DNA from: Paucibacter sp. KCTC 42545
Lineage (GTDB): Bacteria > Pseudomonadota > Gammaproteobacteria > Burkholderiales > Burkholderiaceae_C
NCBI RefSeq assembly: GCF_001477625.1
Contig: NZ_CP013692.1
Coordinates: 4,278,001 to 4,342,000, forward strand
Length of the DNA: 64,000 bases
Direction of reading: 5' to 3'
Shown here in pieces: positions 1-64,000 of the stretch. Both the position numbers and the translations under genes were made by a program. Every line of letters begins with the position of its first letter. The first letter of the stretch is position 1. The notes beneath the pieces are model-generated. The model was given only the letters and a program-made list of their open reading frames with translations. It was not told where the DNA came from and searched no databases.

Positions 1-771
1 CGCATGCTGGGAGACAGCCGCATGACGCTCGACTTCATGCTCGTACCCATGCGGGACGACAACGGCCAGATCACGCGCCTGATTGCCTCCGCCATTGACA
101 TCTCTGATCGGCTGGCGGCGCAACGGCGAACCGAAGCCGCACTGCGGGAGCGCACGGTCTTGTTGCAAGAGGTGCATCACCGCGTCAAGAACAATCTGCA
201 AATCATCGCCAGCCTCCTGAACTTGCAGGCACGCAACGCCGGGCCGGGCGCGCAGCAGGCATTGCAAGACAGCCAGAGCCGCGTCATGGCCATGGCCCTC
301 ACCCACCAGCTGCTGTACGAGCGCAATGACTTCTCGATGCTGGAGTTGGGGCCGTATCTGCGGCGCTTGGTGGCCAGCTTGCGCGATGCGCACGGGGAGC
401 TGCTGCGCCGGGTGACGCTGAAGGTTGAGGCGCCAGACTCGGGTTTGAATATCGACCTGAATCTGGCCGTGCCCGTGGCGCTGGTGGTGAACGAATTGCT
501 CACCAATGCGCTCAAGCATGGCTTTGGCGCGGATTTGCACGGCGAGGTCGTGGTGCGTGCGGAAAGAGTGGGCCCACGCATCGCCGTCACGGTGGCGGAT
601 ACCGGCACCGGGCTGCCCGCAGGCTTCGATGTTCACAGCACCAAAACGCTGGGTTTGTGCCTGGTTACGCTGTTGACCGAGCAATTGCGGGCCGAGATTC
701 AATGGCCTGTGGTCGGACAAGCAGGCACCGCCTTCACTCTGCATTTGCCACCGGAGACAAAGTCACCATGA
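1..771 (+). CDS. Sensor histidine kinase, HisKA_2 type (5' end outside window)
   Basis: The reading frame is open from base 1, so the gene starts upstream and only its C-terminal part is seen. It begins in the tail of a PAS domain (DISDRL), followed by the HisKA_2 phosphoacceptor motif EVHHRVKNNLQ and an HATPase domain with an N box (NELLTNALKHG) and G box (ADTGTGLP). Such kinases autophosphorylate the His and pass phosphate to a response regulator. The stop codon overlaps the start of the next gene (ATGA at 768-771), whose product begins with a receiver domain, so the two are almost certainly a translationally coupled kinase/regulator pair. Confidence 0.9.
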   Translation, partial: RMLGDSRMTLDFMLVPMRDDNGQITRLIASAIDISDRLAAQRRTEAALRERTVLLQEVHHRVKNNLQIIASLLNLQARNAGPGAQQALQDSQSRVMAMALTHQLLYERNDFSMLELGPYLRRLVASLRDAHGELLRRVTLKVEAPDSGLNIDLNLAVPVALVVNELLTNALKHGFGADLHGEVVVRAERVGPRIAVTVADTGTGLPAGFDVHSTKTLGLCLVTLLTEQLRAEIQWPVVGQAGTAFTLHLPPETKSP

Positions 772-3194
772 CCACGCCAACGCCCACCATGGACGCCAAG
801 GTCAGGGCTCGTATTCTTGTCGTGGAAGACGAGCGCATCGTTGCCCTGGACCTGAAGCTAACCCTGGAATCACTCGGCTTCCACGTCGTGGGCACGGCCT
901 CGACCCAAGACGAGGCCGTGCTTTTGACAATGTCCTACCAGCCCGACCTGATCCTGATGGACATCAACCTCGGGAACGGGGGCGACGGCATTGTGGCTGC
1001 CGACGAAATTGCACGGTTTGCCGATGTGCCCGTGGTGTTTCTGACGGCTTATGCCGACAACGACATCTTGCGCCGAGCCGGGCAGGTGGCGCCGTATGGC
1101 TATCTGGTCAAGCCGGTCAGGCAGCGCGAACTCAACGCCACGGTGCAAATGGCCTTGGCTCGGGTGCGCGCCTCACGAGGCCGCATGGAGGCCGAACGGC
1201 GCTTACGGCTCGCCCTGGACACCGCCAAAATGGGCGTGGTCACGCTGACGCAGGGAACGGATCTGATCGAGATCGACGGGCACTTCCCGCCCATCGCCGA
1301 CCGCTCGGTGCGCGGCTTGCGCATGGAAGTCAGCGAGTTCCTGCTTCATCTCACCGCGGATGCGCAAGCCAAGGTGCGGCATTTGCTGGAACAAGGCGGT
1401 GACCTGCATTTGGTCACGCGTTGGCAGTTGCCGGGCGCCGATTCGCCCACACGCTGGCTGGAGGTTCATGCCAGCCACTTCGCACAAGAAAGGGCTGTGG
1501 TTGGGATCTGCCGCGATGTGACCGTGCAGGTGGAGCAGGAGGAAGCCTTGCGGCAAGCCAGCGTGGTGTTCGATTCGGCCGCCGACGCGATCCTGATTCT
1601 GGATACCCAAAGCCGTGTCACGACCGCTAACCCAGCCTTCACGCGCCTGACCGGCTGGCCAACGGCCGAGATCCGCGGACGTCATCCCAACGAATTCCTG
1701 CATGCCCGCCGCAGCAGTGACCGCGAATTGCTGGTGGACACCCCGGTGGACTTTCTCGGTCATGCCGAGGTCATGTGCCAGCGCCACGACGGCACGGCCT
1801 TCCCCGCTTGGGAACATGTGGCACCGGTACGCGACGATGCCTTCGTCGTGACCTACCGCGTGCTGACTTTCACCGACATCTCGGCCTTGCGACTGGCGGA
1901 AAGCCGGGTTCGGCATCTGGCTTATCACGACCCATTGACCGGGCTTGGCAATCGCAACAAGCTGCGTGACCTGCTGGGTGGATTGCCCGAGTCGAAAGTG
2001 GACGACGACACGGCCGTGTTGTTCTTCCTGGACCTCGATGGCTTCAAGGTCATCAACGACAGCCTGGGTCACGACGTGGGCGATGCGCTGCTGATCGATA
2101 TTGCCGATCGCATCCGCAGCGTGCTGCGCCAAGGCGATGAAGCCGTGAGGCTGGGTGGCGATGAGTTCGTGCTGCTGATCAGGTCCGGGCGCGACGGCGA
2201 TGTGGACGCACTGGCGCAGCGCCTGCTGGACAAGGTGCGAGACCCCTTGAGCATTGCAGCGGGTTCGAGCGTCCAGGTCTCGGCCAGCATAGGCATAGCC
2301 CTGTACCCGCGTGACGGCAGCACGCCGGACGCCTTGCTGCGCTCGGCCGATATCGCCATGTATGCCGCAAAAGCGGCGGGCCGCAATCGCTATGCCCGCT
2401 ATCACGCCAATATGGCCGAAGCGGCCAACGAGCGCCTGACCATCGAACAAGGCCTGTTGCATGCCATGGCCAACGGTGAGCTGAGCCTGCATTGGCAGCC
2501 GCAGCTCACGCTCGAAGGGCGATCGGTGATCGGTGCGGAGACATTGCTGCGTTGGAATTCCGAGAAGCTGGGGGCGATCAGCCCGGATCGCTTCATTCCG
2601 GTGGCCGAAGAATGCGGGCTGATCCAGGCCCTGGGGCGCTGGGTGCTGCGCCAGGCGCTGACGACCTGGGCGCAGTGGCTGCGTGCTGGCTTGGTGCAAG
2701 GGCGCTTGGCCGTCAATGTGTCGGCGCTGCAGCTGCAGGACAAGCAGTTCATTGAGGATCTGGCGCACGAGCTCGAAGCGGCGCAGCTCAATCCCAAAGA
2801 CCTTGAAATCGAGGTGACGGAAACCGCCTTGCAGCGCGTGCCGAATATCGAGCAAACCCTCGCGCGCATTGCCGAGCTTGGCGTGCGGATTGCACTGGAC
2901 GATTTCGGCACCGGCTACTCGTCCTTGTCGATGCTCAAGCTGCTGCCCCTGCACCGCCTCAAGGTGGACCGCGCCTTTGTGCGAGACGTGGTCGCCAATC
3001 CTTCGGATCAAGCCATCGTGCGCGCCATCGTCGCCATGGCCGACGCCTTAGGCTTAGAGCTTATTGCCGAAGGCGTGGAAGATGAGCGGCAAAGGGATTG
3101 GCTGCTGCACCTCGGCGTTAGCGAAGCTCAGGGCTGGCTGTTTGCCCGCGCCATGAATGCGCCTGACTTCCTGGCTTGGCTGCGCACGCGTTAG
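768..3194 (+). CDS. Response regulator with REC-PAS-GGDEF-EAL domains (c-di-GMP turnover)
   Basis: The 808-residue protein has an N-terminal receiver domain (phosphoacceptor Asp65 in LILMDINL), a PAS sensor region, a GGDEF diguanylate cyclase domain with intact RLGGDEF near residue 463, and an EAL phosphodiesterase domain. A RQGD sequence lies five residues before GGDEF, matching the position of the inhibitory c-di-GMP I-site. The EAL signature reads ETL, but DDFGTGYSSL, LKVDRAFV and IAEGVED are kept, so hydrolysis is still plausible. The start at 768 overlaps the kinase stop codon; an in-frame start at 657 would lie inside the kinase gene. Inferred role: signal-controlled c-di-GMP switch. 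Which activity dominates cannot be read from sequence. Confidence 0.93.
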   Translation: MTTPTPTMDAKVRARILVVEDERIVALDLKLTLESLGFHVVGTASTQDEAVLLTMSYQPDLILMDINLGNGGDGIVAADEIARFADVPVVFLTAYADNDILRRAGQVAPYGYLVKPVRQRELNATVQMALARVRASRGRMEAERRLRLALDTAKMGVVTLTQGTDLIEIDGHFPPIADRSVRGLRMEVSEFLLHLTADAQAKVRHLLEQGGDLHLVTRWQLPGADSPTRWLEVHASHFAQERAVVGICRDVTVQVEQEEALRQASVVFDSAADAILILDTQSRVTTANPAFTRLTGWPTAEIRGRHPNEFLHARRSSDRELLVDTPVDFLGHAEVMCQRHDGTAFPAWEHVAPVRDDAFVVTYRVLTFTDISALRLAESRVRHLAYHDPLTGLGNRNKLRDLLGGLPESKVDDDTAVLFFLDLDGFKVINDSLGHDVGDALLIDIADRIRSVLRQGDEAVRLGGDEFVLLIRSGRDGDVDALAQRLLDKVRDPLSIAAGSSVQVSASIGIALYPRDGSTPDALLRSADIAMYAAKAAGRNRYARYHANMAEAANERLTIEQGLLHAMANGELSLHWQPQLTLEGRSVIGAETLLRWNSEKLGAISPDRFIPVAEECGLIQALGRWVLRQALTTWAQWLRAGLVQGRLAVNVSALQLQDKQFIEDLAHELEAAQLNPKDLEIEVTETALQRVPNIEQTLARIAELGVRIALDDFGTGYSSLSMLKLLPLHRLKVDRAFVRDVVANPSDQAIVRAIVAMADALGLELIAEGVEDERQRDWLLHLGVSEAQGWLFARAMNAPDFLAWLRTR

Positions 3195-3297
3195 GGCCGC
3201 TCAACTCGGGCGCGCGACGCGAAGAGCGGAGCGAAGCTGAACTGAACTAAGTCGGGCAGTGGCGCGCCGAATGCGGCCTTCGCGCACAATCGCCGCC

Positions 3298-3927
3298 ATG
3301 AATTTCTGCCCCTCTCGCGTGCCCCTGCCACAGCCCTCGCCGCGGAGCTTCGGCCTTGCCGCCTTGCTCGTGCCGCTGGCCGCCTGCGCCTTCATGCTGC
3401 TCAGCGCCTGGCTGGCCTATCCGGCCTGGGAGCGGGCCTTTCGCTCCGATGCGTCGCCGGTGTCGTGGTTATCGAGTGCACTCTTGCTGACGCTCTCGGT
3501 GCTGTCTGTGCGTTTGCTGGCCGATGGCGGGCTGCCGCGCTGGCTCGGCATTTGGCTGACGCTTTCCATGCTGGTGTTGGCGCTGGATGAGCAGTTCATG
3601 CTGCATGAGCTCTGGAAGTACCGCTGCCATGAGCTCAGCGCCTGGTGCGAAATCGCCTGGGTGCGCGAATTGCCGATGCGCATGGTGGGCCTGACTGGCG
3701 CCATCACCGTGGCCTTGATGCTGCGCGCTTTGCCGAGGCGGCTGACGCGTGGCCTGCTGCTGGCCGGCATCACTTGCGGGCTGTGGGCGATCGCGGTGGA
3801 CCAGTGGCCCATGCCCTACCCGATTGCGGAACTGGAAGAGGCCTTCGAGGTGCTGGCCGAGTCACTGGTGCTGGCGGCGCTGCTGAGTGTGCCGACGCCT
3901 GCGCCCGGGGCTCAGGTGCAGTCCTGA
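3298..3927 (+). CDS. Hypothetical multi-pass membrane protein
   Basis: Product of 209 residues with about five to six hydrophobic segments spread along its length (first around LAALLVPLAACAFMLLSAWLA). I do not recognise the family. The ATG at 3298 is preferred because the 13 extra residues from an upstream start (3259) are Arg-rich and precede the first hydrophobic segment; no clear ribosome binding site is seen. The gene ends in a 16-bp convergent overlap with the minus-strand SH3 gene. Confidence 0.6.
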   Translation: MNFCPSRVPLPQPSPRSFGLAALLVPLAACAFMLLSAWLAYPAWERAFRSDASPVSWLSSALLLTLSVLSVRLLADGGLPRWLGIWLTLSMLVLALDEQFMLHELWKYRCHELSAWCEIAWVRELPMRMVGLTGAITVALMLRALPRRLTRGLLLAGITCGLWAIAVDQWPMPYPIAELEEAFEVLAESLVLAALLSVPTPAPGAQVQS

Positions 3928-5258
3928 TCTTCCCATTCCCCGGCCCTGAACCATTGGCCTTGAATATTGACGTACCAATTACGGCGCAGCACCAGGTCCA
4001 GCGAGATTTCACCGTATTGCAGCGGCGTTTGCACCTGCATCAGGTCGGCCACGCCGTCACCGTCCAGATCGATCTCGCGCAGGATGATGCGGGGCTTGAG
4101 TCGTTTGACGCGGTCGAGCCGGCTAGCTTCATCCAGGCCTTCCAGGCCGGGCAATTGAGTCGCCGGCTGTGACTGGGTTTTGATCTTCACGCTCTTGTTC
4201 ACCAATTTCTGCGGCAGGGCAAAGCGGGCCAGCACCTCGGTGCTTTCCTTCAGCGCGGGATAGTCGCGCAAGACCTGGAAATCGATGGTGTCGGGCAGCG
4301 CCGAGTCGGAATGCAGATAGTCGGCAATCGCCAAGCTGGCGCCGGTGTAGCGGGCGCCGCAGTAATGGCCTTCGCCGCCCACTTCAAAGGGCAGCTTGCG
4401 CACGGCAGCCGCGCCGACCAAGCCGTTGGCCGCCACCGAGTAGATCTGCAGCGGCGGCGTCAAACTCAAGGCAGCATCACCCACATCCCAGAATCCACTG
4501 ATCCCTTCAATTTCGGGGCCGTTATGGCGCGAGAACCAGGCAATTGGCAGGCCCTTGGGATGGACGCTGATCTTGCTGCCGCCAACTGCGGCCAGGCCAT
4601 CGGCATCGGCCTCCGACACCAGCGCCACGCTGGCGTGGTTGAGGAAGAAGGAGGGGCGTATGGGCGCCGGCTTGATGCTCAGCGCGCGCAACTCAAGCGC
4701 TATGTCCACGGCCGCGCCGCGCTCAATCTCTTGCGCCGGGTTCAGCAAAACGCCCGCCTTCATCAGCTTCTTGGCCGCTTCAAATTCACTCACGGCCGGG
4801 TAATGCACAAAGTCGCCGGCCTGCAAGGTTTTCTTCAAGACCTCCAAACGCAGCGCCGCCGGCGGCAGCAGCGACTGCCCATAAGCCGCCAAGCGATTGG
4901 GCGAGGGTGCCACCCAAAAGGCACGGGCGGGCTCCTTGCTGGTTTGCGCCAAACTCAGCGCTTGCGGCCCCAGCAGATTGCAGGCCGCAAAGCCGGTCTT
5001 GTTGCCGGCGCCGTAACTGATCCGGCACCAACTGCCCTCTCTGGCGATGACATTGACCGGCGTGTTGGTGACCAATTGTTCGAGCGCACGCGCACTTGTG
5101 TTGGCAGCCTCACGCACATTCACCCAGGAGCCGTGGATGAAATGTGGGCCCAAGCCCGCCACCACCGGCTGTGCGGATCCAGGAAACGCGAGCAGCGCCG
5201 CACAGGCAAGGCCGAATACACGACCACCGCCTTGCCAACCCATCGATTTGCCGCTCAT
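3912..5258 (-). CDS. Secreted SH3-domain protein
   Basis: Product of 448 residues with an N-terminal signal peptide (hydrophobic segment VFGLACAALLAFPGSAQ) followed by a bacterial SH3-like stretch (WVNVREAANTSARALEQL ... GSWCRISYGAGNKTGFA). SH3 domains of this type bind cell-wall peptides or act as protein-interaction modules in the periplasm. The rest is not assigned to a family; near the C-terminus, DLDGDGVADLMQV resembles a VCBS/EF-hand-like calcium loop. The gene sits 54 bp downstream of the IS481-family element, which also reads leftward. Confidence 0.65.
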   Translation of the reverse strand: MSGKSMGWQGGGRVFGLACAALLAFPGSAQPVVAGLGPHFIHGSWVNVREAANTSARALEQLVTNTPVNVIAREGSWCRISYGAGNKTGFAACNLLGPQALSLAQTSKEPARAFWVAPSPNRLAAYGQSLLPPAALRLEVLKKTLQAGDFVHYPAVSEFEAAKKLMKAGVLLNPAQEIERGAAVDIALELRALSIKPAPIRPSFFLNHASVALVSEADADGLAAVGGSKISVHPKGLPIAWFSRHNGPEIEGISGFWDVGDAALSLTPPLQIYSVAANGLVGAAAVRKLPFEVGGEGHYCGARYTGASLAIADYLHSDSALPDTIDFQVLRDYPALKESTEVLARFALPQKLVNKSVKIKTQSQPATQLPGLEGLDEASRLDRVKRLKPRIILREIDLDGDGVADLMQVQTPLQYGEISLDLVLRRNWYVNIQGQWFRAGEWEDQDCT

Positions 5259-5336
5259 AGTGCTCGCCCTTGATGCTTAGATGGATGAATGATTCGCCCC
5301 GGATTCTGCCTGCCGTGGGTGAAGGCAAAGGGCGAA

Positions 5337-5342
5337 GCTAGT
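5337..5342. repeat. Left target-site duplication GCTAGT of the IS481-family element
   Basis: Hexamer GCTAGT directly outside the left inverted repeat, identical to 6386-6391. It contains the transposase stop codon on the minus strand. Confidence 0.93.
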
Positions 5343-6288
5343 TGTGAAGAGTCAAGACGTTGTTGCCTGAATCAGGAAGACGGGACATGGGCGGGCGGCA
5401 TCCAATGCCGTGATGCGGTCGATGCCAGTTGTAGTGATGAATCCATCGCGCCAGCGCGCTGGTTCTGTCGCGGGAGTGCTGGTAGGTCTGGCTGTACGCC
5501 CACTCTCGCAGTGCCGATTGAATGAACCGCTCGGCCTTGCCGTTTGTTTGTGGACGGTAGGCCCGCGTGAAGCGATGTTTGATGTTCAACTCAGCGCAGG
5601 CCTGCTTGAAGTCCTTCGACCGGAACGGCGAGCCGTTGTCCGTGAGAAGCGCTCGCACCGTGACACCCAGCCCCGCGTAGTAGCTCACTGAAGCCTGCAG
5701 GAAGGCCACTGCGCTGCTCTTGCGCTCATCGGGGTGAATCTGCGTGAACCCGATGCGGGCGTGGTCATCCACGGCCACAAACAAGACTTCCCAGCCTGCG
5801 CCGCCGAACGTGTCTGCGCGGTTGCCGGTTACGCGATGACTGGGTCGCTCAATACGCCCGAGCTTCTTGGTATCGATGTGCAGCAGATCGCCAGGCGCTT
5901 CATGTTCATAGCGCACGACAGGCTCAGGCGGACGTAGATCGCTGAGCTTGGACAGGCCGGCTCGTCTGAGGACGCGGCTGACGGTGGCCTTGGAAACGTT
6001 CAGGCTGGAGGCAATGCTTGCTTGCAGCATGAACTTGCGGCGCAACTCAACGATGGTAAGCGCCTTGCCGGGGTCAATCGCTCTGGGCGATTTCTGCGGC
6101 CTTGAGGACTTGTCGAACAGGGCGGCTTCGCCTTGAGCAAGGTAGCGCCCAAGCCACTTGCGGGTCGTCATCTCGCTGACACCGAGAGCCTTTGCGGCTT
6201 GCGCCACAGTTTGGCCTCGCAATGTGATGTCCTGAACCATTTCGATTCGACGCACGTAGGTCAATCGGGCATTCTTATGAATGTTCAT
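5338..6288 (-). CDS. IS481-family DDE transposase
   Basis: Product of 316 residues. An N-terminal helix-turn-helix (TVAQAAKALGVSEMTTRKWL) is followed by a second HTH-like segment and an RNase H-like rve catalytic domain with the DDE triad at Asp139 (LLHIDTKKL), Asp217 (LLTDNGSPF) and Glu253 (NGKAERFIQ). Length is typical of the family. The TAG stop codon (5338-5340) is not inside the element: it is supplied by the CTAG core of the target-site duplication, so insertion at NCTAGN completes the gene. Confidence 0.96.
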   Translation of the reverse strand: MNIHKNARLTYVRRIEMVQDITLRGQTVAQAAKALGVSEMTTRKWLGRYLAQGEAALFDKSSRPQKSPRAIDPGKALTIVELRRKFMLQASIASSLNVSKATVSRVLRRAGLSKLSDLRPPEPVVRYEHEAPGDLLHIDTKKLGRIERPSHRVTGNRADTFGGAGWEVLFVAVDDHARIGFTQIHPDERKSSAVAFLQASVSYYAGLGVTVRALLTDNGSPFRSKDFKQACAELNIKHRFTRAYRPQTNGKAERFIQSALREWAYSQTYQHSRDRTSALARWIHHYNWHRPHHGIGCRPPMSRLPDSGNNVLTLHN

Positions 6289-6385
6289 CTGGGTTGTCCT
6301 CCTGAGCTGACTGGGGGTTTGGCGATTTCCAGTCTCTCAGAACCAGTCCGGGTGAACACCCGATACAACCTATTGGAACTTCACA
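5343..6385 (-). mobile_element. IS481-family insertion sequence, complete, 1043 bp
   Basis: Imperfect terminal inverted repeats of about 25 bp bound the element: 5343-5367 begins TGTGAAGAGTCAAGACGTTG and the reverse complement of 6361-6385 begins TGTGAAGTTCCAATAGGTTG. Both ends are flanked by the same hexamer GCTAGT (5337-5342 and 6386-6391), a 6-bp target-site duplication. This matches the NCTAGN target preference and 6-bp duplication known for IS481. The single gene inside encodes a DDE transposase. Intact ends and an intact duplication point to a fairly recent insertion. Confidence 0.95.
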
Positions 6386-6391
6386 GCTAGT
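6386..6391. repeat. Right target-site duplication GCTAGT of the IS481-family element
   Basis: Hexamer GCTAGT directly outside the right inverted repeat. On the minus strand it holds the TAG stop codon of the Lrp-like gene remnant, so the element landed in that stop codon. Confidence 0.93.
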
Positions 6392-6500
6392 TGCCCACCG
6401 GCAGCGCCGTGCGGCTCGCGGCAGGTTGCGACACAAAGCGGGAATGCCCGCCATTACGACCCTGAGTGCGGGTGACCTTACCCAGCAACAGGCATTGGAA
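6387..6500 (-). pseudogene. Remnant of an Lrp/AsnC regulator gene (C-terminal 37 codons)
   Basis: The minus-strand reading frame ends FQCLLLGKVTRTQG ... SRTALPVGN. This matches the last residues of the intact Lrp-like protein encoded at 11418-11888 (FQSLLLGKLTRIQG ... SRTALPVGGL), about 25 of 37 residues identical by eye. Similarity stops abruptly upstream, and nothing resembling the DNA-binding or middle region follows. It is read as the 3' fragment of a second Lrp paralogue or a partial duplication, left after rearrangement; the IS481-family element inserted exactly at its stop codon. Confidence 0.8.
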
Positions 6501-6704
6501 AGCAGCGGTAGACCAGATCAACGCCACGCTTGTGGGGCAACTCCATAGCAAGGGGCGGCCGGGCGCAGTAGCGCAATAAACGCTACAGCCCTGCACGGTC
6601 AGCGAGGGCAACGCAGGCGAGGGCATCAAGCGAAAAATCACTGTGCTGCTACGCCAGCATGTCCGTAACGTCAGAGTCGATGCATCGCTGAGTATCATGT
6701 CCCG

Positions 6705-7505
6705 ATGATGCCGCGCCGTTCATTTCTGCTGCTGATGTGCCTGAGCGTTTGGGCGCTGCACAGCGGCGCTACGGAGCCGGTGCTGCGCGCCTGTGGCCAC
6801 CCGGCCGCGCCACCGATGAGTTGGGATCAGGACGGCCAGCTGACCGGCGTTTGTGTGGCCGCAGCGCGGCGGGCCTTCGCTGCGGTGGGGCTGACACTGC
6901 AGGTGGAACCGCCCACGCCATGGGCGCGCTGCCTGCGGATGGTCGAGACCGGTGAGGTTGACGTCAATCTGTGCGGATTTGTGAACGACAAGCGACTTGA
7001 GCACGCGGTGATGGTGGAGCCTCCGGTCGGCCACAACGAAGCAGTGCTCATCGTGCGCCGCGACAGTGCGCTGGTCTACAAATCCTGGTCCGACCTGAAC
7101 GGCTTACGCATCGGCATGGGGCGCGGGGTCAGTTTCGGGGAAGAGTTCGACGCCTATCTGGCGCAACATACCCAGTTCGATATTGCACTCAGCGAAGCAC
7201 ACAATCTGCAGAAGCTTTTGTTGGGCAGGCTAGACGCCGTCGTCACTGCACGGCATGCGGGCCAGCAACAGATTCGCGCCATCGGCTGCGAAGCACAACT
7301 GCGCATGCTGCCCGGCAAGGTGGTGGACGGCCCGCTGTTCATGCAGATCTCCAAGCGCTCCAAGCACCTAGGCGTGTTGCCACAATTGACGGCCTTCCTG
7401 AAACAGCCGGCCCAGATCGAGTGGGTGCAGGGCCAGCAGACCCGCTTTGAAACGATGTATGCCCAGCTGCATCCGCCGACGCAGCCCAAACTTTGCGGCC
7501 GCTGA
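6705..7505 (+). CDS. Periplasmic substrate-binding protein, SBP_bac_3 type
   Basis: Product of 266 residues with a signal peptide (RRSFLLLMCLSVWALHSGAT) and the fold pattern of extracellular solute-binding family 3 proteins: an early ligand-loop region (PMSWDQDGQLTGVCVAAARRAF), the segment VDVNLCGFVNDKRLE, and LNGLRIGMGRGVSFGEEFD. Family members bind amino acids or act as sensory domains. No ABC permease or ATPase lies nearby, so a stand-alone sensing or orphan role is possible. It may begin at 6705 or the adjacent ATG at 6708. Confidence 0.75.
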   Translation: MMPRRSFLLLMCLSVWALHSGATEPVLRACGHPAAPPMSWDQDGQLTGVCVAAARRAFAAVGLTLQVEPPTPWARCLRMVETGEVDVNLCGFVNDKRLEHAVMVEPPVGHNEAVLIVRRDSALVYKSWSDLNGLRIGMGRGVSFGEEFDAYLAQHTQFDIALSEAHNLQKLLLGRLDAVVTARHAGQQQIRAIGCEAQLRMLPGKVVDGPLFMQISKRSKHLGVLPQLTAFLKQPAQIEWVQGQQTRFETMYAQLHPPTQPKLCGR

Positions 7506-7867
7506 GGCCCTGGTAGTAGCCAGCGCCAAGCTGAAACAGGCGCGCACTGCGCGGGCTTTCTCATTGCACTTTGTCAGTCGGGCGTCGAGGGCCGTACAGC
7601 GCTCGGTATCGGCACGATCCTGATGGTGGCGGGTGGCTGCAAGGTGCCCTGAGCAGCCGTTCGCTGGCCGGCCAAAACATCGTCGCGGAGTAGATGTGGC
7701 CTTGAGGATTAAGGCCAGACGCTCTCGCTTACTCGCGCTTAGATCGCGTGGCCTGGGGGTGGGGCTTGCGGGCAATCCCCTAAGGCACCTTAATCGTGGC
7801 CCGAAAGCCGAGCTGAGATTTCCCACTCTCTGCGCCATGGCGCAGCGGCCAGCTTCCTCAGAGGTGC
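7506..7867. other. Intergenic stretch with one copy of a dispersed 73-bp repeat
   Basis: No gene is supported here. The only structure recognised is the repeat at 7644-7716, which has a second copy at 9399-9471. Short open frames on both strands have no recognisable domains. The stretch belongs to the accessory patchwork between the IS481-family element and the Lrp gene. Confidence 0.6.
7644..7716 (+). repeat. 73-bp dispersed repeat, copy 1
   Basis: Begins GTGCCCTGAGCAGCCGTTCG and ends in the hairpin GGCCTT-gaggatt-AAGGCC. It differs from copy 2 (9399-9471) at only about six positions. Three of these are in the hairpin loop while both stem arms are unchanged, which suggests the hairpin is the conserved part. 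Confidence 0.85.
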
Positions 7868-8392
7868 TCAGTTGTTGTTATCGCTTAGCACCTTCAGGCT
7901 GGCCTTGTCACCGTAGAGCGACTCGTAGTGCAAGGTGATGGACAGTCGCTTGAGCATGGCCGTCAGGGCTTCGGCCGACATGCCGCAGGCCTCATGTCCT
8001 GACAAGACCTGCTGGCGTTGGTTGACTCGGTAGAAGTGCACCAGATTGCCCGTACCCGTGCAGGCCGAACGCAAGCCCAATGCCTTGGCGGCATCGCCGA
8101 TGGTGGCTATGGGTCGCCCGTCGAGCCGAATGTCTGCGTGGCTGACGCGAGCTGGCCCCAGGCCATTGTTTTGCACCAGCACAATCCAATCGCCGTTTTG
8201 CTCGGTGTTGATCTCGGTGTCCAGAATGGGTTGAACCATCAGGCGGTTGTGCTTCTGGATGGCATAGCCCTGCCACAGGGTCGCGGCCAGTGCGCAGACC
8301 GACACGACCATGGTGCGGGTGCGAATGGCCGTCACCGACGCCCACATGCGTGACTTGCCGGGCGCTGGTGTGGAAGCCTTGGAATTGAACAT
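7868..8392 (-). CDS. Hypothetical membrane-anchored protein
   Basis: Product of 174 residues with one N-terminal transmembrane segment (TMVVSVCALAATLWQGYAI after a basic stretch) and a soluble remainder. The family is not recognised. The pattern of a short cytoplasmic tail, one helix and a small beta-rich domain (ADIRLDGRPIATIGDAAKAL) suggests an inner-membrane protein facing the periplasm. It lies 21 bp downstream of the lipoprotein gene on the same strand, so the two probably form an operon of envelope proteins. Confidence 0.55.
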   Translation of the reverse strand: MFNSKASTPAPGKSRMWASVTAIRTRTMVVSVCALAATLWQGYAIQKHNRLMVQPILDTEINTEQNGDWIVLVQNNGLGPARVSHADIRLDGRPIATIGDAAKALGLRSACTGTGNLVHFYRVNQRQQVLSGHEACGMSAEALTAMLKRLSITLHYESLYGDKASLKVLSDNNN

Positions 8393-8413
8393 GCTCTTGT
8401 CTCCGAATATGGG

Positions 8414-9163
8414 TCAACGTAGGGGCTCGAGGTCCAGCGGTGCCAAGGCCAGCAAAGCCGCACGGCGAGCGGCTAGTGCCGAATCCAGGGGCATCATCCA
8501 AAAGCTGCCGGGGCGGCGCCAACGGTCATGGCAAGACATCCACTGCCCTTGAAAGTTACGCAAGCACCAGGCCATGGGCATCACAAAATTGCCCTCGCGC
8601 TCGCCCGAGCGCCAGGCCGAAATGCCCACCATCGTCCAGGTCTCTTCTTGGCCGCCCAAGGTCCACATCACCGTGTCGCCCTGAAGTCTGCTGTGGCGGA
8701 GTTGCTCGGTACCTTGGGGCCCTTCGTAGGTGCAGCTCAGCTCGCGATCTTGGCTCTGAGCGACTGGCAACTGCACCACATGTTTGGAGAACTCTCGCTC
8801 CTTGGTTTCGCAACGCCAGCGCTCGGTTGGGCCGCCAGCGGGAGTGAACTCAAAATTGAACTTGGCTACGCGCGAGGTCTTGCGCTGGCCCAGCAAGCCG
8901 AGGTCCCAGTTGTCGGTGTCGGTCCAGCTGCTGGTACCGCCCGTTTGAGCGGCTTGGTGGCCGCAGGCGCTGCGCCCCGGCTGCCCGTCCGCCTTCTTGC
9001 TTTGCATGGCGCACAGCTGCGCTCGCTGCTGCACCTCTTCAGGCACCAACACCTGCAAGGGCGCTACCGTTTCACAGGCGCTCAACAGCGCCGCTGGCAG
9101 AAGCAGGGCAGCCAGGCGTGCCGGGCGGAAAGCGTTGAAAGTGGCGGCTACAAGGGAGGACAT
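8414..9163 (-). CDS. Hypothetical lipoprotein
   Basis: From the ATG at 9163 the 249-residue product has a signal sequence ending in the lipobox LLSAC, with the modified Cys at residue 30. The starts further upstream would add residues before a normal signal peptide and are rejected. The mature part contains WRCETKEREF, DTVMWTLGGQEETWTMVG and a Trp-rich C-terminal region, and I do not recognise the family. It lies directly upstream of the membrane-anchored protein gene and is probably co-transcribed with it. Confidence 0.6.
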   Translation of the reverse strand: MSSLVAATFNAFRPARLAALLLPAALLSACETVAPLQVLVPEEVQQRAQLCAMQSKKADGQPGRSACGHQAAQTGGTSSWTDTDNWDLGLLGQRKTSRVAKFNFEFTPAGGPTERWRCETKEREFSKHVVQLPVAQSQDRELSCTYEGPQGTEQLRHSRLQGDTVMWTLGGQEETWTMVGISAWRSGEREGNFVMPMAWCLRNFQGQWMSCHDRWRRPGSFWMMPLDSALAARRAALLALAPLDLEPLR

Positions 9164-9324
9164 AAGCAAGCGACCGAGTTTTGTGATCCGGGGACCGCAC
9201 GCTAACACGGGTCAAGCCATGCCAACTAAGCACTATGAGCACCGCAATGGGGTGGGCTGTCACCGACCGGCATATTGGTGCCATTCCATGATCGGCGCAT
9301 GGGCGCTATTCGCTGACCGGCGCG

Positions 9325-9478
9325 AGGGTCAGGCCATAAATCTCACTTGCTTTCGGGATTAGCAGGCCTCGCTTGGAGACTGCATGGACGTCGGTGATGT
9401 GCCCGGAGCAGCCGTTCGCTGGCCAGCCAAAACGTCGTCGCGGAGTAGATGTGGCCTTGAAATTTAAGGCCTGACCCT
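9325..9478. repeat. 154-bp segment bounded by 17-bp inverted repeats (MITE- or REP-like)
   Basis: AGGGTCAGGCCATAAAT at 9325-9341 is the reverse complement, with one mismatch, of ATTTAAGGCCTGACCCT at 9462-9478. The GGGTCAGG core resembles the GGGGTCAGGTT repeats at 11159-11200. Inverted ends around a short non-coding segment are typical of miniature elements or of REP-type repeats mobilised by a transposase elsewhere in the genome. Confidence 0.6.
9399..9471 (+). repeat. 73-bp dispersed repeat, copy 2
   Basis: Begins GTGCCCGGAGCAGCCGTTCG and ends in the hairpin GGCCTT-gaaattt-AAGGCC. It is nearly identical to 7644-7716 in the same orientation. Its right arm is also part of the 17-bp inverted repeat ending at 9478. 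Confidence 0.85.
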
Positions 9479-9509
9479 AGCGCCCTAGCGCCGACGACCG
9501 CGCCGCTAG

Positions 9510-10067
9510 CGCCGCCTGGCTGGCCTGGCCGCCGGGCGCCCCTTCGTGTTCACCAGCATTGCGATGGTGTTTGACCACGAGCCCGACGGGCCCCATCACA
9601 TCGACCACGAGCGCACCGCCCGGGACAACTATGGCCGCCACAAGATCGCCGGCGAGGACGCGATCACGGCGGCCAACCCGCAGGCCATGATCGCCCGCAT
9701 CGGCTGGCAGATCGACCCGACCCAGCCCGGCAACAATATGCTGACGGCGCTGGACGACTGGCAGCGTCGCGAAGACCGGGTGGCGGCCAGTCGGGCTGGG
9801 ACGCCGGCCTGCTCCTTCATTGCAGACATGGCAGCGGCCTTGCTGTCGCTGATCGATCAGCCTCATGCCGGCGCGCATCACCTGGACAGCAATGCGCAGG
9901 AGGCCTGGCGGTTTGACGAACTTGCCCTGGCTTTGGCTGATTGCTTTGAGCGCGGCTGGCAGGTGCAGGCCCACGAGGACTACCGTCACGACCAGCGACT
10001 GATCGGTGGCACGCTGCAACTGCCTGGGCTGTCCTCACGTCTTTCGGCAATGCGGCGCAGGCACTGA
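9510..10067 (+). pseudogene. 5'-truncated RmlD-like NAD(P)-dependent sugar-nucleotide reductase gene
   Basis: The frame is open from 9510, just after an in-frame TAG at 9507, and resembles the middle and C-terminal part of RmlD-type dTDP-4-dehydrorhamnose reductases: GRPFVFTSIAMVFD, then NYGRHKIAGEDAI with the YxxxK-like catalytic pair, and a substrate-binding segment near HLDSNAQEAWRFDELALAL. The N-terminal Rossmann fold with its GxxGxxG nucleotide-binding motif is missing. The gene begins 32 bp after the inverted-repeat segment ending at 9478, so the 5' part was probably lost in a rearrangement there. Confidence 0.65.
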
Positions 10068-10144
10068 GCCGGCGTTCGACTAAAGAAAACGGGCCACGCA
10101 AGGCGGCCCGAATGCAAGAATTCCCGTGAGGGACTCGTAGCGCG

Positions 10145-10738
10145 TTAACGCGTACGGCGGCGCATCGCAGCAAGCCCAGCCAACGCCACGCCGGCGAGTG
10201 CCAGCGATCCGGGTTCCGGCACCGCAAGGGTCGGAGCGGCCGAGGTGTAGGTCGTGAAGACCGCTGACCCCCAACCCGACTGGCTGGCACGGAAGTGCGA
10301 TCCCCGCGACGAATTGAAGTCCAGATCAAAGTTGCTGGAATAAGGCATCGCAAACGACTGCCACGCAATCGGCAGCGTGGAATTGTTGTTGAACAGGAAA
10401 TGCAGGCCGGACGCGGCAGTGAAAAAGCCCGTCGCTGAGTCGTAAGACTTGCCAGCAAAGTTGGATCGATTCCAAAGGCCTGCCACGCCGCTGTAGGTGA
10501 TGGTGCCTTCGAGGCCGTTGGCGAACAGCACATGCATGCCGATGCGGTCAGCCAGTGCCACGTCGGCGGTACCCCAGATCTTGTTGGGCATTTCGCCGGT
10601 AGTGGCTTCGCGATCAGTCCACTGGGTGGCGATACCCATGCCGCTCAGCATGACGGGGGCGGCGACGGCCGTAGCACTGCTCAGACCGCCTATCAGGGCA
10701 GCAGCAGCAACGACGGAAGCAAGACAGGGGTTACGCAT
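10145..10738 (-). CDS. PEP-CTERM sorting-signal exported protein
   Basis: From the ATG at 10738 the 197-residue product has a signal peptide (ASVVAAAALIGGLSSATAVAA). It ends with a PEP-CTERM signal: VPEPGS, a hydrophobic helix and a final RRRTR. Such proteins are exported and processed by exosortase (EpsH/XrtA type), normally linked to extracellular polysaccharide or surface structures. The body is Ser/Asn-rich and not assigned. No exosortase gene lies in this window. A second PEP-CTERM protein is encoded at 55799-56584. Confidence 0.85.
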   Translation of the reverse strand: MRNPCLASVVAAAALIGGLSSATAVAAPVMLSGMGIATQWTDREATTGEMPNKIWGTADVALADRIGMHVLFANGLEGTITYSGVAGLWNRSNFAGKSYDSATGFFTAASGLHFLFNNNSTLPIAWQSFAMPYSSNFDLDFNSSRGSHFRASQSGWGSAVFTTYTSAAPTLAVPEPGSLALAGVALAGLAAMRRRTR

Positions 10739-11417
10739 GGGTTCTGTTGTTTGGGGTGACAAATGGACAACTAGCGGCTTAAGTTCATCAAGCGGCAAGT
10801 CGGGGAAGGTGGCTAGGCGGTGCATTGCTTCTGCTTTGCGCCCCTTGCGACTGCCGCATGATAGGGCTGCCCCCCCCTAATTCCCCCCCCGGGTCGGGGG
10901 GAGGAATTGACTCGGTCTGCAACTATTTGGTGTTTTTCAACGGTGGCGTTGGTCGGGCGCAGCGCGCTTGTCTGCGGTCGGGCGTGTGTGACGCAAGCAA
11001 GTGGAAGGTTCGGGGTGCATTCGCGGCAGGATGCTGTCCAACGTCGGCCCCTGCATGCAGCGAACGCGGCCGAGGATGAACCTTTGGACATCCGAGGTGA
11101 AAAGCGATCGGCGGGGCAGGCGGGCTGCTGCACCCGCCAGGGCATGAGAGCCGCCTTGGAAAGAAAATGGGGTCAGGTTGAAAGAAAATGGGGTCAGGTT
11201 CATTTATATGGAGCAGAGCCAGATATCTCCAATCCCTTTGACATGTTCTCCTGGCAAGTTTGATCAGCCGAAGAGTCAAATTGGAGTCTGGCAGAAGTCT
11301 GCTCCGGGCACATCTCAGGCGTCCATGCCTAGCCCAAGCTAGGCCTACCAATCCCGAAGCAAGCGAATTGGGTTGGCTGCTTATGTCGAAGCAACCGGTC
11401 AGCCGCCGGCGGACGAT
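10739..11417. other. Intergenic stretch without a supported gene
   Basis: Contains the upstream region of the PEP-CTERM gene, a strong GC palindrome at 10879-10908 (arms AATTCC and GGAATT around C and G runs), and two tandem 21-bp units at 11159-11200. Short open frames on both strands show no domain that I recognise. Confidence 0.55.
11159..11200 (+). repeat. Tandem pair of 21-bp units containing GGGGTCAGGTT
   Basis: GAAAGAAAATGGGGTCAGGTT occurs at 11159-11179 and again at 11180-11200 without a spacer, and is followed by CATTTATATGG. From general knowledge, GGGGTCAGG-type sequences recur as REP elements linked to RAYT (IS200-like) transposases; no such transposase is in this window. Confidence 0.75.
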
Positions 11418-11888
11418 TTACAGGCCGCCCACCGGCAGCGCCGTGCGGCTCAAGACATGCTGCAGCACAAAGCTGGAATGCACGCCGGTGACGCCCTGAA
11501 TCCGCGTCAACTTACCCAGCAGCAGGCTTTGGAAGTGATCCATATCGCGCACCACCACCTTGAGCTGATAGTCGGCCGCCTGGCCGGTGATCAACAAGCA
11601 CTCCAGCACCTCGGGCAGCACTTGCACCGAGGCCTCGAAGTTGGCAAAACGCTCGGGCGTGTGCACATCCATCGAGATGTGCACCAGCGCCATCAAGTTC
11701 AGGCCCAACTTCTTGGCGTCCAGCAGGGCGCGATAGCCTTGAATCAAGCCACTCTCCTCCAGCGCGCGCACACGCCGCAAGCAAGGGGATGGCGAGAGGC
11801 CAACCCGGTCGGCCAGATCCTGGTTGTTGATACGGCCTTCTTGCTGCAGAACATCGAGAATCTGCCGGTCAATACGATCTAATTCCAT
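11418..11888 (-). CDS. Lrp/AsnC-family transcriptional regulator
   Basis: Product of 156 residues, the normal length for the family. The N-terminal HTH (MELDRIDRQILDVLQQEGRI ... LADRVGLSPSPCLRRVRALE) is followed by the RAM effector-binding domain (LMALVHISMD, ECLLITGQAADYQLKVVVRD). These feast/famine regulators bind amino acids and form octamers that wrap DNA. The gene is divergent from an apparently short plus-strand transcription unit, and two direct repeats suited to Lrp binding lie 27 bp upstream, suggesting autoregulation. A C-terminal remnant of a paralogue lies at 6387-6500. Confidence 0.93.
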   Translation of the reverse strand: MELDRIDRQILDVLQQEGRINNQDLADRVGLSPSPCLRRVRALEESGLIQGYRALLDAKKLGLNLMALVHISMDVHTPERFANFEASVQVLPEVLECLLITGQAADYQLKVVVRDMDHFQSLLLGKLTRIQGVTGVHSSFVLQHVLSRTALPVGGL

Positions 11889-11915
11889 TACTCACACCTC
11901 AGGCTTCACCGATTA

Positions 11916-11969
11916 CGCAATTTTCTGCCAAATTTGGTCGAAGCGCTGCCATCTTCGCAATTTTCTGCC
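11916..11969. promoter_or_regulatory. Direct repeat CGCAATTTTCTGCC x2, probable Lrp-family operator
   Basis: The 14-mer CGCAATTTTCTGCC occurs at 11916-11929 and 11956-11969, exactly 40 bp apart, close to four helical turns. It lies 27 bp upstream of the Lrp/AsnC start codon. Repeats phased on one DNA face suit the octameric wrapping of Lrp proteins. The binding assignment is an inference from position and phasing. Confidence 0.6.
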
Positions 11970-12098
11970 CGAGCTCGACTCCTACACTGAGTTCATCGCA
12001 GCAAACAAAGACCCGCTGCAAGAAACAGCAGCCGCAGCGGCCACCACCGCGCGGAAGGGAGTGGCCACCATCTGACCGGCCAAGCCCCATCTGCAAAC

Positions 12099-12140
12099 CC
12101 GCAAGCCCAAGCGCCACAAGCACTTGGGCTTGCGGCTTTT
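12099..12140 (+). terminator. Strong intrinsic terminator
   Basis: A perfect 13-bp stem (CCGCAAGCCCAAG and CTTGGGCTTGCGG) with an 11-nt loop is followed by CTTTT on the plus strand. It closes a plus-strand transcription unit that starts between the Lrp gene and this point. Confidence 0.85.
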
Positions 12141-12406
12141 GAGCGCGCCATTTGTTTCCGCGCGGCCATGCTGCGTCCAAGCCTGAGAGAGGTGACGAGG
12201 TGAGCCCAGAAGGCAGCAACACCGCCATCTAGCGATAGATCAGGCCCAGGTCAGGCTGGAAATACATCACGTTTTTTCTGAACTTTATTTTACTTATTTC
12301 AGTTTTTACAGATGTCTTCCTCAGCTTCCGCCTGGGAGCAAATCGAGCCTCTCGCCAATAAGCTGCGCAGGCGTCGATCCTGGCGCATTTGCTAAAGAGA
12401 AATACT

Positions 12407-13174
12407 GTGTTCAAGAAGTTGCTTGCGGCTGTGGGTGTGGGTGGTGCGGCGGTCAATACGGTGCTGGACAACCCCAGCCTGCGCCCCGGCGAAACGCTCA
12501 GCGGCAAGGTGTTGATCAAGGGCGGCCAAGTGCCGCAGGCGATTGAGTTTGTCGACCTGGTGCTGATGACCGAGGTGGAGAAAAAGATCAACGGCGAGGA
12601 ATACCGCGCTAGTCGCGCGCTGCAGCGTTACCGCGTGCACGGTGCGCTTCAGTTGACGGGCGGGCAAGACCTGGCCCTGCCCTTCACCATGGTGCTGCCG
12701 CTGGAAACGCCGGTCAACAATGCGCAAGCCCTGGCCAGCCCGGGTTTCCAAAGCTATCAGCCGCGCGTGCGCGCCGCCGTGTGGGTGCATACCGACCTGG
12801 CCATTGCCTCCGCCCGCGACGCCGAAGACCGCGACGGCCTGGACATCCACCCCCTGCCGCAGATGCAAGCGCTGATCGGGGCGATGGCGCAGCTTGGCCT
12901 GGCCCATGTCAGCAGCGATGTGGAAGCCGGCGTGGCCCGGTTCAACCAGATTCAGAGCAGCCTGGGCTGCTACCAGGAGTTTGAATTCAAACCCACCCGC
13001 GGCGGCTATGGCATCAAGGAGGTGGAAATCACCTGCATCCCGCGCCCCGAAGGTATCCATGTGCTGCTGGAAGTGGACCGCCGCTACCGCGGCGACAGCT
13101 ACCGCAGCCTCTTGATGGGCGCCGACTGGCAAACCGTCAACTGGCAAGAGCAGCTCCGCCGGGCCTTGGGCTGA
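12407..13174 (+). CDS. Spo0M/arrestin-like family protein
   Basis: Product of 255 residues similar to the sporulation-control protein Spo0M family, which has an arrestin-like beta-sandwich fold: LRPGETLSGKVLIKGG, IEFVDLVLMTEVEKK, and a paired second half with QEFEFKPTRGGYGIKEVEIT and IHVLLEVDRR. Outside sporulating bacteria the role is unknown. The GTG at 12407 is preferred over a TTG at 12389 because AAAGAG sits just upstream and the protein then starts MFKKLLAAVGVGGA as in relatives. Two tandem hairpin repeats follow directly after the stop codon. Confidence 0.8.
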   Translation: MFKKLLAAVGVGGAAVNTVLDNPSLRPGETLSGKVLIKGGQVPQAIEFVDLVLMTEVEKKINGEEYRASRALQRYRVHGALQLTGGQDLALPFTMVLPLETPVNNAQALASPGFQSYQPRVRAAVWVHTDLAIASARDAEDRDGLDIHPLPQMQALIGAMAQLGLAHVSSDVEAGVARFNQIQSSLGCYQEFEFKPTRGGYGIKEVEITCIPRPEGIHVLLEVDRRYRGDSYRSLLMGADWQTVNWQEQLRRALG

Positions 13175-13324
13175 GGCGGGACCGAGCAAGCAAAGCTTGC
13201 GACGCCCGCCGAAGGACCAGGCGCGCAACAAGCGCCTGGGCTGGGGCAAGGCGGGACCGAGCAAGCGAAGCTTGCGACGCCCGACTAAGGACCGGGCGCG
13301 CTACCAGCGCCCGGGCTGGGGGCC
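13175..13324. repeat. Tandem 75-bp repeat, two units, each with two hairpins
   Basis: Units 13175-13249 and 13250-13324 both start GGCGGGACCGAGCAAGC. Each has a small hairpin (GCAAGC/GCTTGC) and a second hairpin: CCAGGCGC/GCGCCTGG (13217-13239) in unit 1 and CCGGGCGC/GCGCCCGG (13292-13314) in unit 2. The A-to-G and T-to-C changes fall opposite each other, keeping the stem paired. The array lies between the Spo0M-like gene and trxC. Confidence 0.85.
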
Positions 13325-13440
13325 GAGCGAGGAGCATGGTCTGAGTCAAGGCTGTGTACGGGGCGCAGCGCTTGAAATCGCTCCTCCCCAGCCCCAAGTG
13401 TCCAGCCACACGCTCTCGCGCATGAACCCAGGACCCCGCC

Positions 13441-13854
13441 ATGCTGATCACCTGCCCACACTGCCTGACCAAGAACCGCGTTCCGGACGAGCGCGCGACG
13501 CAAGACCCGGTTTGCGGCCAATGCGGCCAAGCCCTGCTCAGCGGTGCCGTGCTGGCCTTGGACGAGGCCAACTTCGACCGCGTGGTGACGGGCAGCGAGT
13601 TACCGGTGCTGGTGGACTTCTGGGCCCCTTGGTGCGGGCCTTGCCGCAGCATGGCGCCGCAGTTTGAGCTTGCGGCACGCCAACTCAATGGTCAGGCCTT
13701 GTTCGTCAAAGTCAATAGCGACGAGGCGCAGCGGCTCTCGCAGCGCTACGCCATCCGCAGCATTCCGACCCTGATCCAGTTGCGCGGCGGGCAAGAGGTG
13801 CAACGCGTCTCGGGTGCCTTGCAAGCCCGCCAAATCATCGACTGGCTGCGCTGA
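13441..13854 (+). CDS. trxC: Thioredoxin 2 (TrxC)
   Basis: Product of 137 residues. An N-terminal zinc-binding module with two CxxC pairs (Cys5/Cys8 in CPHC and Cys25/Cys28 in CGQC) precedes a thioredoxin fold with the redox site WCGPC (Cys65/Cys68). This N-terminal zinc module distinguishes TrxC from TrxA. TrxC reduces protein disulfides in the cytoplasm and is often induced by oxidative stress. The gene stands alone on the plus strand after the tandem hairpin repeat. Confidence 0.96.
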   Translation: MLITCPHCLTKNRVPDERATQDPVCGQCGQALLSGAVLALDEANFDRVVTGSELPVLVDFWAPWCGPCRSMAPQFELAARQLNGQALFVKVNSDEAQRLSQRYAIRSIPTLIQLRGGQEVQRVSGALQARQIIDWLR

Positions 13855-14020
13855 GTCCCCGGCATTTGCAGGCAGCACCGACGGCTTGGTAAGGCCGCGC
13901 AGACGCGCAATGCGATCGTATCGAGCCTGGGGGCGTAGATGGCTCAGGTAATTGATTCCTTGCTGCACTAGGCGCCTTTCAGACGTAACATCCGCCACTG
14001 GCATTAACAGGAGTAGCGTT

Positions 14021-17000
14021 ATGTCACGTCGTAGCAAAGCCATTTCCCCCAACGAGAATGGTGCCAAGAAAGGCTGTGAAGCCCATCTTGACGACGGACC
14101 AGGCGGCCTTTTTCGGCCCCGCTACCGAGGCCACGCAAACGGCCACTATGCCCTGCGTTTCAATGCAATTGCCCTGGTCGTCGCCAGCCTGGCCTGCCAG
14201 GTAAATGCCACGCCATCGACCTTGCCCACCGGAGGACAGGTGGTCAGCGGCAAAGGCGAGCTGCTCGGCTCGGCCAACGGCCTTGTCATCACGCAGCAAA
14301 GCAAGCGCCTCACCCTGGACTGGCAGCAATTCAACATTGGGGCCGGGCGCAGCGTGGAGTTCGTGCAGCCCAGCAGCAGCGCAGTGGCGATCAATCGCGT
14401 ACTGGGTAGCGAGGTGTCCACCATCCAGGGTTCGCTGAAGGCCAACGGACAGGTTTTTCTGCTTAATCCGAATGGCGTGTGGTTCACCCCCACGGCCCAG
14501 GTCAATGTAGGCGGCCTCGTTGCCTCCACGCTGAATCTTCAATCAGATGACATAGCTACAGGACGTTATGTTTTTAACGGGCGCAGCCAGGCTGCGGTGA
14601 TCAACCAAGGCAGCATCACCACCACGCCAGGCGGATCGGTGGCCCTGTTGGCCGCAAAAGTCATCAATGATGGCCAGATTCACGCCCCCGCCGGGCGCGT
14701 CGCCCTGGGTGCCGGCAGCAGGATCACCCTGGACCTTGGCGGCCCGACCCTGCTGCAGGTCGGCAACGAAGACCTGGAGACCCTCATCAGCAACGGTGGC
14801 GCCATACGGGCCGAGGGCGGGCTGGTTTGGCTCAGCGCCAAGGGGGCCGATACGCTGGCGCACAGCGTCATCAACCATTCCGGCGTAATCGAGGCGCAAG
14901 CGCTGCAAGGCGGTGAAGGCGGCAGCGTGATGCTGCTGGCAAAAGACGGCACCCTGAACCTGAGCGGCAGCATCACGGCCGAGGCAAGCTTGGTGGAAAC
15001 CTCGGGTCGGCATTTCAACGCAGCACCCAGCGCCTCGGTAAGGGCCAGGCAGTGGTTGATCGACCCGATCAATGTTGACATCGACAGCGCCTTGGCCGCC
15101 TCGATCAGCGCCGCGTTGGCCAGCGGCAATGTCACCATCGCCACCACCGGCTCCTGTACCGGCGTCAGCTGCACCGGCAGCGGCGCAGACGGCAATATCA
15201 CCGTCAGCTCGCCCGTCGCCTGGTCATCCAACCGCAGCCTGACGCTGCAGGCCGACAACAATATAGGCGTCAACGCCGCCCTCACACACACCGGCACCTC
15301 GGCCGGCGGCATCGTCTTCCTGTACGGCCAGGCGGCCGCAGACGGAGGTTCCAGCACCTACGCGGCCACGGCGGCGGTCACCTCGCCCTCGCTGCAATGG
15401 CGCAAAGGTAGCGACGCCGCCAGCACCCGCTATGCCATCCACGACGGCAACTACTTCCTTGGCAACAAGTACATGGAGCTGGGCATTTGCGGCTCGGCCA
15501 GCGTGGCATGCTCGTCCGGCTCCAGCGGCGGCAAGTTCGGCACCACCAACAAGCCCTCGCTGTTCTTTGGCCGATCCAGCGGCAGCGGTATTGGCATGGT
15601 GGGTGATGCCGATGGTTTCGGCAGCGGCATCGATTTACGCATCGACTACTTCCTGCCCGGCTCGCCGGCCGAGCAATTCACCGCGGGCTATTCGATCAGC
15701 GGGGCGGCGACCTCGGCCCTCAACTTCGCCAACAGCGGCAACAGTCCGGTGTTCGAGTTCCTGCCCGTGGCGAGCAATAACAAGATCACACTGAAGTACT
15801 CGACGGTGCTCAACAGCAAGTTAAAGGTTGAGCAACAGATATCGCTGACGGGCAATAACAAGTACTTCCGCCTGGATGTTGCGCTCACCAATGTCAGCTC
15901 GGGCAATCTGGATAACGTTCAATTCGCACGTAGCTTTGACCCCGACAACAGCGTCGACAAGGACGGTGGCGGGGGTTACAACACCGTCAACAAGATCGAA
16001 CAGACGCTTGCCGCGGGTGACAGCGCCAATGCCGTCAGCGCAAGCAGCCAGTCCAGCGGCTCCTACTACACGGCCGCTGGAACCACAGCCAAGATCGTCT
16101 ACTTTTCCACCGACGCTGACTCCAAGCCAGGCTACGGGTCGGCCTTCTTCAGCGGCTCCAGTTTGAGCAGCATGACCAGCGCCGCCAATGCGCTCAGCAA
16201 GGGCAATAGCCAAAGTGCGGACATTGGCATCGGCATGCTTTTCAATGCCGGCACCATGACACCTGGCCAGTCCAAGAACTACGCGCTCAGCGCCAGCCTT
16301 GACAACCGCAGCATCGCCGACATCTTGGCCGATCTCAACAGCGCCGTCGCTGTCACCTCGCTCAATTACACCTTGGGCAACGCGTCGACCAGCCCGCTTT
16401 ACAAGGGCAGCGCCTATAACTTGGCCGATCAGTGGTCCGCGTCGGCCATTTTTGGCGGCAGCTACAGCGCCTGGGTGCCTGGTACCGACTATGTGTTTGT
16501 GTTCAACGGCGGGACGGTGACCGGCTTCACCAACGCCGGTACCTATACCAACCTCGGCATCAACATCCTGCGCAGCGGATACCAATCCGCCGCTTCCGGC
16601 AACACCGCGGGCAGCTTCACCATCACACCAGCGCCACTGACCGTCACCGCCAACAACAAGAGCAAAACCTATGACGGCCAAGCCTTCAGCGGTGGCAATG
16701 GCGTCAGCTACAGCGGCTTTGTCAATGGAGAAAGCAGCGCTGTGCTGTCCGGCAGCTTGGGCTTCACCGGCAATAGCCAGGGCGCCGTCAACGCAGGAAG
16801 TTATGTGATCAGCCCACAAGGCTTGAGCAGCAGCAACTACACCATCAACCATGTGGCGGGTGACTTGACGATCACCCCGCGCCCCATCACCGTGCTGGCC
16901 GATCCCAAGAGCAAGACCTATGGCAACGCCGACCCGGCCTTGACCTGGTCCGTGACTGGCGGCGAACTGGTCGGCAGCGACACGCTGAACGGTGCGCTCA

Positions 17001-17851
17001 GCCGCGCCCCCGGCGCCAACGTTGGCAGCTACGCCATCGACGCCTCCACGCTGAGCAATGGCAACTACCTGATCACGGCACGAAACGGCGTGCTCACCAT
17101 CAACCCGCGCCCGATCACGGTGCTGGCTGACGCCAAGAGCAAGACCTATGGCAACGCCGACCCGGCGCTGAGCTGGTCCGTGACTGCCGGCGAGCTGATT
17201 GGCAGCGATACCCTGAGTGGTGCGCTCAGCCGCGCCCCCGGTGCCAACGTTGGCAGCTACCCCATCGACGCCTCTGCCCTGAGCAATGGCAACTACCTGA
17301 TCACGGCGCAAAACGGCGTGCTCACCATCAACCCGCGCCCCATCACCGTGCGGGCGGATCCCAAGAGCAAGACCTATGGCATGGTCGACCCGGCCTTGAC
17401 CTGGTCGCTGAGCAGCGGAGACTTGGTCGGCGGCGACACGCTGGCGGGTAACCTGTTCCGCCAGGCGGGGGAAGCGGTGGGCAATTTCAGCATCGATGCC
17501 TCGGCGCTTTTCAATAGCAACTATCTGATCACCGCCCTGAACGGCAATCTGCAGATCTCACCGCAGGCACCGATCAGCAGGCCTCCCGCCGATGCGCCGC
17601 CGCCCATGCCGACAGCAGCCCTGGGCGGCGGCGTTGTCTTCGTGCCCGATGGCGCGGCGCCTGTGGTCTCGCGCATGGTCCAGGTCATGGTGCAGACGGC
17701 GGATCAGCGCGCACCGCAGCAGGCACTGAACCAGCTGGTGCCCGAACTCAGCGGCAGTGGGGTACGCACGCCTTCGCTCGCCGATCTGGTGCAGCAATCC
17801 AGAGTACTGGATGAACGCCGCAGCAAGGCCGCTGGCGCCACCGAGCCCTGA
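14021..17851 (+). CDS. Two-partner secretion exoprotein (TpsA) with MBG repeats
   Basis: Product of 1276 residues. A long N-terminal signal region (hydrophobic FNAIALVVASLACQVNA) is followed by the filamentous-haemagglutinin-type TPS domain, with the FLLNPNGVWF signature near residues 145-154, a long Gly/Ser/Asn-rich passenger, one YDG-type domain (TVTANNKSKTYDG) and three 76-residue MBG-type repeats, then a Pro-rich C-terminus. TPS proteins cross the outer membrane through a dedicated TpsB pore, encoded just downstream, and often act as adhesins or biofilm factors. The ATG at 14021 has AACAGGAG eight bases upstream; the in-frame TTG at 13952 lacks this. Confidence 0.9.
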   Translation: MSRRSKAISPNENGAKKGCEAHLDDGPGGLFRPRYRGHANGHYALRFNAIALVVASLACQVNATPSTLPTGGQVVSGKGELLGSANGLVITQQSKRLTLDWQQFNIGAGRSVEFVQPSSSAVAINRVLGSEVSTIQGSLKANGQVFLLNPNGVWFTPTAQVNVGGLVASTLNLQSDDIATGRYVFNGRSQAAVINQGSITTTPGGSVALLAAKVINDGQIHAPAGRVALGAGSRITLDLGGPTLLQVGNEDLETLISNGGAIRAEGGLVWLSAKGADTLAHSVINHSGVIEAQALQGGEGGSVMLLAKDGTLNLSGSITAEASLVETSGRHFNAAPSASVRARQWLIDPINVDIDSALAASISAALASGNVTIATTGSCTGVSCTGSGADGNITVSSPVAWSSNRSLTLQADNNIGVNAALTHTGTSAGGIVFLYGQAAADGGSSTYAATAAVTSPSLQWRKGSDAASTRYAIHDGNYFLGNKYMELGICGSASVACSSGSSGGKFGTTNKPSLFFGRSSGSGIGMVGDADGFGSGIDLRIDYFLPGSPAEQFTAGYSISGAATSALNFANSGNSPVFEFLPVASNNKITLKYSTVLNSKLKVEQQISLTGNNKYFRLDVALTNVSSGNLDNVQFARSFDPDNSVDKDGGGGYNTVNKIEQTLAAGDSANAVSASSQSSGSYYTAAGTTAKIVYFSTDADSKPGYGSAFFSGSSLSSMTSAANALSKGNSQSADIGIGMLFNAGTMTPGQSKNYALSASLDNRSIADILADLNSAVAVTSLNYTLGNASTSPLYKGSAYNLADQWSASAIFGGSYSAWVPGTDYVFVFNGGTVTGFTNAGTYTNLGINILRSGYQSAASGNTAGSFTITPAPLTVTANNKSKTYDGQAFSGGNGVSYSGFVNGESSAVLSGSLGFTGNSQGAVNAGSYVISPQGLSSSNYTINHVAGDLTITPRPITVLADPKSKTYGNADPALTWSVTGGELVGSDTLNGALSRAPGANVGSYAIDASTLSNGNYLITARNGVLTINPRPITVLADAKSKTYGNADPALSWSVTAGELIGSDTLSGALSRAPGANVGSYPIDASALSNGNYLITAQNGVLTINPRPITVRADPKSKTYGMVDPALTWSLSSGDLVGGDTLAGNLFRQAGEAVGNFSIDASALFNSNYLITALNGNLQISPQAPISRPPADAPPPMPTAALGGGVVFVPDGAAPVVSRMVQVMVQTADQRAPQQALNQLVPELSGSGVRTPSLADLVQQSRVLDERRSKAAGATEP
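16880..17563 (+). repeat. Three in-frame 228-bp repeats encoding MBG-type domains
   Basis: Units begin at 16880, 17108 and 17336. Each encodes RPITV, KSKTYG, GDTL/SDTL, GSYAIDAS-like and NYLITA motifs, with high nucleotide identity between units 1 and 2. Such repeats can expand or contract by recombination and change adhesin length. Confidence 0.9.
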
Positions 17852-17924
17852 CCGCCAGACGGCACCGGCCCCATCCGGCCGGCTGCCCGTATTCAGTCTC
17901 CTTCACGGAAAGCGACGCCCGCCC

Positions 17925-19604
17925 ATGCAAGCCCACCCACATCTGATGAGACCCGCCTTCCTTGTTTTGGCCCTTGGCATCGCCCTGCCGGTGCTGGCCC
18001 AACAAGCCCCACCCGACGCCGGGCAGATACAGCGCCAGAATCAAGCACCCTTGCTGCAAGCGCCCAAGCCCGCCCTCACGATACCGATTCAGGGTCAGGT
18101 CGAAGCGGCCACCATCCCTGGCGGTGCCCAGGTGCGGGTGAGTCGCATCGAATTCGTGGGCAACCTCGTCATCACGACCGAGGCGCTGCAAGACCTGATG
18201 CAGCCCTATCTCGGCCGCTCGCTGGACCTTGCCGGCCTGCGCGAAATGACGCAGCAAGTCACCGAGCATTACCGGCTCGCAGGCTATGCGTTTTCACGCG
18301 CGTATTTGCTGCCCCAAAACATCAGCGATGGCACTATTTCGGTCGGAGTTCTAGAAGGGCGCTATGGCGAGCTCAGCACCGAGGGCGACCCGCAGCTGGC
18401 GCCCAAGGCGCAGGCTTTTCTCGCTCCGCTTCAAAGCGGCACACTCATCGAGGTGCAGCGGCTTGAGCGCGCCATGCTGATCCTGTCGGACCAACCGGGC
18501 ATCACGGTGACACCGCTGATTCGGCCCGGCCAAGCCGTGGGAACAGGGGATCTGCTGGTCACGGTGAAGCGCAATAAGAGCTGGAAAGCCCAACTGGGCC
18601 TAGACAACCATGGTGACCGCTACACCGGCCAGCAGCGTCTGCTGGCCAATCTGCAGCTTGACAGCCCACTGACCCTGGGCGACCAGTTCAGTGCCAACCT
18701 GATCCGCAGCGACGAACGGCTGACCCAAGGCGGCTTGAGCTACAGCACGCCTCTGGGCGTTTCGGGCCTGCGTGGCCAGCTGAGCTATGCCCACACCGCA
18801 TACCAACTGGCCCGCGAATTCGCGGCCCTGGATGCCACGGGCACGGCCAATACAGTGTCGGCAAGCGTCAGTTACCCCTTGCTGCGATCGACCCGCGCCA
18901 ATATCAGCCTGAATGCCAGTCTCCAGTACAAGGGCTTGCACGACAAGCAAGGCGTTACGGGCCTGGACGATCGCAAATCCAGCCGCGCCGGCGTCTTGGC
19001 TTTTCAATTTGATCGCAGTGACGACTTGGGCGGCGGCGGCGTCACCTTCGGCGCGCTGAGTTTCAACCACGGCCAGCTGCGATTGAAGGATGGACTTGCC
19101 GAACAAGACCAGCTCAGCGGCGTGAGGGCTGCCGGCGGCTTCAGCAAAGGCACGCTGGATCTGGCGCGCGTGCAGGCGCTAGGCAGCAGCCCGCTGAGTC
19201 TGATGGCGCGGCTGTCGGCGCAGATCGCCGACCGCAACCTCGACTCCTCGGAAAAGTTCAGCCTGGGCGGCCCAGCAGGGGTGCGCGCCTACCCGGTGGG
19301 CGAAGGCATAGGCGACCAGGGCGGCTTGGTGCAAGTGGAGTTGCGTTACAGCATCAAGGCCTTCACGCCCTATGTGTTTGCCGATGGCGGCAGGGTGCAG
19401 CTGAATGCCAAGGCCGGATCACTGCTGATGCCGCCGGCACTCAATCACCGCACCCTGGCCGGCGCAGGTGTGGGCGTGCGCTACAGCGATGGCGCCTGGT
19501 CTTTTGATGCAACGATTGCTCGCAGCAGCCATGGCGGCGACGCTCAGACCGATCCGACCCATTCCGCCACTCGTGGCTGGTTGACCCTCAGCCGCCAGTT
19601 CTGA
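17925..19604 (+). CDS. TpsB outer-membrane transporter (ShlB/FhaC/HecB family)
   Basis: Product of 559 residues. A signal peptide (FLVLALGIALPVLAQQ) is followed by a POTRA domain of ShlB type (VRVSRIEFVGNLVITTEALQ ... YRLAGYAFSRAYLLPQ) and a C-terminal 16-strand beta-barrel region with the conserved GxRAYP-like motif (GPAGVRAYPVGEG). It exports the TpsA protein encoded 73 bp upstream. ATG 17925 gives a normal signal peptide; ATG 17946 is an alternative. The gene ends in a typical C-terminal Phe (SRQF), as expected for BAM substrates. Confidence 0.93.
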   Translation: MQAHPHLMRPAFLVLALGIALPVLAQQAPPDAGQIQRQNQAPLLQAPKPALTIPIQGQVEAATIPGGAQVRVSRIEFVGNLVITTEALQDLMQPYLGRSLDLAGLREMTQQVTEHYRLAGYAFSRAYLLPQNISDGTISVGVLEGRYGELSTEGDPQLAPKAQAFLAPLQSGTLIEVQRLERAMLILSDQPGITVTPLIRPGQAVGTGDLLVTVKRNKSWKAQLGLDNHGDRYTGQQRLLANLQLDSPLTLGDQFSANLIRSDERLTQGGLSYSTPLGVSGLRGQLSYAHTAYQLAREFAALDATGTANTVSASVSYPLLRSTRANISLNASLQYKGLHDKQGVTGLDDRKSSRAGVLAFQFDRSDDLGGGGVTFGALSFNHGQLRLKDGLAEQDQLSGVRAAGGFSKGTLDLARVQALGSSPLSLMARLSAQIADRNLDSSEKFSLGGPAGVRAYPVGEGIGDQGGLVQVELRYSIKAFTPYVFADGGRVQLNAKAGSLLMPPALNHRTLAGAGVGVRYSDGAWSFDATIARSSHGGDAQTDPTHSATRGWLTLSRQF

Positions 19605-19669
19605 GCCCAGGGGCGCGGGCAGCAAGAGGGTTCGGCATCGCGCCAGTCCGGGCTGGCGCGCGCAAGCCC

Positions 19670-19900
19670 TCAACAGCACATCTTGCCGCGCCCGCCGCCG
19701 TAGCGGGCTTGCTGGCGTTCACGGAAGAATTCCTCAAAGCTCATCACCGGACCGTCCGGGTGGGTGGCCTGCATATGCTTGAGGTAGCCGCCGTAGTCCG
19801 GCAGTCCCACCATCAAGCGCAGACTCTGCGCCAGGCCGCGGCCGGCCTGGCCGATTTCGGCGCCCAGGTCGGCCCCTAGCTGGACCAGCTTCTTAGCCAA
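19670..19900 (-). CDS. ybdD: YbdD/YjiX family small protein (DUF466)
   Basis: Product of about 76 residues with the family pattern GLPDYGGYLKHMQATHPD and a conserved FFRERQQARYG segment. It ends in Cys-Cys. YbdD/YjiX proteins are encoded directly after CstA/BtsT transporters and are thought to assist them. The start is uncertain: a TTG at 19900 overlaps the transporter stop codon by 8 bp and gives the normal family length, whereas an upstream start would read far into the transporter gene. Confidence 0.85.
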   Translation of the reverse strand: MAKKLVQLGADLGAEIGQAGRGLAQSLRLMVGLPDYGGYLKHMQATHPDGPVMSFEEFFRERQQARYGGGRGKMCC

Positions 19901-21968
19901 GGCTAGCGGCCCCGGCCGGCATGGGCTGGAAGGGCACTTCTTGCGCCGTGGGCTTGTCCGCAGCACGCGCCTTCAGCACGGCCTTGACGGCGTAGACCAG
20001 CACGCTCAGCACCACGAAGATGAACAGCAGGCACAGGGCGGCGTCCAGGCGGTCGTTGAAGACGATGCGGCCCATCGACTCCAGCGACTTGGCGGGTGCC
20101 AGCATCTTGCCTTCGGCCAGTGCGCCGGCGTACTTGTCGGCATGGGCCAGGAAGCCCACCTTGGGGTCGGCGGAGAAGATCTTCAAGTAACCCGCCGTCA
20201 GCGTGCAAGCCAGCAGCCAGGCGGCCGGCACGATGGTGGTCCAGGCGTAGCGGCCCTTCTTCATCTTGAACAACACCACGGTGCCCAGCATCAGCGCCAC
20301 GGCAGCCAGCATCTGATTGGCGATACCAAACAGCGGCCACAGGGTGTTGATGCCGCCCAGCGGATCCACCACGCCTTGGTAGAGGAAGTAACCCCAGGCG
20401 GCCACGCACAGAGCAGTGGCGATCAGGTTGGCGGGCAGGGAGTCGGTCTTCTTCAAGGCCGGCACAAACGTACCCAGCAGGTCTTGCAGCATGAAGCGGC
20501 CAGCGCGCGTGCCGGCATCGACGGCGGTGAGGATGAAGAGCGCTTCAAACAGAATCGCGAAGTGGTACCAGAAGGCCATCATGGCCTTGCCGCCCACCAC
20601 CTGGTGCAGGATGTGGGCCATGCCCACGGCCAGGGTCGGCGCGCCGCCGGTGCGGGCCAGGATGGTGCTTTCGCCCACATCCTTGGCGGTTTGCGTCAGC
20701 ATCTCGGGCGTGATGACAAAGCCCCAGGTCGACAGGGTCTGCGCCACCGCATTGACATCGCTGCCCACCAGCGCGGCAGGGCTGTTCATGGCGAAGTAGA
20801 TGCCCGGCTCGATGCAGGAGGCCGCCACCAGCGCCATCACCGCCACAAAGGATTCGGCCAACATGCCGCCGTAGCCGATGAAGCGAGCATGAGTTTCGTT
20901 CTCCAGCATCTTGGGCGTGGTGCCCGAAGAGATCAGCGCATGGAAGCCCGACACCGCGCCGCAGGCGATGGTGATGAACAAGAAGGGGAACATGCTGCCC
21001 GACCACACCGGGCCGCCGCCGCCAGCGAACTGGGTCAGGGCCGGCATCTTCAGCTCGGGGCCGACGATGACGATGCCGATGGCCAGGGCGATGATGGTGC
21101 CGATCTTGAGGAAGGTGGACAGATAGTCACGCGGTGCCAGCAGCAGCCACACCGGGATGGAGGCGGCGACAAAGCCGTAGCCAATCAACATCCAGGTCAG
21201 CGCCTTGCCGTCAAAGGTGAACATCGGGCCCAGGGTGGCGCTTTCGCTGACCCACTGGCCGCCGAAGATGGACAGCATCAAGAGCACAAAGCCGATGATG
21301 GACACCTCACCAATGCGACCGGGACGGATGAAGCGGCTGTAGATGCCCATGAACAGGGCAACCGGAATCGTCGCGGCCACCGTGAAGGTGCCCCAGGGCG
21401 AGTGCGCCAAGGCCTTGACCACGATCAGCGCCAGCACCGCCAGGATGATGATCATGATCATGAAGCAACCGAACAGCGCGATCACGCCGGGCACGGTGCC
21501 CATCTCTTGCTTGATCAGGTCGCCCAGCGAGCGGCCGTCGCGCCGTGTGCTGATGAACAGCACGATGAAGTCCTGCACCGCGCCGGCAAACACCACGCCG
21601 GCCAGAATCCAAAGCAGACCGGGCAGATAACCCATCTGCGCCGCCAGCACCGGGCCGACCAAGGGGCCAGCGCCCGCGATGGCTGCAAAGTGGTGACCGT
21701 AGAGCACGCCCTTGTGGGTGGGCACATAGTCCAGGCCATCGTTATGGCGCCAAGCTGGCGTCATGCGCTTGGCATCCAGTTCCAGAACCGTATTGGCCAG
21801 GAACAGGCTGTAGTAGCGGTAAGCGATCAGGTAGACGCACACGGCGGCAATCACCACCCACAAGGCGCTGACCGCCTCGCCTCGGCCCAGGGCCACGGTG
21901 GCGAGGGCAAAAGCCCCCAGAATGGCCAGCGCTGCCCAGGGCAGGTGGCGACGAATGATTTCGGGCAT
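19893..21968 (-). CDS. cstA: CstA/BtsT-family pyruvate or peptide transporter
   Basis: Product of 691 residues with many transmembrane helices and family motifs near the N-terminus: VPTHKGVLYGHHFAAIAGAG, then GPVLAAQMGYLPG and GAVQDFIVLFISTRRDGRSL. CstA and BtsT take up pyruvate and in some cases peptides during nutrient limitation. A strong AGGAG lies upstream of ATG 21968, followed by GACAAACACC, a leader also seen before ompW and the SGNH esterase. The YbdD gene overlaps its 3' end. CstA or BtsT cannot be told apart by eye. Confidence 0.92.
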   Translation of the reverse strand: MPEIIRRHLPWAALAILGAFALATVALGRGEAVSALWVVIAAVCVYLIAYRYYSLFLANTVLELDAKRMTPAWRHNDGLDYVPTHKGVLYGHHFAAIAGAGPLVGPVLAAQMGYLPGLLWILAGVVFAGAVQDFIVLFISTRRDGRSLGDLIKQEMGTVPGVIALFGCFMIMIIILAVLALIVVKALAHSPWGTFTVAATIPVALFMGIYSRFIRPGRIGEVSIIGFVLLMLSIFGGQWVSESATLGPMFTFDGKALTWMLIGYGFVAASIPVWLLLAPRDYLSTFLKIGTIIALAIGIVIVGPELKMPALTQFAGGGGPVWSGSMFPFLFITIACGAVSGFHALISSGTTPKMLENETHARFIGYGGMLAESFVAVMALVAASCIEPGIYFAMNSPAALVGSDVNAVAQTLSTWGFVITPEMLTQTAKDVGESTILARTGGAPTLAVGMAHILHQVVGGKAMMAFWYHFAILFEALFILTAVDAGTRAGRFMLQDLLGTFVPALKKTDSLPANLIATALCVAAWGYFLYQGVVDPLGGINTLWPLFGIANQMLAAVALMLGTVVLFKMKKGRYAWTTIVPAAWLLACTLTAGYLKIFSADPKVGFLAHADKYAGALAEGKMLAPAKSLESMGRIVFNDRLDAALCLLFIFVVLSVLVYAVKAVLKARAADKPTAQEVPFQPMPAGAASLG

Positions 21969-22174
21969 GGTGTTTGTCTCCTGAAGGTGCCAGCGGTGAG
22001 CCGCGACGCAATGGCGCTCACGATGGCTTAGTGCTTCAGTGTCGAACTCTCATGCCCGACGCGCATCCGTCAGGCTGCGCGCTGACATTGCGCGGGAGTA
22101 CTTAGGTATTAACCCGAAATTGCGGACATTCGGGCGGCCAGGCTGGTGAGCCAGGCCGGCGCTTGGGTCGCCGC

Positions 22175-23725
22175 TCAGCGTTCCAGCTTGAAGGCCTGCA
22201 CCACCTGCGCCAGGCGCTGCGCTTGCTCGCGCAGGCTCTCGGCCGCGGCGGCAGATTGCTCCACCAAGGCGGCGTTCTGCTGCGTCATTTTGTCGAGCTG
22301 AGCCACCGAGGTGTTGACGAGGTTCAGGCCATCGGATTGCTGCGACGCGCTGGCGGTGATCTCGCCGATAACATCGGTGACGCGGCGCACCGAGCTGACG
22401 ATTTCGGTCATGGTCGAGCCGGCGTCGGCCACCAGGCGCGCACCCGATTCCACTTTGTCCACCGACGCGCCGATCAAGGCCTTGATCTCACGCGCGGCGC
22501 CGGCAGAGCGCTGGGCCAGGCTGCGCACCTCGCTGGCCACCACTGCAAAACCACGCCCTTGCTCGCCCGCACGCGCCGCTTCCACGGCGGCATTGAGGGC
22601 CAGGATATTGGTTTGGAAGGCGATGCCATCGATGACGCCGATGATGTCGGCAATCTGTTTGCTGCTGGCGTTGATGTCCTGCATTGTGGCCACCACCTGC
22701 GCCACCACGCTGCCGCCGCGCGAGGCCACCTCGGCGGCCGAGCCGGCCAGTTGATTGGCCTGGCGGGCCGAATCGGCGCTGTGCCGCACGGTGCCGGTCA
22801 GCTCTTCCATCGAGCTGGCGGTTTCCTGCAGGCTGCTGGCGGCCTGCTCGGTGCGCTGGGAAAGATCTTGATTACCCATGGCCACCTCGGTGGAGGCCAC
22901 TTGGATGCTTTCGGCCGACTGGCGCACTTCGCCCACCAGCACCGACAAGCGCTCTTGCATGGACCCCAGGGCGGCAATCATGCTGCCCAGCTCGTCGTGG
23001 CGCGCGGCGGGCAGCGGCGCGGTCAGGTCACCATCGGCGATCTGGCGCATCGAATGCTCCACCTCACGCAGCGGCCGCAACAAAGAGCGCCCCGTCAGCC
23101 AGGCCACCACGCTCAGGCCCAGCAGGCACAAGACGGCACCCGTAACGCCCACACTCAGCAGAACGCGGGAACGCGCCGTTGCGGCTTCATAAGTGGCGGC
23201 CGAGATCTTCTGCGTGATCGGAATCAGCGCCTGCATAGGCTTGACGGCGCCCTTGTGCAGCACGGCCCAGTCCTCCTCCAGCACCGTCGTCATGACGTTC
23301 TTGTCTTTGGCGACGTAGGCCTTTTCCAACTTGTCCAGCGTGCTGTCCACCAGCGCCCAGTTGTCCTGGACTTGCTTGAAGGCCTCTTGGGCCTCGCCCT
23401 CAGTGAACAACAAGCGCGCCGCCGGCAGCGCACCCGAATACTGATCAGCAATGGCTTTGCGCGCCTCGCGCAAGTGATTCAGCGAACCCGGAATAGGCAA
23501 TTGGTCGAGCAGCACGCCGGCGGCGCGAAAGCGCACCTCGAGCAGACCGTTCTCGATGCGCTGCAGGCGCACCAGAGAGTCCATATCGCGCTCGTAGAGC
23601 TCGGCCAGCGCCTCTTGGTTGACATGGTTGGATCCAACCGCCAGGGCGGCCAAGGCACTAATTCCAATCAGCGCCAGACTGACCAGGGCGATCAGTCGGC
23701 CCTTGAAGGAAAGGTTCAAATTCAT
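22175..23725 (-). CDS. Methyl-accepting chemotaxis protein
   Basis: Product of 516 residues in the classical Tar/Tsr layout. It has an N-terminal membrane helix ([20 protein letters not shown]), a periplasmic four-helix sensor domain, a second membrane helix ([21 protein letters not shown]), a HAMP domain and a cytoplasmic signalling domain with the conserved hairpin tip ([20 protein letters not shown]). ATG 23725 is preferred over a TTG two codons upstream because GGAG sits seven bases before it. The ligand is unknown. No che genes lie nearby. Confidence 0.94.
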
Positions 23726-23769
23726 CGCCAAACTCCGGATACCGCTCGATTCAAAGGATGCCGTTCAAC

Positions 23770-24222
23770 TTACTGTGTAGGCAGACCCTTGGCCGACCAC
23801 TCCGGGAATCCGCCGCGGAACCAGTTGATCTTGGTGTAGCCCGCCTTTTGCGCCGCAACGGAAGCCTTATAGCTCTTCCAGCACTCGCCGGCATTGCAGA
23901 AGAAGACCAGCGGCGCGGCCTTGTCGCTGGGCAGCTTGCTGAGGTCGAACTGATCCAGGCTGGCGTCGAACTTGACGTCCTTGCTGCTCTTCTCACGGTA
24001 GGGCACGCTCTTGGCGCCCTTGATGGTCTTCTCGGCGTATTCGGCGGCGACACGGGTGTCGATCACCGGCACACCGGCGTCGAGCATCTTCTTGACCTCA
24101 TCGGCGCTCACAACCTTGACGCCGGTCAAGGTGGCGGGGGTGTCAGCGGCCAGGGCCGGCAAGGAGGCACCCAGGGCCAGGGCGGCAACAGCGGCCCACT
24201 TCATCCATGTGCGTTTCAACAT
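23770..24222 (-). CDS. Periplasmic rhodanese-like protein
   Basis: Product of 150 residues with a signal peptide (WAAVAALALGASLPALAA) and a single rhodanese domain: VPVIDTRVAAEYAEKTIKGA and the active-site loop FFCNAGECWKSYKA with Cys109. Such proteins can transfer sulfur or detoxify thiol species. A loop starting CNAGEC rather than the classical CRxGxR/T suggests a substrate other than thiosulfate. AAAGGA lies seven bases upstream of the ATG. The gene lies between the chemoreceptor gene and the LuxR-type regulator gene, all on the minus strand. Confidence 0.88.
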   Translation of the reverse strand: MLKRTWMKWAAVAALALGASLPALAADTPATLTGVKVVSADEVKKMLDAGVPVIDTRVAAEYAEKTIKGAKSVPYREKSSKDVKFDASLDQFDLSKLPSDKAAPLVFFCNAGECWKSYKASVAAQKAGYTKINWFRGGFPEWSAKGLPTQ

Positions 24223-24448
24223 TTGATCAGTCCTTTCAAGGTTGGGAGTGGCATTTGCGTGGCGCGGCCCAAAGCCTAAGCGCGCAGCAAATGCACCTTC
24301 ATCTATCGACGAGAGCGATGACTAACTTTATAGACAAATTATTTCAGGCGTTATGTTTTCAGGCACTAACGGCCTGTATACACGGCAATTTGTCTCAGCA
24401 GCACCGATTGCGTGTGCTGCGCAAGGCCTTCGGCCCCGCCGCGCCTCG

Positions 24449-25117
24449 CTAGGCTGTACGCGCGTGTTCCACCGCGTACTTGATCAACTCCGCCTGCCCC
24501 TCCAGGCCCAGCTTACGCTTAATGCTCTGACGGTGAGTTTCGACGGTACGCACGCTCAGATCCAGCGTGCGGGCGATCTGCTTGCTGGACTCGCCGCGCG
24601 CCAGGGCAGAGAGGATTTCGCTTTCACGCGGTGACAGCATGGGCCGCGGCTGCTGGTTGCGGAACAGGCGCTTGGACAGCGCCTCGCTCAGGAAGGTGCC
24701 GCCCGCCGCCACCGCGTCGATGGCCGCCACGATCTCGCTGGCCGGCGCGTCTTTCAAAACATAGGCGCGCGCGCCAGCCGCCAGGGCGCGCTGCACATAC
24801 TCCGGGTTGTCATACATGCTGAACATCAGCACGCGCAGGGCCGGTTGCTGGGCCAGCATGGCTTCGGTCAAGGCAATGCCGTTGCTGATCTTCTCGTCTT
24901 GCGCCTCGGCCTTCAGGCCCACATCCATCAAGACCACGGTAGGGGCGCAGGCCGTGAGCTGGGCCAGCGCCGTGCTGGTATCGCCCGCCTCGCCCACCAC
25001 GCTCAGGTGCGCCACGCCATTGAGCAAGGAGCGCAGGCCCTCGCGCACCATCGGGTGGTCATCCACCAAGAGGATGCGAATGATGTCGGGCTTCGTCTTG
25101 CTGTCTGTTGTTGTCAT
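24449..25117 (-). CDS. NarL/FixJ-type response regulator
   Basis: Product of 222 residues with a receiver domain (acidic pair Asp19/Asp20, phosphoacceptor Asp65 in VVLMDVG, switch residues in LMFSMYD and YVLKDA) and a C-terminal LuxR-type HTH (LSPRESEILSALARGESSKQ and VRTVETHRQSIKRKLG). It lies 11 bp downstream of a histidine kinase gene on the same strand and is its likely partner. Confidence 0.94.
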   Translation of the reverse strand: MTTTDSKTKPDIIRILLVDDHPMVREGLRSLLNGVAHLSVVGEAGDTSTALAQLTACAPTVVLMDVGLKAEAQDEKISNGIALTEAMLAQQPALRVLMFSMYDNPEYVQRALAAGARAYVLKDAPASEIVAAIDAVAAGGTFLSEALSKRLFRNQQPRPMLSPRESEILSALARGESSKQIARTLDLSVRTVETHRQSIKRKLGLEGQAELIKYAVEHARTA

Positions 25118-25128
25118 CTGCGTTTCTT

Positions 25129-26499
25129 TCAGACCTTGCGCAAGCCGGCCAGGGTGATGGCCGAGAGTTGCGCTTCGATTTGGGTGCCGTGGCCCGGCGC
25201 GGCGCTGATCAGCAGGCAGCCGCCCACCGAGTCCAGGCGCTCCCGCATATTGCGCAGGCCGATGCCGCGCGCCGGATGCTGGTGCATGGCTTGGCTGTCA
25301 AAGCCCTGGCCATCGTCGGTGATGCTCATGCGCAGGCCGCCGTCGGGCTCAAAGCTCAGGGCCAGCTCAACTTGGTTGGCTTGGGCATGTTTGGCCATAT
25401 TCGTCAGGCTTTCCTGCGCGACGCGGAACAGCACGGTCTTGAGCACCTCGGGCAATTCCACCGGCTCACCGTCGATGCGCAAGCCCACACGTGCCGGGCC
25501 GGCCTCGTCAAACTCTTCGGCCAGGCGTTGCAGGGCGGCCGGCAGGCCCAGGGTGTCCAGCAGCGCCGGGCGCAGGCGGTGGGAAATGCGCCGCACCTCA
25601 TTCAAGGCCGCGTTGAGGCGCTGCAGGGCTTTGTCCAAGAGGCCGGCGGGCTCAGCCGCCGCTGCCGCGTTCTTTTGCGCCGCTTCCACCATCAGCTTGG
25701 TCGACACCAGGGTCTGGCTGACACCGTCGTGCAACTCGCGGGCCAGATGCGCACGCTCATCCTCTTGCGACTGCACCACCTGCCGGGCCAGCAGGCGCAG
25801 CTTGGTTTCAGCCAGGCGATGCTCGCTGAAGTTGAGCACCATGCCGGTGGCGCTGATCAGGCCGACACCAAACACCGCGATGCCGGCAATCCACAGCAAA
25901 GTGGTGGCGATATTGGCGCTGGCTTCACGCTCCAGCTGAGTCATGGTGGCTTCGATGCCGTCCAGGTAGAGCCCTGTTCCCAACATCCACTGCCAGCGCT
26001 GCAGGGCCACCACATAGCCGAGCTTGGGCGCCGGCTGGCCGCTGGAGGGCTTGCGCCAGAGATAGTCCACATAGCCGCCGCCGGCACGCGCTTGCTGAAT
26101 CAGCTTCTGAATCGTTGGCCGGCCCCGGGCGTCGCGCAGTTCCCACAGGTTCTTGCCCAGCAGCTCGGGCTGGCGCGAATGCATCAAGACATGACCCTGC
26201 AGGTCGTAAACGAAGAAATAGCCGTCCTCGCCATAGTCCAGCGAGGCCAGCAGCTTGAGCGCCTCGCGGCGGTTGGCCGCCTCGTCACCGCCGCGCTCGT
26301 ACAGGGGCTGCACAGTGCTGACCGCCAGCGCCACGTAATTGCGCAACTCGGCCCGGCGCGCTTCCATATAGGCGCGCTCCACCAAAGCATGCTCACGCCG
26401 CGCCAAGTCACCTTCTTGCTGGCGCACCGCCACGGCCAGCAAGGCCAGCGAAGCCACCAGAGGCAGCACGGCAAGCAGAATGATTTTGGTTCGCAGTCG
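25129..26499 (-). CDS. Cache-domain sensor histidine kinase (NarX/DegS class)
   Basis: Product of 456 residues. An N-terminal membrane helix, a periplasmic single-Cache domain (DYGEDGYFFVYDLQGHVLMH and GYVDYLWRKPSSGQP), a second helix near residues 202-222, a HisKA_3 dimerisation domain with phosphoacceptor His258 (LARELHDGVSQTL) and an HATPase_c domain (NMAKHAQAN, ITDDGQGFD) are seen. Cache domains of this kind sense small organic ligands. The ATG at 26499 gives a normal membrane start, while 26544 would add 15 residues. It phosphorylates the adjacent LuxR-type regulator. Confidence 0.93.
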   Translation of the reverse strand, partial: RLRTKIILLAVLPLVASLALLAVAVRQQEGDLARREHALVERAYMEARRAELRNYVALAVSTVQPLYERGGDEAANRREALKLLASLDYGEDGYFFVYDLQGHVLMHSRQPELLGKNLWELRDARGRPTIQKLIQQARAGGGYVDYLWRKPSSGQPAPKLGYVVALQRWQWMLGTGLYLDGIEATMTQLEREASANIATTLLWIAGIAVFGVGLISATGMVLNFSEHRLAETKLRLLARQVVQSQEDERAHLARELHDGVSQTLVSTKLMVEAAQKNAAAAAEPAGLLDKALQRLNAALNEVRRISHRLRPALLDTLGLPAALQRLAEEFDEAGPARVGLRIDGEPVELPEVLKTVLFRVAQESLTNMAKHAQANQVELALSFEPDGGLRMSITDDGQGFDSQAMHQHPARGIGLRNMRERLDSVGGCLLISAAPGHGTQIEAQLSAITLAGLRKV

Positions 26500-26664
26500 C
26501 ATGGGCGTATTGTCGACGGCGGCATGGCTATTCTTTGCTATCAAGCGCGCCAGTCTGTACTACAGTGAAGCGTCACGCCATGAGCCCGCCGGCCCTCAGA
26601 AGCGTTGTTTGACCTGTCTTCGTTTGGTTCACTATGGGCCGGCTCAAATTTATTGGAGTTCTCC

Positions 26665-26973
26665 ATGAGTCAACAAGCACGTCGCGTTTTCCTGATGACC
26701 CTGGCCGCGGCTGGCGCCACTGCCCTCGCCACCAGCGCCCGCGCCCAAGCCAAGGTTGAGGAAAAAGATCCCCAAGCCGTCGCCCTGGGTTATGTGGCCG
26801 ACACCGCCAAGGCCGACACCAAGAAGTACCCCAAGCACGCTGCCACGCAAAGCTGCGCCAACTGCGCGCTGTACCAAGGCAAGGCCGGGGATGCCGCTGG
26901 CGGCTGCCCGTTGTTCCCAGCCAAGCAAGTGGCGGCCAAGGGCTGGTGTAGCGCCTGGGCCAAGAAGGCCTAA
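26665..26973 (+). CDS. High-potential iron-sulfur protein (HiPIP)
   Basis: Product of 102 residues. A twin-arginine signal (QQARRVFLMTLAAAGATALA) sends the folded protein to the periplasm. The mature part carries the four cluster Cys of HiPIPs: Cys64, Cys67, Cys81 and Cys95 (SCANCALY, GGCPLFP, GWCSAW). HiPIPs carry electrons between the cytochrome bc1 complex and oxidases or photosynthetic reaction centres. GGAG lies six bases upstream of ATG 26665; an in-frame start at 26605 would hide the Tat signal. Confidence 0.95.
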   Translation: MSQQARRVFLMTLAAAGATALATSARAQAKVEEKDPQAVALGYVADTAKADTKKYPKHAATQSCANCALYQGKAGDAAGGCPLFPAKQVAAKGWCSAWAKKA

Positions 26974-27049
26974 GCACAGCGGAACCAGGGGGCCCTGCGC
27001 GCCCTGGTACTGACAAGTTCTAAAGCCTCAATCCGCCGAGCACATCGCC

Positions 27050-27436
27050 ATGAATCCCTTCAAGCGATTGCCCGGCTATGGCCCCAAAACGGCGGCCGGC
27101 CTGGAGCGCCAAATCTGGCGCCGCCTGCCGGCCTTGTTTTTTTGGGGCACTTTGCTGCCCCTTCTCTTCGTGGGCCTGCGCCGCTGGCTGGCCGAGCCAG
27201 CGCAAGCAGATGCGCACAGCCTGCTGATGGGCGAGTACATCGCCTATGGCCTGGTGGCCATGCACTGGACCTTGTTGCTGACCCTGGCGGTGGGCTGCCT
27301 GATCGTGATGGTCATGAAAGGCCCCGGCTATGTGGCCGACGCCTATCCGCCAGCTGACCGGGACACGCCCTTTCTCGACCTGACCCCGCTGCCCGAGGAG
27401 GATCAGGCCGAAAAAAAGGACAAGATCAGAGCTTGA
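27050..27436 (+). CDS. Hypothetical two-helix membrane protein
   Basis: Product of 128 residues with two hydrophobic segments (LPALFFWGTLLPLLFVGL and LLTLAVGCLIVMVM) and a charged, acidic-then-basic C-terminus (LPEEDQAEKKDKIRA). The family is not recognised. It follows the HiPIP gene by 76 bp on the same strand and may be co-transcribed, hinting at a link to membrane electron transfer. Its last 11 bases overlap the convergent subtilase gene. Confidence 0.6.
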   Translation: MNPFKRLPGYGPKTAAGLERQIWRRLPALFFWGTLLPLLFVGLRRWLAEPAQADAHSLLMGEYIAYGLVAMHWTLLLTLAVGCLIVMVMKGPGYVADAYPPADRDTPFLDLTPLPEEDQAEKKDKIRA

Positions 27437-29267
27437 TGCCCGCCAACTCGGCGCTCTTGCGCGGGTTGATCAAGTTAACGCGGCCGGGCTTGCCGTCTGC
27501 CGCCATCTGACGCTCTGCACCCTGCAGGATCAAGGCTTTCACTTCCACGGGCGTGAGCGCTGGCTTGAGTGCGATCAGCTTGGCTGCCAGATTGGCCACC
27601 TGCGGGCTGGCCATGCTGGTGCCGCTGAGCTTGAGGTGATCACCGCCGGGCACGGGGCTATCAACCTCGAAGCCATTGGCATGCACCGCCACCGTTTCGC
27701 CGAAGGTGGAGAAGCTGGTCTCGCTACCCGCTTGGTCCACCGCGCCGGCGGTGATCAGATTGGGCAACTCCAGTCCGGCGGGGATGTATTCCTCAAAGTC
27801 GGCACTATTGTCTTCATTGCCCGAACCGGCAACGAAGAAGATCTCCGGCGCGCCCGCAATGGCCGCGCGCAAGGCATCACGCTCGATCTTGAACAGGCGC
27901 AAGGCCTCCACCTTGCGCTGCTCCGGGCTGCCACCCAGGTTGTGATACGCCAGCGCGCCTTCGTAAGCACTGGGGCCGTAGCGCCAGCTCATATTCACCA
28001 CCCGCACGCCGGCCTTTTTGAAGCCTTCCACCACCTGGCCATAGGCCTCGGCCGTGGTCTTGGAGCGTGATTCGCTGGGCTTTTCAGGTTCGGTCTTGGC
28101 GGGCCACAACATGGTGGCGGCATAGACCTGAGCAAAGGGATTGCCGGCCACCGCAATGCCGGCCACATGGGTTCCGTGAACGTAGAGCCCGGCCAGAGAC
28201 ATGTCCTCGCTGAAGGCCTTGACCTCATCGGCCTTCAGGCTGCCCAGGGTGGCACGGAACTTCTGCGACTCCGGCGTGTCCAGGGCGGCGCGTTGATCCA
28301 TGGCGCCCTTGATCATGCCGCGCAGCTGTGGCCAGCGCGGCTGGGCATCCCCCAGCGAGCGCAGCAATTCCTGCGTGAACTTGCCCTCGGGGTCAAAAGC
28401 CACGCCGCGCGGGGTAGCGGGCTTGAACAAGGCCAGGTCCACGCCCGAATCCCACACGCCCACCACCACCGGCTTGGCCTTGGCATCGGCCGCGATGCTG
28501 AAGGTGCGCGGGGTCCAGATATCCGCGCGGGCCTGGGCCTTGCTATTGGCATCGATCACTGCCTGCAAGCCGGCCACCAGCGCTGCCTTATTGGGCGTCA
28601 ACAATTCCTTTTGCACCCGGGCGCCGATGATGGCCTGCACCATGCCGCTGGGCAACACCATCTTGCCATTCACTGCCATGGGGTCGAGCTGGCTTTTGAA
28701 GGCGCCCAGGATCAGCTCGGGGTTGTAAGTCTCCAAGCTGCCCTTGGCGCTTTTGAGATTGTCTTGAACCGTGGCCCAGGGCAGGGCCGCATAGCGGCGC
28801 TGCACCTCGGCCTGCAGCCAGGCGGCGTCACGCTTTTCGAGCTGCTGCTGCGAGAGCAGATCGGTGGTGACGCCGCTAGTCAGCTTGCCACCGGATTTTT
28901 CTTGCAAGGCGCGGGCCTTGGCGGTCCAGCCCGGCACGGCCGCCCAGTCGCCGCGCAGCTGGGCCAGGCTGGCCAGGGCGCCGTAGAACTCGCGCAAGGT
29001 GGCGGGGTCTTGAATATCAAAAGCGGCCAAGTCAGCCAGCAACTCGGCCTCCAGCTTGGCACCCAGGGGCTGAAGCTCTTGCAGCGGCGCGGCCAGCATC
29101 TCGCTGGGCAGCTTGGCCAGCGTATGGGTGTGGCGGGGCAGCTGATCGGCGCGGGTGATGACTTGGCGGGCACCCGCTGGGGCCGCGCTGGCGCCAGCGC
29201 CGGTTTGGGCCGCGGCGGGCAGACTGAACAAGGAGGACATGGCAGCGACGACCGCCAGGTTGATCAT
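27426..29267 (-). CDS. Secreted subtilisin-like serine protease (S8 family)
   Basis: Product of 613 residues with a signal peptide (NLAVVAAMSSLFSLPAAAQ), a long N-terminal region of about 230 residues before the catalytic domain, and the S8 triad at Asp273 (VGVWDSGVD), His364 (HGTHVAGIA) and Ser551 (SGTSMASPQ). The oxyanion-region GSGNEDN is present. The long pre-region, with little Pro/Gly and predicted helices, may act as an intramolecular chaperone. ATG 29267 is chosen because it directly precedes the signal peptide. Confidence 0.92.
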   Translation of the reverse strand: MINLAVVAAMSSLFSLPAAAQTGAGASAAPAGARQVITRADQLPRHTHTLAKLPSEMLAAPLQELQPLGAKLEAELLADLAAFDIQDPATLREFYGALASLAQLRGDWAAVPGWTAKARALQEKSGGKLTSGVTTDLLSQQQLEKRDAAWLQAEVQRRYAALPWATVQDNLKSAKGSLETYNPELILGAFKSQLDPMAVNGKMVLPSGMVQAIIGARVQKELLTPNKAALVAGLQAVIDANSKAQARADIWTPRTFSIAADAKAKPVVVGVWDSGVDLALFKPATPRGVAFDPEGKFTQELLRSLGDAQPRWPQLRGMIKGAMDQRAALDTPESQKFRATLGSLKADEVKAFSEDMSLAGLYVHGTHVAGIAVAGNPFAQVYAATMLWPAKTEPEKPSESRSKTTAEAYGQVVEGFKKAGVRVVNMSWRYGPSAYEGALAYHNLGGSPEQRKVEALRLFKIERDALRAAIAGAPEIFFVAGSGNEDNSADFEEYIPAGLELPNLITAGAVDQAGSETSFSTFGETVAVHANGFEVDSPVPGGDHLKLSGTSMASPQVANLAAKLIALKPALTPVEVKALILQGAERQMAADGKPGRVNLINPRKSAELAGIKL

Positions 29268-29415
29268 GGTCCGTTGATTCAAAGCAGGCTCCGAAAAGTA
29301 AGAAGCCGCAGCGTAGCCAAACGCGCCGGCGCTGGCTCTGCCCAAGAGATGAATTGCCGGGCGGCACGCATGAATTGCAGCCAACCCGGGCAAGCGGGCC
29401 AAGAGGCGCTATGCG

Positions 29416-30573
29416 CTACTTTTCCGAACGCAGGCCGATGTAGTTGGAGCCCTGATGGTCCTTGGGCCGATAGGCCACTTGAAAGCCGCCTAAATCCAGA
29501 TGGCCCAGGGTCTCCAGGCCCTGCGCCAAGGACTCGCGGCTCAGGGGCTTCTTGGCATTGCGCAGCCCTTCCACCAGCACACGGGCGGCGATATAGCCTT
29601 CCAGGCTGATCGAGTCGAAATGCTTATGCCCCGCCTCACGCATAGCCTTTTGGTAGGCGGCCACCACGGCGATGCTGGCGTCATCCGGGTCGGGCACCAC
29701 CTGGGCGATGGTAACTTTGCGCATATCTTGATTCAACGCCTGGCGCAGCGGCTCCAGGCCCGCGAATGACAAGCTGTAAAAGCGCCCCACATATCCACGC
29801 TGACGCGCGGCCTGAATAAAGGCGGCGCAACTCGCATAAGTGCTGACCATGAAGATGGCTTCTGGATGCGGCTTGACCAGCAGCACAGTCAGTGCGGCCT
29901 GGACGTCGACACTATTGCGCTGCACCGAAGCCACCGGCCCAATTACCAGCCCCTGGCCCTCGGCGGCGCTGCGCATCGCCTCCATGCCCGCGCGGCCAAA
30001 CAAATCGGCCTGGTAAAGCACGCCCAAATGCTTGATGCCGGCCGTGACCATCGCGCCCGCCAGAGCCTCGGCTTCGGCCCGGTAGCCGGCGCGCACATTG
30101 AAGACCATGGGATTGGGTTCCCACAAGACCGCGGCGCCGGTGAAGGCACCCACAAAAGGGATCTGCCAGCGCCGCACATAGGGTAAGGCGGCCTTGCTGG
30201 TGGGCGTGCCCACATAGCCGAACAGGGCCAGCACCTTGGGGTCATCCACCAGCAAGCGGGTGTTCTTGTCGGTGCGGACGGGTTCATAAGCATCGTCCAG
30301 CGCCCGCATCACCAACTTGGCGCCCGCCAGCCCGCCTTGGCTATTGATCTGCTTGAACAGGGCTTGGGCGCCCGCATGCAAGCCTTGGCCCAACATGGCC
30401 GCCGGGCCACTGAAGGCGGCCGAGCTGCCGATCAGAATTTCCCCAGCTGGCGGTTTACCAAGCGCCGCGCGGGCCGGGCCCGCCAGCGCTCCCAGCAGCA
30501 CGCTCAGCAAACGCCGCCGTCCAATGCGGCGGCCGCGAGGCGATGGCTGGCTGCTGAGGATAGGCATCACCAT
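29416..30573 (-). CDS. ABC-type branched-chain amino-acid-like substrate-binding protein
   Basis: Product of 385 residues of the periplasmic binding protein family 6 (LivJ-like). A basic twin-Arg-like leader (RRIGRRRLLSVLLGALAG) precedes EILIGSSAAFSGPAAMLGQG, a typical first strand and ligand loop, and YVGTPTSKAALPYVRRWQIPFVGAFTGA. No Liv permease or ATPase genes are adjacent, so it may supply a remote transporter or act as a sensor. Its start overlaps the M13 peptidase stop codon (30567-30573), so the two genes are translationally coupled. Confidence 0.85.
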   Translation of the reverse strand: MVMPILSSQPSPRGRRIGRRRLLSVLLGALAGPARAALGKPPAGEILIGSSAAFSGPAAMLGQGLHAGAQALFKQINSQGGLAGAKLVMRALDDAYEPVRTDKNTRLLVDDPKVLALFGYVGTPTSKAALPYVRRWQIPFVGAFTGAAVLWEPNPMVFNVRAGYRAEAEALAGAMVTAGIKHLGVLYQADLFGRAGMEAMRSAAEGQGLVIGPVASVQRNSVDVQAALTVLLVKPHPEAIFMVSTYASCAAFIQAARQRGYVGRFYSLSFAGLEPLRQALNQDMRKVTIAQVVPDPDDASIAVVAAYQKAMREAGHKHFDSISLEGYIAARVLVEGLRNAKKPLSRESLAQGLETLGHLDLGGFQVAYRPKDHQGSNYIGLRSEK

Positions 30574-32672
30574 ATTCTGCAGCGTTGGCCCTCGGGTTTG
30601 ACCATTTTTTGCCCTGGCTTGCAGGAAAAGGCCTGCTCAAACTCGGACATATTGACGACCACGCCGTTGACGCGGTAGCGGCCGGGCGAATGCGGGTTGG
30701 TCAGCGCTTGCACACGCAAGGCTTCGGGCCGGTCGTTGCTGCAAGCCCATTGCGCGAAACCGACGAAGAAGCGCTGCTCCGGCGTCAGCCCATCTTGCGG
30801 CTGCAGCCCCAAGTTGGCGGTGTGGGCCTTCCAGGCGCTCATTGCCAGCAGCATGCCGCCGAGGTCGGCCAGGTCCTCGCCCAGTGTGAGTTTGCTATTG
30901 ATTTTGATGTCGTCCACGATGGTGTAGCCGGCGTACTGCTTGGCCACACAGGCGGCGCGCTTATCAAAGCTACGGGCATCTTTGGCGGTCCACCAATCCT
31001 TCAGATTGCCTTGCCCGTCGAACTGCCGGCCTTCGTCGTCAAAACCGTGAATCAGCTCATGGCCGATGGTGCCGCCGGTATTGCCGTAGTTGGGCGCATC
31101 ATCCATCTTGGGGTCGAACAGCGGCGGCTGCAGCACGCCGGCCGGGAAGTTCATATCGTTCATCTGCGCGTCGTAATAGGCATTGACCGTGGTGGGCGTC
31201 ATGCCCCACTCGCCACGATCCAGCGGCTTGCCGATCTTGGCCCATTGGCGCTGCGCTTCGAAGCGATGACCCGCGGCCACATTGGCGTTGAAGTCTTGGC
31301 GCAGCACCGGCAACGCGCTGTAGTCGCGCCAGCGCTCGGGGTAGCCCACCTTGTTGACGATACTGTGCAGCTTGGCCAGCGCGCGCGTCTTGGTGGCTTG
31401 GCTCATCCAGTCCAGCGCCTGGATGTGCTGGGCCATGGCGGCCTCGATTTGATCGGTCATCTGCTGGGTCTTGGCCTTCAGCTCAGGTGAGAAATTGCGG
31501 CTCACGAACTCATGGCCCAGGGCTTCGCCCAGCTGCGCATCCACCAATTCAACGCAGCGCTTCCAGCGCGGCTTGAGCTGGGGCACGCCATTGAGCTTGT
31601 GGCCGAAGAAAGCAAAGTCTTGCTGCACCAACTCGGTAGAAAGATTGGGCGCCTGGCTGCTCAGCAATTGCCAGCGCAGCAGGGTCTTGAGCTCGGCCAG
31701 GCTCATGGCGCGCCACTGCGCATCCAGGGCCTTGAAGAACTTGGGCTCGGTGACGTTATAGGCCTGGGGCGCTTCTTGCACGCCCAGCGCCTGGCGATAA
31801 GCCGCCCAGTCGAAGCCGGGGGTCAGGTCTTGCAGGCCGCGGGCGTCCATCTTGTTGGCGGTCTTGTAGGGGTCACGCTTGTCGACCCGGCTGAGCATGG
31901 CGCGCGCCAGCTTTGTCTCAGTTTTCAGCACCAGACGGGCGGCCTCACGCGCTTGGGCCGGGCTGTCACCCAGGCGCTCAAACATGGCGGTCACATGGCT
32001 GGCGAACTGGGCACGCAGCTCGCGCGATTTGGCGTCGTTCTTCAGGTAGTAGTCGCGGTCCGGCAGGCTGATGCCGCCGGCAAAGGCAAAGGCAATCACC
32101 TGCGAGGAATCCGAAAAGTCCTGGCCAGCGCCGATTTGAAAGAAGAAGCGCGCGTTGTTATTGGCCTGCTGCAGCTGTGCCAGCAAGGCCGGCAACTGCT
32201 GGCGGCTGCTCAAAGCGTCAATGCGTGCCAACCAAGGTTTCAGCGGTGCCAGGCCTTGCTTGTCGATCGCGGCTTCGTCCATGCAGGCGGCGAAGTAGTC
32301 ACCCAGCTTTTGCTGGTTGGCGCTGCGCGCCGGCTCATCGACTGCCGCAGGGGTGGCCAGCTTGTCCAGAATGCCCCACAGATAGCGCTGGTTGTCGTCC
32401 ATCATCTTGGCGTAGACCGACCAATGGGCCTGGTCATCCGGCACCGGGTTGCGCTTGATCCAGCCGCCGCAGGCGTATTGATAGAAGTCCTCGCAGGGCT
32501 GGGCCTGGGTGTCCATCGCGGCGGGGTCCAGGCTGGGCGTGTAAGGCAGGGCCGCCAGCGGCTGCTGGCTCTGTGCCTTGGTCTGGGCGCTAACGCCATG
32601 CGGGCCGCTCAAGGCCAGCAGCATGGCCAAGGAGGTGGAGAGCATCAGTGGACGAGGGCGCTTGAGCTTCAT
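30567..32672 (-). CDS. M13 family zinc metallopeptidase (neprilysin/PepO-like)
   Basis: Product of 701 residues with a signal peptide (LSTSLAMLLALSGPHGVSAQ). The zinc motif HELIH starts at residue 538 (GGTIGHELIHGFDDEGRQFD), the third ligand Glu is in LGEDLADLGG, and the family C-terminal motif is CRIW. M13 enzymes cleave small peptides and act in the periplasm or outside the cell. Secretion is supported by the signal peptide from ATG 32672, 12 codons downstream of another in-frame ATG. Confidence 0.94.
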   Translation of the reverse strand: MKLKRPRPLMLSTSLAMLLALSGPHGVSAQTKAQSQQPLAALPYTPSLDPAAMDTQAQPCEDFYQYACGGWIKRNPVPDDQAHWSVYAKMMDDNQRYLWGILDKLATPAAVDEPARSANQQKLGDYFAACMDEAAIDKQGLAPLKPWLARIDALSSRQQLPALLAQLQQANNNARFFFQIGAGQDFSDSSQVIAFAFAGGISLPDRDYYLKNDAKSRELRAQFASHVTAMFERLGDSPAQAREAARLVLKTETKLARAMLSRVDKRDPYKTANKMDARGLQDLTPGFDWAAYRQALGVQEAPQAYNVTEPKFFKALDAQWRAMSLAELKTLLRWQLLSSQAPNLSTELVQQDFAFFGHKLNGVPQLKPRWKRCVELVDAQLGEALGHEFVSRNFSPELKAKTQQMTDQIEAAMAQHIQALDWMSQATKTRALAKLHSIVNKVGYPERWRDYSALPVLRQDFNANVAAGHRFEAQRQWAKIGKPLDRGEWGMTPTTVNAYYDAQMNDMNFPAGVLQPPLFDPKMDDAPNYGNTGGTIGHELIHGFDDEGRQFDGQGNLKDWWTAKDARSFDKRAACVAKQYAGYTIVDDIKINSKLTLGEDLADLGGMLLAMSAWKAHTANLGLQPQDGLTPEQRFFVGFAQWACSNDRPEALRVQALTNPHSPGRYRVNGVVVNMSEFEQAFSCKPGQKMVKPEGQRCRIW

Positions 32673-32765
32673 GGCAGATTCGAAGGAAACAGAGCCGGCC
32701 ATTCTCAAGCATTTACAAGCTCGCGAGATAATGCGCGCTCGCCCCTGCGGGGCCTCACCGGAGCC

Positions 32766-33362
32766 ATGCCAGAGCCAATGCCAAGCCCCCAGATGTCATC
32801 ACATCGAATTTTCCGACTCACACTGTGCGCCTTGTGCGCCAGTGCAGCAGCCCTGTTGGCGGGCTGCGGCATCACCGGCGGCAACACACCGCGCAAGGCC
32901 TCGGTCTACCAGAGCGAACGCTTCCAGTCGGATGAGACTTTCTCGCGCCTCTTCGATGGTCCTGTCGACGAGATTTGCGAAGCCGCGCGCCGCACGCTTT
33001 TGAGCCAGGGCTATGTGATCACCAGCGCACCGGGCGGCAGCGTCACGGGGCGCAAGCGCTTCCAGCCCGACGGTGAAGTGCATGTGGAAATCACCTTCAA
33101 TGTGGTGTGCGTGCCCGACGGCCGCAGTGACCAAATCACCACCGCCTATGTGTCGGCCCAGCAAGACCGCTACGCGCTGAAGAAGAATCCGAACTCGGCC
33201 AGCCTGGGCGTCAGCGCGGTGGGTTCGATCTCGGTGCCGCTGTCGTCCTCGGACGACTCGCTGGTCAAGGTCGCCTCGGAAACCATTCCAGCCGGCACCT
33301 TTTATGACCGCTTTTTCACGCTGATGCAAAAGCTGGCCTACGAGCGGGCCTCGGATAAGTAG
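32766..33362 (+). CDS. DUF2242-family lipoprotein
   Basis: Product of about 198 residues. A leader with lipobox LLAGC is followed by TPRKASVYQSERFQSDETFSR and a conserved body (CEAARRTLLSQGYVI, GRKRFQPDGEVHVEITFNVVC) that matches the DUF2242 lipoprotein pattern known from Burkholderiales. Function is unknown. Start codons at 32766, 32778 and 32793 are all in frame before the leader; 32793 would give the most compact signal peptide. It is divergent from the M13 peptidase gene. Confidence 0.8.
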   Translation: MPEPMPSPQMSSHRIFRLTLCALCASAAALLAGCGITGGNTPRKASVYQSERFQSDETFSRLFDGPVDEICEAARRTLLSQGYVITSAPGGSVTGRKRFQPDGEVHVEITFNVVCVPDGRSDQITTAYVSAQQDRYALKKNPNSASLGVSAVGSISVPLSSSDDSLVKVASETIPAGTFYDRFFTLMQKLAYERASDK

Positions 33363-33489
33363 GCTCTTCGCTCGCGGGCTTGCCTTGCCGCGCTGCAGGG
33401 AAGATCAAGCCATCAAGACTGGTCCGCCTGAAATCGCCGTTAGGTAAATGCGATGCCGGTGCGCCCTGTCGACATTCAGACGCTGCATT

Positions 33490-34695
33490 TCAAGGCTTGA
33501 TCTGCTCGCTGATCAGCACCTGCACATCGCGCGCACCCAGTGCCACCACGCCGCTCAAACCTTGCAGATCGCCGGGCTTGGGCAGCGCCTCGCCGCTCTT
33601 GCTGATGCGTGCGCCGATCACCACTTGCGGGGCCGAAGACAGACGCGCTGCCGGGCTCATGGCCAGGCTGTCATCCAGCGTGAACGTGAAGGGCAACTCG
33701 CTGGCTTTCTTGCGCAGAATCGCCAGCGGCATGCGTGAACCACCGGGCGCGCGGGCGAAGACAAACAAGGTGTCATCCGGGCTCAGCTGCGCTTTCAAGG
33801 CCGGGGCAATATCCACCCGGCCGGTGATGCTGGTGGCGCCCACGGCGGCAGTAGCAGTTGGGGGTGTAGGCAGCGTGGGCGCGACTACGGCGGCGGCTGC
33901 GGGCACGGCTGGCGGCGTCACTCCGGCACGCTGACGGGCCTCGGTCAAAGCACCTTGCAATTGCCGCGCCATATTGCCGTCTGGCTCCGCGGCCTGCAGC
34001 GCGCGATCCCAGTAGTCAGCCGCACCCTTGAAGTCATTGCGATCAAAAGCAATCGTGCCCGCCAGGGACAAGGCCTTGACGTTGCGGCCATCCAGGCGCA
34101 GCGCCTGCTGCACCAGGTGCTCGGGCTCGCCGCTGAGCTGGCCTTGCTTGGCCGTGGCCAGGCCGTCGGCGTAGTCGGCCAGGGCCTGCGCGTCTTTGGG
34201 CAGCAGCTCCACCACTTTTTTGTAGGCGGGCACGGCTTCGTCGTAACGCCCGCGTGCGGTGTAGGAGCGCGCCAACATGGCCCAGCCCTGCGCGTCATCG
34301 GGATTGGCCTTGAGCTTGTCGGCCAAGCGATTCAGCATGGCCTCGATTTGCGCGTCCTCGGCATGGCCGCTGGCATCCTGCGCAGCGCCGGCCGCTGGCG
34401 GGGTGTCACCAGGGCCGGTGCGCAAGCCCTCGAAATTGCCGCGCCAGGCATAACCGACGGCGCCAAAGACCAGCACAAAGGCGGTGAGGCCCAGCAGCAA
34501 ACGCGCCGAAGGCTGCGCTGCGGCGGCAGCCGGGCCGGGCTTGGCACGCAAGACGAGTTCGATCAACTCATGTTCCAGCTGATCGCGCTTGGCGCGCGCC
34601 GCGTCGCCACTCAGCACGCCTTGCTTGAACAGCTCATCCAGCTGCGCCAGCTGGCGCTTGAGTTCATCGATTTGCAGGGAGGCTGTGTTCGTCAT
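33490..34695 (-). CDS. ccmI: Cytochrome c biogenesis protein CcmI (TPR)
   Basis: Product of 401 residues with a membrane helix (LLLGLTAFVLVFGAVGYAW), a tetratricopeptide region (DDAQGWAMLARSYTARGRYD, AVPAYKKVVELLPKDAQAL) and a C-terminal periplasmic domain. CcmI chaperones apocytochrome c to the CcmF/CcmH ligation machinery. The ATG at 34695 overlaps the ccmH 3' end by 32 bp; upstream starts at 34752 would lie further inside ccmH. It is the last gene of the ccm operon. Confidence 0.9.
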   Translation of the reverse strand: MTNTASLQIDELKRQLAQLDELFKQGVLSGDAARAKRDQLEHELIELVLRAKPGPAAAAAQPSARLLLGLTAFVLVFGAVGYAWRGNFEGLRTGPGDTPPAAGAAQDASGHAEDAQIEAMLNRLADKLKANPDDAQGWAMLARSYTARGRYDEAVPAYKKVVELLPKDAQALADYADGLATAKQGQLSGEPEHLVQQALRLDGRNVKALSLAGTIAFDRNDFKGAADYWDRALQAAEPDGNMARQLQGALTEARQRAGVTPPAVPAAAAVVAPTLPTPPTATAAVGATSITGRVDIAPALKAQLSPDDTLFVFARAPGGSRMPLAILRKKASELPFTFTLDDSLAMSPAARLSSAPQVVIGARISKSGEALPKPGDLQGLSGVVALGARDVQVLISEQIKP

Positions 34696-35149
34696 GGGCA
34701 CCATCCGCATCGTCGGATTGATTGTTGTTGTCATCGTCCGGCTCAAAAGCATCGGAGCTCATGCGCTGGCGTTGCCGCAGCACCGCGTACAAGCCCAGCA
34801 AGGCCAGTAGCAGCAGCAGCGGCGGGCCGGCCCACAGCAGGGCTGTGCTCGATTTGAAGGGCGGCTTGTAAAGCACGAAGTCGCCGTAACGCTCGCTCAT
34901 GAAGCTGCGCACCTGCTCATCCGTCATGCCGCGTTCGAGCATTTCGCGAATCTGCTGACGCAAGTCTTCGGCCAAGCCGGAGTGTGAATCGGCAATGGTC
35001 TGGTTCTGGCACACCAGGCAGCGCAACTCGGCGGCCAGCAACATCATGCGGGCCTCGATGGCGGGGTTCTGCGCCACCGGCTGGGCCTCCTTGGCCTGAG
35101 CGGGGCTGAGGCTCAGCAAGGCCAGCAACAAGAGCAGGGTCTTAAACAT
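34664..35149 (-). CDS. ccmH: Cytochrome c maturation thiol reductase CcmH
   Basis: Product of 161 residues with a signal peptide (LLLLLALLSLSPAQAK), the redox motif LRCLVCQNQ (Cys44/Cys47) and a C-terminal membrane helix (ALLWAGPPLLLLLALLGLYAVL). CcmH reduces apocytochrome c disulfides and works with CcmF and CcmI. It overlaps ccmG upstream by 8 bp and ccmI downstream by 32 bp, so the operon is translationally coupled. Confidence 0.96.
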   Translation of the reverse strand: MFKTLLLLLALLSLSPAQAKEAQPVAQNPAIEARMMLLAAELRCLVCQNQTIADSHSGLAEDLRQQIREMLERGMTDEQVRSFMSERYGDFVLYKPPFKSSTALLWAGPPLLLLLALLGLYAVLRQRQRMSSDAFEPDDDNNNQSDDADGAHDEHSLPANR

Positions 35150-35666
35150 TGAGCTGCCTCAGCAAGGGAGCGATGGTGTCGCGCAACAGCTCGGGCGTCA
35201 GCGGGCCGATGTGCTTGTAGCGGATGGTGCCACTGCGGTCGATCACAAAGGTCTCCGGCACGCCGTAGACGCCATAGTCAATGCCGATGCGGCCATCCGG
35301 GTCATACAGCGAATCGGTATAGGGGTTGCCCAACTGGCGCAGCCAGGCCTGGCCCGCGCCGCGCTCATCCTTGTAGTTGAGGCCGTAGATGGGCACCTGG
35401 GCCTGGCGCGCAAAGGCCAGCAAGGCGGGATGCTCGTCGCGGCAGGCAGCGCACCAGGAGGCCCAAACATTGAGTATCCAGACTTGGCCCAGCAAGTCTT
35501 GCTTGCTGATGCGCTGCTCGGGCTTGTGCAACGAAGGGGCACTGAAGCTGGGTGCGGGCTTGTTGATCAGAGGCGAGGGCACCTCGCGTGGATCCAGGCG
35601 CAGGCCCACGGCCAGAAAGCCGGCCAGCACGAGGAACAGGGCCAGGGGCAGCAAATAGCGGTTCAT
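35142..35666 (-). CDS. ccmG: Cytochrome c maturation thioredoxin CcmG/DsbE
   Basis: Product of 174 residues, membrane-anchored (LLPLALFLVLAGFLAVGL), with a thioredoxin-like fold and the active site WASWCAACRDEHP (Cys72/Cys75). CcmG keeps CcmH and the apocytochrome CXXCH thiols reduced in the periplasm. The dipeptide between the Cys is Ala-Ala; CcmG proteins often have Pro-Thr or Val-Pro here, and the change tunes redox potential. Overlaps ccmF by 4 bp. Confidence 0.95.
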   Translation of the reverse strand: MNRYLLPLALFLVLAGFLAVGLRLDPREVPSPLINKPAPSFSAPSLHKPEQRISKQDLLGQVWILNVWASWCAACRDEHPALLAFARQAQVPIYGLNYKDERGAGQAWLRQLGNPYTDSLYDPDGRIGIDYGVYGVPETFVIDRSGTIRYKHIGPLTPELLRDTIAPLLRQLNV

Positions 35667-37672
35667 GCCGGTTGCTCCGATTTGGCGCCGAGCTGGGCGC
35701 CAGCTTGGGCGATCACCTCAAGCTCTTGCACCGGCTTGCGCTGGCGATAGCGGCGGTCACTGAGGGCTAGCACGCCGCCCAACATCATGATCAGACAACC
35801 GGCCCAGATCCAGACGATGAAGGGCTTGTACTGAACCCGCAGCACCCACTCACCACTGGGCAGGCGCTCGCCCATCGAGATGTAGATGTCGCGCAGGGCA
35901 TTGCTGTCCACCGCCGCTTCGGTCATGGGGTTTTGCTGGACCCGGTAGATGCGCTTTTCGGGATGGAGTGTGGCAATCAATCGCCCCTCGCGGCTGACTT
36001 CCAGCGTGGCGCGCGCAGCGATGTAGTTAGGCCCGGGCACATCGCGTACTTCCAGCATGCGAACCACATAACCGGCCAACTCGGTGGTGTCGCCGGAGCC
36101 CATCTTGACGTCGCGTTCGGTCTCGTAGGTTTTCACCATCGCCACACCGAAAGCAAAGGCCGCCACGCCCAGATGCGCCACCAACATGCCCCACATGGCC
36201 AGCGGCATTTGGCGCCCCCGCGCCGGCATTTGCGCCAAGCGCGCGCCGGCCGGCAGCAGGCGCTGCCGCAGGTCCACCCACTGCGTTGCCACGATCCAGA
36301 AGGCCATGGTGAGGCCGCCCGTGGTGGCCAGGCTGATGTGGCCGGCCCAGGCGCCGGTAGCCAGCGCTGCCGCCAGCGCGCCCACCAAAGGCCAGCGCAG
36401 GCGGCGCAGCACGGCAGCGGGCTCGTCGTTCTTCCAACGCGTCAGCGGGCCTATGCCCAGCACCAGCACCAAGGGCGCCATCAGAAGGCCAAACACCGTG
36501 TCAAAGTAGGGCGCACCCACAGAGATCTTGCCCAGGCCCATGGCATCCAGAAACAGCGGATACAGCGTGCCCAGCAGCACCGCCGCGCAGGCCACCGCCA
36601 ACATCATGTTGTTGACCAGCAGCAGAGACTCGCGCGAGAACATGCCAAAGCGCTGACCCAGGCCGACCTTGGGCGCACGCCAGGCAAACAGCAGCAGCGA
36701 AGTGCCAATCACCACAACGAGGAAACAGAGGATGAACAGGCCACGGCGCGGGTCGGTAGCAAAGGCGTGCACCGAAGACAGCACGCCCGAACGCACGAGA
36801 AACGTGCCCAGCAGCGAAAGCGAAAAGGCCAGCAGCGCCAGCAACACGGTCCAGACCTTGAAGCCGCCGCGCTTCTCGGTCACCGCCAGCGAATGAATCA
36901 GCGCCGTGCCGATCAACCAAGGCATGAAGGACGCGTTCTCGACCGGGTCCCAGAACCACCAGCCGCCCCAGCCCAGCTCGTTATACGCCCACCAACTGCC
37001 AAGGCCAATGCCAAAGGTCAGGAAGACCCAGGCCAGGGTGGTCCAGGGCCGCGTCCAGCGCGCCCAGGCCGCATCGAGATTGCCGCCCAGCAGAGCCGCC
37101 GTGGCAAAGGCGTAGGCCACGGAGAAGCCCACATAACCCATATAAAGCATGGGCGGGTGGATCACCATGCCGGGGTCTTGCAGCAAGGGGTTGAGGTCGC
37201 GCCCATCGATCGCCGCAGGCAGCAGGCGGTCGAAAGGGTTGGAGGTGGCCAGCATAAAGAGCAAGAAACCCGCGGCCACCAGGCCCAGCACCGCCAAAAT
37301 GCGCGCGATGAAAGCGGCCGGCAGGCGCTGGCTGAAGGCTGCCACCGCCACGCTCCAGACATTGAGCATCAGCACCCACAGCAGCAGCGAACCCTCATGC
37401 CCACCCCATACCGCCGCGATGCGGTAGGGCAAGGGCAGGGCCGAGTTGGAATTGGCCGCCACATACAGCACCGAGAAATCGTTGCGCACAAAAGATACCG
37501 TCAGGCAAGCAAACGCACCCACCACCAACAAAGCTTGCAGCACGGTGGTGGGGCGCGCCAGCGCCATCCAATCGGCCCGGCCGGTTTGCGCGCCGGCCAG
37601 GGGCAGCACACCCTGCACCAAGGCCACCGCCAAGGCCAGCAGCAGCAGAAAATGGCCCAGTTCGGGAATCAT
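35663..37672 (-). CDS. ccmF: Haem lyase subunit CcmF
   Basis: Product of 669 residues with about 15 membrane helices. The WWD haem-handling domain reads [19 protein letters not shown] and the N-terminal region has [16 protein letters not shown]. CcmF, with CcmH and CcmI, attaches haem from holo-CcmE to apocytochrome c. Overlaps ccmE by 4 bp. Confidence 0.97.
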
Positions 37673-38139
37673 GGTTGGGCTCCTGGCGCCATGCTGTTGC
37701 CGGCCTCTTTCTGCGCCTTGGCGGCGCGTTGAAGCGCATCAGCCGCTTCGGGTGGCATGTAGTTTTCGTCGTGCTTGGCCAGCACCTCGCGGGCCACAAA
37801 AATGCCCTCGGCATTGAGCTGGCCCTGCGCCACCACGCCCTTTCCTTCCTTGAATAAATCGGGCAAGACGCCCTGGTAGCGCACCGGCATGGCCTTGACC
37901 GTGTCGGTCACCAAGAAGTTCACCGTCACGCCGTCACGCACCACGCTGCCCGCCTGCACCAGGCCGCCGACGCGGAAGGTGCGCGCCTGCGGTGCCTCTT
38001 TGGCTGCCACCTGGGTGGGGGTGTAGAAGAAGACCAGATTGCTGTTGAAGGCATTCAGCACCAGGGCGGCGGCCACGCCCAGCAAGGCCAGTCCGCCCAC
38101 CACGATGGCGGCGCGTTTGTGACGTGGCTTGAGCGTCAT
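37669..38139 (-). CDS. ccmE: Haem chaperone CcmE
   Basis: Product of 156 residues with one N-terminal membrane helix and an OB-fold periplasmic domain. The covalent haem-binding His123 and coordinating Tyr127 lie in [12 protein letters not shown]. CcmE receives haem from CcmC and hands it to CcmF. Its ATG overlaps the ccmD stop codon (38136-38139). Confidence 0.97.
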
Positions 38140-38303
38140 GCCAAATCCTCCAGCGTCTCAGCTTGCAGGGCGCGGGCATGGCGACGGGCGCTCAGGCGTG
38201 CTTCCAGCACCATCAGCAGCAAGCAGGCGCCGTAAGCGCCCCAGACATAGAGGCCGTAGCCGCCCATGTGCAGAAAGTCGTCAAACGAATTCCAGACCGT
38301 CAT
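38136..38303 (-). CDS. ccmD: Haem exporter protein CcmD (55 residues)
   Basis: A short open frame between ccmC and ccmE encodes 55 residues with the CcmD pattern: an acidic N-terminal segment ([20 protein letters not shown]), one membrane helix ([14 protein letters not shown]) and a basic tail (RRHARAL). CcmD helps release haem-loaded CcmE from CcmABC. The start is two bases after the ccmC stop codon and the stop codon TGA overlaps the ccmE start (ATGA), which confirms the frame. Confidence 0.93.
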
Positions 38304-38305
38304 CG

Positions 38306-39100
38306 TCAGCCCCCCCTCTCGCTATTCTTGGCCGCTTTGAGTTCACGCACCCACGCGGCCTCGCATTCTTGTTCCAGCACGATGGCACGAGCGCGCGTCC
38401 ACACCACGGCAAAGCTATAGGCCCAAAAGCTCAGCGTCATCAGCAGCATGGCCAGCAGCATGATGTGGGCCATCTTGGGCGCAGCCGTCATGCTGATGGT
38501 GGCGCCCTGGTGCAAGGTATTCCACCAACGCACCGAGAAGTAAATGATCGGGATGTTCACCGCCCCTACCAAGGCCAGCAGCGCACCGGCATTGGCAGCG
38601 CGGCGCTCATCATCAATCGCCTCGGTCAGGGCGATATAGCCGAGGTAGAGCAGCAAGAGGATGAACTCCGAGCTGAGCCGCGCATCCCACACCCACCAAG
38701 CCCCCCAGGTCGGCTTGCCCCACAAGGCACCGGTCCACAGCGCCAGCAAGGTGAACAGCGCACCGGTGGGCGCCAGGGCGCGGGCATACATCGAGGCCAT
38801 GCGGACATTGAGCATCCAACCCCAGGCGGCCGAGGCGGCCAGCACCAGGTAGATCAACATGGACATCCAGGCCGCAGGCACATGGACAAAAATGATGCGG
38901 TAAGCCTCGCCCTGCTGAAAGTCACTCGGTGCGATGGCAAAACCCACCCACAAGCCAGCCAGGCCCAACACCAAGGCTAGGCCCCAGAACCAGGGGATGC
39001 AGCGGCCCGCCAGCTGATAAAAGCGCGAGGGCGCGGCAAAAGTGCTCCAGCGCCAGCGTGATTGCGAGGCCGCGCGCAAGGGGGCGGTGGGTGAGTTCAT
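38306..39100 (-). CDS. ccmC: Haem exporter protein CcmC
   Basis: Product of 264 residues with six membrane helices and the WWD motif GKPTWGAWWVWDARLSSEF. CcmC attaches haem to CcmE. The ATG at 39100 lies 4 bp after the ccmB stop codon; an upstream in-frame start at 39250 would lie inside ccmB and is rejected. Confidence 0.96.
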   Translation of the reverse strand: MNSPTAPLRAASQSRWRWSTFAAPSRFYQLAGRCIPWFWGLALVLGLAGLWVGFAIAPSDFQQGEAYRIIFVHVPAAWMSMLIYLVLAASAAWGWMLNVRMASMYARALAPTGALFTLLALWTGALWGKPTWGAWWVWDARLSSEFILLLLYLGYIALTEAIDDERRAANAGALLALVGAVNIPIIYFSVRWWNTLHQGATISMTAAPKMAHIMLLAMLLMTLSFWAYSFAVVWTRARAIVLEQECEAAWVRELKAAKNSERGG

Positions 39101-39104
39101 GGCA

Positions 39105-39782
39105 TCAGTCCAGTGCAATTCGCAAGGCCGCGGCGGTGGCCGGCGGCGCGCCCAACAAGGTGAGGATGAGCAGGGCCCCCAGCAGCGAGAGATGCGCTTG
39201 TGCCTGTTCCGGCACACCAGCTTCCACCGCGCCGACCGCCCCGATGCCAAAGATCAGCGCCGGAATCGTCAGCGGCAACACCAGCAAGAACACCAGCGCC
39301 GCGCCGCTGCGCAGCCCCAGGGTCAGCGCCGAACCCAGCGCACCCAAGAGGCTGAGGATGGGTGTGCCCAGCAAGAGGCTCAGGCACAGCATGGCAATCT
39401 CAGCGCCCCCCATGCCGAAGAGCAAACCCAGCAAGGGCGTGGCCAGCACCAGGCTCAGGCCGGCGGACAAGCAATGCGCCAGCACCTTGCCCCAGACCAC
39501 GGCCAGCAGGCCGTGAGGTGACAGCAACATCTGCTCCAGCGAGCCGTCTTGCAGATCGCCGCTGAACATTTGCGTCACCGACAACATGGCCGACAAAAGC
39601 GCGCACACCCACACCACGCCTGGCCCGATCTGCCGCAAGGTCTGCGGCTCTGGCCCGACGCCAAAAGGGAACAAGCCGGCCGCAACGATGAAAAAGCCTA
39701 AAGGCAGCAAGGCCTCGACCCGGCGCCGCTGCACCAACTTCAAATCGCGGCGCAGCAGCGCCAGCAGCAAGCGCCCGCTCAT
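39105..39782 (-). CDS. ccmB: Haem exporter membrane protein CcmB
   Basis: Product of 225 residues with six membrane helices. Family motifs are LRRDLKLV near the start and the TQMFSGDLQDGSLEQMLLSP loop. CcmB is the permease partner of the CcmA ATPase. The ATG at 39782 overlaps the ccmA stop codon (ATGA). Confidence 0.95.
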   Translation of the reverse strand: MSGRLLLALLRRDLKLVQRRRVEALLPLGFFIVAAGLFPFGVGPEPQTLRQIGPGVVWVCALLSAMLSVTQMFSGDLQDGSLEQMLLSPHGLLAVVWGKVLAHCLSAGLSLVLATPLLGLLFGMGGAEIAMLCLSLLLGTPILSLLGALGSALTLGLRSGAALVFLLVLPLTIPALIFGIGAVGAVEAGVPEQAQAHLSLLGALLILTLLGAPPATAAALRIALD

Positions 39783-40447
39783 GCGGCGCGCCACACTTCG
39801 AGATCAAGCTCATGGGCGTCTTTCAGATCAATCGCCTGGTGGCTGGTCAGCAGTGCCGCACCACCGCGGGCGGCATGCTCGGCAATCAATTGCTGCAGCA
39901 ACGCCATGCTGTCGGCATCCAGCGCATCAAAAGGTTCGTCCAGCAGCCAGACGCGCGCCTTATCGTCCAGCGCCAGACGCGCCAGCGCACCGCGCCGCCG
40001 CTGCCCTTGCGACAAGGTGCGCACGGGTGCAGCGGCCCGCGTGGCCAGGCCCAGGCGCTGCAGTGCTTGGCCGGCGCGGGCCTCCGCGCGGTCCAGGCCG
40101 GCCAACTCGGCCAGAAAGGCCAGGGCCTCCAACAGGGTCAGGTCGTCTTTCAGGCCATTGCTGTGGCCGATGTAAATCAAGGGGCTGCTGCTCTGCGCTG
40201 CGCTGTCTTGAGCGCCAGCAGCCGGCCAGGTGACCCGCCCTTCGGTAGCCGCAGACAATCCCGCCAAGATGCGCAGCAAGCTGGTCTTGCCGCAGCCATT
40301 GCTGCCGCGCAACCAAGTCACGCTGCCGGCCTGCAATTGCAGATTCAGGCCGCTGAAAAGCAGGCGGCGGCCACGTCGGCAGGCCAGGCGTTCGGCCTGG
40401 AGCAGGCTGGCGGACTGCGGCATGGGGCAATCAATAGGCATGCTCAT
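39779..40447 (-). CDS. ccmA: Haem exporter ATP-binding protein CcmA
   Basis: Product of 222 residues, an ABC ATPase with Walker A GSNGCGKTS, signature LSQGQRRRGALARL and Walker B VWLLDEPFDALD. With CcmB it powers release of holo-CcmE. It is the first gene of the minus-strand ccmABCDEFGHI operon. Start is ATG 40447 or the second ATG at 40441. A 16-bp palindrome sits 14 bp upstream. Confidence 0.95.
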   Translation of the reverse strand: MSMPIDCPMPQSASLLQAERLACRRGRRLLFSGLNLQLQAGSVTWLRGSNGCGKTSLLRILAGLSAATEGRVTWPAAGAQDSAAQSSSPLIYIGHSNGLKDDLTLLEALAFLAELAGLDRAEARAGQALQRLGLATRAAAPVRTLSQGQRRRGALARLALDDKARVWLLDEPFDALDADSMALLQQLIAEHAARGGAALLTSHQAIDLKDAHELDLEVWRAA

Positions 40448-40805
40448 GGCGGAGCGTCAGAAATGCTGCACAGCATTCCGGCTAGCTTGCTAGATCTCCA
40501 TGCGCAGGAGTCCGCATCAACACCGCGTTTGGCAATTTTTTGTGACACGTTGACCTTGGTCGACACCGGTAGAACAAGCTGTTTTCATAGAGGACCGGCC
40601 GCTTTTATACGTCAATTCATCGCATGGGCCTGAGCCATGCGTTTGAAGAGGCCGGCCCGCGTCAAATTGCGGGCTCAGCCAGCCGAGCAAGTCCACCAAA
40701 ATCCATGCTCACGCAAGAGCCCAGGGCACAGACCCAGAGCAAACATAGCCGCGCCTGACCCAGCAGTTTTGGCAGCTGATTGCCTTGCCGCCCGGCTGTC
40801 AAATG
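40448..40805. other. Divergent intergenic region between ccmA and the Suv3-like helicase
   Basis: Upstream region for both genes. It contains a palindrome (40462-40477), the imperfect inverted repeat GTTGACCTTGGTCGAC (40549-40564, one mismatch), and a hairpin CGCATGG/CCATGCG near 40622-40642. No gene is supported. Confidence 0.55.
40462..40477. promoter_or_regulatory. 16-bp palindrome upstream of ccmA
   Basis: AATGCTGCACAGCATT has perfectly complementary 7-bp arms around CA and ends 14 bp before... the ccmA start codon side (40447). Position and symmetry suit an operator for the ccm operon or a hairpin at the mRNA start; the factor is unknown. Confidence 0.4.
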
Positions 40806-43133
40806 CTCAGGCCGTGCCTACTGTGGTCCACTCCTAGGGTGCAAGACATCAAAGACCCCCAATCTCACGGCGCCGCAGCCCCCACGCCAGCGCCAGTTTC
40901 CCCCTCCTTCAATCTGCCCCATGCGCGCCACGCCAAGCGGCTGCCGCCCGAGCTCACACCCGAAGGCTTGCTGCGCATCCGCCAAGCGGCTTACCAGCTG
41001 CCGCAGGTGCTCACGCCGGCCGACTTCCTCGGCCATAGCGATCACGCCGAGGCCGCGCGCGAAGACCTGCCCGAGCAACGCGGCTTGATCCTGCTGCAAA
41101 AAGCGGTGGCCGGCGCACGCCCCAGCCGTTGGATCGCCCCCGAGCTGATGGCCGTGGCCTTGTGCCACCTCGATGTGGTGGGCACGGCGCCCACCGTACG
41201 CGCGCTGATGCAGCAACGCACCCTGGCGCTGGACAAGCTGGGCCTGAGCCGCGACCTCAGCCAAAGCAGCGGCTGGAGCCGCTTGTGCCAGACCACGCTA
41301 AGCCTTAGCCAGCCCGGCTGGCGCATCCCGGTGGCTTACCGCCTGGATTTGCCGGATGCGGCGGCAGTGTGGGACTTCTACCGCGACGGGGATATGAACG
41401 CCTTGACGCAGGCCATCGGCCCGGCCCCCGCCTTTGCGGGCGAGGGCGAGTTGCTGGCCCATCTGGAAGCACTGCTGGCGCGCAGCGTGGCCGGCCATGA
41501 AGAACACCTCGATTCGCTGCTGCCACGATTGCAGGCCGAATGTGCCACCCCGCAAACCCTGCCCCTGCTCAAGGCTGCCTGCACCCGCGCGCAAGACCGC
41601 TGGGAGCGCCTGGTGGCCGAACTCAACACCCTCGCCCACCTGAACAGCGAACTGGCCTTTCAAGGCTACCCCGACACTTTTGACGCTGCGCGCCGCCTGC
41701 AACGCAGCGTCACGCTATTCGTCGGCCCGCCGAACAGCGGCAAGACCCATGCAGCCTTTGAGCGCCTGGCGCAAGCGCATGACGGCGCCTACCTGGCACC
41801 GCTGCGCCTGCTGGCCCTGGAAGGGCGCGACCGCCTGGTGGGCCGCGGCGTGCCCTGCTCGCTGCTGACCGGTGAAGAGAATGTGCCGGCCGATGCGGCG
41901 CGGGTGGTTTCCAGCACCATCGAGATGGTCAACACCACCAAGGCCATTGATGTGGCGGTGATCGACGAAGCGCAGATGCTGTTCGACACCTACCGCGGCT
42001 GGGCCTGGACCCAGGCCATCGTGGCGGTGCCGGCCAATGAGCTGATCATCATCTGCTCGGCCTATGCCGTGCCGGCGATTGAAAACCTGCTGGGCCTGTG
42101 CGGCGAGCGCTGCACCGTGCGCCATTTCGAGCGCAAGCAAGAAGTTCAATTGCTGCCCGCCGCCGTGCCCATCGCCAGTTTGAAAAAGGGCGACGCCGTG
42201 GTGGCCTTCAGCCGCCGCGAAGTGCTGATGCTGCGCGACCAAATTGCCGCCAGCGGCCATGCGGTGTCCGTCATCTACGGCGCGCTGCCGCCGGAAGTGC
42301 GGCGCCGCGAAGCCGAGCGCTTTGCGCAAGGCGCCTCGCATATCCTGGTGGCCACCGACGCCATCGGCATGGGCTTGAACCTGCCGATTCGCCGCGTGCT
42401 GTTCAGCACCATGACCAAGTTCGACGGCCAGATGGACCGCGCCTTGACGGTCTCCGAAGTGCACCAGATTGCCGGCCGCGCCGGCCGCTACGGCATGCAT
42501 GACGAAGGCTTTTGCGGTGTGCTTCGTGAGGCCGAGCCCAATGCGGCGCGCACGCTGAAGGACTTGTTGCCCAAGCAGCCGCGCGCGCCGCGCGATTTCA
42601 AATGCTCGGTGGCGCCGAACTGGTGGCATATCAACACCATCGCCCAGCGCCTGGACTTGAACAAGCTGCGCGCCGTGCTGGGCGTGTTCATGGAACAGCT
42701 GCGCCTGGACGATGCGCACTTCCAGGTCGCCGAGCTGGAGCAGATGCTGGAACTGGCCGATCAGCTGGATCGCAGCGCCGGCTCGCTGCCGCTCAAGACC
42801 CGTTTCATCTACGCCCAAGCACCGGTGGACACCCGCACCGAGGCGCAGGTGCAGGAGTTCCTGGACTGGACGCACCGCCACGCCGTCACCGGCACGGCCG
42901 GTTCCCCCTGGTTCTTGAATGATGTTGACGAACACAGCCGGCTCGACCGCATGGAGCAGGCGCTGCGCTCCTGCACCCTGTGGCTTTGGCTGGATCTGCG
43001 TTTCCCCGGCGTATTCGGCCAAGTGGAGGCGGTCGTCGATTTACGCGGCCGCCTGAACGACGGCATCGAGCGCCATCTCAAGGGCAAGAAACCGCTGTGG
43101 CAAACCCGCGGCGGCCGGCCCGGCAAACGCTAA
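40806..43133 (+). CDS. Suv3-like superfamily 2 RNA helicase
   Basis: Product of about 775 residues. The C-terminal two thirds carry helicase motifs: Walker A GPPNSGKT, a DEAQ box (VIDEAQMLFD), motif III-like IICSAY, ATDAIGMGLNLPIRRV and motif VI QIAGRAGRYG, in the order and sequence style of the mitochondrial RNA helicase SUV3, which unwinds RNA for degradation by an exonuclease. The first about 280 residues are not recognised. The exact start is unclear (ATG 40806 or GTG 40839; neither has a good ribosome binding site). A role in RNA decay is an inference. Confidence 0.88.
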   Translation, partial: LRPCLLWSTPRVQDIKDPQSHGAAAPTPAPVSPSFNLPHARHAKRLPPELTPEGLLRIRQAAYQLPQVLTPADFLGHSDHAEAAREDLPEQRGLILLQKAVAGARPSRWIAPELMAVALCHLDVVGTAPTVRALMQQRTLALDKLGLSRDLSQSSGWSRLCQTTLSLSQPGWRIPVAYRLDLPDAAAVWDFYRDGDMNALTQAIGPAPAFAGEGELLAHLEALLARSVAGHEEHLDSLLPRLQAECATPQTLPLLKAACTRAQDRWERLVAELNTLAHLNSELAFQGYPDTFDAARRLQRSVTLFVGPPNSGKTHAAFERLAQAHDGAYLAPLRLLALEGRDRLVGRGVPCSLLTGEENVPADAARVVSSTIEMVNTTKAIDVAVIDEAQMLFDTYRGWAWTQAIVAVPANELIIICSAYAVPAIENLLGLCGERCTVRHFERKQEVQLLPAAVPIASLKKGDAVVAFSRREVLMLRDQIAASGHAVSVIYGALPPEVRRREAERFAQGASHILVATDAIGMGLNLPIRRVLFSTMTKFDGQMDRALTVSEVHQIAGRAGRYGMHDEGFCGVLREAEPNAARTLKDLLPKQPRAPRDFKCSVAPNWWHINTIAQRLDLNKLRAVLGVFMEQLRLDDAHFQVAELEQMLELADQLDRSAGSLPLKTRFIYAQAPVDTRTEAQVQEFLDWTHRHAVTGTAGSPWFLNDVDEHSRLDRMEQALRSCTLWLWLDLRFPGVFGQVEAVVDLRGRLNDGIERHLKGKKPLWQTRGGRPGKR

Positions 43134-43152
43134 GAGGCGCACACGCAACCCC

Positions 43153-43839
43153 ATGCCAGGCTATCTCTTCAAGTTCGAATCCATCGCGATTGAGGGCGCT
43201 GCGCCCTTGCAGATTCGCTCGCTGCTGAACAATCAGCAGTTCTTCGATCTTCACGGCGAGGCCGAGGCATTGGGAATTTCATCGGCCTTCTGGCCCTTGT
43301 TCGGCCTGCTCTGGCCCTCGGGCCAGCACTTGGCCGAGGCCATGGCTTTGCGTCCCTTGCGTGAGGACGAGAGCATTCTCGAAATCGGCTGCGGCTTAGG
43401 GCTGGCCAGCCTGGTGGCACACCGCAAGGGCGCCCTGGTCACCGCCAGCGACTGCCATCCGCTGGCCGCTGCCTTCATGCTGGAAAACCTGCGCCTGAAC
43501 GATTTGCCACCGCTGCGCTACTGCCATGGCAACTGGGCCACGCCCAATCTGGCCATTCCACCCAGCTTGCGTGTGCCCAAGGTGCAGGGCTTGTTCGAGC
43601 TGATCATCGGCAGCGATGTGCTGTACGAACGCGATGACGAGGCCGCTTTACCGCGCTTCATCGAACGCCACGCCGCGCCGCTCAGCGAGGTGATGATCAT
43701 CGACCCCAACCGCGGCAACCGCTCCGCCTTCAGCAAGCGCATGAGCGGCATGGGCTATCGGCTGGAAGAAACTCCGCTGAAATCACTGCCACTGGCCTTG
43801 CCCTATAGCGGGCGGCTGCTGCACTACCGGCGCGACTGA
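43153..43839 (+). CDS. SAM-dependent methyltransferase (protein-lysine methyltransferase-like)
   Basis: Product of 228 residues, a class I Rossmann methyltransferase with motif I LEIGCGLGLASLVAHRKG, an acidic residue in VTASDCHPLA and a catalytic-region segment FELIIGSDVLYERDD that resembles the methyltransferase 16 (METTL21/METTL23-like) group. It lies 19 bp after the helicase gene and is probably co-transcribed. The substrate is unknown; protein lysine is likely from the family. Confidence 0.8.
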   Translation: MPGYLFKFESIAIEGAAPLQIRSLLNNQQFFDLHGEAEALGISSAFWPLFGLLWPSGQHLAEAMALRPLREDESILEIGCGLGLASLVAHRKGALVTASDCHPLAAAFMLENLRLNDLPPLRYCHGNWATPNLAIPPSLRVPKVQGLFELIIGSDVLYERDDEAALPRFIERHAAPLSEVMIIDPNRGNRSAFSKRMSGMGYRLEETPLKSLPLALPYSGRLLHYRRD

Positions 43840-43866
43840 TTGGGCATCTCTTGCCGCTAATCGCGC

Positions 43867-45057
43867 TCAGGCCGGCACGGAACGCGCCAGCCTGATGCCG
43901 CTGAACTGCCAGCGCGTATGGGCGGGGAAGAAATTGCGGTAGCTGTCACGCGCATGGCCGGCCGGCGTGGCCAGGGAAGAGCCGCGCAAGACATATTGGT
44001 TGACCATGAACTTGCCGTTGTACTCGCCCACGGCGCCGGCGGCGGGCGCAAAGCCCGGGTAGGGCGCGTAACTGCTGCTGGTCCACTGCCAAACCTGACC
44101 ATGCATTTGCTGCAAGCCGGGCATCTGGGCGGCGGCACGAGCCGCCGCTTCCCACTCAAACTCGGTCGGTAGCCGGGCACCCGCCCAGCGCGCAAAAGCA
44201 TCGGCCTCGAACAGCGATAGATGGCAGGCTGGCGCATGGGGATCTAAGGGCTGCAGGCCGTGCAGGCCAAAGGCCATCCAAGGGCCAGCATCGTCCTGGC
44301 GCCAATACAGAGGCTTTGACAAGCCCTGGCTGCGCAACCAATCCCAGCCTTCGGCAAGCCACAGCTCCGGCTGCTGATAACCACCGGCCTCGACAAAAGC
44401 CAAGTACTCGGCATTGCTGACCAAGCGCGTCGCCAGCTCGAAGGGCTGCAGGAACTGCTGATGTGCGGGCAATTCGTTGTCAAAGCAAAAGCCGCCGCCA
44501 TGGTGGCCCATGTCTTGCAGGCAGCCGGCAAAACGCAGCCAGCCCAGCTCAGGCACAGACGGGGTCAGGTCTTGCCCCTCGCCGCGGTAGGCCGGCTGCA
44601 AAGGGTTTTGCGCCAGCAAATGCAGCAGATCGGTGAGCATCAGCTCTTGATGCTGCTGCTCATGTTGCAGGCCCAGTGCCATCAACTCGGCAATGCGCGC
44701 ATCGCCCGGCGTGGCTTGCAGCAACGACAAGATGCGCTGATCCACCGCCGCGCGATAGGCCAATACCTCGGCCAAGGCCGGGCGCGTCAACAAGCCACGC
44801 TGGGCGCGCGGGTGCTTGTCGCCCACACCGTTGTAATAAGAATTGAACAGCACCCGAAAGGCCGGGTGGAAGGGTTTGAAGCTGGCTTCAAAGCGCTCCA
44901 ACAAAAAGGTCTCAAAAAACCAGCTGGTGTGGGCCAAATGCCATTTGATGGGGCTGGCCTCCGGCATGGACTGCACACAGCAGTCTTCCGCCGACAACGG
45001 CGCCGCCAGGCGCAAGGACTGCTGGCGCACGGCCTCGAAGCGGCTTGCCAAGTTCAT
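43867..45057 (-). CDS. egtB: Ergothioneine biosynthesis sulfoxide synthase EgtB
   Basis: Product of 396 residues. The N-terminal DinB-like domain gives the iron site (WHLAHTSWFFE with His40/His43; LQHEQQHQE with His132 and His136) and the C-terminal formylglycine-generating-enzyme-like domain (WEAAARAA, QVWQWTSSSY, YRNFFPAHTRWQFSGIRLAR) completes the fold. EgtB joins hercynine with Cys or gamma-Glu-Cys using O2. egtD lies 6 bp upstream. No egtA, egtC or egtE is nearby, so the thiol donor and later steps cannot be told from this locus. Confidence 0.93.
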   Translation of the reverse strand: MNLASRFEAVRQQSLRLAAPLSAEDCCVQSMPEASPIKWHLAHTSWFFETFLLERFEASFKPFHPAFRVLFNSYYNGVGDKHPRAQRGLLTRPALAEVLAYRAAVDQRILSLLQATPGDARIAELMALGLQHEQQHQELMLTDLLHLLAQNPLQPAYRGEGQDLTPSVPELGWLRFAGCLQDMGHHGGGFCFDNELPAHQQFLQPFELATRLVSNAEYLAFVEAGGYQQPELWLAEGWDWLRSQGLSKPLYWRQDDAGPWMAFGLHGLQPLDPHAPACHLSLFEADAFARWAGARLPTEFEWEAAARAAAQMPGLQQMHGQVWQWTSSSYAPYPGFAPAAGAVGEYNGKFMVNQYVLRGSSLATPAGHARDSYRNFFPAHTRWQFSGIRLARSVPA

Positions 45058-45063
45058 CGCCGC

Positions 45064-46020
45064 TCAGCCTGCGCTGGCGCGCGCATGGATCACAGCGAAG
45101 CCCTGATCGGCGTCAGTCCATTGCCCTTGCACTTCAAAACCAGCCCGCTGCAGCAGCTCGGTGAAGCCTTCGATGCTGTATTTGTAGCTGTTCTCGGTGT
45201 GGATGCTCTCGCCCGACATGAAGAAGCGCTGCTGGCCCGGCCAGCTGAGCCGCACATCCTCAGCTGCCAGCAAATGCATTTCAACCCGACCCAGGGCGGC
45301 GTTGAAATGAGCGCGATGCAGCCATTGCTTGACGTCGAAATCGGTGCCCGCCAAGCGATTGACATGGCGCAGCAGGTTGAGATTGAAGGCGGCCGTCAGC
45401 CCCAGGGCGTCGTCGTAAGCCGCTTCCAGCACCGCCTTGTCTTTGAGCAGATCAATACCAATCAACACCCCGCCATCGCTGCCCAGGCACAAGGCCCGCA
45501 TGCGGCGCAGCAAGGCCAGGGCCTGCGAGGGACTGAAATTGCCAATGGAGGAGCCGGGGTAGAAGAAGAGGCGGTGCTGCTCACGCACTGAGGCGGGCAG
45601 CTGCAAATGCTCGGAAAAGTCCTGCGCCACGGGTGTCATCTCGATATGCGCAAAACGCGGCTGCAGGCGTGCCACCGACTCCAGCAAAAAGTCCTGCGAG
45701 ATGTCGATCGGCACATATTGGCTGGGATGCAGCAGCGGAAACAAGGCCGCTGCTTTGGCGCAATTGCCGGCGCCCAGATCAATCAAAGTGCAGCCCGGGC
45801 CAATCGCACGGGCCATGGCCGCGCCATGTTCGGCAAAGATGGCGGCTTCGTTACGGGTCAGTGCGTACTCGGGCAACTCACAGATGGCCTCGAACAGCTT
45901 GCAACCCAAAGCGTCGTAGAAATACTTGGAGGCGATATGTGCCGGCTCGGCCAACAAGCCCTCCAGCAGCTCGGCGCGGATGGCCGCTTGCGGGTCAAAA
46001 GTCTCAACACTCGGCGGCAT
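45064..46020 (-). CDS. egtD: L-histidine N-alpha-methyltransferase EgtD
   Basis: Product of 318 residues of the DUF2260/EgtD family: ASKYFYDALGCKLFEAICEL and YALTRNEAAIF near the N-terminus, the SAM-binding loop LIDLGAGNCAKA, then RLFFYPGSSIGNFSPSQA and VLIGIDLLKD. It trimethylates histidine to hercynine, the first step of ergothioneine synthesis. AAGGGAG five bases upstream fixes the start at 46020. It forms an operon with egtB. Confidence 0.95.
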   Translation of the reverse strand: MPPSVETFDPQAAIRAELLEGLLAEPAHIASKYFYDALGCKLFEAICELPEYALTRNEAAIFAEHGAAMARAIGPGCTLIDLGAGNCAKAAALFPLLHPSQYVPIDISQDFLLESVARLQPRFAHIEMTPVAQDFSEHLQLPASVREQHRLFFYPGSSIGNFSPSQALALLRRMRALCLGSDGGVLIGIDLLKDKAVLEAAYDDALGLTAAFNLNLLRHVNRLAGTDFDVKQWLHRAHFNAALGRVEMHLLAAEDVRLSWPGQQRFFMSGESIHTENSYKYSIEGFTELLQRAGFEVQGQWTDADQGFAVIHARASAG

Positions 46021-46079
46021 GACGCTCCCTTTCGGCGGCGAATTGAGCAATCAGTAGAACATTTTCATGTGTACAAATA

Positions 46080-46264
46080 TGTGCATAACTTTCGAACAAC
46101 TAGGGGCTTATCCACAGCGGCGGCGCGCGCGGCAAAGTTGTTATCTATTGGGCTCAAAGTTCAAGGGTATCCGCCCACATGCTTTGTCAGCAGCTAAGTC
46201 CTTGCCAGAACAGGCAAAATACGGCTTGTCCACAGCAAGGGCCGTCCCCTACTAAGACTACTAA
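46080..46264 (+). other. Origin-like element, copy A: DnaA boxes plus DnaA-trio-like 16-mer
   Basis: Non-coding, in the 357-bp gap between egtD and the QueD-like gene. It has a reverse DnaA box with one mismatch (TGTGCATAA, 46080-46088), a perfect box TTATCCACA (46108-46116), a near box TTGTCCACA (46226-46234), 14 GC-rich bases, then CTACTAAGACTACTAA (46249-46264) followed by the A+T-rich AACAAAGTATTTAAAGATAC. The same parts occur with the same spacing at 51678-51863. Order and content match the bacterial unwinding module (DnaA boxes, GC cluster, DnaA-trio), but copy A is the diverged copy. Confidence 0.7.
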
Positions 46265-46377
46265 CAAAGTATTTAAAGATACTGTTAAAGACAGAGCGAA
46301 GCTCAAAAGTGCTTTTGTTGGGATTGCGTTGCACCCCTGCCCCAAGGCGGGCCAGCCATGTCACACTTGCGTCCCCG

Positions 46378-47484
46378 ATGAAAACCCTGACTATTTTTTC
46401 CGCCTCCTGCGGTTTCGAATCCGCCTGCCAGATCACGGCCTTGCCCGTCGGACATCGCAGCCATGGTCTGCATGGCCACAGCTATTTCGCCACCGTGCGT
46501 GCCGAACTGCCTGCCGACTGGGCGCCTTTTCCGGGCGGAGAGGTCGAAGAATTGCGCAAGCGCCTGGAGGCCTGCGTTGAACCGCTGGACCACGCGCTGC
46601 TGAACCGCTGCGTGGAAGAGCCCACCGACGAAAACATCGCCCGCTGGATCCGCCAGCGCCTGGAAACCGAGTTTGGCGTACCCGGCATCCAGCAGATCGG
46701 GATTCAAAGCACCCAGCATTCGGGTGTGGATCTGGATGCCAATGGCTCCGCCCATGTCTGGCGCCGCTACCGCTTTCAAGCTGCGCACCAATTGCCCAAT
46801 GTGCCCATGGGTCACAAATGCGGCCGCATGCATGGCCATGGTTTCGAGGTCATCATCCACGCCAACCAAGACCTGGGTGAGCGGGCGCTGAGCATCGACT
46901 ACGACCATCTGGACGAGGTCTGGGCGCCCTGGCACATGCTGCTCAACTACCAATGCTTGAATAGCATTGAGGGTTTGCACAATCCGACCAGCGAGGTGAT
47001 TTCGGCCTGGTTGTGGGCGGGTTTGAAGCCGGTGCTGCCCGAGTTGTCCTGGATCACGGTGTACGAAACCGGTTCTTGCGGCGCAAATTTCGACGGCACG
47101 AACTACCGCATCTGGAAAGAATTGACGCTGGACAGCGCGATTCAGCTCAAGCGAGCGCCCACTGACAGCCCGCTGCGTGGCATCCACGGCCACACCTACA
47201 CCCTGCGCCTGCACCTGAGTGCCGAGTTGGACAAGGTGCAAGGCTGGACGGTGGATTTCGGCGATGTGAAGACCTTGTTCGATCCCATCTTCAAGGCCAT
47301 CGATCACCGCCCGCTGTACGAGATTGCCGACTTGCCCGATGGTGACACCGCCAGCCTAGCCGCCTGGGTGCTGGCCAAGGGGGCTGCGGTGTTGCCGCAG
47401 ATCGACCGGGTCGATATGTACGAAACGCGTGGCTGTGGCTCCATCGTCAGCAGCAGCGGTGATGAGGCTTTGATTCCGGTATGA
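46378..47484 (+). CDS. queD: 6-carboxytetrahydropterin synthase (QueD) family protein with three tandem domains
   Basis: Product of 368 residues, about three times a normal QueD (about 120-140). Domain 1 (about 1-125) has HGH at 32-34, LDH and PTDEN but Ser at the usual catalytic Cys position (GHRSHGLHGH). Domain 2 (about 127-250) keeps Cys148 in GHKCGRMHGH and PTSE but lacks the DH motif. Domain 3 (about 250-365) has GIHGHTYTL and DFGDVKTLFD ... AIDHRPLY but no Cys. QueD makes 6-carboxytetrahydropterin for queuosine. The stop codon overlaps queE (ATGA), confirming the pathway. The start 46378 follows CACACTTGCGTCCCCG, a leader resembling that of the MazG-like gene. Confidence 0.85.
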   Translation: MKTLTIFSASCGFESACQITALPVGHRSHGLHGHSYFATVRAELPADWAPFPGGEVEELRKRLEACVEPLDHALLNRCVEEPTDENIARWIRQRLETEFGVPGIQQIGIQSTQHSGVDLDANGSAHVWRRYRFQAAHQLPNVPMGHKCGRMHGHGFEVIIHANQDLGERALSIDYDHLDEVWAPWHMLLNYQCLNSIEGLHNPTSEVISAWLWAGLKPVLPELSWITVYETGSCGANFDGTNYRIWKELTLDSAIQLKRAPTDSPLRGIHGHTYTLRLHLSAELDKVQGWTVDFGDVKTLFDPIFKAIDHRPLYEIADLPDGDTASLAAWVLAKGAAVLPQIDRVDMYETRGCGSIVSSSGDEALIPV

Positions 47485-48116
47485 CCTACGCTGTCAAAGA
47501 AATCTTCTACACCTTGCAAGGCGAGGGCGCACAGGCGGGCCGGGCCTCGGTGTTCTGCCGCTTTGCCGGCTGCAATCTGTGGAGTGGCCGCGAGCAAGAC
47601 CGCGCCGAGGCAGTTTGCAGTTTCTGCGATACCGATTTTGTGGGCGTGGACGGCCAAGGCGGCGGCAAGTTCGCCAGCGCGGCCGATCTGGCCGAGGCTG
47701 TTGCGGCGCAGTGGCCGAGCGGCATGCCCGGCAAGCCTTATGTGGTGTGCACCGGCGGCGAGCCGCTGCTGCAGCTGGATGCCGGACTGATTGCCGCCCT
47801 GCATGCCAAAGGCTTCGAGATTGCGGTGGAAACCAATGGCACCCAGCCTGCGCCCGAGGGCCTGGACTGGATTTGTGTCAGCCCCAAGGCTGACGCCGAA
47901 ATCGTGCTGACCAAGGGTCACGAGCTGAAGCTGGTTTATCCACAGCCTTTGGCCAAACCGGAACGCTTCGAGTCAATGGACTTCGAACACTTCTTTTTGC
48001 AGCCGCTGGATTCCATCCTGAAAACCCAGCACACCCGCGAAGCGGTGGCTTATTGCATGAGCCACCCGCAGTGGCGGCTATCGGTGCAGATGCACAAGGT
48101 CATCGGCATCGAATAA
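47481..48116 (+). CDS. queE: 7-carboxy-7-deazaguanine synthase QueE
   Basis: Product of 211 residues, a small radical SAM enzyme with the modified cluster motif C-x14-C-x2-C (GCNLWSG ... AVCSFCDTDF), GGEPLLQ and VETNGTQP. It converts the QueD product to 7-carboxy-7-deazaguanine. The start overlaps the queD stop. A perfect DnaA box (TTATCCACA, 47936-47944) lies inside the gene, between the two origin-like elements; by chance or not is unknown. Confidence 0.95.
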   Translation: MTYAVKEIFYTLQGEGAQAGRASVFCRFAGCNLWSGREQDRAEAVCSFCDTDFVGVDGQGGGKFASAADLAEAVAAQWPSGMPGKPYVVCTGGEPLLQLDAGLIAALHAKGFEIAVETNGTQPAPEGLDWICVSPKADAEIVLTKGHELKLVYPQPLAKPERFESMDFEHFFLQPLDSILKTQHTREAVAYCMSHPQWRLSVQMHKVIGIE

Positions 48117-48129
48117 ATCTGACCAACAG

Positions 48130-48154
48130 ACGCCCCTGATTAGCTCCGGGGCGT
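48130..48154. terminator. Hairpin between convergent queE and DctA-type genes
   Basis: ACGCCCC (48130-48136) pairs with GGGGCGT (48148-48154) around an 11-nt loop; weaker outer pairing (CTGAC/GTCAG) extends it. There is no long U tract, but the position between two convergent stop codons suits a bidirectional terminator. Confidence 0.6.
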
Positions 48155-48169
48155 TCCGTCAGTCTTGCT

Positions 48170-49495
48170 TCAGATCGTCTTGGGCAAATGTGCGTCGACT
48201 CGGTCGAGCACCACTTCCGGCGCATCGGCCTCCAGCGGTCCTTCGTTGTTGAGCTGGCTGTGAAGCCGTTCCATATCCAGGTCACCGGTCCATTTGGCGA
48301 CCACCAGGGTGGCCACACCATTGCCAATCAGATTGGTCAGGGCGCGCGCCTCGCTCATGAAGCGGTCGATGCCCAGAATCAGCGCCAGGCCTGCCACCGG
48401 CACGCCGCCCACGGCGCTGAGTGTGGCTGCCAGCACAATGAAGCCACTGCCGGTCACGCCTGCGGCGCCCTTGGAGGTCAGCAACAAGACCGCCAAGAGG
48501 GTCAGTTGTTGCGTCAAAGTCATCGGTGTGTTGGTGGCTTGGGCAATGAAGACGGCGGCCATGGTCAGGTAGATGGAGGTTCCATCCAGATTGAAGGAAT
48601 AGCCAGTCGGGATCACCAGGCCCACGGTGGACTTCTTGGCGCCCAGGTTTTCCATCTTGGCCATCATGCGCGGCAGCACCGACTCGGACGATGAGGTGCC
48701 CAGCACGATCAACAGTTCTTCCTTGATGTACTTGATGAACTTCCAGATCGAGAAACCGTGGAAACGCGCGATGCTGCCCAGCACGATGAAGATGAACATC
48801 AAGCAGGTCAGATAGAAGCTGCCCATCAACTTGCCCAGTTGCACCAGCGAGCCCAGGCCGTATTTGCCGATGGTGAAAGCCATGGCACCGAAAGCGCCGA
48901 TGGGCGCCAGCTTCATGATCATGCCAACGATGGCGAAGAGCACATGCGAGGTCTTTTCGATCATGTCGAACACCAGGGTGCCGCGGCCGCCGAACTGGTG
49001 CAGAGCAAAGCCGAACATCACCGCAATCAAGAGCACTTGCAACATCTCGCCTTTGGCAAAGGCATCGACCAGGGTGGTGGGGATGATGGCCAGCAAAAAG
49101 TCCGTCGTGCTGGCCAGTTTGCCGGGGCCGGTATAGGCGGCAATGCCCTTGGTGTCGAGCGCGGCGGGGTCCACATTCATGCCCGCACCGGGTTGCAGAA
49201 CGTTGACCACCACCAGGCCAATGACCAGGGCGATGGTGGACACGATTTCAAAGTAAAGCAGGGCCAGGCCGCCGGTCTTGCCGACCTTTTTCATATCCTC
49301 CATGCCGGCAATGCCGACCACCACGGTGCAGAAGATGATGGGGGCAATGATCATCTTGATCAGCTTGATGAAGCCGTCTCCCAAGGGTTTCATGGCGGCG
49401 CCACTCTCGGGATAGAAATGGCCCAGCAGCACACCCAGCACGATGGCGGTGATGACCTGGAAATAGAGGGATTTGTAAAACGGTTTGGCGCTCAA
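48170..49495 (-). CDS. dctA: DctA-type C4-dicarboxylate/H+ or Na+ symporter
   Basis: Product of 441 residues of the DAACS family with eight membrane helices and two hairpins. Motifs are [40 protein letters not shown] and [13 protein letters not shown]. It imports succinate, fumarate, malate or related acids. The start is TTG 49495, six bases after AGGAG and directly before [17 protein letters not shown]; a longer reading to 49576 would bypass this site. The adjacent gene on the same strand is ompW. Confidence 0.92.
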
Positions 49496-49574
49496 GGCGG
49501 TCTCCTGGCGAATTTGCTCCGATCTTGCGCCCGCGATGGAGTGACGCCTATAAGGGGTTTTGCAGACAAGAGGC

Positions 49575-49600
49575 AAAAAAAAGGGAGCCCGTAGGCTCCC
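49575..49600 (-). terminator. Intrinsic terminator of the ompW gene
   Basis: On the minus strand GGGAGCC-tacg-GGCTCCC is followed by eight T. It lies 22 bp after the ompW stop codon. Confidence 0.9.
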
Positions 49601-49621
49601 TGATCGCGTGGGCTGAGTGAA

Positions 49622-50296
49622 TCAGAAGGTGTAGACCAGACCCAGGGTGTAAGCCAGGGGATTGAGTTCCACATCGATCTGCTGGCCGGTGGACAAATGC
49701 CCGCGCGTCTTCACCAGCACCTTGGTGACGGTGGCATCCATCGACAAACGCTCGGAGAACTTGGCGGTCAAGCCCAGCTGCCCGGTCGGGCCGAAGCGGT
49801 TTTCCATGGTCATGATGGTGGGGTTGCTGGGCGATCCACCGGTCAAGGCCGACAAGGCCGCCGTGCTCTTGGGCTTCATGAAGACGGCATAGGTAATGCC
49901 AGCACCCACATAAGGCCGCAAGGTGCTGCTGGGCGAGCCAAAGCGGTATTGCGCGGTCAGGGTGACCGGCAAGGCCTGCACATCGGCCAGCTTGCCCGTG
50001 CCTTCAATCGCGCCAGCACCACGCACCTCATGTTTGAAGGGAATGGCCAGGGGCAGGTCGATGGCGATGTTGTCGGTCCACATCCAGGTAATGCCGCCAG
50101 AGATCTGGGTTGCATTGTTGATGTCGATCTTGGTGCCGGCCAGGCTGGCGGCGCTCAGATCACCGCTCTTCACATCCGGACGGATGGTGGTGGCGCCGAT
50201 GCGGGCCATCCAGGTTCCGGCCGATTGGGCTTGCGCCAGGCCAGCCCAGGTGGACAGAACAGCGGCGGCGATACAGAGAAGGTTCTTGGATTTCAT
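49622..50296 (-). CDS. ompW: OmpW-family outer-membrane protein
   Basis: Product of 224 residues with a signal peptide (LLCIAAAVLSTWAGLAQA) and the small eight-strand barrel pattern of OmpW (AGTWMARIGATTIRP, LPVTLTAQYRFG, LRPYVGAGITYAVF), ending in YTF. OmpW proteins form hydrophobic channels for small molecules. The ribosome binding site and leader AGGAGACAAACAC precede the ATG. A U-tract terminator follows. Confidence 0.92.
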   Translation of the reverse strand: MKSKNLLCIAAAVLSTWAGLAQAQSAGTWMARIGATTIRPDVKSGDLSAASLAGTKIDINNATQISGGITWMWTDNIAIDLPLAIPFKHEVRGAGAIEGTGKLADVQALPVTLTAQYRFGSPSSTLRPYVGAGITYAVFMKPKSTAALSALTGGSPSNPTIMTMENRFGPTGQLGLTAKFSERLSMDATVTKVLVKTRGHLSTGQQIDVELNPLAYTLGLVYTF

Positions 50297-50323
50297 GTGT
50301 TTGTCTCCTGATGCTTGCCGCGT

Positions 50324-51472
50324 TTACAGCCAACCCTTGATGGCCAAGGTCTTGGAGATCAGCTGACCGGTCAGCTGATGCCCGTAGGGCGTGGGGTGGA
50401 AGCCGTCTGAAAAGCCATAGCTCTTCCACCAGTCGGCGCCGCCGACAGCACCCGCAGGCGGTGCGGCCGACAAAGCGGTGGCGGTGCAGGTCGGGAAGTT
50501 GTAGGTGGGCAAGCCATCGCTGCCCAGGCCGGTGATTGGGCAGGCGGGCGTCTTCACATTGCTCAGGCCAAACTGCTCTTTATTGCTGACCTGGTCATTG
50601 AAGGCCGTGTAGAAATCAACCACAGCAACCTTGGCTTCACCGGAAAACTTGGCCGCCAATTGCTTGTTGAAGGCTTCAATCCAACTCTTGAACAGCGCTT
50701 CGGATTGCGCTCTCGCGGTGGCACCGGCCGTGCCGCCACCGTAGGCGGCCGAGATGCCATCCAGCACCATCTGGAAGCGTGGCGTGTTGGTGATGCCAGG
50801 CATATTCAGCACGATGACTTGCTGGGCGCCCTTGTCCAACACGCTGGTCTTGATGGCGGCGTAGAAGTTGTCGGCCAGCGCGGTCATATAGACCCCGCCA
50901 ATGCTTGCCATGCCGGCGGCACCGCCAGCCAAGGCTGCGCCGACTTGTGCAGGCGTCAAAACGGTTGTCAACAGACCGGCATAAGTAGCGGCCTTGTCAC
51001 CGGGCGCTTTTAGGTAAGCCCCCACCAGATCGGCCGCGTCATTGCCGCCGCCGTCAATCACAGCCAGATCGCCAGGTGCATAGGTACCCAAAGCTGCCAC
51101 TGCGGCCATCTGCACGGTAATACCGCGCGGATCCGTGGGGTTGCTGTAGTAGTTGATGCGCCCGCCGCCGATGGCGGCATTGGTGCAGCCCGCCTTAGGG
51201 TTGGGCACAAAGGAGTCAGGGCCCGTGGCTTTGTAAAAGCTGCACAGGGTTTGGCCATAGCTGGCGGCCACGCGCTCTGGGAAGATCAAGTTGTCCGCGC
51301 TTTGCACGGTGAACTTGTAGCCGTAGGTGCCTGAGTCAGCAATGCTGTCACCGAACACTTTGACGGCAGTGATCTTCAGCTTGGGCGAGGTGTCAGCTGT
51401 GCCGCCACCACCGCAGGCCGACAGGGCCAGGGCGGCCGCGATGGCCAGTGATTTGATTTGGAACCGGTTCAT
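50324..51472 (-). CDS. SGNH/GDSL-family esterase lipoprotein
   Basis: Product of 382 residues with lipobox LALSAC (Cys20 followed by GGGG) and SGNH blocks: FGDSIADSGTYGY (catalytic Ser), GGGRINYY, the GGGNDAADL block (Asn) and the C-terminal DGFHPTPYGHQ (Asp and His). Secreted or outer-membrane lipases and esterases of this type hydrolyse lipid or acyl esters. The leader GGAGACAAACA precedes ATG 51472. The 490-bp gap behind it holds origin-like copy B. Confidence 0.87.
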   Translation of the reverse strand: MNRFQIKSLAIAAALALSACGGGGTADTSPKLKITAVKVFGDSIADSGTYGYKFTVQSADNLIFPERVAASYGQTLCSFYKATGPDSFVPNPKAGCTNAAIGGGRINYYSNPTDPRGITVQMAAVAALGTYAPGDLAVIDGGGNDAADLVGAYLKAPGDKAATYAGLLTTVLTPAQVGAALAGGAAGMASIGGVYMTALADNFYAAIKTSVLDKGAQQVIVLNMPGITNTPRFQMVLDGISAAYGGGTAGATARAQSEALFKSWIEAFNKQLAAKFSGEAKVAVVDFYTAFNDQVSNKEQFGLSNVKTPACPITGLGSDGLPTYNFPTCTATALSAAPPAGAVGGADWWKSYGFSDGFHPTPYGHQLTGQLISKTLAIKGWL

Positions 51473-51677
51473 TGTTTGTCTCCGTCAAGTGCTTCAGGCT
51501 GGGGTCCGTCCGGAACTCTAGGCAATAGTGCGAATACTGGCGCTGCGTGTTTGCCCCCGCCTGTGGCGCAAAAAGTGCTGATTTGCACTGTATTGGGGCT
51601 AAATTCGTTAAAAAAATCACGGTGAAAGCCGCCATTTTTCAAACCTAGCCCAATGGACGGCTGTCAAGGCACAAGTT

Positions 51678-51863
51678 TGTGGATAAAAAAAGGATAGCCA
51701 GGCACTTATCCACAGGCCGAGGCCGAAGTTCAGACTTGTTATCGTTTCACGCGCAAGTTCACCCGCCCTCCACCCACATGGTTTTAGCAGCGCTAACTTC
51801 TTGTCAGAAAAGTAGAAATTGCACTTATCCACAGAAAAGCTCGCCCTCTACTAAGACTACTAA
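51678..51863 (+). other. Origin-like element, copy B: three perfect DnaA boxes plus DnaA-trio-like 16-mer
   Basis: Non-coding, between the SGNH esterase and the MazG-like gene. It holds three consensus DnaA boxes: reverse TGTGGATAA (51678-51686), TTATCCACA (51706-51714) and TTATCCACA (51825-51833). The third is followed after 14 bases by CTACTAAGACTACTAA (51848-51863) and then A+T-rich TTTCAAATATGAAAAC. Spacings are 28, 119 and 23 bp between element starts, against 28, 118 and 23 in copy A at 46080. This is the better preserved copy. The rest of the gap (51473-51677) holds nothing else recognised. Confidence 0.75.
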
Positions 51864-51963
51864 TTTCAAATATGAAAACAAGATGAATACAGGTGCGGAA
51901 CAAGAATTTTGAGAATGCACACTTTGCCTTTCTGCCTGCCAAGGCGTGCCACACTTGCATCCC

Positions 51964-52278
51964 ATGGACATCGTAGTACTGCAAAAGCGGCTTCGCCAAT
52001 TCGCGCTGGAGCGGCATTGGCAGCCTTACCAAACCCCCAAGAATCTGGCGATGGCCATGGTGGTGGAAGCCGCTGAGCTGGTCGAAATTTTTCAGTGGAT
52101 GACGCCTGAGGAATCTGCGCAGATCGCGCAACGGCCTGAGCAACACCAGCATCTGGGCGAAGAGATCGCCGATGTGATGCTTTACCTGCTGCAAATTGCT
52201 GATCACAGCGGGGTGGATGTCGCCGCAGCGGTGGAGCGCAAGCTGGCGCTCAATGCGATCAAGTACCCGGTCGCCTGA
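51964..52278 (+). CDS. MazG-like nucleotide pyrophosphohydrolase
   Basis: Product of 104 residues with the all-alpha NTP pyrophosphohydrolase motifs EAAELVEIFQWM and EEIADVMLYLLQIAD, close to the RS21-C6/dCTPase group. These proteins remove non-canonical or excess dNTPs. The ATG at 51964 fits the family length; it follows CACACTTGCATCCC, resembling the leader of the QueD-like gene behind origin-like copy A. The exonuclease gene starts 31 bp downstream. Confidence 0.9.
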   Translation: MDIVVLQKRLRQFALERHWQPYQTPKNLAMAMVVEAAELVEIFQWMTPEESAQIAQRPEQHQHLGEEIADVMLYLLQIADHSGVDVAAAVERKLALNAIKYPVA

Positions 52279-52309
52279 GCCGACAGCCCTTTTTTTGACT
52301 AGCTTGCCG

Positions 52310-52999
52310 ATGCAGACGATTGCCGTCATTGACTTTGAGACTTCCGGTTTGGCGCCCAATGGCGGCGGCCGTGCCACCGAAATTGCGGCCGTCTTGGTGC
52401 GCGACGGCCAGGTGATCGATTCATTCGCCAGCCTTATGAAAACCGGTGTTTGGGTGCCGCCTTTCATCGAGCAACTGACCGGCATCAGCAACGCCATGCT
52501 GGAAGACGCCCCGCCGGCCAGCGAAGTAATGCAAGAAGTGGCCGAGTTCACCCGCGCTTGCCCGATCGTGGCGCACAACGCGCCCTTTGACCGAGGCTTT
52601 TGGCAGGCTGAGTTAGCGCTGGCGGGCTGTGATGCCGATCCTGCGCATGAGTTCGCCTGTACGGTGCTGCTGGCGCGACGGCTCTACCCGGAGGCACCCA
52701 GTTGCAAGCTCGGCAGCTTGGCGGAGTTTCACGGCCTGCCCAACTCCGGCCGCGCCCACCGGGCCTTGGCCGATGCGATGACCACTGCGCATTTGCTGCT
52801 GCAGATCCAACAAGACGTACAGGAGCGCTTTGCCGAGGACTTGGAAGGCTTGCCCGTCGATCACGCTTTGCTGGCCTGTTTGCAGCGCGCCAATAAGGCG
52901 GCATTGAAGCGCGCGGTGCAGGATTTCGTCAGGAAAAAACAGGGAAATGTGAGCGCTAGAAGCCTACCGGCGCAGCAGCAGACGGATCCGAGGTGCTAA
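52310..52999 (+). CDS. DEDDh 3'-5' exonuclease (DnaQ-like)
   Basis: Product of 229 residues with the DnaQ-type exonuclease motifs: Asp8 and Glu10 in VIDFETSG, Asp94 in HNAPFDRGF, and His150/Asp155 in HRALADA. Length is short of a polymerase III epsilon subunit with its C-terminal binding tail but close to stand-alone exonucleases such as ExoX or RNase T relatives. It follows the MazG-like gene by 31 bp; both act on nucleotides or DNA ends, so a shared housecleaning role is plausible. Confidence 0.9.
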   Translation: MQTIAVIDFETSGLAPNGGGRATEIAAVLVRDGQVIDSFASLMKTGVWVPPFIEQLTGISNAMLEDAPPASEVMQEVAEFTRACPIVAHNAPFDRGFWQAELALAGCDADPAHEFACTVLLARRLYPEAPSCKLGSLAEFHGLPNSGRAHRALADAMTTAHLLLQIQQDVQERFAEDLEGLPVDHALLACLQRANKAALKRAVQDFVRKKQGNVSARSLPAQQQTDPRC

Positions 53000-53162
53000 A
53001 AAATTGTGCTGTCAAGAGCCCGCTTGGCGCCGATTGACGCGCAGAATCTCGCCCTTCCGTTTCATTTATCGATAGCTTGCGGCCTTTTCCGGCCGCTCGC
53101 CGCCAGCAGCGGCGAGTGAACAATGTTTCGAGCTGCTTGATTGTTTCCCAGAGCTTTTTCGT

Positions 53163-53681
53163 ATGTCGAGTATTCAGGTTCGCCCCGCCACCTTGCGTGA
53201 TGCCAAGGGCATTGCAGAGATCCATGTCGCGGCTTGGCAAGACGCCTACAAGGGCTTGTTGCCCGATGCTGTGTTGGATGCCATGTCGGTGCAAAAGCGC
53301 CAGGCTTTCTGGCGCGAAGCCATCGACTTGTGCGAGCCCCAAGTGGTGGTGGCGCATATCGACAACGAGTTGATGGGTTTTGTGGGCTTTGACCGCTCGC
53401 GCGATAAGGGCACTCCGTCCAGCACCGGCGAGATCTGGGCCTTGTACGTGAACCCCGTGCATTGGGATAAGGGCGTTGGCCTGGCCCTGTGGGACGCCGC
53501 TCGTGACGGCCTGCAAGAAGAAGGTTGCACCAAGGTTACCCTGTGGTGCTATCTGCGCAATGAGCGCGCCCTGCGCTTCTTTGACCTTGCCGGCTTCAAG
53601 CGCGAGCTGGGCAGTGCCAAGACCACCGAAGTGGGCGGCACCCGCCTCGAAGAGCTGCGCTTGCATCGCTCTCTGGTCTAA
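53163..53681 (+). CDS. GNAT-family N-acetyltransferase
   Basis: Product of 172 residues with the GNAT fold pattern: IQVRPATLRDAKGIAEIHVA at the start, WALYVNPVHWDKGVGLALWD containing the acetyl-CoA-binding segment, and LRFFDLAGFKRELG near the end. The substrate is unknown; relatives modify peptide N-termini, antibiotics or small amines. It is preceded by a GC hairpin at 53096-53116. Confidence 0.87.
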   Translation: MSSIQVRPATLRDAKGIAEIHVAAWQDAYKGLLPDAVLDAMSVQKRQAFWREAIDLCEPQVVVAHIDNELMGFVGFDRSRDKGTPSSTGEIWALYVNPVHWDKGVGLALWDAARDGLQEEGCTKVTLWCYLRNERALRFFDLAGFKRELGSAKTTEVGGTRLEELRLHRSLV

Positions 53682-54544
53682 GACCAGGATTCAGCCGGGC
53701 CCAAGGGTCCGGTGCTCGTTCTATGTTGGCCGCGCCTTGCTGCACTAGGCTGCAGCAAGGGCCGCCAAATCTCAGTCTGGATGAGCCGGCGCTGTTGGCG
53801 CTGAGGCTTCATCACTGTCCAGCATTTCTGAGCCTTGGCCTGTCCCATTGGCTCAGACCCAGATCGCCAGCGATTGCTGCGCTGATCAACCCAAGCTACC
53901 CATAGCTTGCTGTCGCACTCGCGGTAGTCACGCATCGATGACTCGCACGGCGTGCCCATGCGCTCGCTGATTTTTCGCTCGACCAACAGACCATTTGTGT
54001 CGGGGGACTGTGGGCAGGCTGCGGCTTGCTCTCCTTGCTAGTCCAGCTAGCGAGGCAATTGTTCTTCACCTCTGCGCGCGCTGCGACATCTTCAGTCAAG
54101 GCGCGGTCGCCTGTGCCTCAATGACGTCATCCAAACGACGCACATTTGATCTTGATCGAGAGAGGTCGGCCTTCTTCGTTCGACTTGATTCCTTGCGGCT
54201 GCGATTGACGCGTTCAACTCCCGCTCCACGCTGACTTTGGCGTTCAACAAAGTCTTCTTTGTGCCCCCTCAAAAAGCCCATCCAAGGGCTTAGTATTCGT
54301 CGGTACACCTCATCTTCTTCGGCTCTTTGGGATCTCTTTCTCCGCGATGGCGAGCGGCAGTGTGGGTCTAAAAATGAGCGTGCTTCAAATGCCTTCAGCC
54401 AAGAGGCTGGCGTGTCGCCACTTCCTTGTTTGGATTTTTCCTTGCAGCGCTTTTTGCGCGAATTCTTATCGTCCGCCAATCGCGCAATCGCGTAGCAATG
54501 TAGGGGTAAAGTAATGGCCCCTTACTTTCAGAAATTCACTCCTC
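53682..54544. other. 863-bp stretch of lower GC with no recognised gene
   Basis: Base composition is visibly less GC-rich than the flanks. One minus-strand frame (54096-54479) could code, but I do not recognise it. No tRNA, inverted repeat or transposase fragment is evident. It lies directly upstream of the toxin-antitoxin-like pair. Confidence 0.5.
54096..54479 (-). CDS. Hypothetical charged protein (weak)
   Basis: A 127-codon open frame starting at TTG encodes a strongly basic, Arg/Lys/Ser-rich protein (for example SRKKRCKEKSKQG and SRSNVRRLDD). Codon third positions are not GC-biased as in neighbouring genes, so it is either a foreign gene or non-coding. No family is recognised. Confidence 0.25.
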   Translation of the reverse strand: MADDKNSRKKRCKEKSKQGSGDTPASWLKAFEARSFLDPHCRSPSRRKRSQRAEEDEVYRRILSPWMGFLRGHKEDFVERQSQRGAGVERVNRSRKESSRTKKADLSRSRSNVRRLDDVIEAQATAP

Positions 54545-55021
54545 GTGCTGGCTAAGCTTACCGTTAAGAATCAACTGACCCTGCCCAAAAGCGTGACCCA
54601 ATCCCTGGGCCCCGTGCAGTACTTTGAAGTACAAGAAAAAGCCGGCCAAATCATCCTCACCCCGGTGCGAATTCAACGCGGGGACGCCCTGCGGGCCAAA
54701 TTGGCCGAGTTGGAAATCGACGCCAAAACCATTGAGTCCTCACTGGACTGGGCCAGCGGCGAAAAAGCGGCGAAAAAAACGCTGAGTAAAAAGAAGCCAA
54801 CTGCCGAAACGCCAGCCCCTTCGGCCAAAAAAGCAGCGGCAAAACCATTGAGTCCAAAAAACCAGCCAGAGCCGGTGCCTTCGGTCGCTGCGCTGAAGAA
54901 GACGTCCAGCAAAACAAGCAGCAAAGCTGCTGCTAATGCCGCTGCCAAAACCGCGACGAAAGCAGGCAGCAAAACCATTGCCAAGACTGCTCGCGCAAGT
55001 GCTGGCCCGGCTAAGCCATGA
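54545..55021 (+). CDS. AbrB/MazE-type DNA-binding protein with histone-H1-like C-terminal tail (antitoxin-like)
   Basis: Product of 158 residues from a GTG start. Residues 1-45 (AKLTVKNQLTLPKSVTQSLG ... GQIILTPVRI) form an AbrB/SpoVT swapped-hairpin DNA-binding domain like MazE and VapB antitoxins. From about residue 75 the protein is Lys/Ala/Ser/Pro-rich (KKPTAETPAPSAKKAAAKPL) like bacterial histone-H1-like proteins. The stop codon overlaps the start of the PIN gene (ATGA), as in antitoxin-toxin operons. A long basic tail is not usual for AbrB antitoxins. Confidence 0.75.
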   Translation: MLAKLTVKNQLTLPKSVTQSLGPVQYFEVQEKAGQIILTPVRIQRGDALRAKLAELEIDAKTIESSLDWASGEKAAKKTLSKKKPTAETPAPSAKKAAAKPLSPKNQPEPVPSVAALKKTSSKTSSKAAANAAAKTATKAGSKTIAKTARASAGPAKP

Positions 55022-55524
55022 AGGCGGCGCCAAGAAGCAAGCCGGCATCGCAAACTCAGCCAAAAAAATCAGCACTTCGAGTGGCGTTTAATACGCCCGT
55101 GCTTTTGGCTGCCTTGCTGCGCAACGATGCCTCGGCCAAAGCCTTGCGCGCGAGTTGGCAAGCAGGCACATGCCGGCCGGTGATTGCCAAGGCTGCTGCA
55201 CAAGCCTTGATGACGGCCTTGGCCTATCCAGGATTTGCGCTCAATGCAGCGCAACAGCAGGAATTGCTGGCGGACTTTTTGCCTTACGCCGAGGTCTTGC
55301 CGACGCCGGCCTCAGCAAAGAGCCAAGGCCGCAGCGGCGTTCTAGACAAGCTTGGCTTTCTCAGCCCTGCGATGCAGGAGTTATTGGCCGCTGCTGGTGG
55401 CAGTTTGGATGTCTTGGTCAGTGACACCAAGCCGCCAGTGCCTGCTGCAACACGCCGCGTCGGCGGGTCAACAGTGCTCAATTGCCGAATCTTGGCAAGC
55501 GATGAATTTCTGGCTGCGCTTTGA
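55018..55524 (+). CDS. PIN-domain toxin-like protein with altered catalytic residues
   Basis: Product of 168 residues resembling PIN_3-type proteins (VapC-like RNases): N-terminal strand RVAFNTPVLLAALLR, a middle segment AYPGFAL, and a C-terminal LDVLVSDTKPP ... RILASDEFLAAL. In active PIN domains the first strand has Asp-Thr-Asn; here it is Asn-Thr-Pro. The expected Glu near AQALMTALAYPGF appears replaced by Gln. The enzyme may therefore be inactive or act otherwise. Translationally coupled to the AbrB-type gene. Confidence 0.65.
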   Translation: MKAAPRSKPASQTQPKKSALRVAFNTPVLLAALLRNDASAKALRASWQAGTCRPVIAKAAAQALMTALAYPGFALNAAQQQELLADFLPYAEVLPTPASAKSQGRSGVLDKLGFLSPAMQELLAAAGGSLDVLVSDTKPPVPAATRRVGGSTVLNCRILASDEFLAAL

Positions 55525-55594
55525 GGGTTTGCACCGTCGAAATTTCTAGTTACTTTGTTACATTGCCCGCAAATATAAGAGGTAGCTCAGCGTG

Positions 55595-55792
55595 ATGACG
55601 TCGGATATGTGGAGGGTGATTTTTTATGAGCGGGTGGGTGGGCGACTGCACACGGATCGAACCGGGCCTTGGCTGCCGAGCAAACAAATGGCCCAGAATT
55701 GGGCCAATTGGTTCGGTGCTCTGGGCTACCAGGTCGCCTTGCAGAACCAAGGTGGCGAGTTACAACGCATCAGCCTTGGTCTGCCTAGCTGA
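55595..55792 (+). CDS. Hypothetical small protein
   Basis: Product of about 65 residues with several aromatic residues (MWRVIFYERVGGRLH, NWANWFGALGYQVALQ). AAGAGGT lies upstream of ATG 55595; a GTG immediately before is an alternative start. The pattern resembles short beta-rich proteins but no family is recognised. Confidence 0.5.
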   Translation: MTSDMWRVIFYERVGGRLHTDRTGPWLPSKQMAQNWANWFGALGYQVALQNQGGELQRISLGLPS

Positions 55793-55798
55793 AGTGAT

Positions 55799-56584
55799 TT
55801 AGATGTTGTTGCTGCGGCGGCGGCGAACCAGCATGCCCATGGCAGCCAAGCCAGCGAACATCAGGGCGTAGCTGGAAGGTTCTGGAACCGCTGTGATGGC
55901 GATGGCGCCGGTGGGCAGGGCACCTGCCTCCCAGTTGGCCTTGTTGGCGAAGGTGGCGAGCCATTGCTCCTTGCTCTGTGCCGGGCCGTTCAAGAGGCTG
56001 GTCTTGACGTGGGCGCTCAGTGTTGATGCCAAGCTCAGGCTGACGGCGGTGCTGCCTGCAGTCAGACCTGGGGTCACATTGCCGGAGCCAGAGTCGCTGG
56101 CGTTCTCAAAAGCGCCGGTATCGTCAAAGACGTACAGGTGGTTTTGAGTTGCGGTCTTGAACAAGGGATTGCTGCTGACGCTGTTCTGAAAAGCGTAGAT
56201 CTGGTCGCCGGATTGCCCCAAAGCCAGGCTGGCGTAGCTGCCGCTGCTGGTACCGGCGATGGTGCCGGTGGTGGTGAAGCCTGCGGAAGTGCTGTTGACA
56301 ATGCTGCCGGCGCTGATGGCGCTGGTCACGGTCCAGCGGGTCAGGTTTTCATTGCCATCGCCGTCAGCAGCCGTGGCACCGCGGAAGCCCGAACCGGTCC
56401 AGCCGTTGTCGGTGAAGTAGATCACTTCGCCGGCGGCGATATTGTTCAGCGCGACGATAGCGAAGGAGTCGGGCGTGCCGTTGTTGATGCGGCCGATGAT
56501 GGCGATGTCGCCGGCGGTCAAGGCAGCTTGGGCGGGAAGAATGGCGCTGGCCATCAAGGCCAGGGCGATCAGGTTCTTTTTCAT
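55799..56584 (-). CDS. PEP-CTERM sorting-signal exported protein
   Basis: Product of 261 residues with a signal peptide (LIALALMASAILPAQAA), a domain beginning GDIAIIGRINNGTPDSFAIV and AAGEVIYFTDNGWTGSGFRG that is common in secreted surface proteins, and a C-terminal PEP-CTERM signal (VPEPSS, hydrophobic helix, RRRRSNN). It is handled by an exosortase encoded elsewhere. It is the second such protein in the window. Confidence 0.88.
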   Translation of the reverse strand: MKKNLIALALMASAILPAQAALTAGDIAIIGRINNGTPDSFAIVALNNIAAGEVIYFTDNGWTGSGFRGATAADGDGNENLTRWTVTSAISAGSIVNSTSAGFTTTGTIAGTSSGSYASLALGQSGDQIYAFQNSVSSNPLFKTATQNHLYVFDDTGAFENASDSGSGNVTPGLTAGSTAVSLSLASTLSAHVKTSLLNGPAQSKEQWLATFANKANWEAGALPTGAIAITAVPEPSSYALMFAGLAAMGMLVRRRRSNNI

Positions 56585-56661
56585 GATGTGTCAGCTCAGG
56601 TTGGCAGTGCGGATGGGTCAGATTGCGCAAGAAGGCTTGCGTCCGTCCGCACTGTGCGGAG

Positions 56662-57816
56662 CTAGCGTGACAGTGCCGTGATGCGCTCATGACCGGCCAC
56701 TTGAATAGGGGGGAGTGCGGTGGGTGTCACCGCTGCCGCCCGGTAGCCCTTGCACTCCAAGGCCCAGCCTTCGGTCGCGCAGGCGTGGCTGTGCTGCTGC
56801 ACATGCAGGGTGCTCAAGCCCTTGGCGGCGGCGCGTTGCACCAGGCTTTCGGCCTGGGCTGGCATCAGCTGCAGGGCAAAACGGGCCCAACGCTTTTGCA
56901 GCAGAGGCTGGGCCCAGGCGTCTTCCAATGCCCAACGGATCTCGGCCTCGCTATTCAAGGCCTGCACCGCCAGCACCCGCGGCGCCAGGGCCATGATGAA
57001 GCGGTTGAAATCGCCGCGCAGGGTGGCGCAGGGCAGCAGGCTTTCAATGCGGCTCAAGCGTTGGCTCCAGCCGGGTTTGGCCAGTTGGCGGGTCACCAAG
57101 GCTTGCAAAGCCTGGATCGGGTTGAAAAGGCGCAGGCGGTTGGGGGGCAGTACGCTCATGGGAATCAGCGCGGCTTCTTCATGGCTTAACTCGGTGACAA
57201 AGCTGCACAGCACGGCAATGCGCTGCCATTCGACGGGCCCAAGCCCGGCGATGCGCTGGATCGGGCCTTCAGCCACGCTTTGCGCCACCGCGCTGGCACT
57301 GTGCCAGCCATGCTGGGCCTTGGCCTTGTTGGCGGCGCGGCTCATCAGGGCGAGGTTGCCGGCGGCATAGCCGGCGTCGTCGCGCACCCGGTCCACCGAG
57401 GCGTGATTGCGCGCGCTGCCCTGGTGGCTGAGGGCCTGGCGGGTGATGGGGCAATGTGCAACCTGCAGTTGTTGCAGATAGTTGGGTGTGAGTTGCACAT
57501 CTTCAAAGCTGCGCCCGCGTGCCCAGGCATGGGTGCGCAGATGCAGCCAGAGTTGGGTCTGGCTATTGGCGCGCAGGGTGCGGCGGCCGAAGGTGGCGCA
57601 GCCGGCTTGCCAGCCATGGCGCAGGGCCGAGGTGGCAAACAGGTGTTCCACCGGCGGGGTGAGGCCATGGTGGGCGAAGTCCCAACCCAGGCGCAAGCCC
57701 AGACTTTGGTGGGCCGGCAAGGCAGCAGCGTTTGCTTGGCTGCTGCGGTGTTCAAAGCTCAGGACTTGCTGCTGCTGCTGAGCGACGGGGGCTGCGGTCA
57801 GTGTCATTTTTTCCAT
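56662..57816 (-). CDS. HNH-like protein divergent from a WYL regulator
   Basis: Product of 384 residues that I do not recognise as a whole. The middle segment CPITRQALSHQGSARNHASV followed by DRVRDDAGYAAGNLALMSR and ANKAK has the layout of an HNH-type nuclease or recombination-linked motif (Cys, Asn, SVDR, GY..GN). The rest is helical. Start ATG 57816 or 57807. It is divergent from the WYL regulator gene, 100 bp away, so that regulator may control it. Confidence 0.5.
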   Translation of the reverse strand: MEKMTLTAAPVAQQQQQVLSFEHRSSQANAAALPAHQSLGLRLGWDFAHHGLTPPVEHLFATSALRHGWQAGCATFGRRTLRANSQTQLWLHLRTHAWARGRSFEDVQLTPNYLQQLQVAHCPITRQALSHQGSARNHASVDRVRDDAGYAAGNLALMSRAANKAKAQHGWHSASAVAQSVAEGPIQRIAGLGPVEWQRIAVLCSFVTELSHEEAALIPMSVLPPNRLRLFNPIQALQALVTRQLAKPGWSQRLSRIESLLPCATLRGDFNRFIMALAPRVLAVQALNSEAEIRWALEDAWAQPLLQKRWARFALQLMPAQAESLVQRAAAKGLSTLHVQQHSHACATEGWALECKGYRAAAVTPTALPPIQVAGHERITALSR

Positions 57817-57916
57817 GCTCCAGGTTGCCGGCCTGCGCATGCTTTGCACCGACCTTGTGGCACAGTGTCTGGCGCTGCTGGCTCATAGCGTGAGCCAGTG
57901 AAAATCAGGAGGAAAA

Positions 57917-58900
57917 GTGGACCGAACCGAACGTTTCTACAAAATCGAACTGATGATCCGCAACCGGGAATGCGTCAGCTTCGCCCAGTTGCTGGAGGCG
58001 CTGGAGGTGTCGCCGGCCACGCTCAAGCGCGATTTGCAATACCTTCGCGAACGCATGGACGCGCCGATTGAGTACGACGCTGCCGCCAATGGCTACCGGT
58101 TTGGGCAGCAATTCCGGGGCCAGCAGCATGAGTTGCCGGGCGTCTGGTTCAGCGAGAAAGAGTTGCATGCCTTGCTGACCATGCACCAGATGCTCTCAGG
58201 CCTGGATGAAGACGGCATCCTCAGCCGCCACTTGCAGCCTATGTTCGACAAGCTCAGCGGCATGCTGGGCGCCGATGAGGCTGAGGCCAAGGCCTTGAGC
58301 CAGCGCATCAAGCTGATCAGCACGGCCAAGCGCCGCGTGCCCTCGGAGTTTTTCGAGACCGTGGGCAGTGCCGTGGTGAAGCGGCTGCGGCTCAAGCTGC
58401 GCTATCGAAGCCGTGGCAAGAGCGGGCAGGGCAATGCGCTGAGCGAGCGCACGGTGTCACCGCAACGCTTGGTGCATTACCGCAATACCTGGTACCTGGA
58501 TGCTTGGTGCCATCAAAGCGAAGGCTTCCGGCGCTTTGCCCTGGACGCGGTGGAGGCGGCCGAGATGTTGGCCGAGAAAGCCAAGGCGGTGTCCATCAAA
58601 CAGCTGGAGGCCGAACTGGATCAGGGCTATGGCATCTTTGCCGGGGCGCAGACGCGGGAGGCGAATTTGGTCTTCAGCGCCGATGCGGCGCAGTGGGTGT
58701 CCAAAGAGGAATGGCACCCGGCGCAAAGCAGCGCCTGGCTGGCCGATGGGCGCTGGCAATTGCGCGTGCCTTTCGTTGACGCCACCGAGCTGCTGATGGA
58801 CCTCTTGCGCCATGCCGGCCAGGTGGAGGTCGTGGCACCGGCAGAGCTGCGCCATGCCTTTGCCAAGCGGCTGCGGCAGGCCGTCGAGATGTTGAACTAG
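57917..58900 (+). CDS. WYL-domain transcriptional regulator
   Basis: Product of 327 residues. An N-terminal winged helix (VSFAQLLEALEVSPATLKRD and LRERMDAPIEYDAAANGYRF) is followed by a WYL domain (VSPQRLVHYRNTWYLDAWCH) and a C-terminal WCX segment. WYL regulators bind ligands such as nucleotides or ssDNA and often control DNA repair or phage-defence genes. GTG start with a strong AGGAGG five bases upstream. It is divergent from the HNH-like gene. Confidence 0.92.
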   Translation: MDRTERFYKIELMIRNRECVSFAQLLEALEVSPATLKRDLQYLRERMDAPIEYDAAANGYRFGQQFRGQQHELPGVWFSEKELHALLTMHQMLSGLDEDGILSRHLQPMFDKLSGMLGADEAEAKALSQRIKLISTAKRRVPSEFFETVGSAVVKRLRLKLRYRSRGKSGQGNALSERTVSPQRLVHYRNTWYLDAWCHQSEGFRRFALDAVEAAEMLAEKAKAVSIKQLEAELDQGYGIFAGAQTREANLVFSADAAQWVSKEEWHPAQSSAWLADGRWQLRVPFVDATELLMDLLRHAGQVEVVAPAELRHAFAKRLRQAVEMLN

Positions 58901-58908
58901 GAAGATGG

Positions 58909-58945
58909 AGCGCCCCCCTCCCTTCCAACTGGGGGGACGGGCGCT
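58909..58945. terminator. Hairpin between convergent WYL regulator and DUF3597 genes
   Basis: AGCGCCC (58909-58915) pairs with GGGCGCT (58939-58945), and an inner CCC/GGG stretch adds pairing. Position between convergent stop codons suits a terminator; a U tract is missing. Confidence 0.55.
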
Positions 58946-58960
58946 GCTCAGCCCCTTGGC

Positions 58961-59365
58961 TCAGAGCAAATCGGCCGGCACATTGCCGCCGTTATCAGCC
59001 AGTTTTTGCAGCACCGTCTTGTGCAGCCACATATTCATCTGCGCCGAGTCGGCCATCTTGTCGCTCGGGCAGGCCAGCTCGGTGGCCAACTCCTTCCGGG
59101 CCGCCAGGCTGCTGTCCAGATCGAGCAGCTTGAGCAGGTCAACGATGGAGACTTTCCAGTTCAGCTTCTCTGCGTGTTTGGCGGCCAGAGCCTCCAGTTG
59201 AGCGACCACGTCAACGACCGAGATGGCCTGCACGGCAGGCTCGGCGACTTGAGTTACTGCGGTGGCCTGTGCTGCGACTTCAGCCGGCGCAGCTGCTGCT
59301 GTTGCGGGCTCGGCCGCTTTGGATCCGAAACCCAGCTTGTCAAGAATCTTGCCGAAAAAGCTCAT
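58961..59365 (-). CDS. DUF3597 family protein
   Basis: Product of 134 residues. It starts MSFFGKILDKLG, continues with an Ala-rich linker, and ends with a conserved helical domain (VVAQLEALAAKHAEKLNWKV, SIVDLLKLLDLDSSLAARKE, NMWLHKTVLQKLADNGGNVP). DUF3597 proteins are small and of unknown function. AAGGGAG six bases before the ATG fixes the start. Confidence 0.88.
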   Translation of the reverse strand: MSFFGKILDKLGFGSKAAEPATAAAAPAEVAAQATAVTQVAEPAVQAISVVDVVAQLEALAAKHAEKLNWKVSIVDLLKLLDLDSSLAARKELATELACPSDKMADSAQMNMWLHKTVLQKLADNGGNVPADLL

Positions 59366-59440
59366 GTGGCGCTCCCTTGCTTAGATGTATGGAAGCGCCG
59401 AGTTTGGCCGAAGTCCGCGTGATTCTTGTGACCGAAACGC

Positions 59441-60040
59441 TCAGCTGGCGGCCTCGTCACTGGAATCGGCTTCAGCGCGCTGCAGGCGCTCGCTATGCCA
59501 GTACACATCGTCACCGCCCAGGCCGTCGAGGTTGGCACGGTTGAGCACGCGGGCCAGCACGAAGAGCAGGTCCGAGAGGCGGTTCAGATACTGGCGCGGC
59601 GCGGCATTGATGGCCTCGCTGGCAGCCAGGGTGACCACCGCGCGCTCAGCCCGGCGCGCCACGGTGCGGCAGACATGGGCAATGGCGGCGCTGCGGGTGC
59701 CGGCCGGCAGGATGAATTCCTTCAAGCGCGGCAGGGCGGCGTTGTAATGGGCCAGCGCCTCGTCCAGGCGCAGCACGGCGTCGAGTTTGAGCAGCTCATA
59801 GCCGGGCATGCAAAGCTCGCCACCGAGGTTGAAGAGTTCGTGCTGAATGGTGATCAGCAGTTCGCGCACATCGGCGGGCAGGGGCTCGGCCAGGAGCACG
59901 CCGATTTGCGAGTTCAGCTCGTCCACATCGCCCATCGCTTGCACGCGCAGATGGTCTTTGGGCACGCGGCTGCCATCGCCGAGGCCGGTGGTGCCGTCGT
60001 CGCCGGTACGGGTGGCAATGCTGGAGAGTCGGTTGGCCAT
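59441..60040 (-). CDS. PduO-type ATP:cob(I)alamin adenosyltransferase
   Basis: Product of 199 residues. It has the N-terminal ATP site TRTGDDGTTGLGDGSRVPKD, then GDVDELNSQIG, and conserved C-terminal FILPAGT, AHVCRTVARRAERA and YLNRLSDLLFVLARVLN. It converts cob(I)alamin to adenosylcobalamin. The start at 60040 matches the family; an earlier in-frame ATG at 60085 adds 15 residues without support. No cobalamin riboswitch is seen upstream. Confidence 0.95.
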   Translation of the reverse strand: MANRLSSIATRTGDDGTTGLGDGSRVPKDHLRVQAMGDVDELNSQIGVLLAEPLPADVRELLITIQHELFNLGGELCMPGYELLKLDAVLRLDEALAHYNAALPRLKEFILPAGTRSAAIAHVCRTVARRAERAVVTLAASEAINAAPRQYLNRLSDLLFVLARVLNRANLDGLGGDDVYWHSERLQRAEADSSDEAAS

Positions 60041-60186
60041 GGTCGGGGGATTCGTCAAGAGTGGGTGGGTCGGATAACCCGCCATCTTGCCCCAACTTGG
60101 CGCAGCCTTGCGCTGCGCAGGCTCTTGAAGCCTTGGAACTTGTGCGTCATTGCTGAGGCACTGCCGCCTGGCTAGGCGGCTGGTGC

Positions 60187-60420
60187 TCAGTGCTTGCGGC
60201 CGCCGCTGCGGTGGATGGGCGGCTTGTTGGCGTGGCTGTGATCGCCGTGGATCCCCTCGGGGTGGGGTGGCGGCACGCGCTGAACTTGCTCGGGGGCTTG
60301 CGCGTCAACCGGTGTGCGGCGGAACTCTTGCAAGATCAGGCCGAACAGATCAAAGCGGATTGCGCCCAGCACGGCTAGCACCAGGGCCAGCACGATCAGA
60401 GTCAGGGTCAGGTCAGACAT
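60187..60420 (-). CDS. Hypothetical small membrane protein with His-rich tail
   Basis: Product of 77 residues: one membrane helix (LTLTLIVLALVLAVLGAIRF) and a polar C-terminus rich in Pro and His (PPHPEGIHGDHSHANKPPIH). GAGGTG lies just upstream of the ATG. The family is not recognised; a His-rich tail can bind metal, but this is only a suggestion. Confidence 0.55.
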   Translation of the reverse strand: MSDLTLTLIVLALVLAVLGAIRFDLFGLILQEFRRTPVDAQAPEQVQRVPPPHPEGIHGDHSHANKPPIHRSGGRKH

Positions 60421-60510
60421 CGGGCACCTCCATTGAAGTTTTATCTTGCATCAATGGTGGCACCCGAACCAGTGCGGAGCAAGTGGCATTTGAGGGCCAC
60501 TTGCCCAAGG

Positions 60511-61959
60511 TCAAAACTGGTGGTTGTATTGCAGGCCCAGCAAGGCCGAGCTGACCGTGTAGCGCCCACGCACCGTTGCGCAGCTGGAGGTGTTTTTGGT
60601 GGCGTCGCAGACGGACGAACCCGAGGCGTTGACCACGCCGCCGTTGTCGTAGTTATTGACCTGCGCGGCTGCGATATTGATGTAGCTCAGCGCCACATCG
60701 AACGAGCTCTTGTTGCTCAACTTCCAGTTGAAGCCGCCGGAGACCCAGATCCGATCATTGTCGGGAATGGAAGGCGTGCGGGTCGACAGCTTGACGGGCG
60801 ACTGGTCAAACGCCAGGCCGCCGCGCAGCTTGAGCTGGTCGCTCCACTGGTAGTTCACGCCGAAGGAAGCGCGGATGGTGTTGATCCAGTTTTCGGGCGT
60901 GACCGAATCTGGCAGTTCAAGGCCATTGGCATTCTTGGCGAAGTTCACGCGCAGTTCGGAGAAGCGCGAGTGGCGGGTCACCGTCAGGTCACCCATCACA
61001 GCCAGCTTGTCTTGCTGCTTGAAGAAGTTAAAAGACAGCGATTCGGGTGTGTCGACGGCCAGGCTGGCGTCGCTCTCGGCGTACTTGGCGATGAGGCCCG
61101 TTTGCACTTGGTTGCCCAGGCCAGGTTTGATGCCATTGAGCACGGCGGCGATGTTGGTCGCCGGTGTTTGCACCTGCCACTTGGCCGTGCCGCTCAGCTT
61201 GTGGCCGATGGCGGAGCGATACGCAACGCCGAAACGGGTGTTTTCGTCGTAGTTGTACATCAAGCCCAGGTTGTAGCCAAAGCCCCAATCGGTGCCTTCA
61301 ACGTCGACACGACCGGAGTACTTTGGGTTGCCAGACAGTTCCTGGATCAGCTTGGGAGACAGGGCTGCTGCGGGCAGGCTTGCCAGCACGCCGGAGCCGA
61401 AGTCAGCACCCTTGCTCAGTTTGCCTTCGATGCGCTGGGCGGTGAGGCCACCACCGAAAGTCAGCTTCTCATTGACCTTGAAGGCTAGCGAGGGGTTCAG
61501 GGCAATGGTCTTCAACTCGGTGCCAATGCTGTTGTAGCGGCCGGTCCAGTCTTCCGAGTACTCGCTCTTGGAGCCGAAGGGTACGAACATGCCGAAACCC
61601 AGGCTCAGGCTGTCAGACAGCTGGTGGCTCAGGTAAGCGTGCGGCACGGCAGTCGTGGCAACGAACTTGCCGCCATCGCTGCCCTTGATCGGCAGGCCGG
61701 CGGCGGTGGTGGAACCTTGGTCTTCAAACTTGCCGGTCGGGATCACGACGTTCAAAACACCCGAAGCCTGGGTACCCTTCAGGCGGGCTGAGGCGGCAGG
61801 GTTGTAGAACAGGCCCGAGGCGTCAGTGGCTTCGGCGCCGTTGGCATTGGCCGTGCCTTGGGCGGACGCGGATTGCGAACCGAAGTGGTAGCCCGACGCT
61901 TGGGCGCCGCCGATGAGGGCCAGCAGGGCCAGGCCGAGGGTGGATTGAACGAAACGCAT
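60511..61959 (-). CDS. FadL-family outer-membrane transporter
   Basis: Product of 482 residues with a signal peptide ending near QASGYHFG, the FadL-type N-terminal hatch (SASAQGTANANGAEATDASG and LFYNPAASARLKG) and a long beta-barrel ending in a C-terminal Phe (YNHQF). FadL proteins import long-chain fatty acids or other hydrophobic compounds. ATG 61959 has GGAGA six bases upstream; the ATG at 62055 would put 32 basic residues before the signal peptide. Confidence 0.93.
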   Translation of the reverse strand: MRFVQSTLGLALLALIGGAQASGYHFGSQSASAQGTANANGAEATDASGLFYNPAASARLKGTQASGVLNVVIPTGKFEDQGSTTAAGLPIKGSDGGKFVATTAVPHAYLSHQLSDSLSLGFGMFVPFGSKSEYSEDWTGRYNSIGTELKTIALNPSLAFKVNEKLTFGGGLTAQRIEGKLSKGADFGSGVLASLPAAALSPKLIQELSGNPKYSGRVDVEGTDWGFGYNLGLMYNYDENTRFGVAYRSAIGHKLSGTAKWQVQTPATNIAAVLNGIKPGLGNQVQTGLIAKYAESDASLAVDTPESLSFNFFKQQDKLAVMGDLTVTRHSRFSELRVNFAKNANGLELPDSVTPENWINTIRASFGVNYQWSDQLKLRGGLAFDQSPVKLSTRTPSIPDNDRIWVSGGFNWKLSNKSSFDVALSYINIAAAQVNNYDNGGVVNASGSSVCDATKNTSSCATVRGRYTVSSALLGLQYNHQF

Positions 61960-62145
61960 GCAAGTCTCCGAATGTTGTTGGGGGCGCCATCTATAGCGGC
62001 ATCTATGTTTTTTAATGATAGCTTGCGCTCGCCTTTTCCCATGTTCAAAAAACAACGGGCAGTCTGGTGTTGCGCGCCATGCGAACCAGGCTCTGCCCCT
62101 CGGGAGACATCATGTTCAGGTCCCATACACTTGCGTCTGGATTAG

Positions 62146-62307
62146 AGGCGTGCCTCTTTTTTAGACCTTCTGTTTTCCAACTTTGCCGACCAGACCAAGG
62201 CCTACTCGGACATCTACCTGAAAGGCGGCAAGTGGATCAAGCTGCCCTTCAGCGAAGCCGATATCAAGGCGGACCCGGCTTACAAGAGCATCACCATCAG
62301 TGAATGA
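62146..62307 (+). pseudogene. C-terminal remnant of an unidentified gene
   Basis: An open frame without a start codon follows an in-frame TAG at 62143 and encodes 53 residues (SNFADQTKAYSDIYLKGG, KWIKLPFSEADIKADPAYKS) ending TISE. The amino-acid composition looks coding. It overlaps the GTG start of the flavoprotein gene by 8 bp, an arrangement normal for a coupled upstream gene. Read as the tail of a gene whose front has been lost. The family is not recognised. Confidence 0.45.
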
Positions 62308-63703
62308 GCATCCTCCTGCCGTGAAAGCTGCCTTGCCCGAGGTGCTGCTGCTCGCTTTGCAGCAGCGTTTTGGGCCGCGCTGCAACACCAGCCTGGCCAT
62401 GCGTGAGCAGCATGGCCGGGATGAGTCGCCCATCGATATGCCGCCACCCGATGTGGTGGTGTTTGCCGAGTCGGTGGAGGAAATTGCCTTTGTGCTGGGC
62501 CTGGCCCATGCGCATGCTGTGGCGGTGATCCCTTACGGCACCGGCACGTCACTGGAAGGCCATGTGCTGGCGGTGCAGGGCGGCATCAGCTTGGATGTTT
62601 CGCGCATGAACAAGATCTTGGCCGTTCATGCCGAGGATCTGACCGTGACCGTGCAGGCCGGGGTGACCCGCAAGCAGCTCAACGAGGAATTGCGCCACGC
62701 CGGCTTGTTCTTCCCCATCGACCCGGGGGCCGATGCCTCGCTGGGCGGCATGGCGGCCACTCGCGCCAGCGGCACCAACGCCGTGCGTTACGGCACCATG
62801 CGTGAAAACGTCTTGGGGCTGACCGTGGTGTCGGGCCAGGGCCAGGTCTTGCCCACCGGCACGCGGGCCCGCAAAAGCAGCGCTGGCTATGACCTGACCC
62901 GCTTATTCGTGGGCAGCGAGGGCACGCTGGGGGTGATTGCCGAGGTGACGCTGCGTGTCTATCCGCTGCCTGAAGCGGTGTCGGCCGCGGTCTGCTTTTT
63001 TGCCTCGGTGGACGCCGCGGTGCAGACCGCCATCCAGATCATCCAACTGGGCGTGCCGATTGCGCGCTGTGAGTTGCTGGACGCCAATGCGGTGCGGGCG
63101 GTCAATGCGCACGACAAGCTGGGCCTGCGCGAAGCACCCATGCTCTTGATGGAATTCCACGGTTCACCGGCCAGCGTGGCCGAGCAGGCGCAGACGGTGC
63201 AAGCCATCGCCGGCGAGTTCGGCGGCAAGGACTTTGAATGGGCCACCACGCCCGAGGCGCGCACCAAGCTCTGGACGGCGCGCCACCATGCTTATCTGTC
63301 GGCGCTGCAAACTAGGCCGGGTTGCCGCTGTGTGACCACGGACAGTTGCGTGCCCATCTCGCGCCTAGCCGAGATCATCAATGCCTCGGTGGAAGATGTG
63401 GAGGCTGCAGGCCTGCCGTATTACATCGTGGGCCACGTGGGAGATGGCAACTTCCACATGGCTTATCTGATCGACCCGGCCATTGCGCAGGAGCGCGAAA
63501 CGGCCGAGCGCCTGAGCCATCAAATGGTGCGGCGCGCGATCCAGTTGAACGGCACTTGCAGCGGCGAGCATGGCATTGGCCTGCACAAGCAGGGCTTTTT
63601 GCTGGAAGAGGCGGGTGAGCTGGCGGTGGACATGATGCGCAACATCAAAAAGGCGCTGGACCCGCGCGGCATCATGAATCCCGGCAAGATCTTCCGAGCC
63701 TGA
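62300..63703 (+). CDS. FAD-binding D-lactate dehydrogenase / glycolate oxidase-type protein
   Basis: Product of 467 residues. The N-terminal PCMH-type FAD domain has VIPYGTGTSLEGHVLAV, IDPGADASLGGMAATRASGT and LFVGSEGTLGVI, and the C-terminal FAD-oxidase domain has GHVGDGNFHM and NGTCSGEHGIGLHKQGFL. This is the D-lactate dehydrogenase (cytochrome) / GlcD pattern, which oxidises D-lactate or glycolate at the membrane. The start is GTG 62300; the exact substrate is not fixed by sequence. Confidence 0.92.
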   Translation: MNEHPPAVKAALPEVLLLALQQRFGPRCNTSLAMREQHGRDESPIDMPPPDVVVFAESVEEIAFVLGLAHAHAVAVIPYGTGTSLEGHVLAVQGGISLDVSRMNKILAVHAEDLTVTVQAGVTRKQLNEELRHAGLFFPIDPGADASLGGMAATRASGTNAVRYGTMRENVLGLTVVSGQGQVLPTGTRARKSSAGYDLTRLFVGSEGTLGVIAEVTLRVYPLPEAVSAAVCFFASVDAAVQTAIQIIQLGVPIARCELLDANAVRAVNAHDKLGLREAPMLLMEFHGSPASVAEQAQTVQAIAGEFGGKDFEWATTPEARTKLWTARHHAYLSALQTRPGCRCVTTDSCVPISRLAEIINASVEDVEAAGLPYYIVGHVGDGNFHMAYLIDPAIAQERETAERLSHQMVRRAIQLNGTCSGEHGIGLHKQGFLLEEAGELAVDMMRNIKKALDPRGIMNPGKIFRA

Positions 63704-63913
63704 ATCGGCGCTAAAAAGCAGGTCAATCGGGCCATCAAGGGTCTAGCGAGGCCGGCGACTACCCCCTTGAGTGCGGGGTTTGGGGGTGTAAATGTCACGC
63801 CCTTCGCCCATACCAATCAGCTACCAGCCGTAAGGCATATCCATCAGGGTTTGTGCTCAGTAGACTCTCCCTGTTGCCCGAATTTTGGGCTCACAAAGCT
63901 TTAAAGGCAGGAT

Positions 63914-64000
63914 ATGAACAAGCGTTTGCGTGCATTGGGTGGACTTCGACTGGTCTCTATTGCGGCTCTGGCTATGGCGGGTGCCACGGCTCAGGCGCTG
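63914..64000 (+). CDS. Start of a secreted protein (3' end outside window)
   Basis: Only 29 codons are seen. The basic start MNKRLRALGGLRL and the hydrophobic SIAALAMAGATAQAL form a signal peptide. AGGCAGGAT just upstream serves as a ribosome binding site. The mature protein is beyond the window. Confidence 0.6.
   Translation, partial: MNKRLRALGGLRLVSIAALAMAGATAQAL

What the first reader, a model, noticed from the sequence alone, without database searches (positions are those of the whole stretch)
51678..51863. Intergenic element B has the parts of a replication-origin unwinding module
Seen: three perfect DnaA boxes, a 14-bp GC-rich spacer after the last, then CTACTAAGACTACTAA (complement TTAGTAGTCTTAGTAG, TAG triplets), then A+T-rich DNA. 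Known: in the basal unwinding system of bacterial oriC, DnaA boxes are followed by a GC-rich cluster and the DnaA-trio (repeated 3'-GAT-5') where DnaA loads on single strand and opens DNA. Inference: this stretch could load DnaA, as an origin, a second origin, or a DnaA-titrating or regulatory site. There is no dnaA gene in the window, which is unusual for oriC.
Basis: partly seen in the sequence, partly recalled or inferred. Interest (0 to 1): 0.9.

Follow-up and report, generated by a model that had tools for sequence, protein, structure and literature searches.

The report
Twin replication origins far from dnaA
This stretch is very probably part of the place where the bacterium starts copying its chromosome; unusually, that start site lies about 100 kb from the initiator gene dnaA and comes as two complete, separately conserved copies a few kilobases apart.

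Summary
Element B (51678-51863) has three perfect DnaA boxes, a 14-bp spacer, CTACTAAGACTACTAA and A+T-rich DNA. A diverged full copy, element A (46080-46264), lies 5.6 kb away; these are the only two found in the genome. In 400 kb examined, the cumulative GC-skew minimum falls at window 46873, between them; a change-point fit strongly rejects dnaA, 96-102 kb away. The three parS-like sites found lie 23-30 kb off. A sequence profile of the element matches 189 of 200 genomes drawn from the family; in several genera the match sits between dnaA and dnaN, the ordinary oriC place. In its genus 13 of 18 genomes carry two copies, 3 only B, 2 incomplete drafts only A; box spacing is fixed. So this is a real oriC that has left dnaA and is kept in duplicate. 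B is probably the main initiator, though GC skew alone fits A slightly better; whether both fire is untested. The trio is split (CTA CTA NGA CTA CYA) and fails the published three-in-a-row rule, although the same 16-mer lies between dnaA and dnaN in Limosilactobacillus frumenti.

The parts
51669..51878 (+). Element B: complete oriC module, probable main origin
   Evidence: profile R1 match 4329669-4329878, E 3.9e-42; B copy seen in 16 of 18 same-genus genomes, own included
51678..51686 (-). B box 1, perfect DnaA box TTATCCACA
   Evidence: no mismatch in any of 16 B copies
51706..51714 (+). B box 2, perfect DnaA box
   Evidence: perfect in 15 of 16 B copies
51734..51743 (+). conserved inner block ACTTGTTATC, function unknown
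   Evidence: alignment columns 67-76, mean pairwise identity 0.82 against 0.53 in the unassigned columns
51772..51778 (+). conserved inner block ACCCACA, possibly a weak DnaA site (inference)
   Evidence: alignment columns 105-111, identity 0.86
51825..51833 (+). B box 3, trio-proximal perfect DnaA box
   Evidence: perfect in 12 of 16 B copies, one mismatch in 4
51834..51847 (+). 14-bp spacer between box 3 and trio, 8 of 14 G+C
   Evidence: length fixed in all 29 aligned copies
51848..51863 (+). split DnaA-trio-like motif CTA CTA AGA CTA CTA A
   Evidence: mean identity 0.93 among 16 B copies
51864..51910 (+). A+T-rich stretch, probable unwinding region
   Evidence: 51848-51910 is 70% A+T; its 50-bp peak is reached by 0.03% of window positions
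46071..46276 (+). Element A: second complete oriC module
   Evidence: profile R1 match 4324071-4324276, E 2.0e-39; alignment to B
46080..46088 (-). A box 1, TTATGCACA (one mismatch)
46108..46116 (+). A box 2, perfect DnaA box
46226..46234 (+). A box 3, TTGTCCACA (one mismatch)
46249..46264 (+). A trio-like motif CTACTAAGACTACTAA, identical to that of B
46265..46311 (+). A+T-rich stretch after the A trio
   Evidence: 46249-46311 is 67% A+T
46378..47484 (+). QueD-family gene, downstream of copy A
   Evidence: TIGR03367, E 2.7e-42; downstream of A in all 13 same-genus A copies whose neighbours were seen
47481..48116 (+). queE
   Evidence: TIGR04508, E 1e-109
48170..49501 (-). dctA-like transporter gene between the copies (not between them in all relatives)
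   Evidence: NF002461, E 2.5e-219
50324..51472 (-). GDSL-lipase-like gene upstream of copy B
   Evidence: weak NCBIfam matches below cut-off; the label is partly recall
51964..52278 (+). small gene, called MazG-like from recall only, downstream of copy B
   Evidence: no NCBIfam match; downstream of B in all 16 same-genus B copies

Best explanation
The window holds the chromosome's replication origin. It consists of two complete, anciently duplicated oriC modules, A (46071-46276) and B (51669-51878), in the same orientation and 5.6 kb apart, 96-102 kb from dnaA. Proposed working: DnaA binds the inverted box pair (boxes 1 and 2) and box 3; DnaA gathered at the upstream pair is delivered by a DNA loop to box 3; from box 3 DnaA-ATP filaments over the trio-like motif on one strand and melts the adjacent A+T-rich DNA, where helicase is loaded. 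B is probably the main start site (about 0.6 within this reading); A is a weaker second start site or helper. Shown: sequence anatomy, conservation, skew position, homology to dnaA-dnaN origins. Inferred: DnaA binding, melting, looping, which copy fires.
For: Skew: cumulative G-C minimum of 4.10-4.50 Mb at 4324873 (window 46873); of the 20 further 20-kb samples, all 8 from 2.08 to 3.90 Mb are negative and all 12 others are positive. Change point 4325001, likelihood range 4322.5-4327.5 kb, block bootstrap 4308-4337 kb; 2dlogL 49.8 at dnaA, 2.9 at A, 7.5 at B. The three parS-like sites found with up to 2 mismatches all lie at 4353004-4354159. Only A and B match the element in the genome; a profile scan of 4220001-4240000 around dnaA gives nothing at E 10, and the 125-bp dnaA-dnaN gap has no box within 2 mismatches. 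Fixed spacing in all 29 aligned copies: box1-28-box2-119 (B) or 118 (A)-box3-23-trio. Boxes in the 16 B copies are 96-100% identical against 53% in unassigned columns. Profile matches in 189 of 200 genomes drawn from the family; in 10 of the 24 one-contig genomes among them the element lies next to dnaA. Of four displaced relatives tested, G107 and G021 have the skew minimum of the 200 kb examined 4.4 and 0.2 kb from a copy. B is the copy kept in G013, G016 and G017, which have one.
Against: No replication or binding data. By GC skew B (2dlogL 7.5) lies outside the likelihood range and A fits better; G+T skew hardly separates them and T-A skew fits B better. In G040 the lowest point lies 61 kb from the copies, though the sustained rise begins beside them; in G047 (single displaced copy) the skew does not support it. 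GGGNAGGG is strand-biased to the right of the pair (27 to 4) but not to the left (18 to 16). The backward-read control of the parS pattern also gave 1 forward and 1 reverse match. A recalled dif pattern found nothing. The trio run is 2, not the 3 of the published search rule. G002 and G014 (76 and 79% complete) show only A, on short contigs.
Confidence: 0.87

Rival explanations
1. A and B are two parts of one bipartite origin: DnaA bound at both pairs them across a 2-7 kb loop and only one of them melts. (This and the next rival differ from the best explanation only in the role of A; their odds are shares inside it.)
For: Two clusters in 13 of 18 genomes, 2-7 kb apart and in the same orientation in the 11 where both are on one contig. 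Bipartite origins are known in Bacillus subtilis and Helicobacter pylori (PMC6669920 passages; PMC4403523 whole text).
Against: In the window each copy has its own trio motif and A+T-rich stretch, whereas only one part of the known bipartite origins is required for unwinding in vitro. Three genomes show B alone. The distance varies freely.
Confidence: 0.2
2. B is the only origin; A is a DnaA-titrating or DnaA-reactivating site (like datA or DARS in function, recalled) descended from an origin copy.
For: A boxes are weaker (box 3 has one mismatch in 10 of 11 A copies, box 1 up to four) and its trio varies more; A is the copy missing in three genomes.
Against: In the window A keeps the identical trio and an A+T-rich stretch, which titration would not need. 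A trio identity (0.80) stays above that of the unassigned columns (0.55). GC skew fits A better than B.
Confidence: 0.22
3. The elements are DnaA-regulated promoters of queD and the MazG-like gene, not origins; the origin is elsewhere.
For: In the genus each copy lies a short way upstream of the same gene (28-173 bp for A before queD, 86-102 bp for B before the MazG-like gene).
Against: Skew switch and parS-like sites; the same module lies between dnaA and dnaN in other genera; a promoter would not need a fixed module of about 210 bp with trio and A+T-rich stretch.
Confidence: 0.04
4. Chance cluster of DnaA-box-like words.
For: None found.
Against: 0 of 100 shuffles reach the box count; exact spacing in 29 aligned copies.
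Confidence: 0.005

Closest known systems
oriC between dnaA and dnaN in related genera of the same order (for example Rhizobacter MAG contig JANYJL010000055.1, L034)
   Same: Same module: upstream box, inner blocks, box 3, 14-bp spacer, CTACTAAGACTACTAA, A+T-rich DNA. Profile matches lie next to dnaA in 10 of 24 one-contig family genomes.
   Different: Nine of those 10 have one copy, beside dnaA; here two copies 96-102 kb away.
Basal unwinding system (BUS) of the Bacillus subtilis unwinding region incC
   Same: Upstream DnaA boxes, trio-proximal box, spacer, trio repeats with consensus 3'-GAT-5' (PMC8287927 passages; PMC6669920 passages).
   Different: Trio run broken after two triplets by NGA; one clear trio-proximal box here instead of two; not beside dnaA.
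Bipartite origins of B. subtilis and H. pylori
   Same: Two DnaA-box clusters separated by a gene or genes.
   Different: There only one part is needed for unwinding in vitro; here both look complete, and dnaA is not between them.
Putative double origins listed by Gao 2015 (PMC4403523, whole text), with the two P. aeruginosa replicating elements it cites
   Same: Two origin-like loci on one chromosome.
   Different: Single strains, with one or both loci beside a dnaA gene, or loci 150-882 kb apart; here a pair 2-7 kb apart, away from dnaA, in most of a genus.
Single-chromosome Vibrio cholerae strains with two origins (PMC6284228, title and abstract start in listing)
   Same: Two origins on one chromosome.
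   Different: There an oriC-type and a plasmid-type origin of different descent; here two copies of one oriC.

Membership tests
bacterial chromosomal oriC | cluster of DnaA boxes in an intergenic region | tested here: met
   both elements lie between the genes
bacterial chromosomal oriC | at the switch (minimum) of cumulative GC skew | tested here: met
   A lies within and B 2 kb outside the likelihood range, both inside the bootstrap range
bacterial chromosomal oriC | homology to the accepted oriC place (beside dnaA) in relatives | tested here: met
bacterial chromosomal oriC | beside dnaA in the same genome (usual, not required: PMC10225481 passages) | tested here: not met
   dnaA 96-102 kb away
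bacterial chromosomal oriC | initiates replication in vivo | not testable with these tools
   needs marker-frequency sequencing or a plasmid replication test
BUS (DnaA box - spacer - DnaA-trios) | DnaA box within 16 bp of the trios | tested here: met
   14 bp
BUS (DnaA box - spacer - DnaA-trios) | at least three trio motifs 3'-NAN-5' (rule in PMC8287927), read here as three in a row | tested here: not met
   run of 2 in all 16 same-genus B copies; a run of 3 is reached by 0 of 25 B-place, 4 of 26 A-place, 5 of 9 dnaA-adjacent and 14 of 23 other elements; 1 of 84 could not be scored
BUS (DnaA box - spacer - DnaA-trios) | DnaA filament on the trio strand opens the duplex | not testable with these tools
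   needs an in vitro unwinding assay
bipartite oriC | both parts needed in vivo, one part unwinds | tested here: inconclusive
   3 of 18 genomes show B alone; no functional data

The most novel reading that the evidence does not exclude
Most of a bacterial genus, and related genera with the same queDE-MazG arrangement, naturally keep two complete chromosomal origins a few kilobases apart, both able to fire, after the origin left dnaA; within the family, detachment from dnaA goes together with extra origin copies.
Probability: 0.35. Interest if true: 0.85.

Novelty: new variant of a known kind. Interest (0 to 1): 0.72.

Why it matters
One origin per bacterial chromosome is the usual rule; Gao 2015 states there was then no evidence of two functional origins used on one chromosome, and two-origin Vibrio cholerae strains were reported later (listing). 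A conserved natural pair, with species that lack one copy as ready-made controls, makes the question testable: do both fire, and what does the second do? If the element marks the origin, the guide rule that oriC lies beside dnaA fails in 14 of the 24 one-contig genomes examined in this family.

Tried and rejected
A recalled dif pattern (24 letters, up to 3 mismatches) gave no match in the genome, so the terminus was not located by dif. GGGNAGGG gave bias only on the right side. Rfam and tRNA scans of the window gave nothing. Skew in G047 and G040 did not clearly place the minimum at the element. The tree of 84 elements has weak deep support (many nodes 33-60), so the number of duplications in the family is not settled; the 16 same-genus B copies fall in one group (support 50) and 12 of 13 same-genus A copies in another (support 39), G014 being the exception; B-place copies of G066, G148 and G099 join the first group, those of G040, G159, G060, G185, G109 and G213 do not. 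Chance clustering and pure promoter function were considered and rejected. Papers: none in the held library holds both Roseateles and 'replication origin'; Paucibacter with oriC gave two reviews, listing only; Comamonadaceae with oriC and DnaA box gave one Cupriavidus genome paper, listing only; searches on two, duplicated or detached origins and on family genera showed no description of this pair in the titles and abstract starts listed, which were 10 to 30 of up to 158 papers per search. Subscription papers and the DoriC database are not held, so absence from print is not claimed beyond these searches.

Full report
Observation. The three perfect DnaA boxes, the 14-bp spacer, the 16-mer CTACTAAGACTACTAA and the A+T-rich DNA are all at the stated places. 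The window has five perfect boxes against a shuffle mean of 0.14, and 0 of 100 shuffles reach five. The spacer of B is 8 of 14 G+C, so 'GC-rich' is overstated.

A twin. Element A at 46080-46264 has the same order: box 1 (reverse), box 2, box 3, 14-bp spacer, the identical 16-mer, A+T-rich DNA. A DNA search with B finds only these two in the 5,169,161-bp one-contig genome, and a sequence profile built from 29 copies also finds only these two at E 0.01.

Position on the chromosome. The window is G000:C1:4278001-4342000; the DnaA-domain match of dnaA is at 4227360-4227839. In 400 contiguous kb the cumulative G-C minimum is at 4324873, window 46873. A two-segment fit gives 4325001 (window 47001), likelihood range 4322.5-4327.5 kb, block bootstrap 4308-4337 kb; the dnaA place is worse by 49.8 in 2dlogL, A by 2.9, B by 7.5. 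G+T skew gives the same point, with A and B at 2.5 and 2.9; T-A skew gives 4328001, with A 2.8 and B 0.6 and a wide bootstrap range (4277-4377 kb). So GC skew favours A over B, the others do not decide. Of the 20 further 20-kb samples, all 8 from 2.08 to 3.90 Mb are negative and all 12 others positive. The three parS-like sites found lie at 4353004-4354159; the backward-read control gave one site's worth of matches.

Conservation in the genus. Six of the 17 same-genus relatives have a matching contig of the same length as a record named Roseateles or Paucibacter, so the genus is inferred to be Roseateles in the broad sense. All 17 relatives match B by BLASTN, and none of 21 genomes from 21 other genera does. 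With the profile, 13 of 18 genomes (own included) have two copies, 3 (G013, G016, G017) have one, at the B place, and 2 incomplete drafts (G002, G014) have one, at the A place. In G009 and G010 the second copy is on another contig and its neighbours were not looked at. In G013, G016 and G017 the A place is closed: the matches of the neighbouring helicase gene and queD are 21 bases apart. All 13 same-genus A copies whose neighbours were seen lie before queD and all 16 B copies before a small gene that I call MazG-like from recall. Spacing is fixed in all 29 aligned copies: box 1 to box 2 28, box 2 to box 3 119 in B and 118 in A, box 3 to trio 23. The boxes of 16 B copies have mean pairwise identity 0.96-1.00 and the trio 0.93, against 0.53 in the unassigned columns; for 11 A copies (G002 and G014 left out) boxes 0.76-0.94, trio 0.80, unassigned 0.55. 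In a tree of 84 elements the same-genus B copies fall in one group, with B-place copies of three other genera, and 12 of 13 A copies in another. This suggests a duplication older than the genus, but the supporting nodes are weak and B-place copies of six further genomes fall elsewhere.

Beyond the genus. The profile matches 189 of 200 genomes drawn from the family, 62 of them at least twice at E 0.01 (counted by hand from its table), and 33 of 150 drawn from the order, four of these being family members and most of the rest weak. Of the 24 one-contig genomes in the family draw (own included), 10 have the element within about 2 kb of dnaA and 14 more than 10 kb away; at least two copies are found in 1 of the 10 and 10 of the 14 (Fisher p 0.0045, not corrected for kinship). 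Seven genomes outside the genus whose neighbourhood I looked at have it between dnaA and dnaN (G044, G065, G094, G106, G166, G190, G205); I looked at 33 such genomes, not a random draw but the better-scoring or paired ones. In the Rhizobacter MAG L034 the element with the identical 16-mer lies between dnaA and dnaN. In Limosilactobacillus frumenti (L040), of another phylum, a perfect box, a 13-bp spacer and the 16-mer also lie between dnaA and dnaN, and two Chloroflexi contigs have the 16-mer 12 bp after a box-like sequence amid five box-like words, with no dnaA found in the 8 kb held. This is independent support that box plus 16-mer is an origin part. Of four displaced relatives whose skew I examined over 200 kb each, two have the minimum close to a copy (G107, G021), one is ambiguous (G040) and one does not support it (G047).

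Mechanism. By analogy with the B. subtilis unwinding region, where boxes far from the trios are thought to deliver DnaA through a loop to the trio-proximal boxes (PMC6669920, passages), boxes 1 and 2 would load DnaA, box 3 would seed the filament, and the trio strand would be gripped while the A+T-rich DNA opens. This is inference. The trio here is CTA CTA NGA CTA CYA: two good triplets, one that lacks the central A on the bound strand, then two more. By the rule of PMC8287927 (passages), read as three in a row, it fails, while 23 of 83 scored elements pass. The 16-mer at the L. frumenti dnaA-dnaN place suggests that the split form can work.

Verdict. A real oriC, detached from dnaA and kept as two complete copies; B probably the main one because its boxes are better and it is the copy seen in the three single-copy genomes with an examined A place, against which stands the slightly better GC-skew fit of A. 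The class is known; the paired, detached, genus-wide form was not described in what the searches listed.

Noticed in passing
window 47936-47944: A fifth perfect TTATCCACA lies inside the queE coding sequence; a perfect box at the corresponding place also occurs in G015 and, inside queE, in G004, perhaps because the protein sequence is conserved.
   Followed up: partly
G000:C1:290097-290602: Three perfect DnaA boxes on the minus strand within 506 bases, far from the origin: a possible DnaA-titrating or regulatory cluster.
   Followed up: no
L001 892-960 (upstream of dnaA): One perfect and one near-perfect DnaA box directly upstream of dnaA, without CTACTA: possibly dnaA autoregulation.
   Followed up: partly
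L168 7200-7685 (G190), L170 7020-7537 (G205), L169 7409-7924 (G094): Relatives with two origin modules packed side by side between dnaA and dnaN, in G190 in opposite orientation.
   Followed up: partly
L040 5732-5766; L029 3632-3665; L032 7436-7469: The same 16-mer 12-13 bp after a DnaA-box-like sequence in Limosilactobacillus (between dnaA and dnaN) and in two Chloroflexi contigs.
   Followed up: partly
window 46378-47484: QueD-family gene with three matched stretches to one QueD model, suggesting a duplicated domain, next to queE.
   Followed up: no
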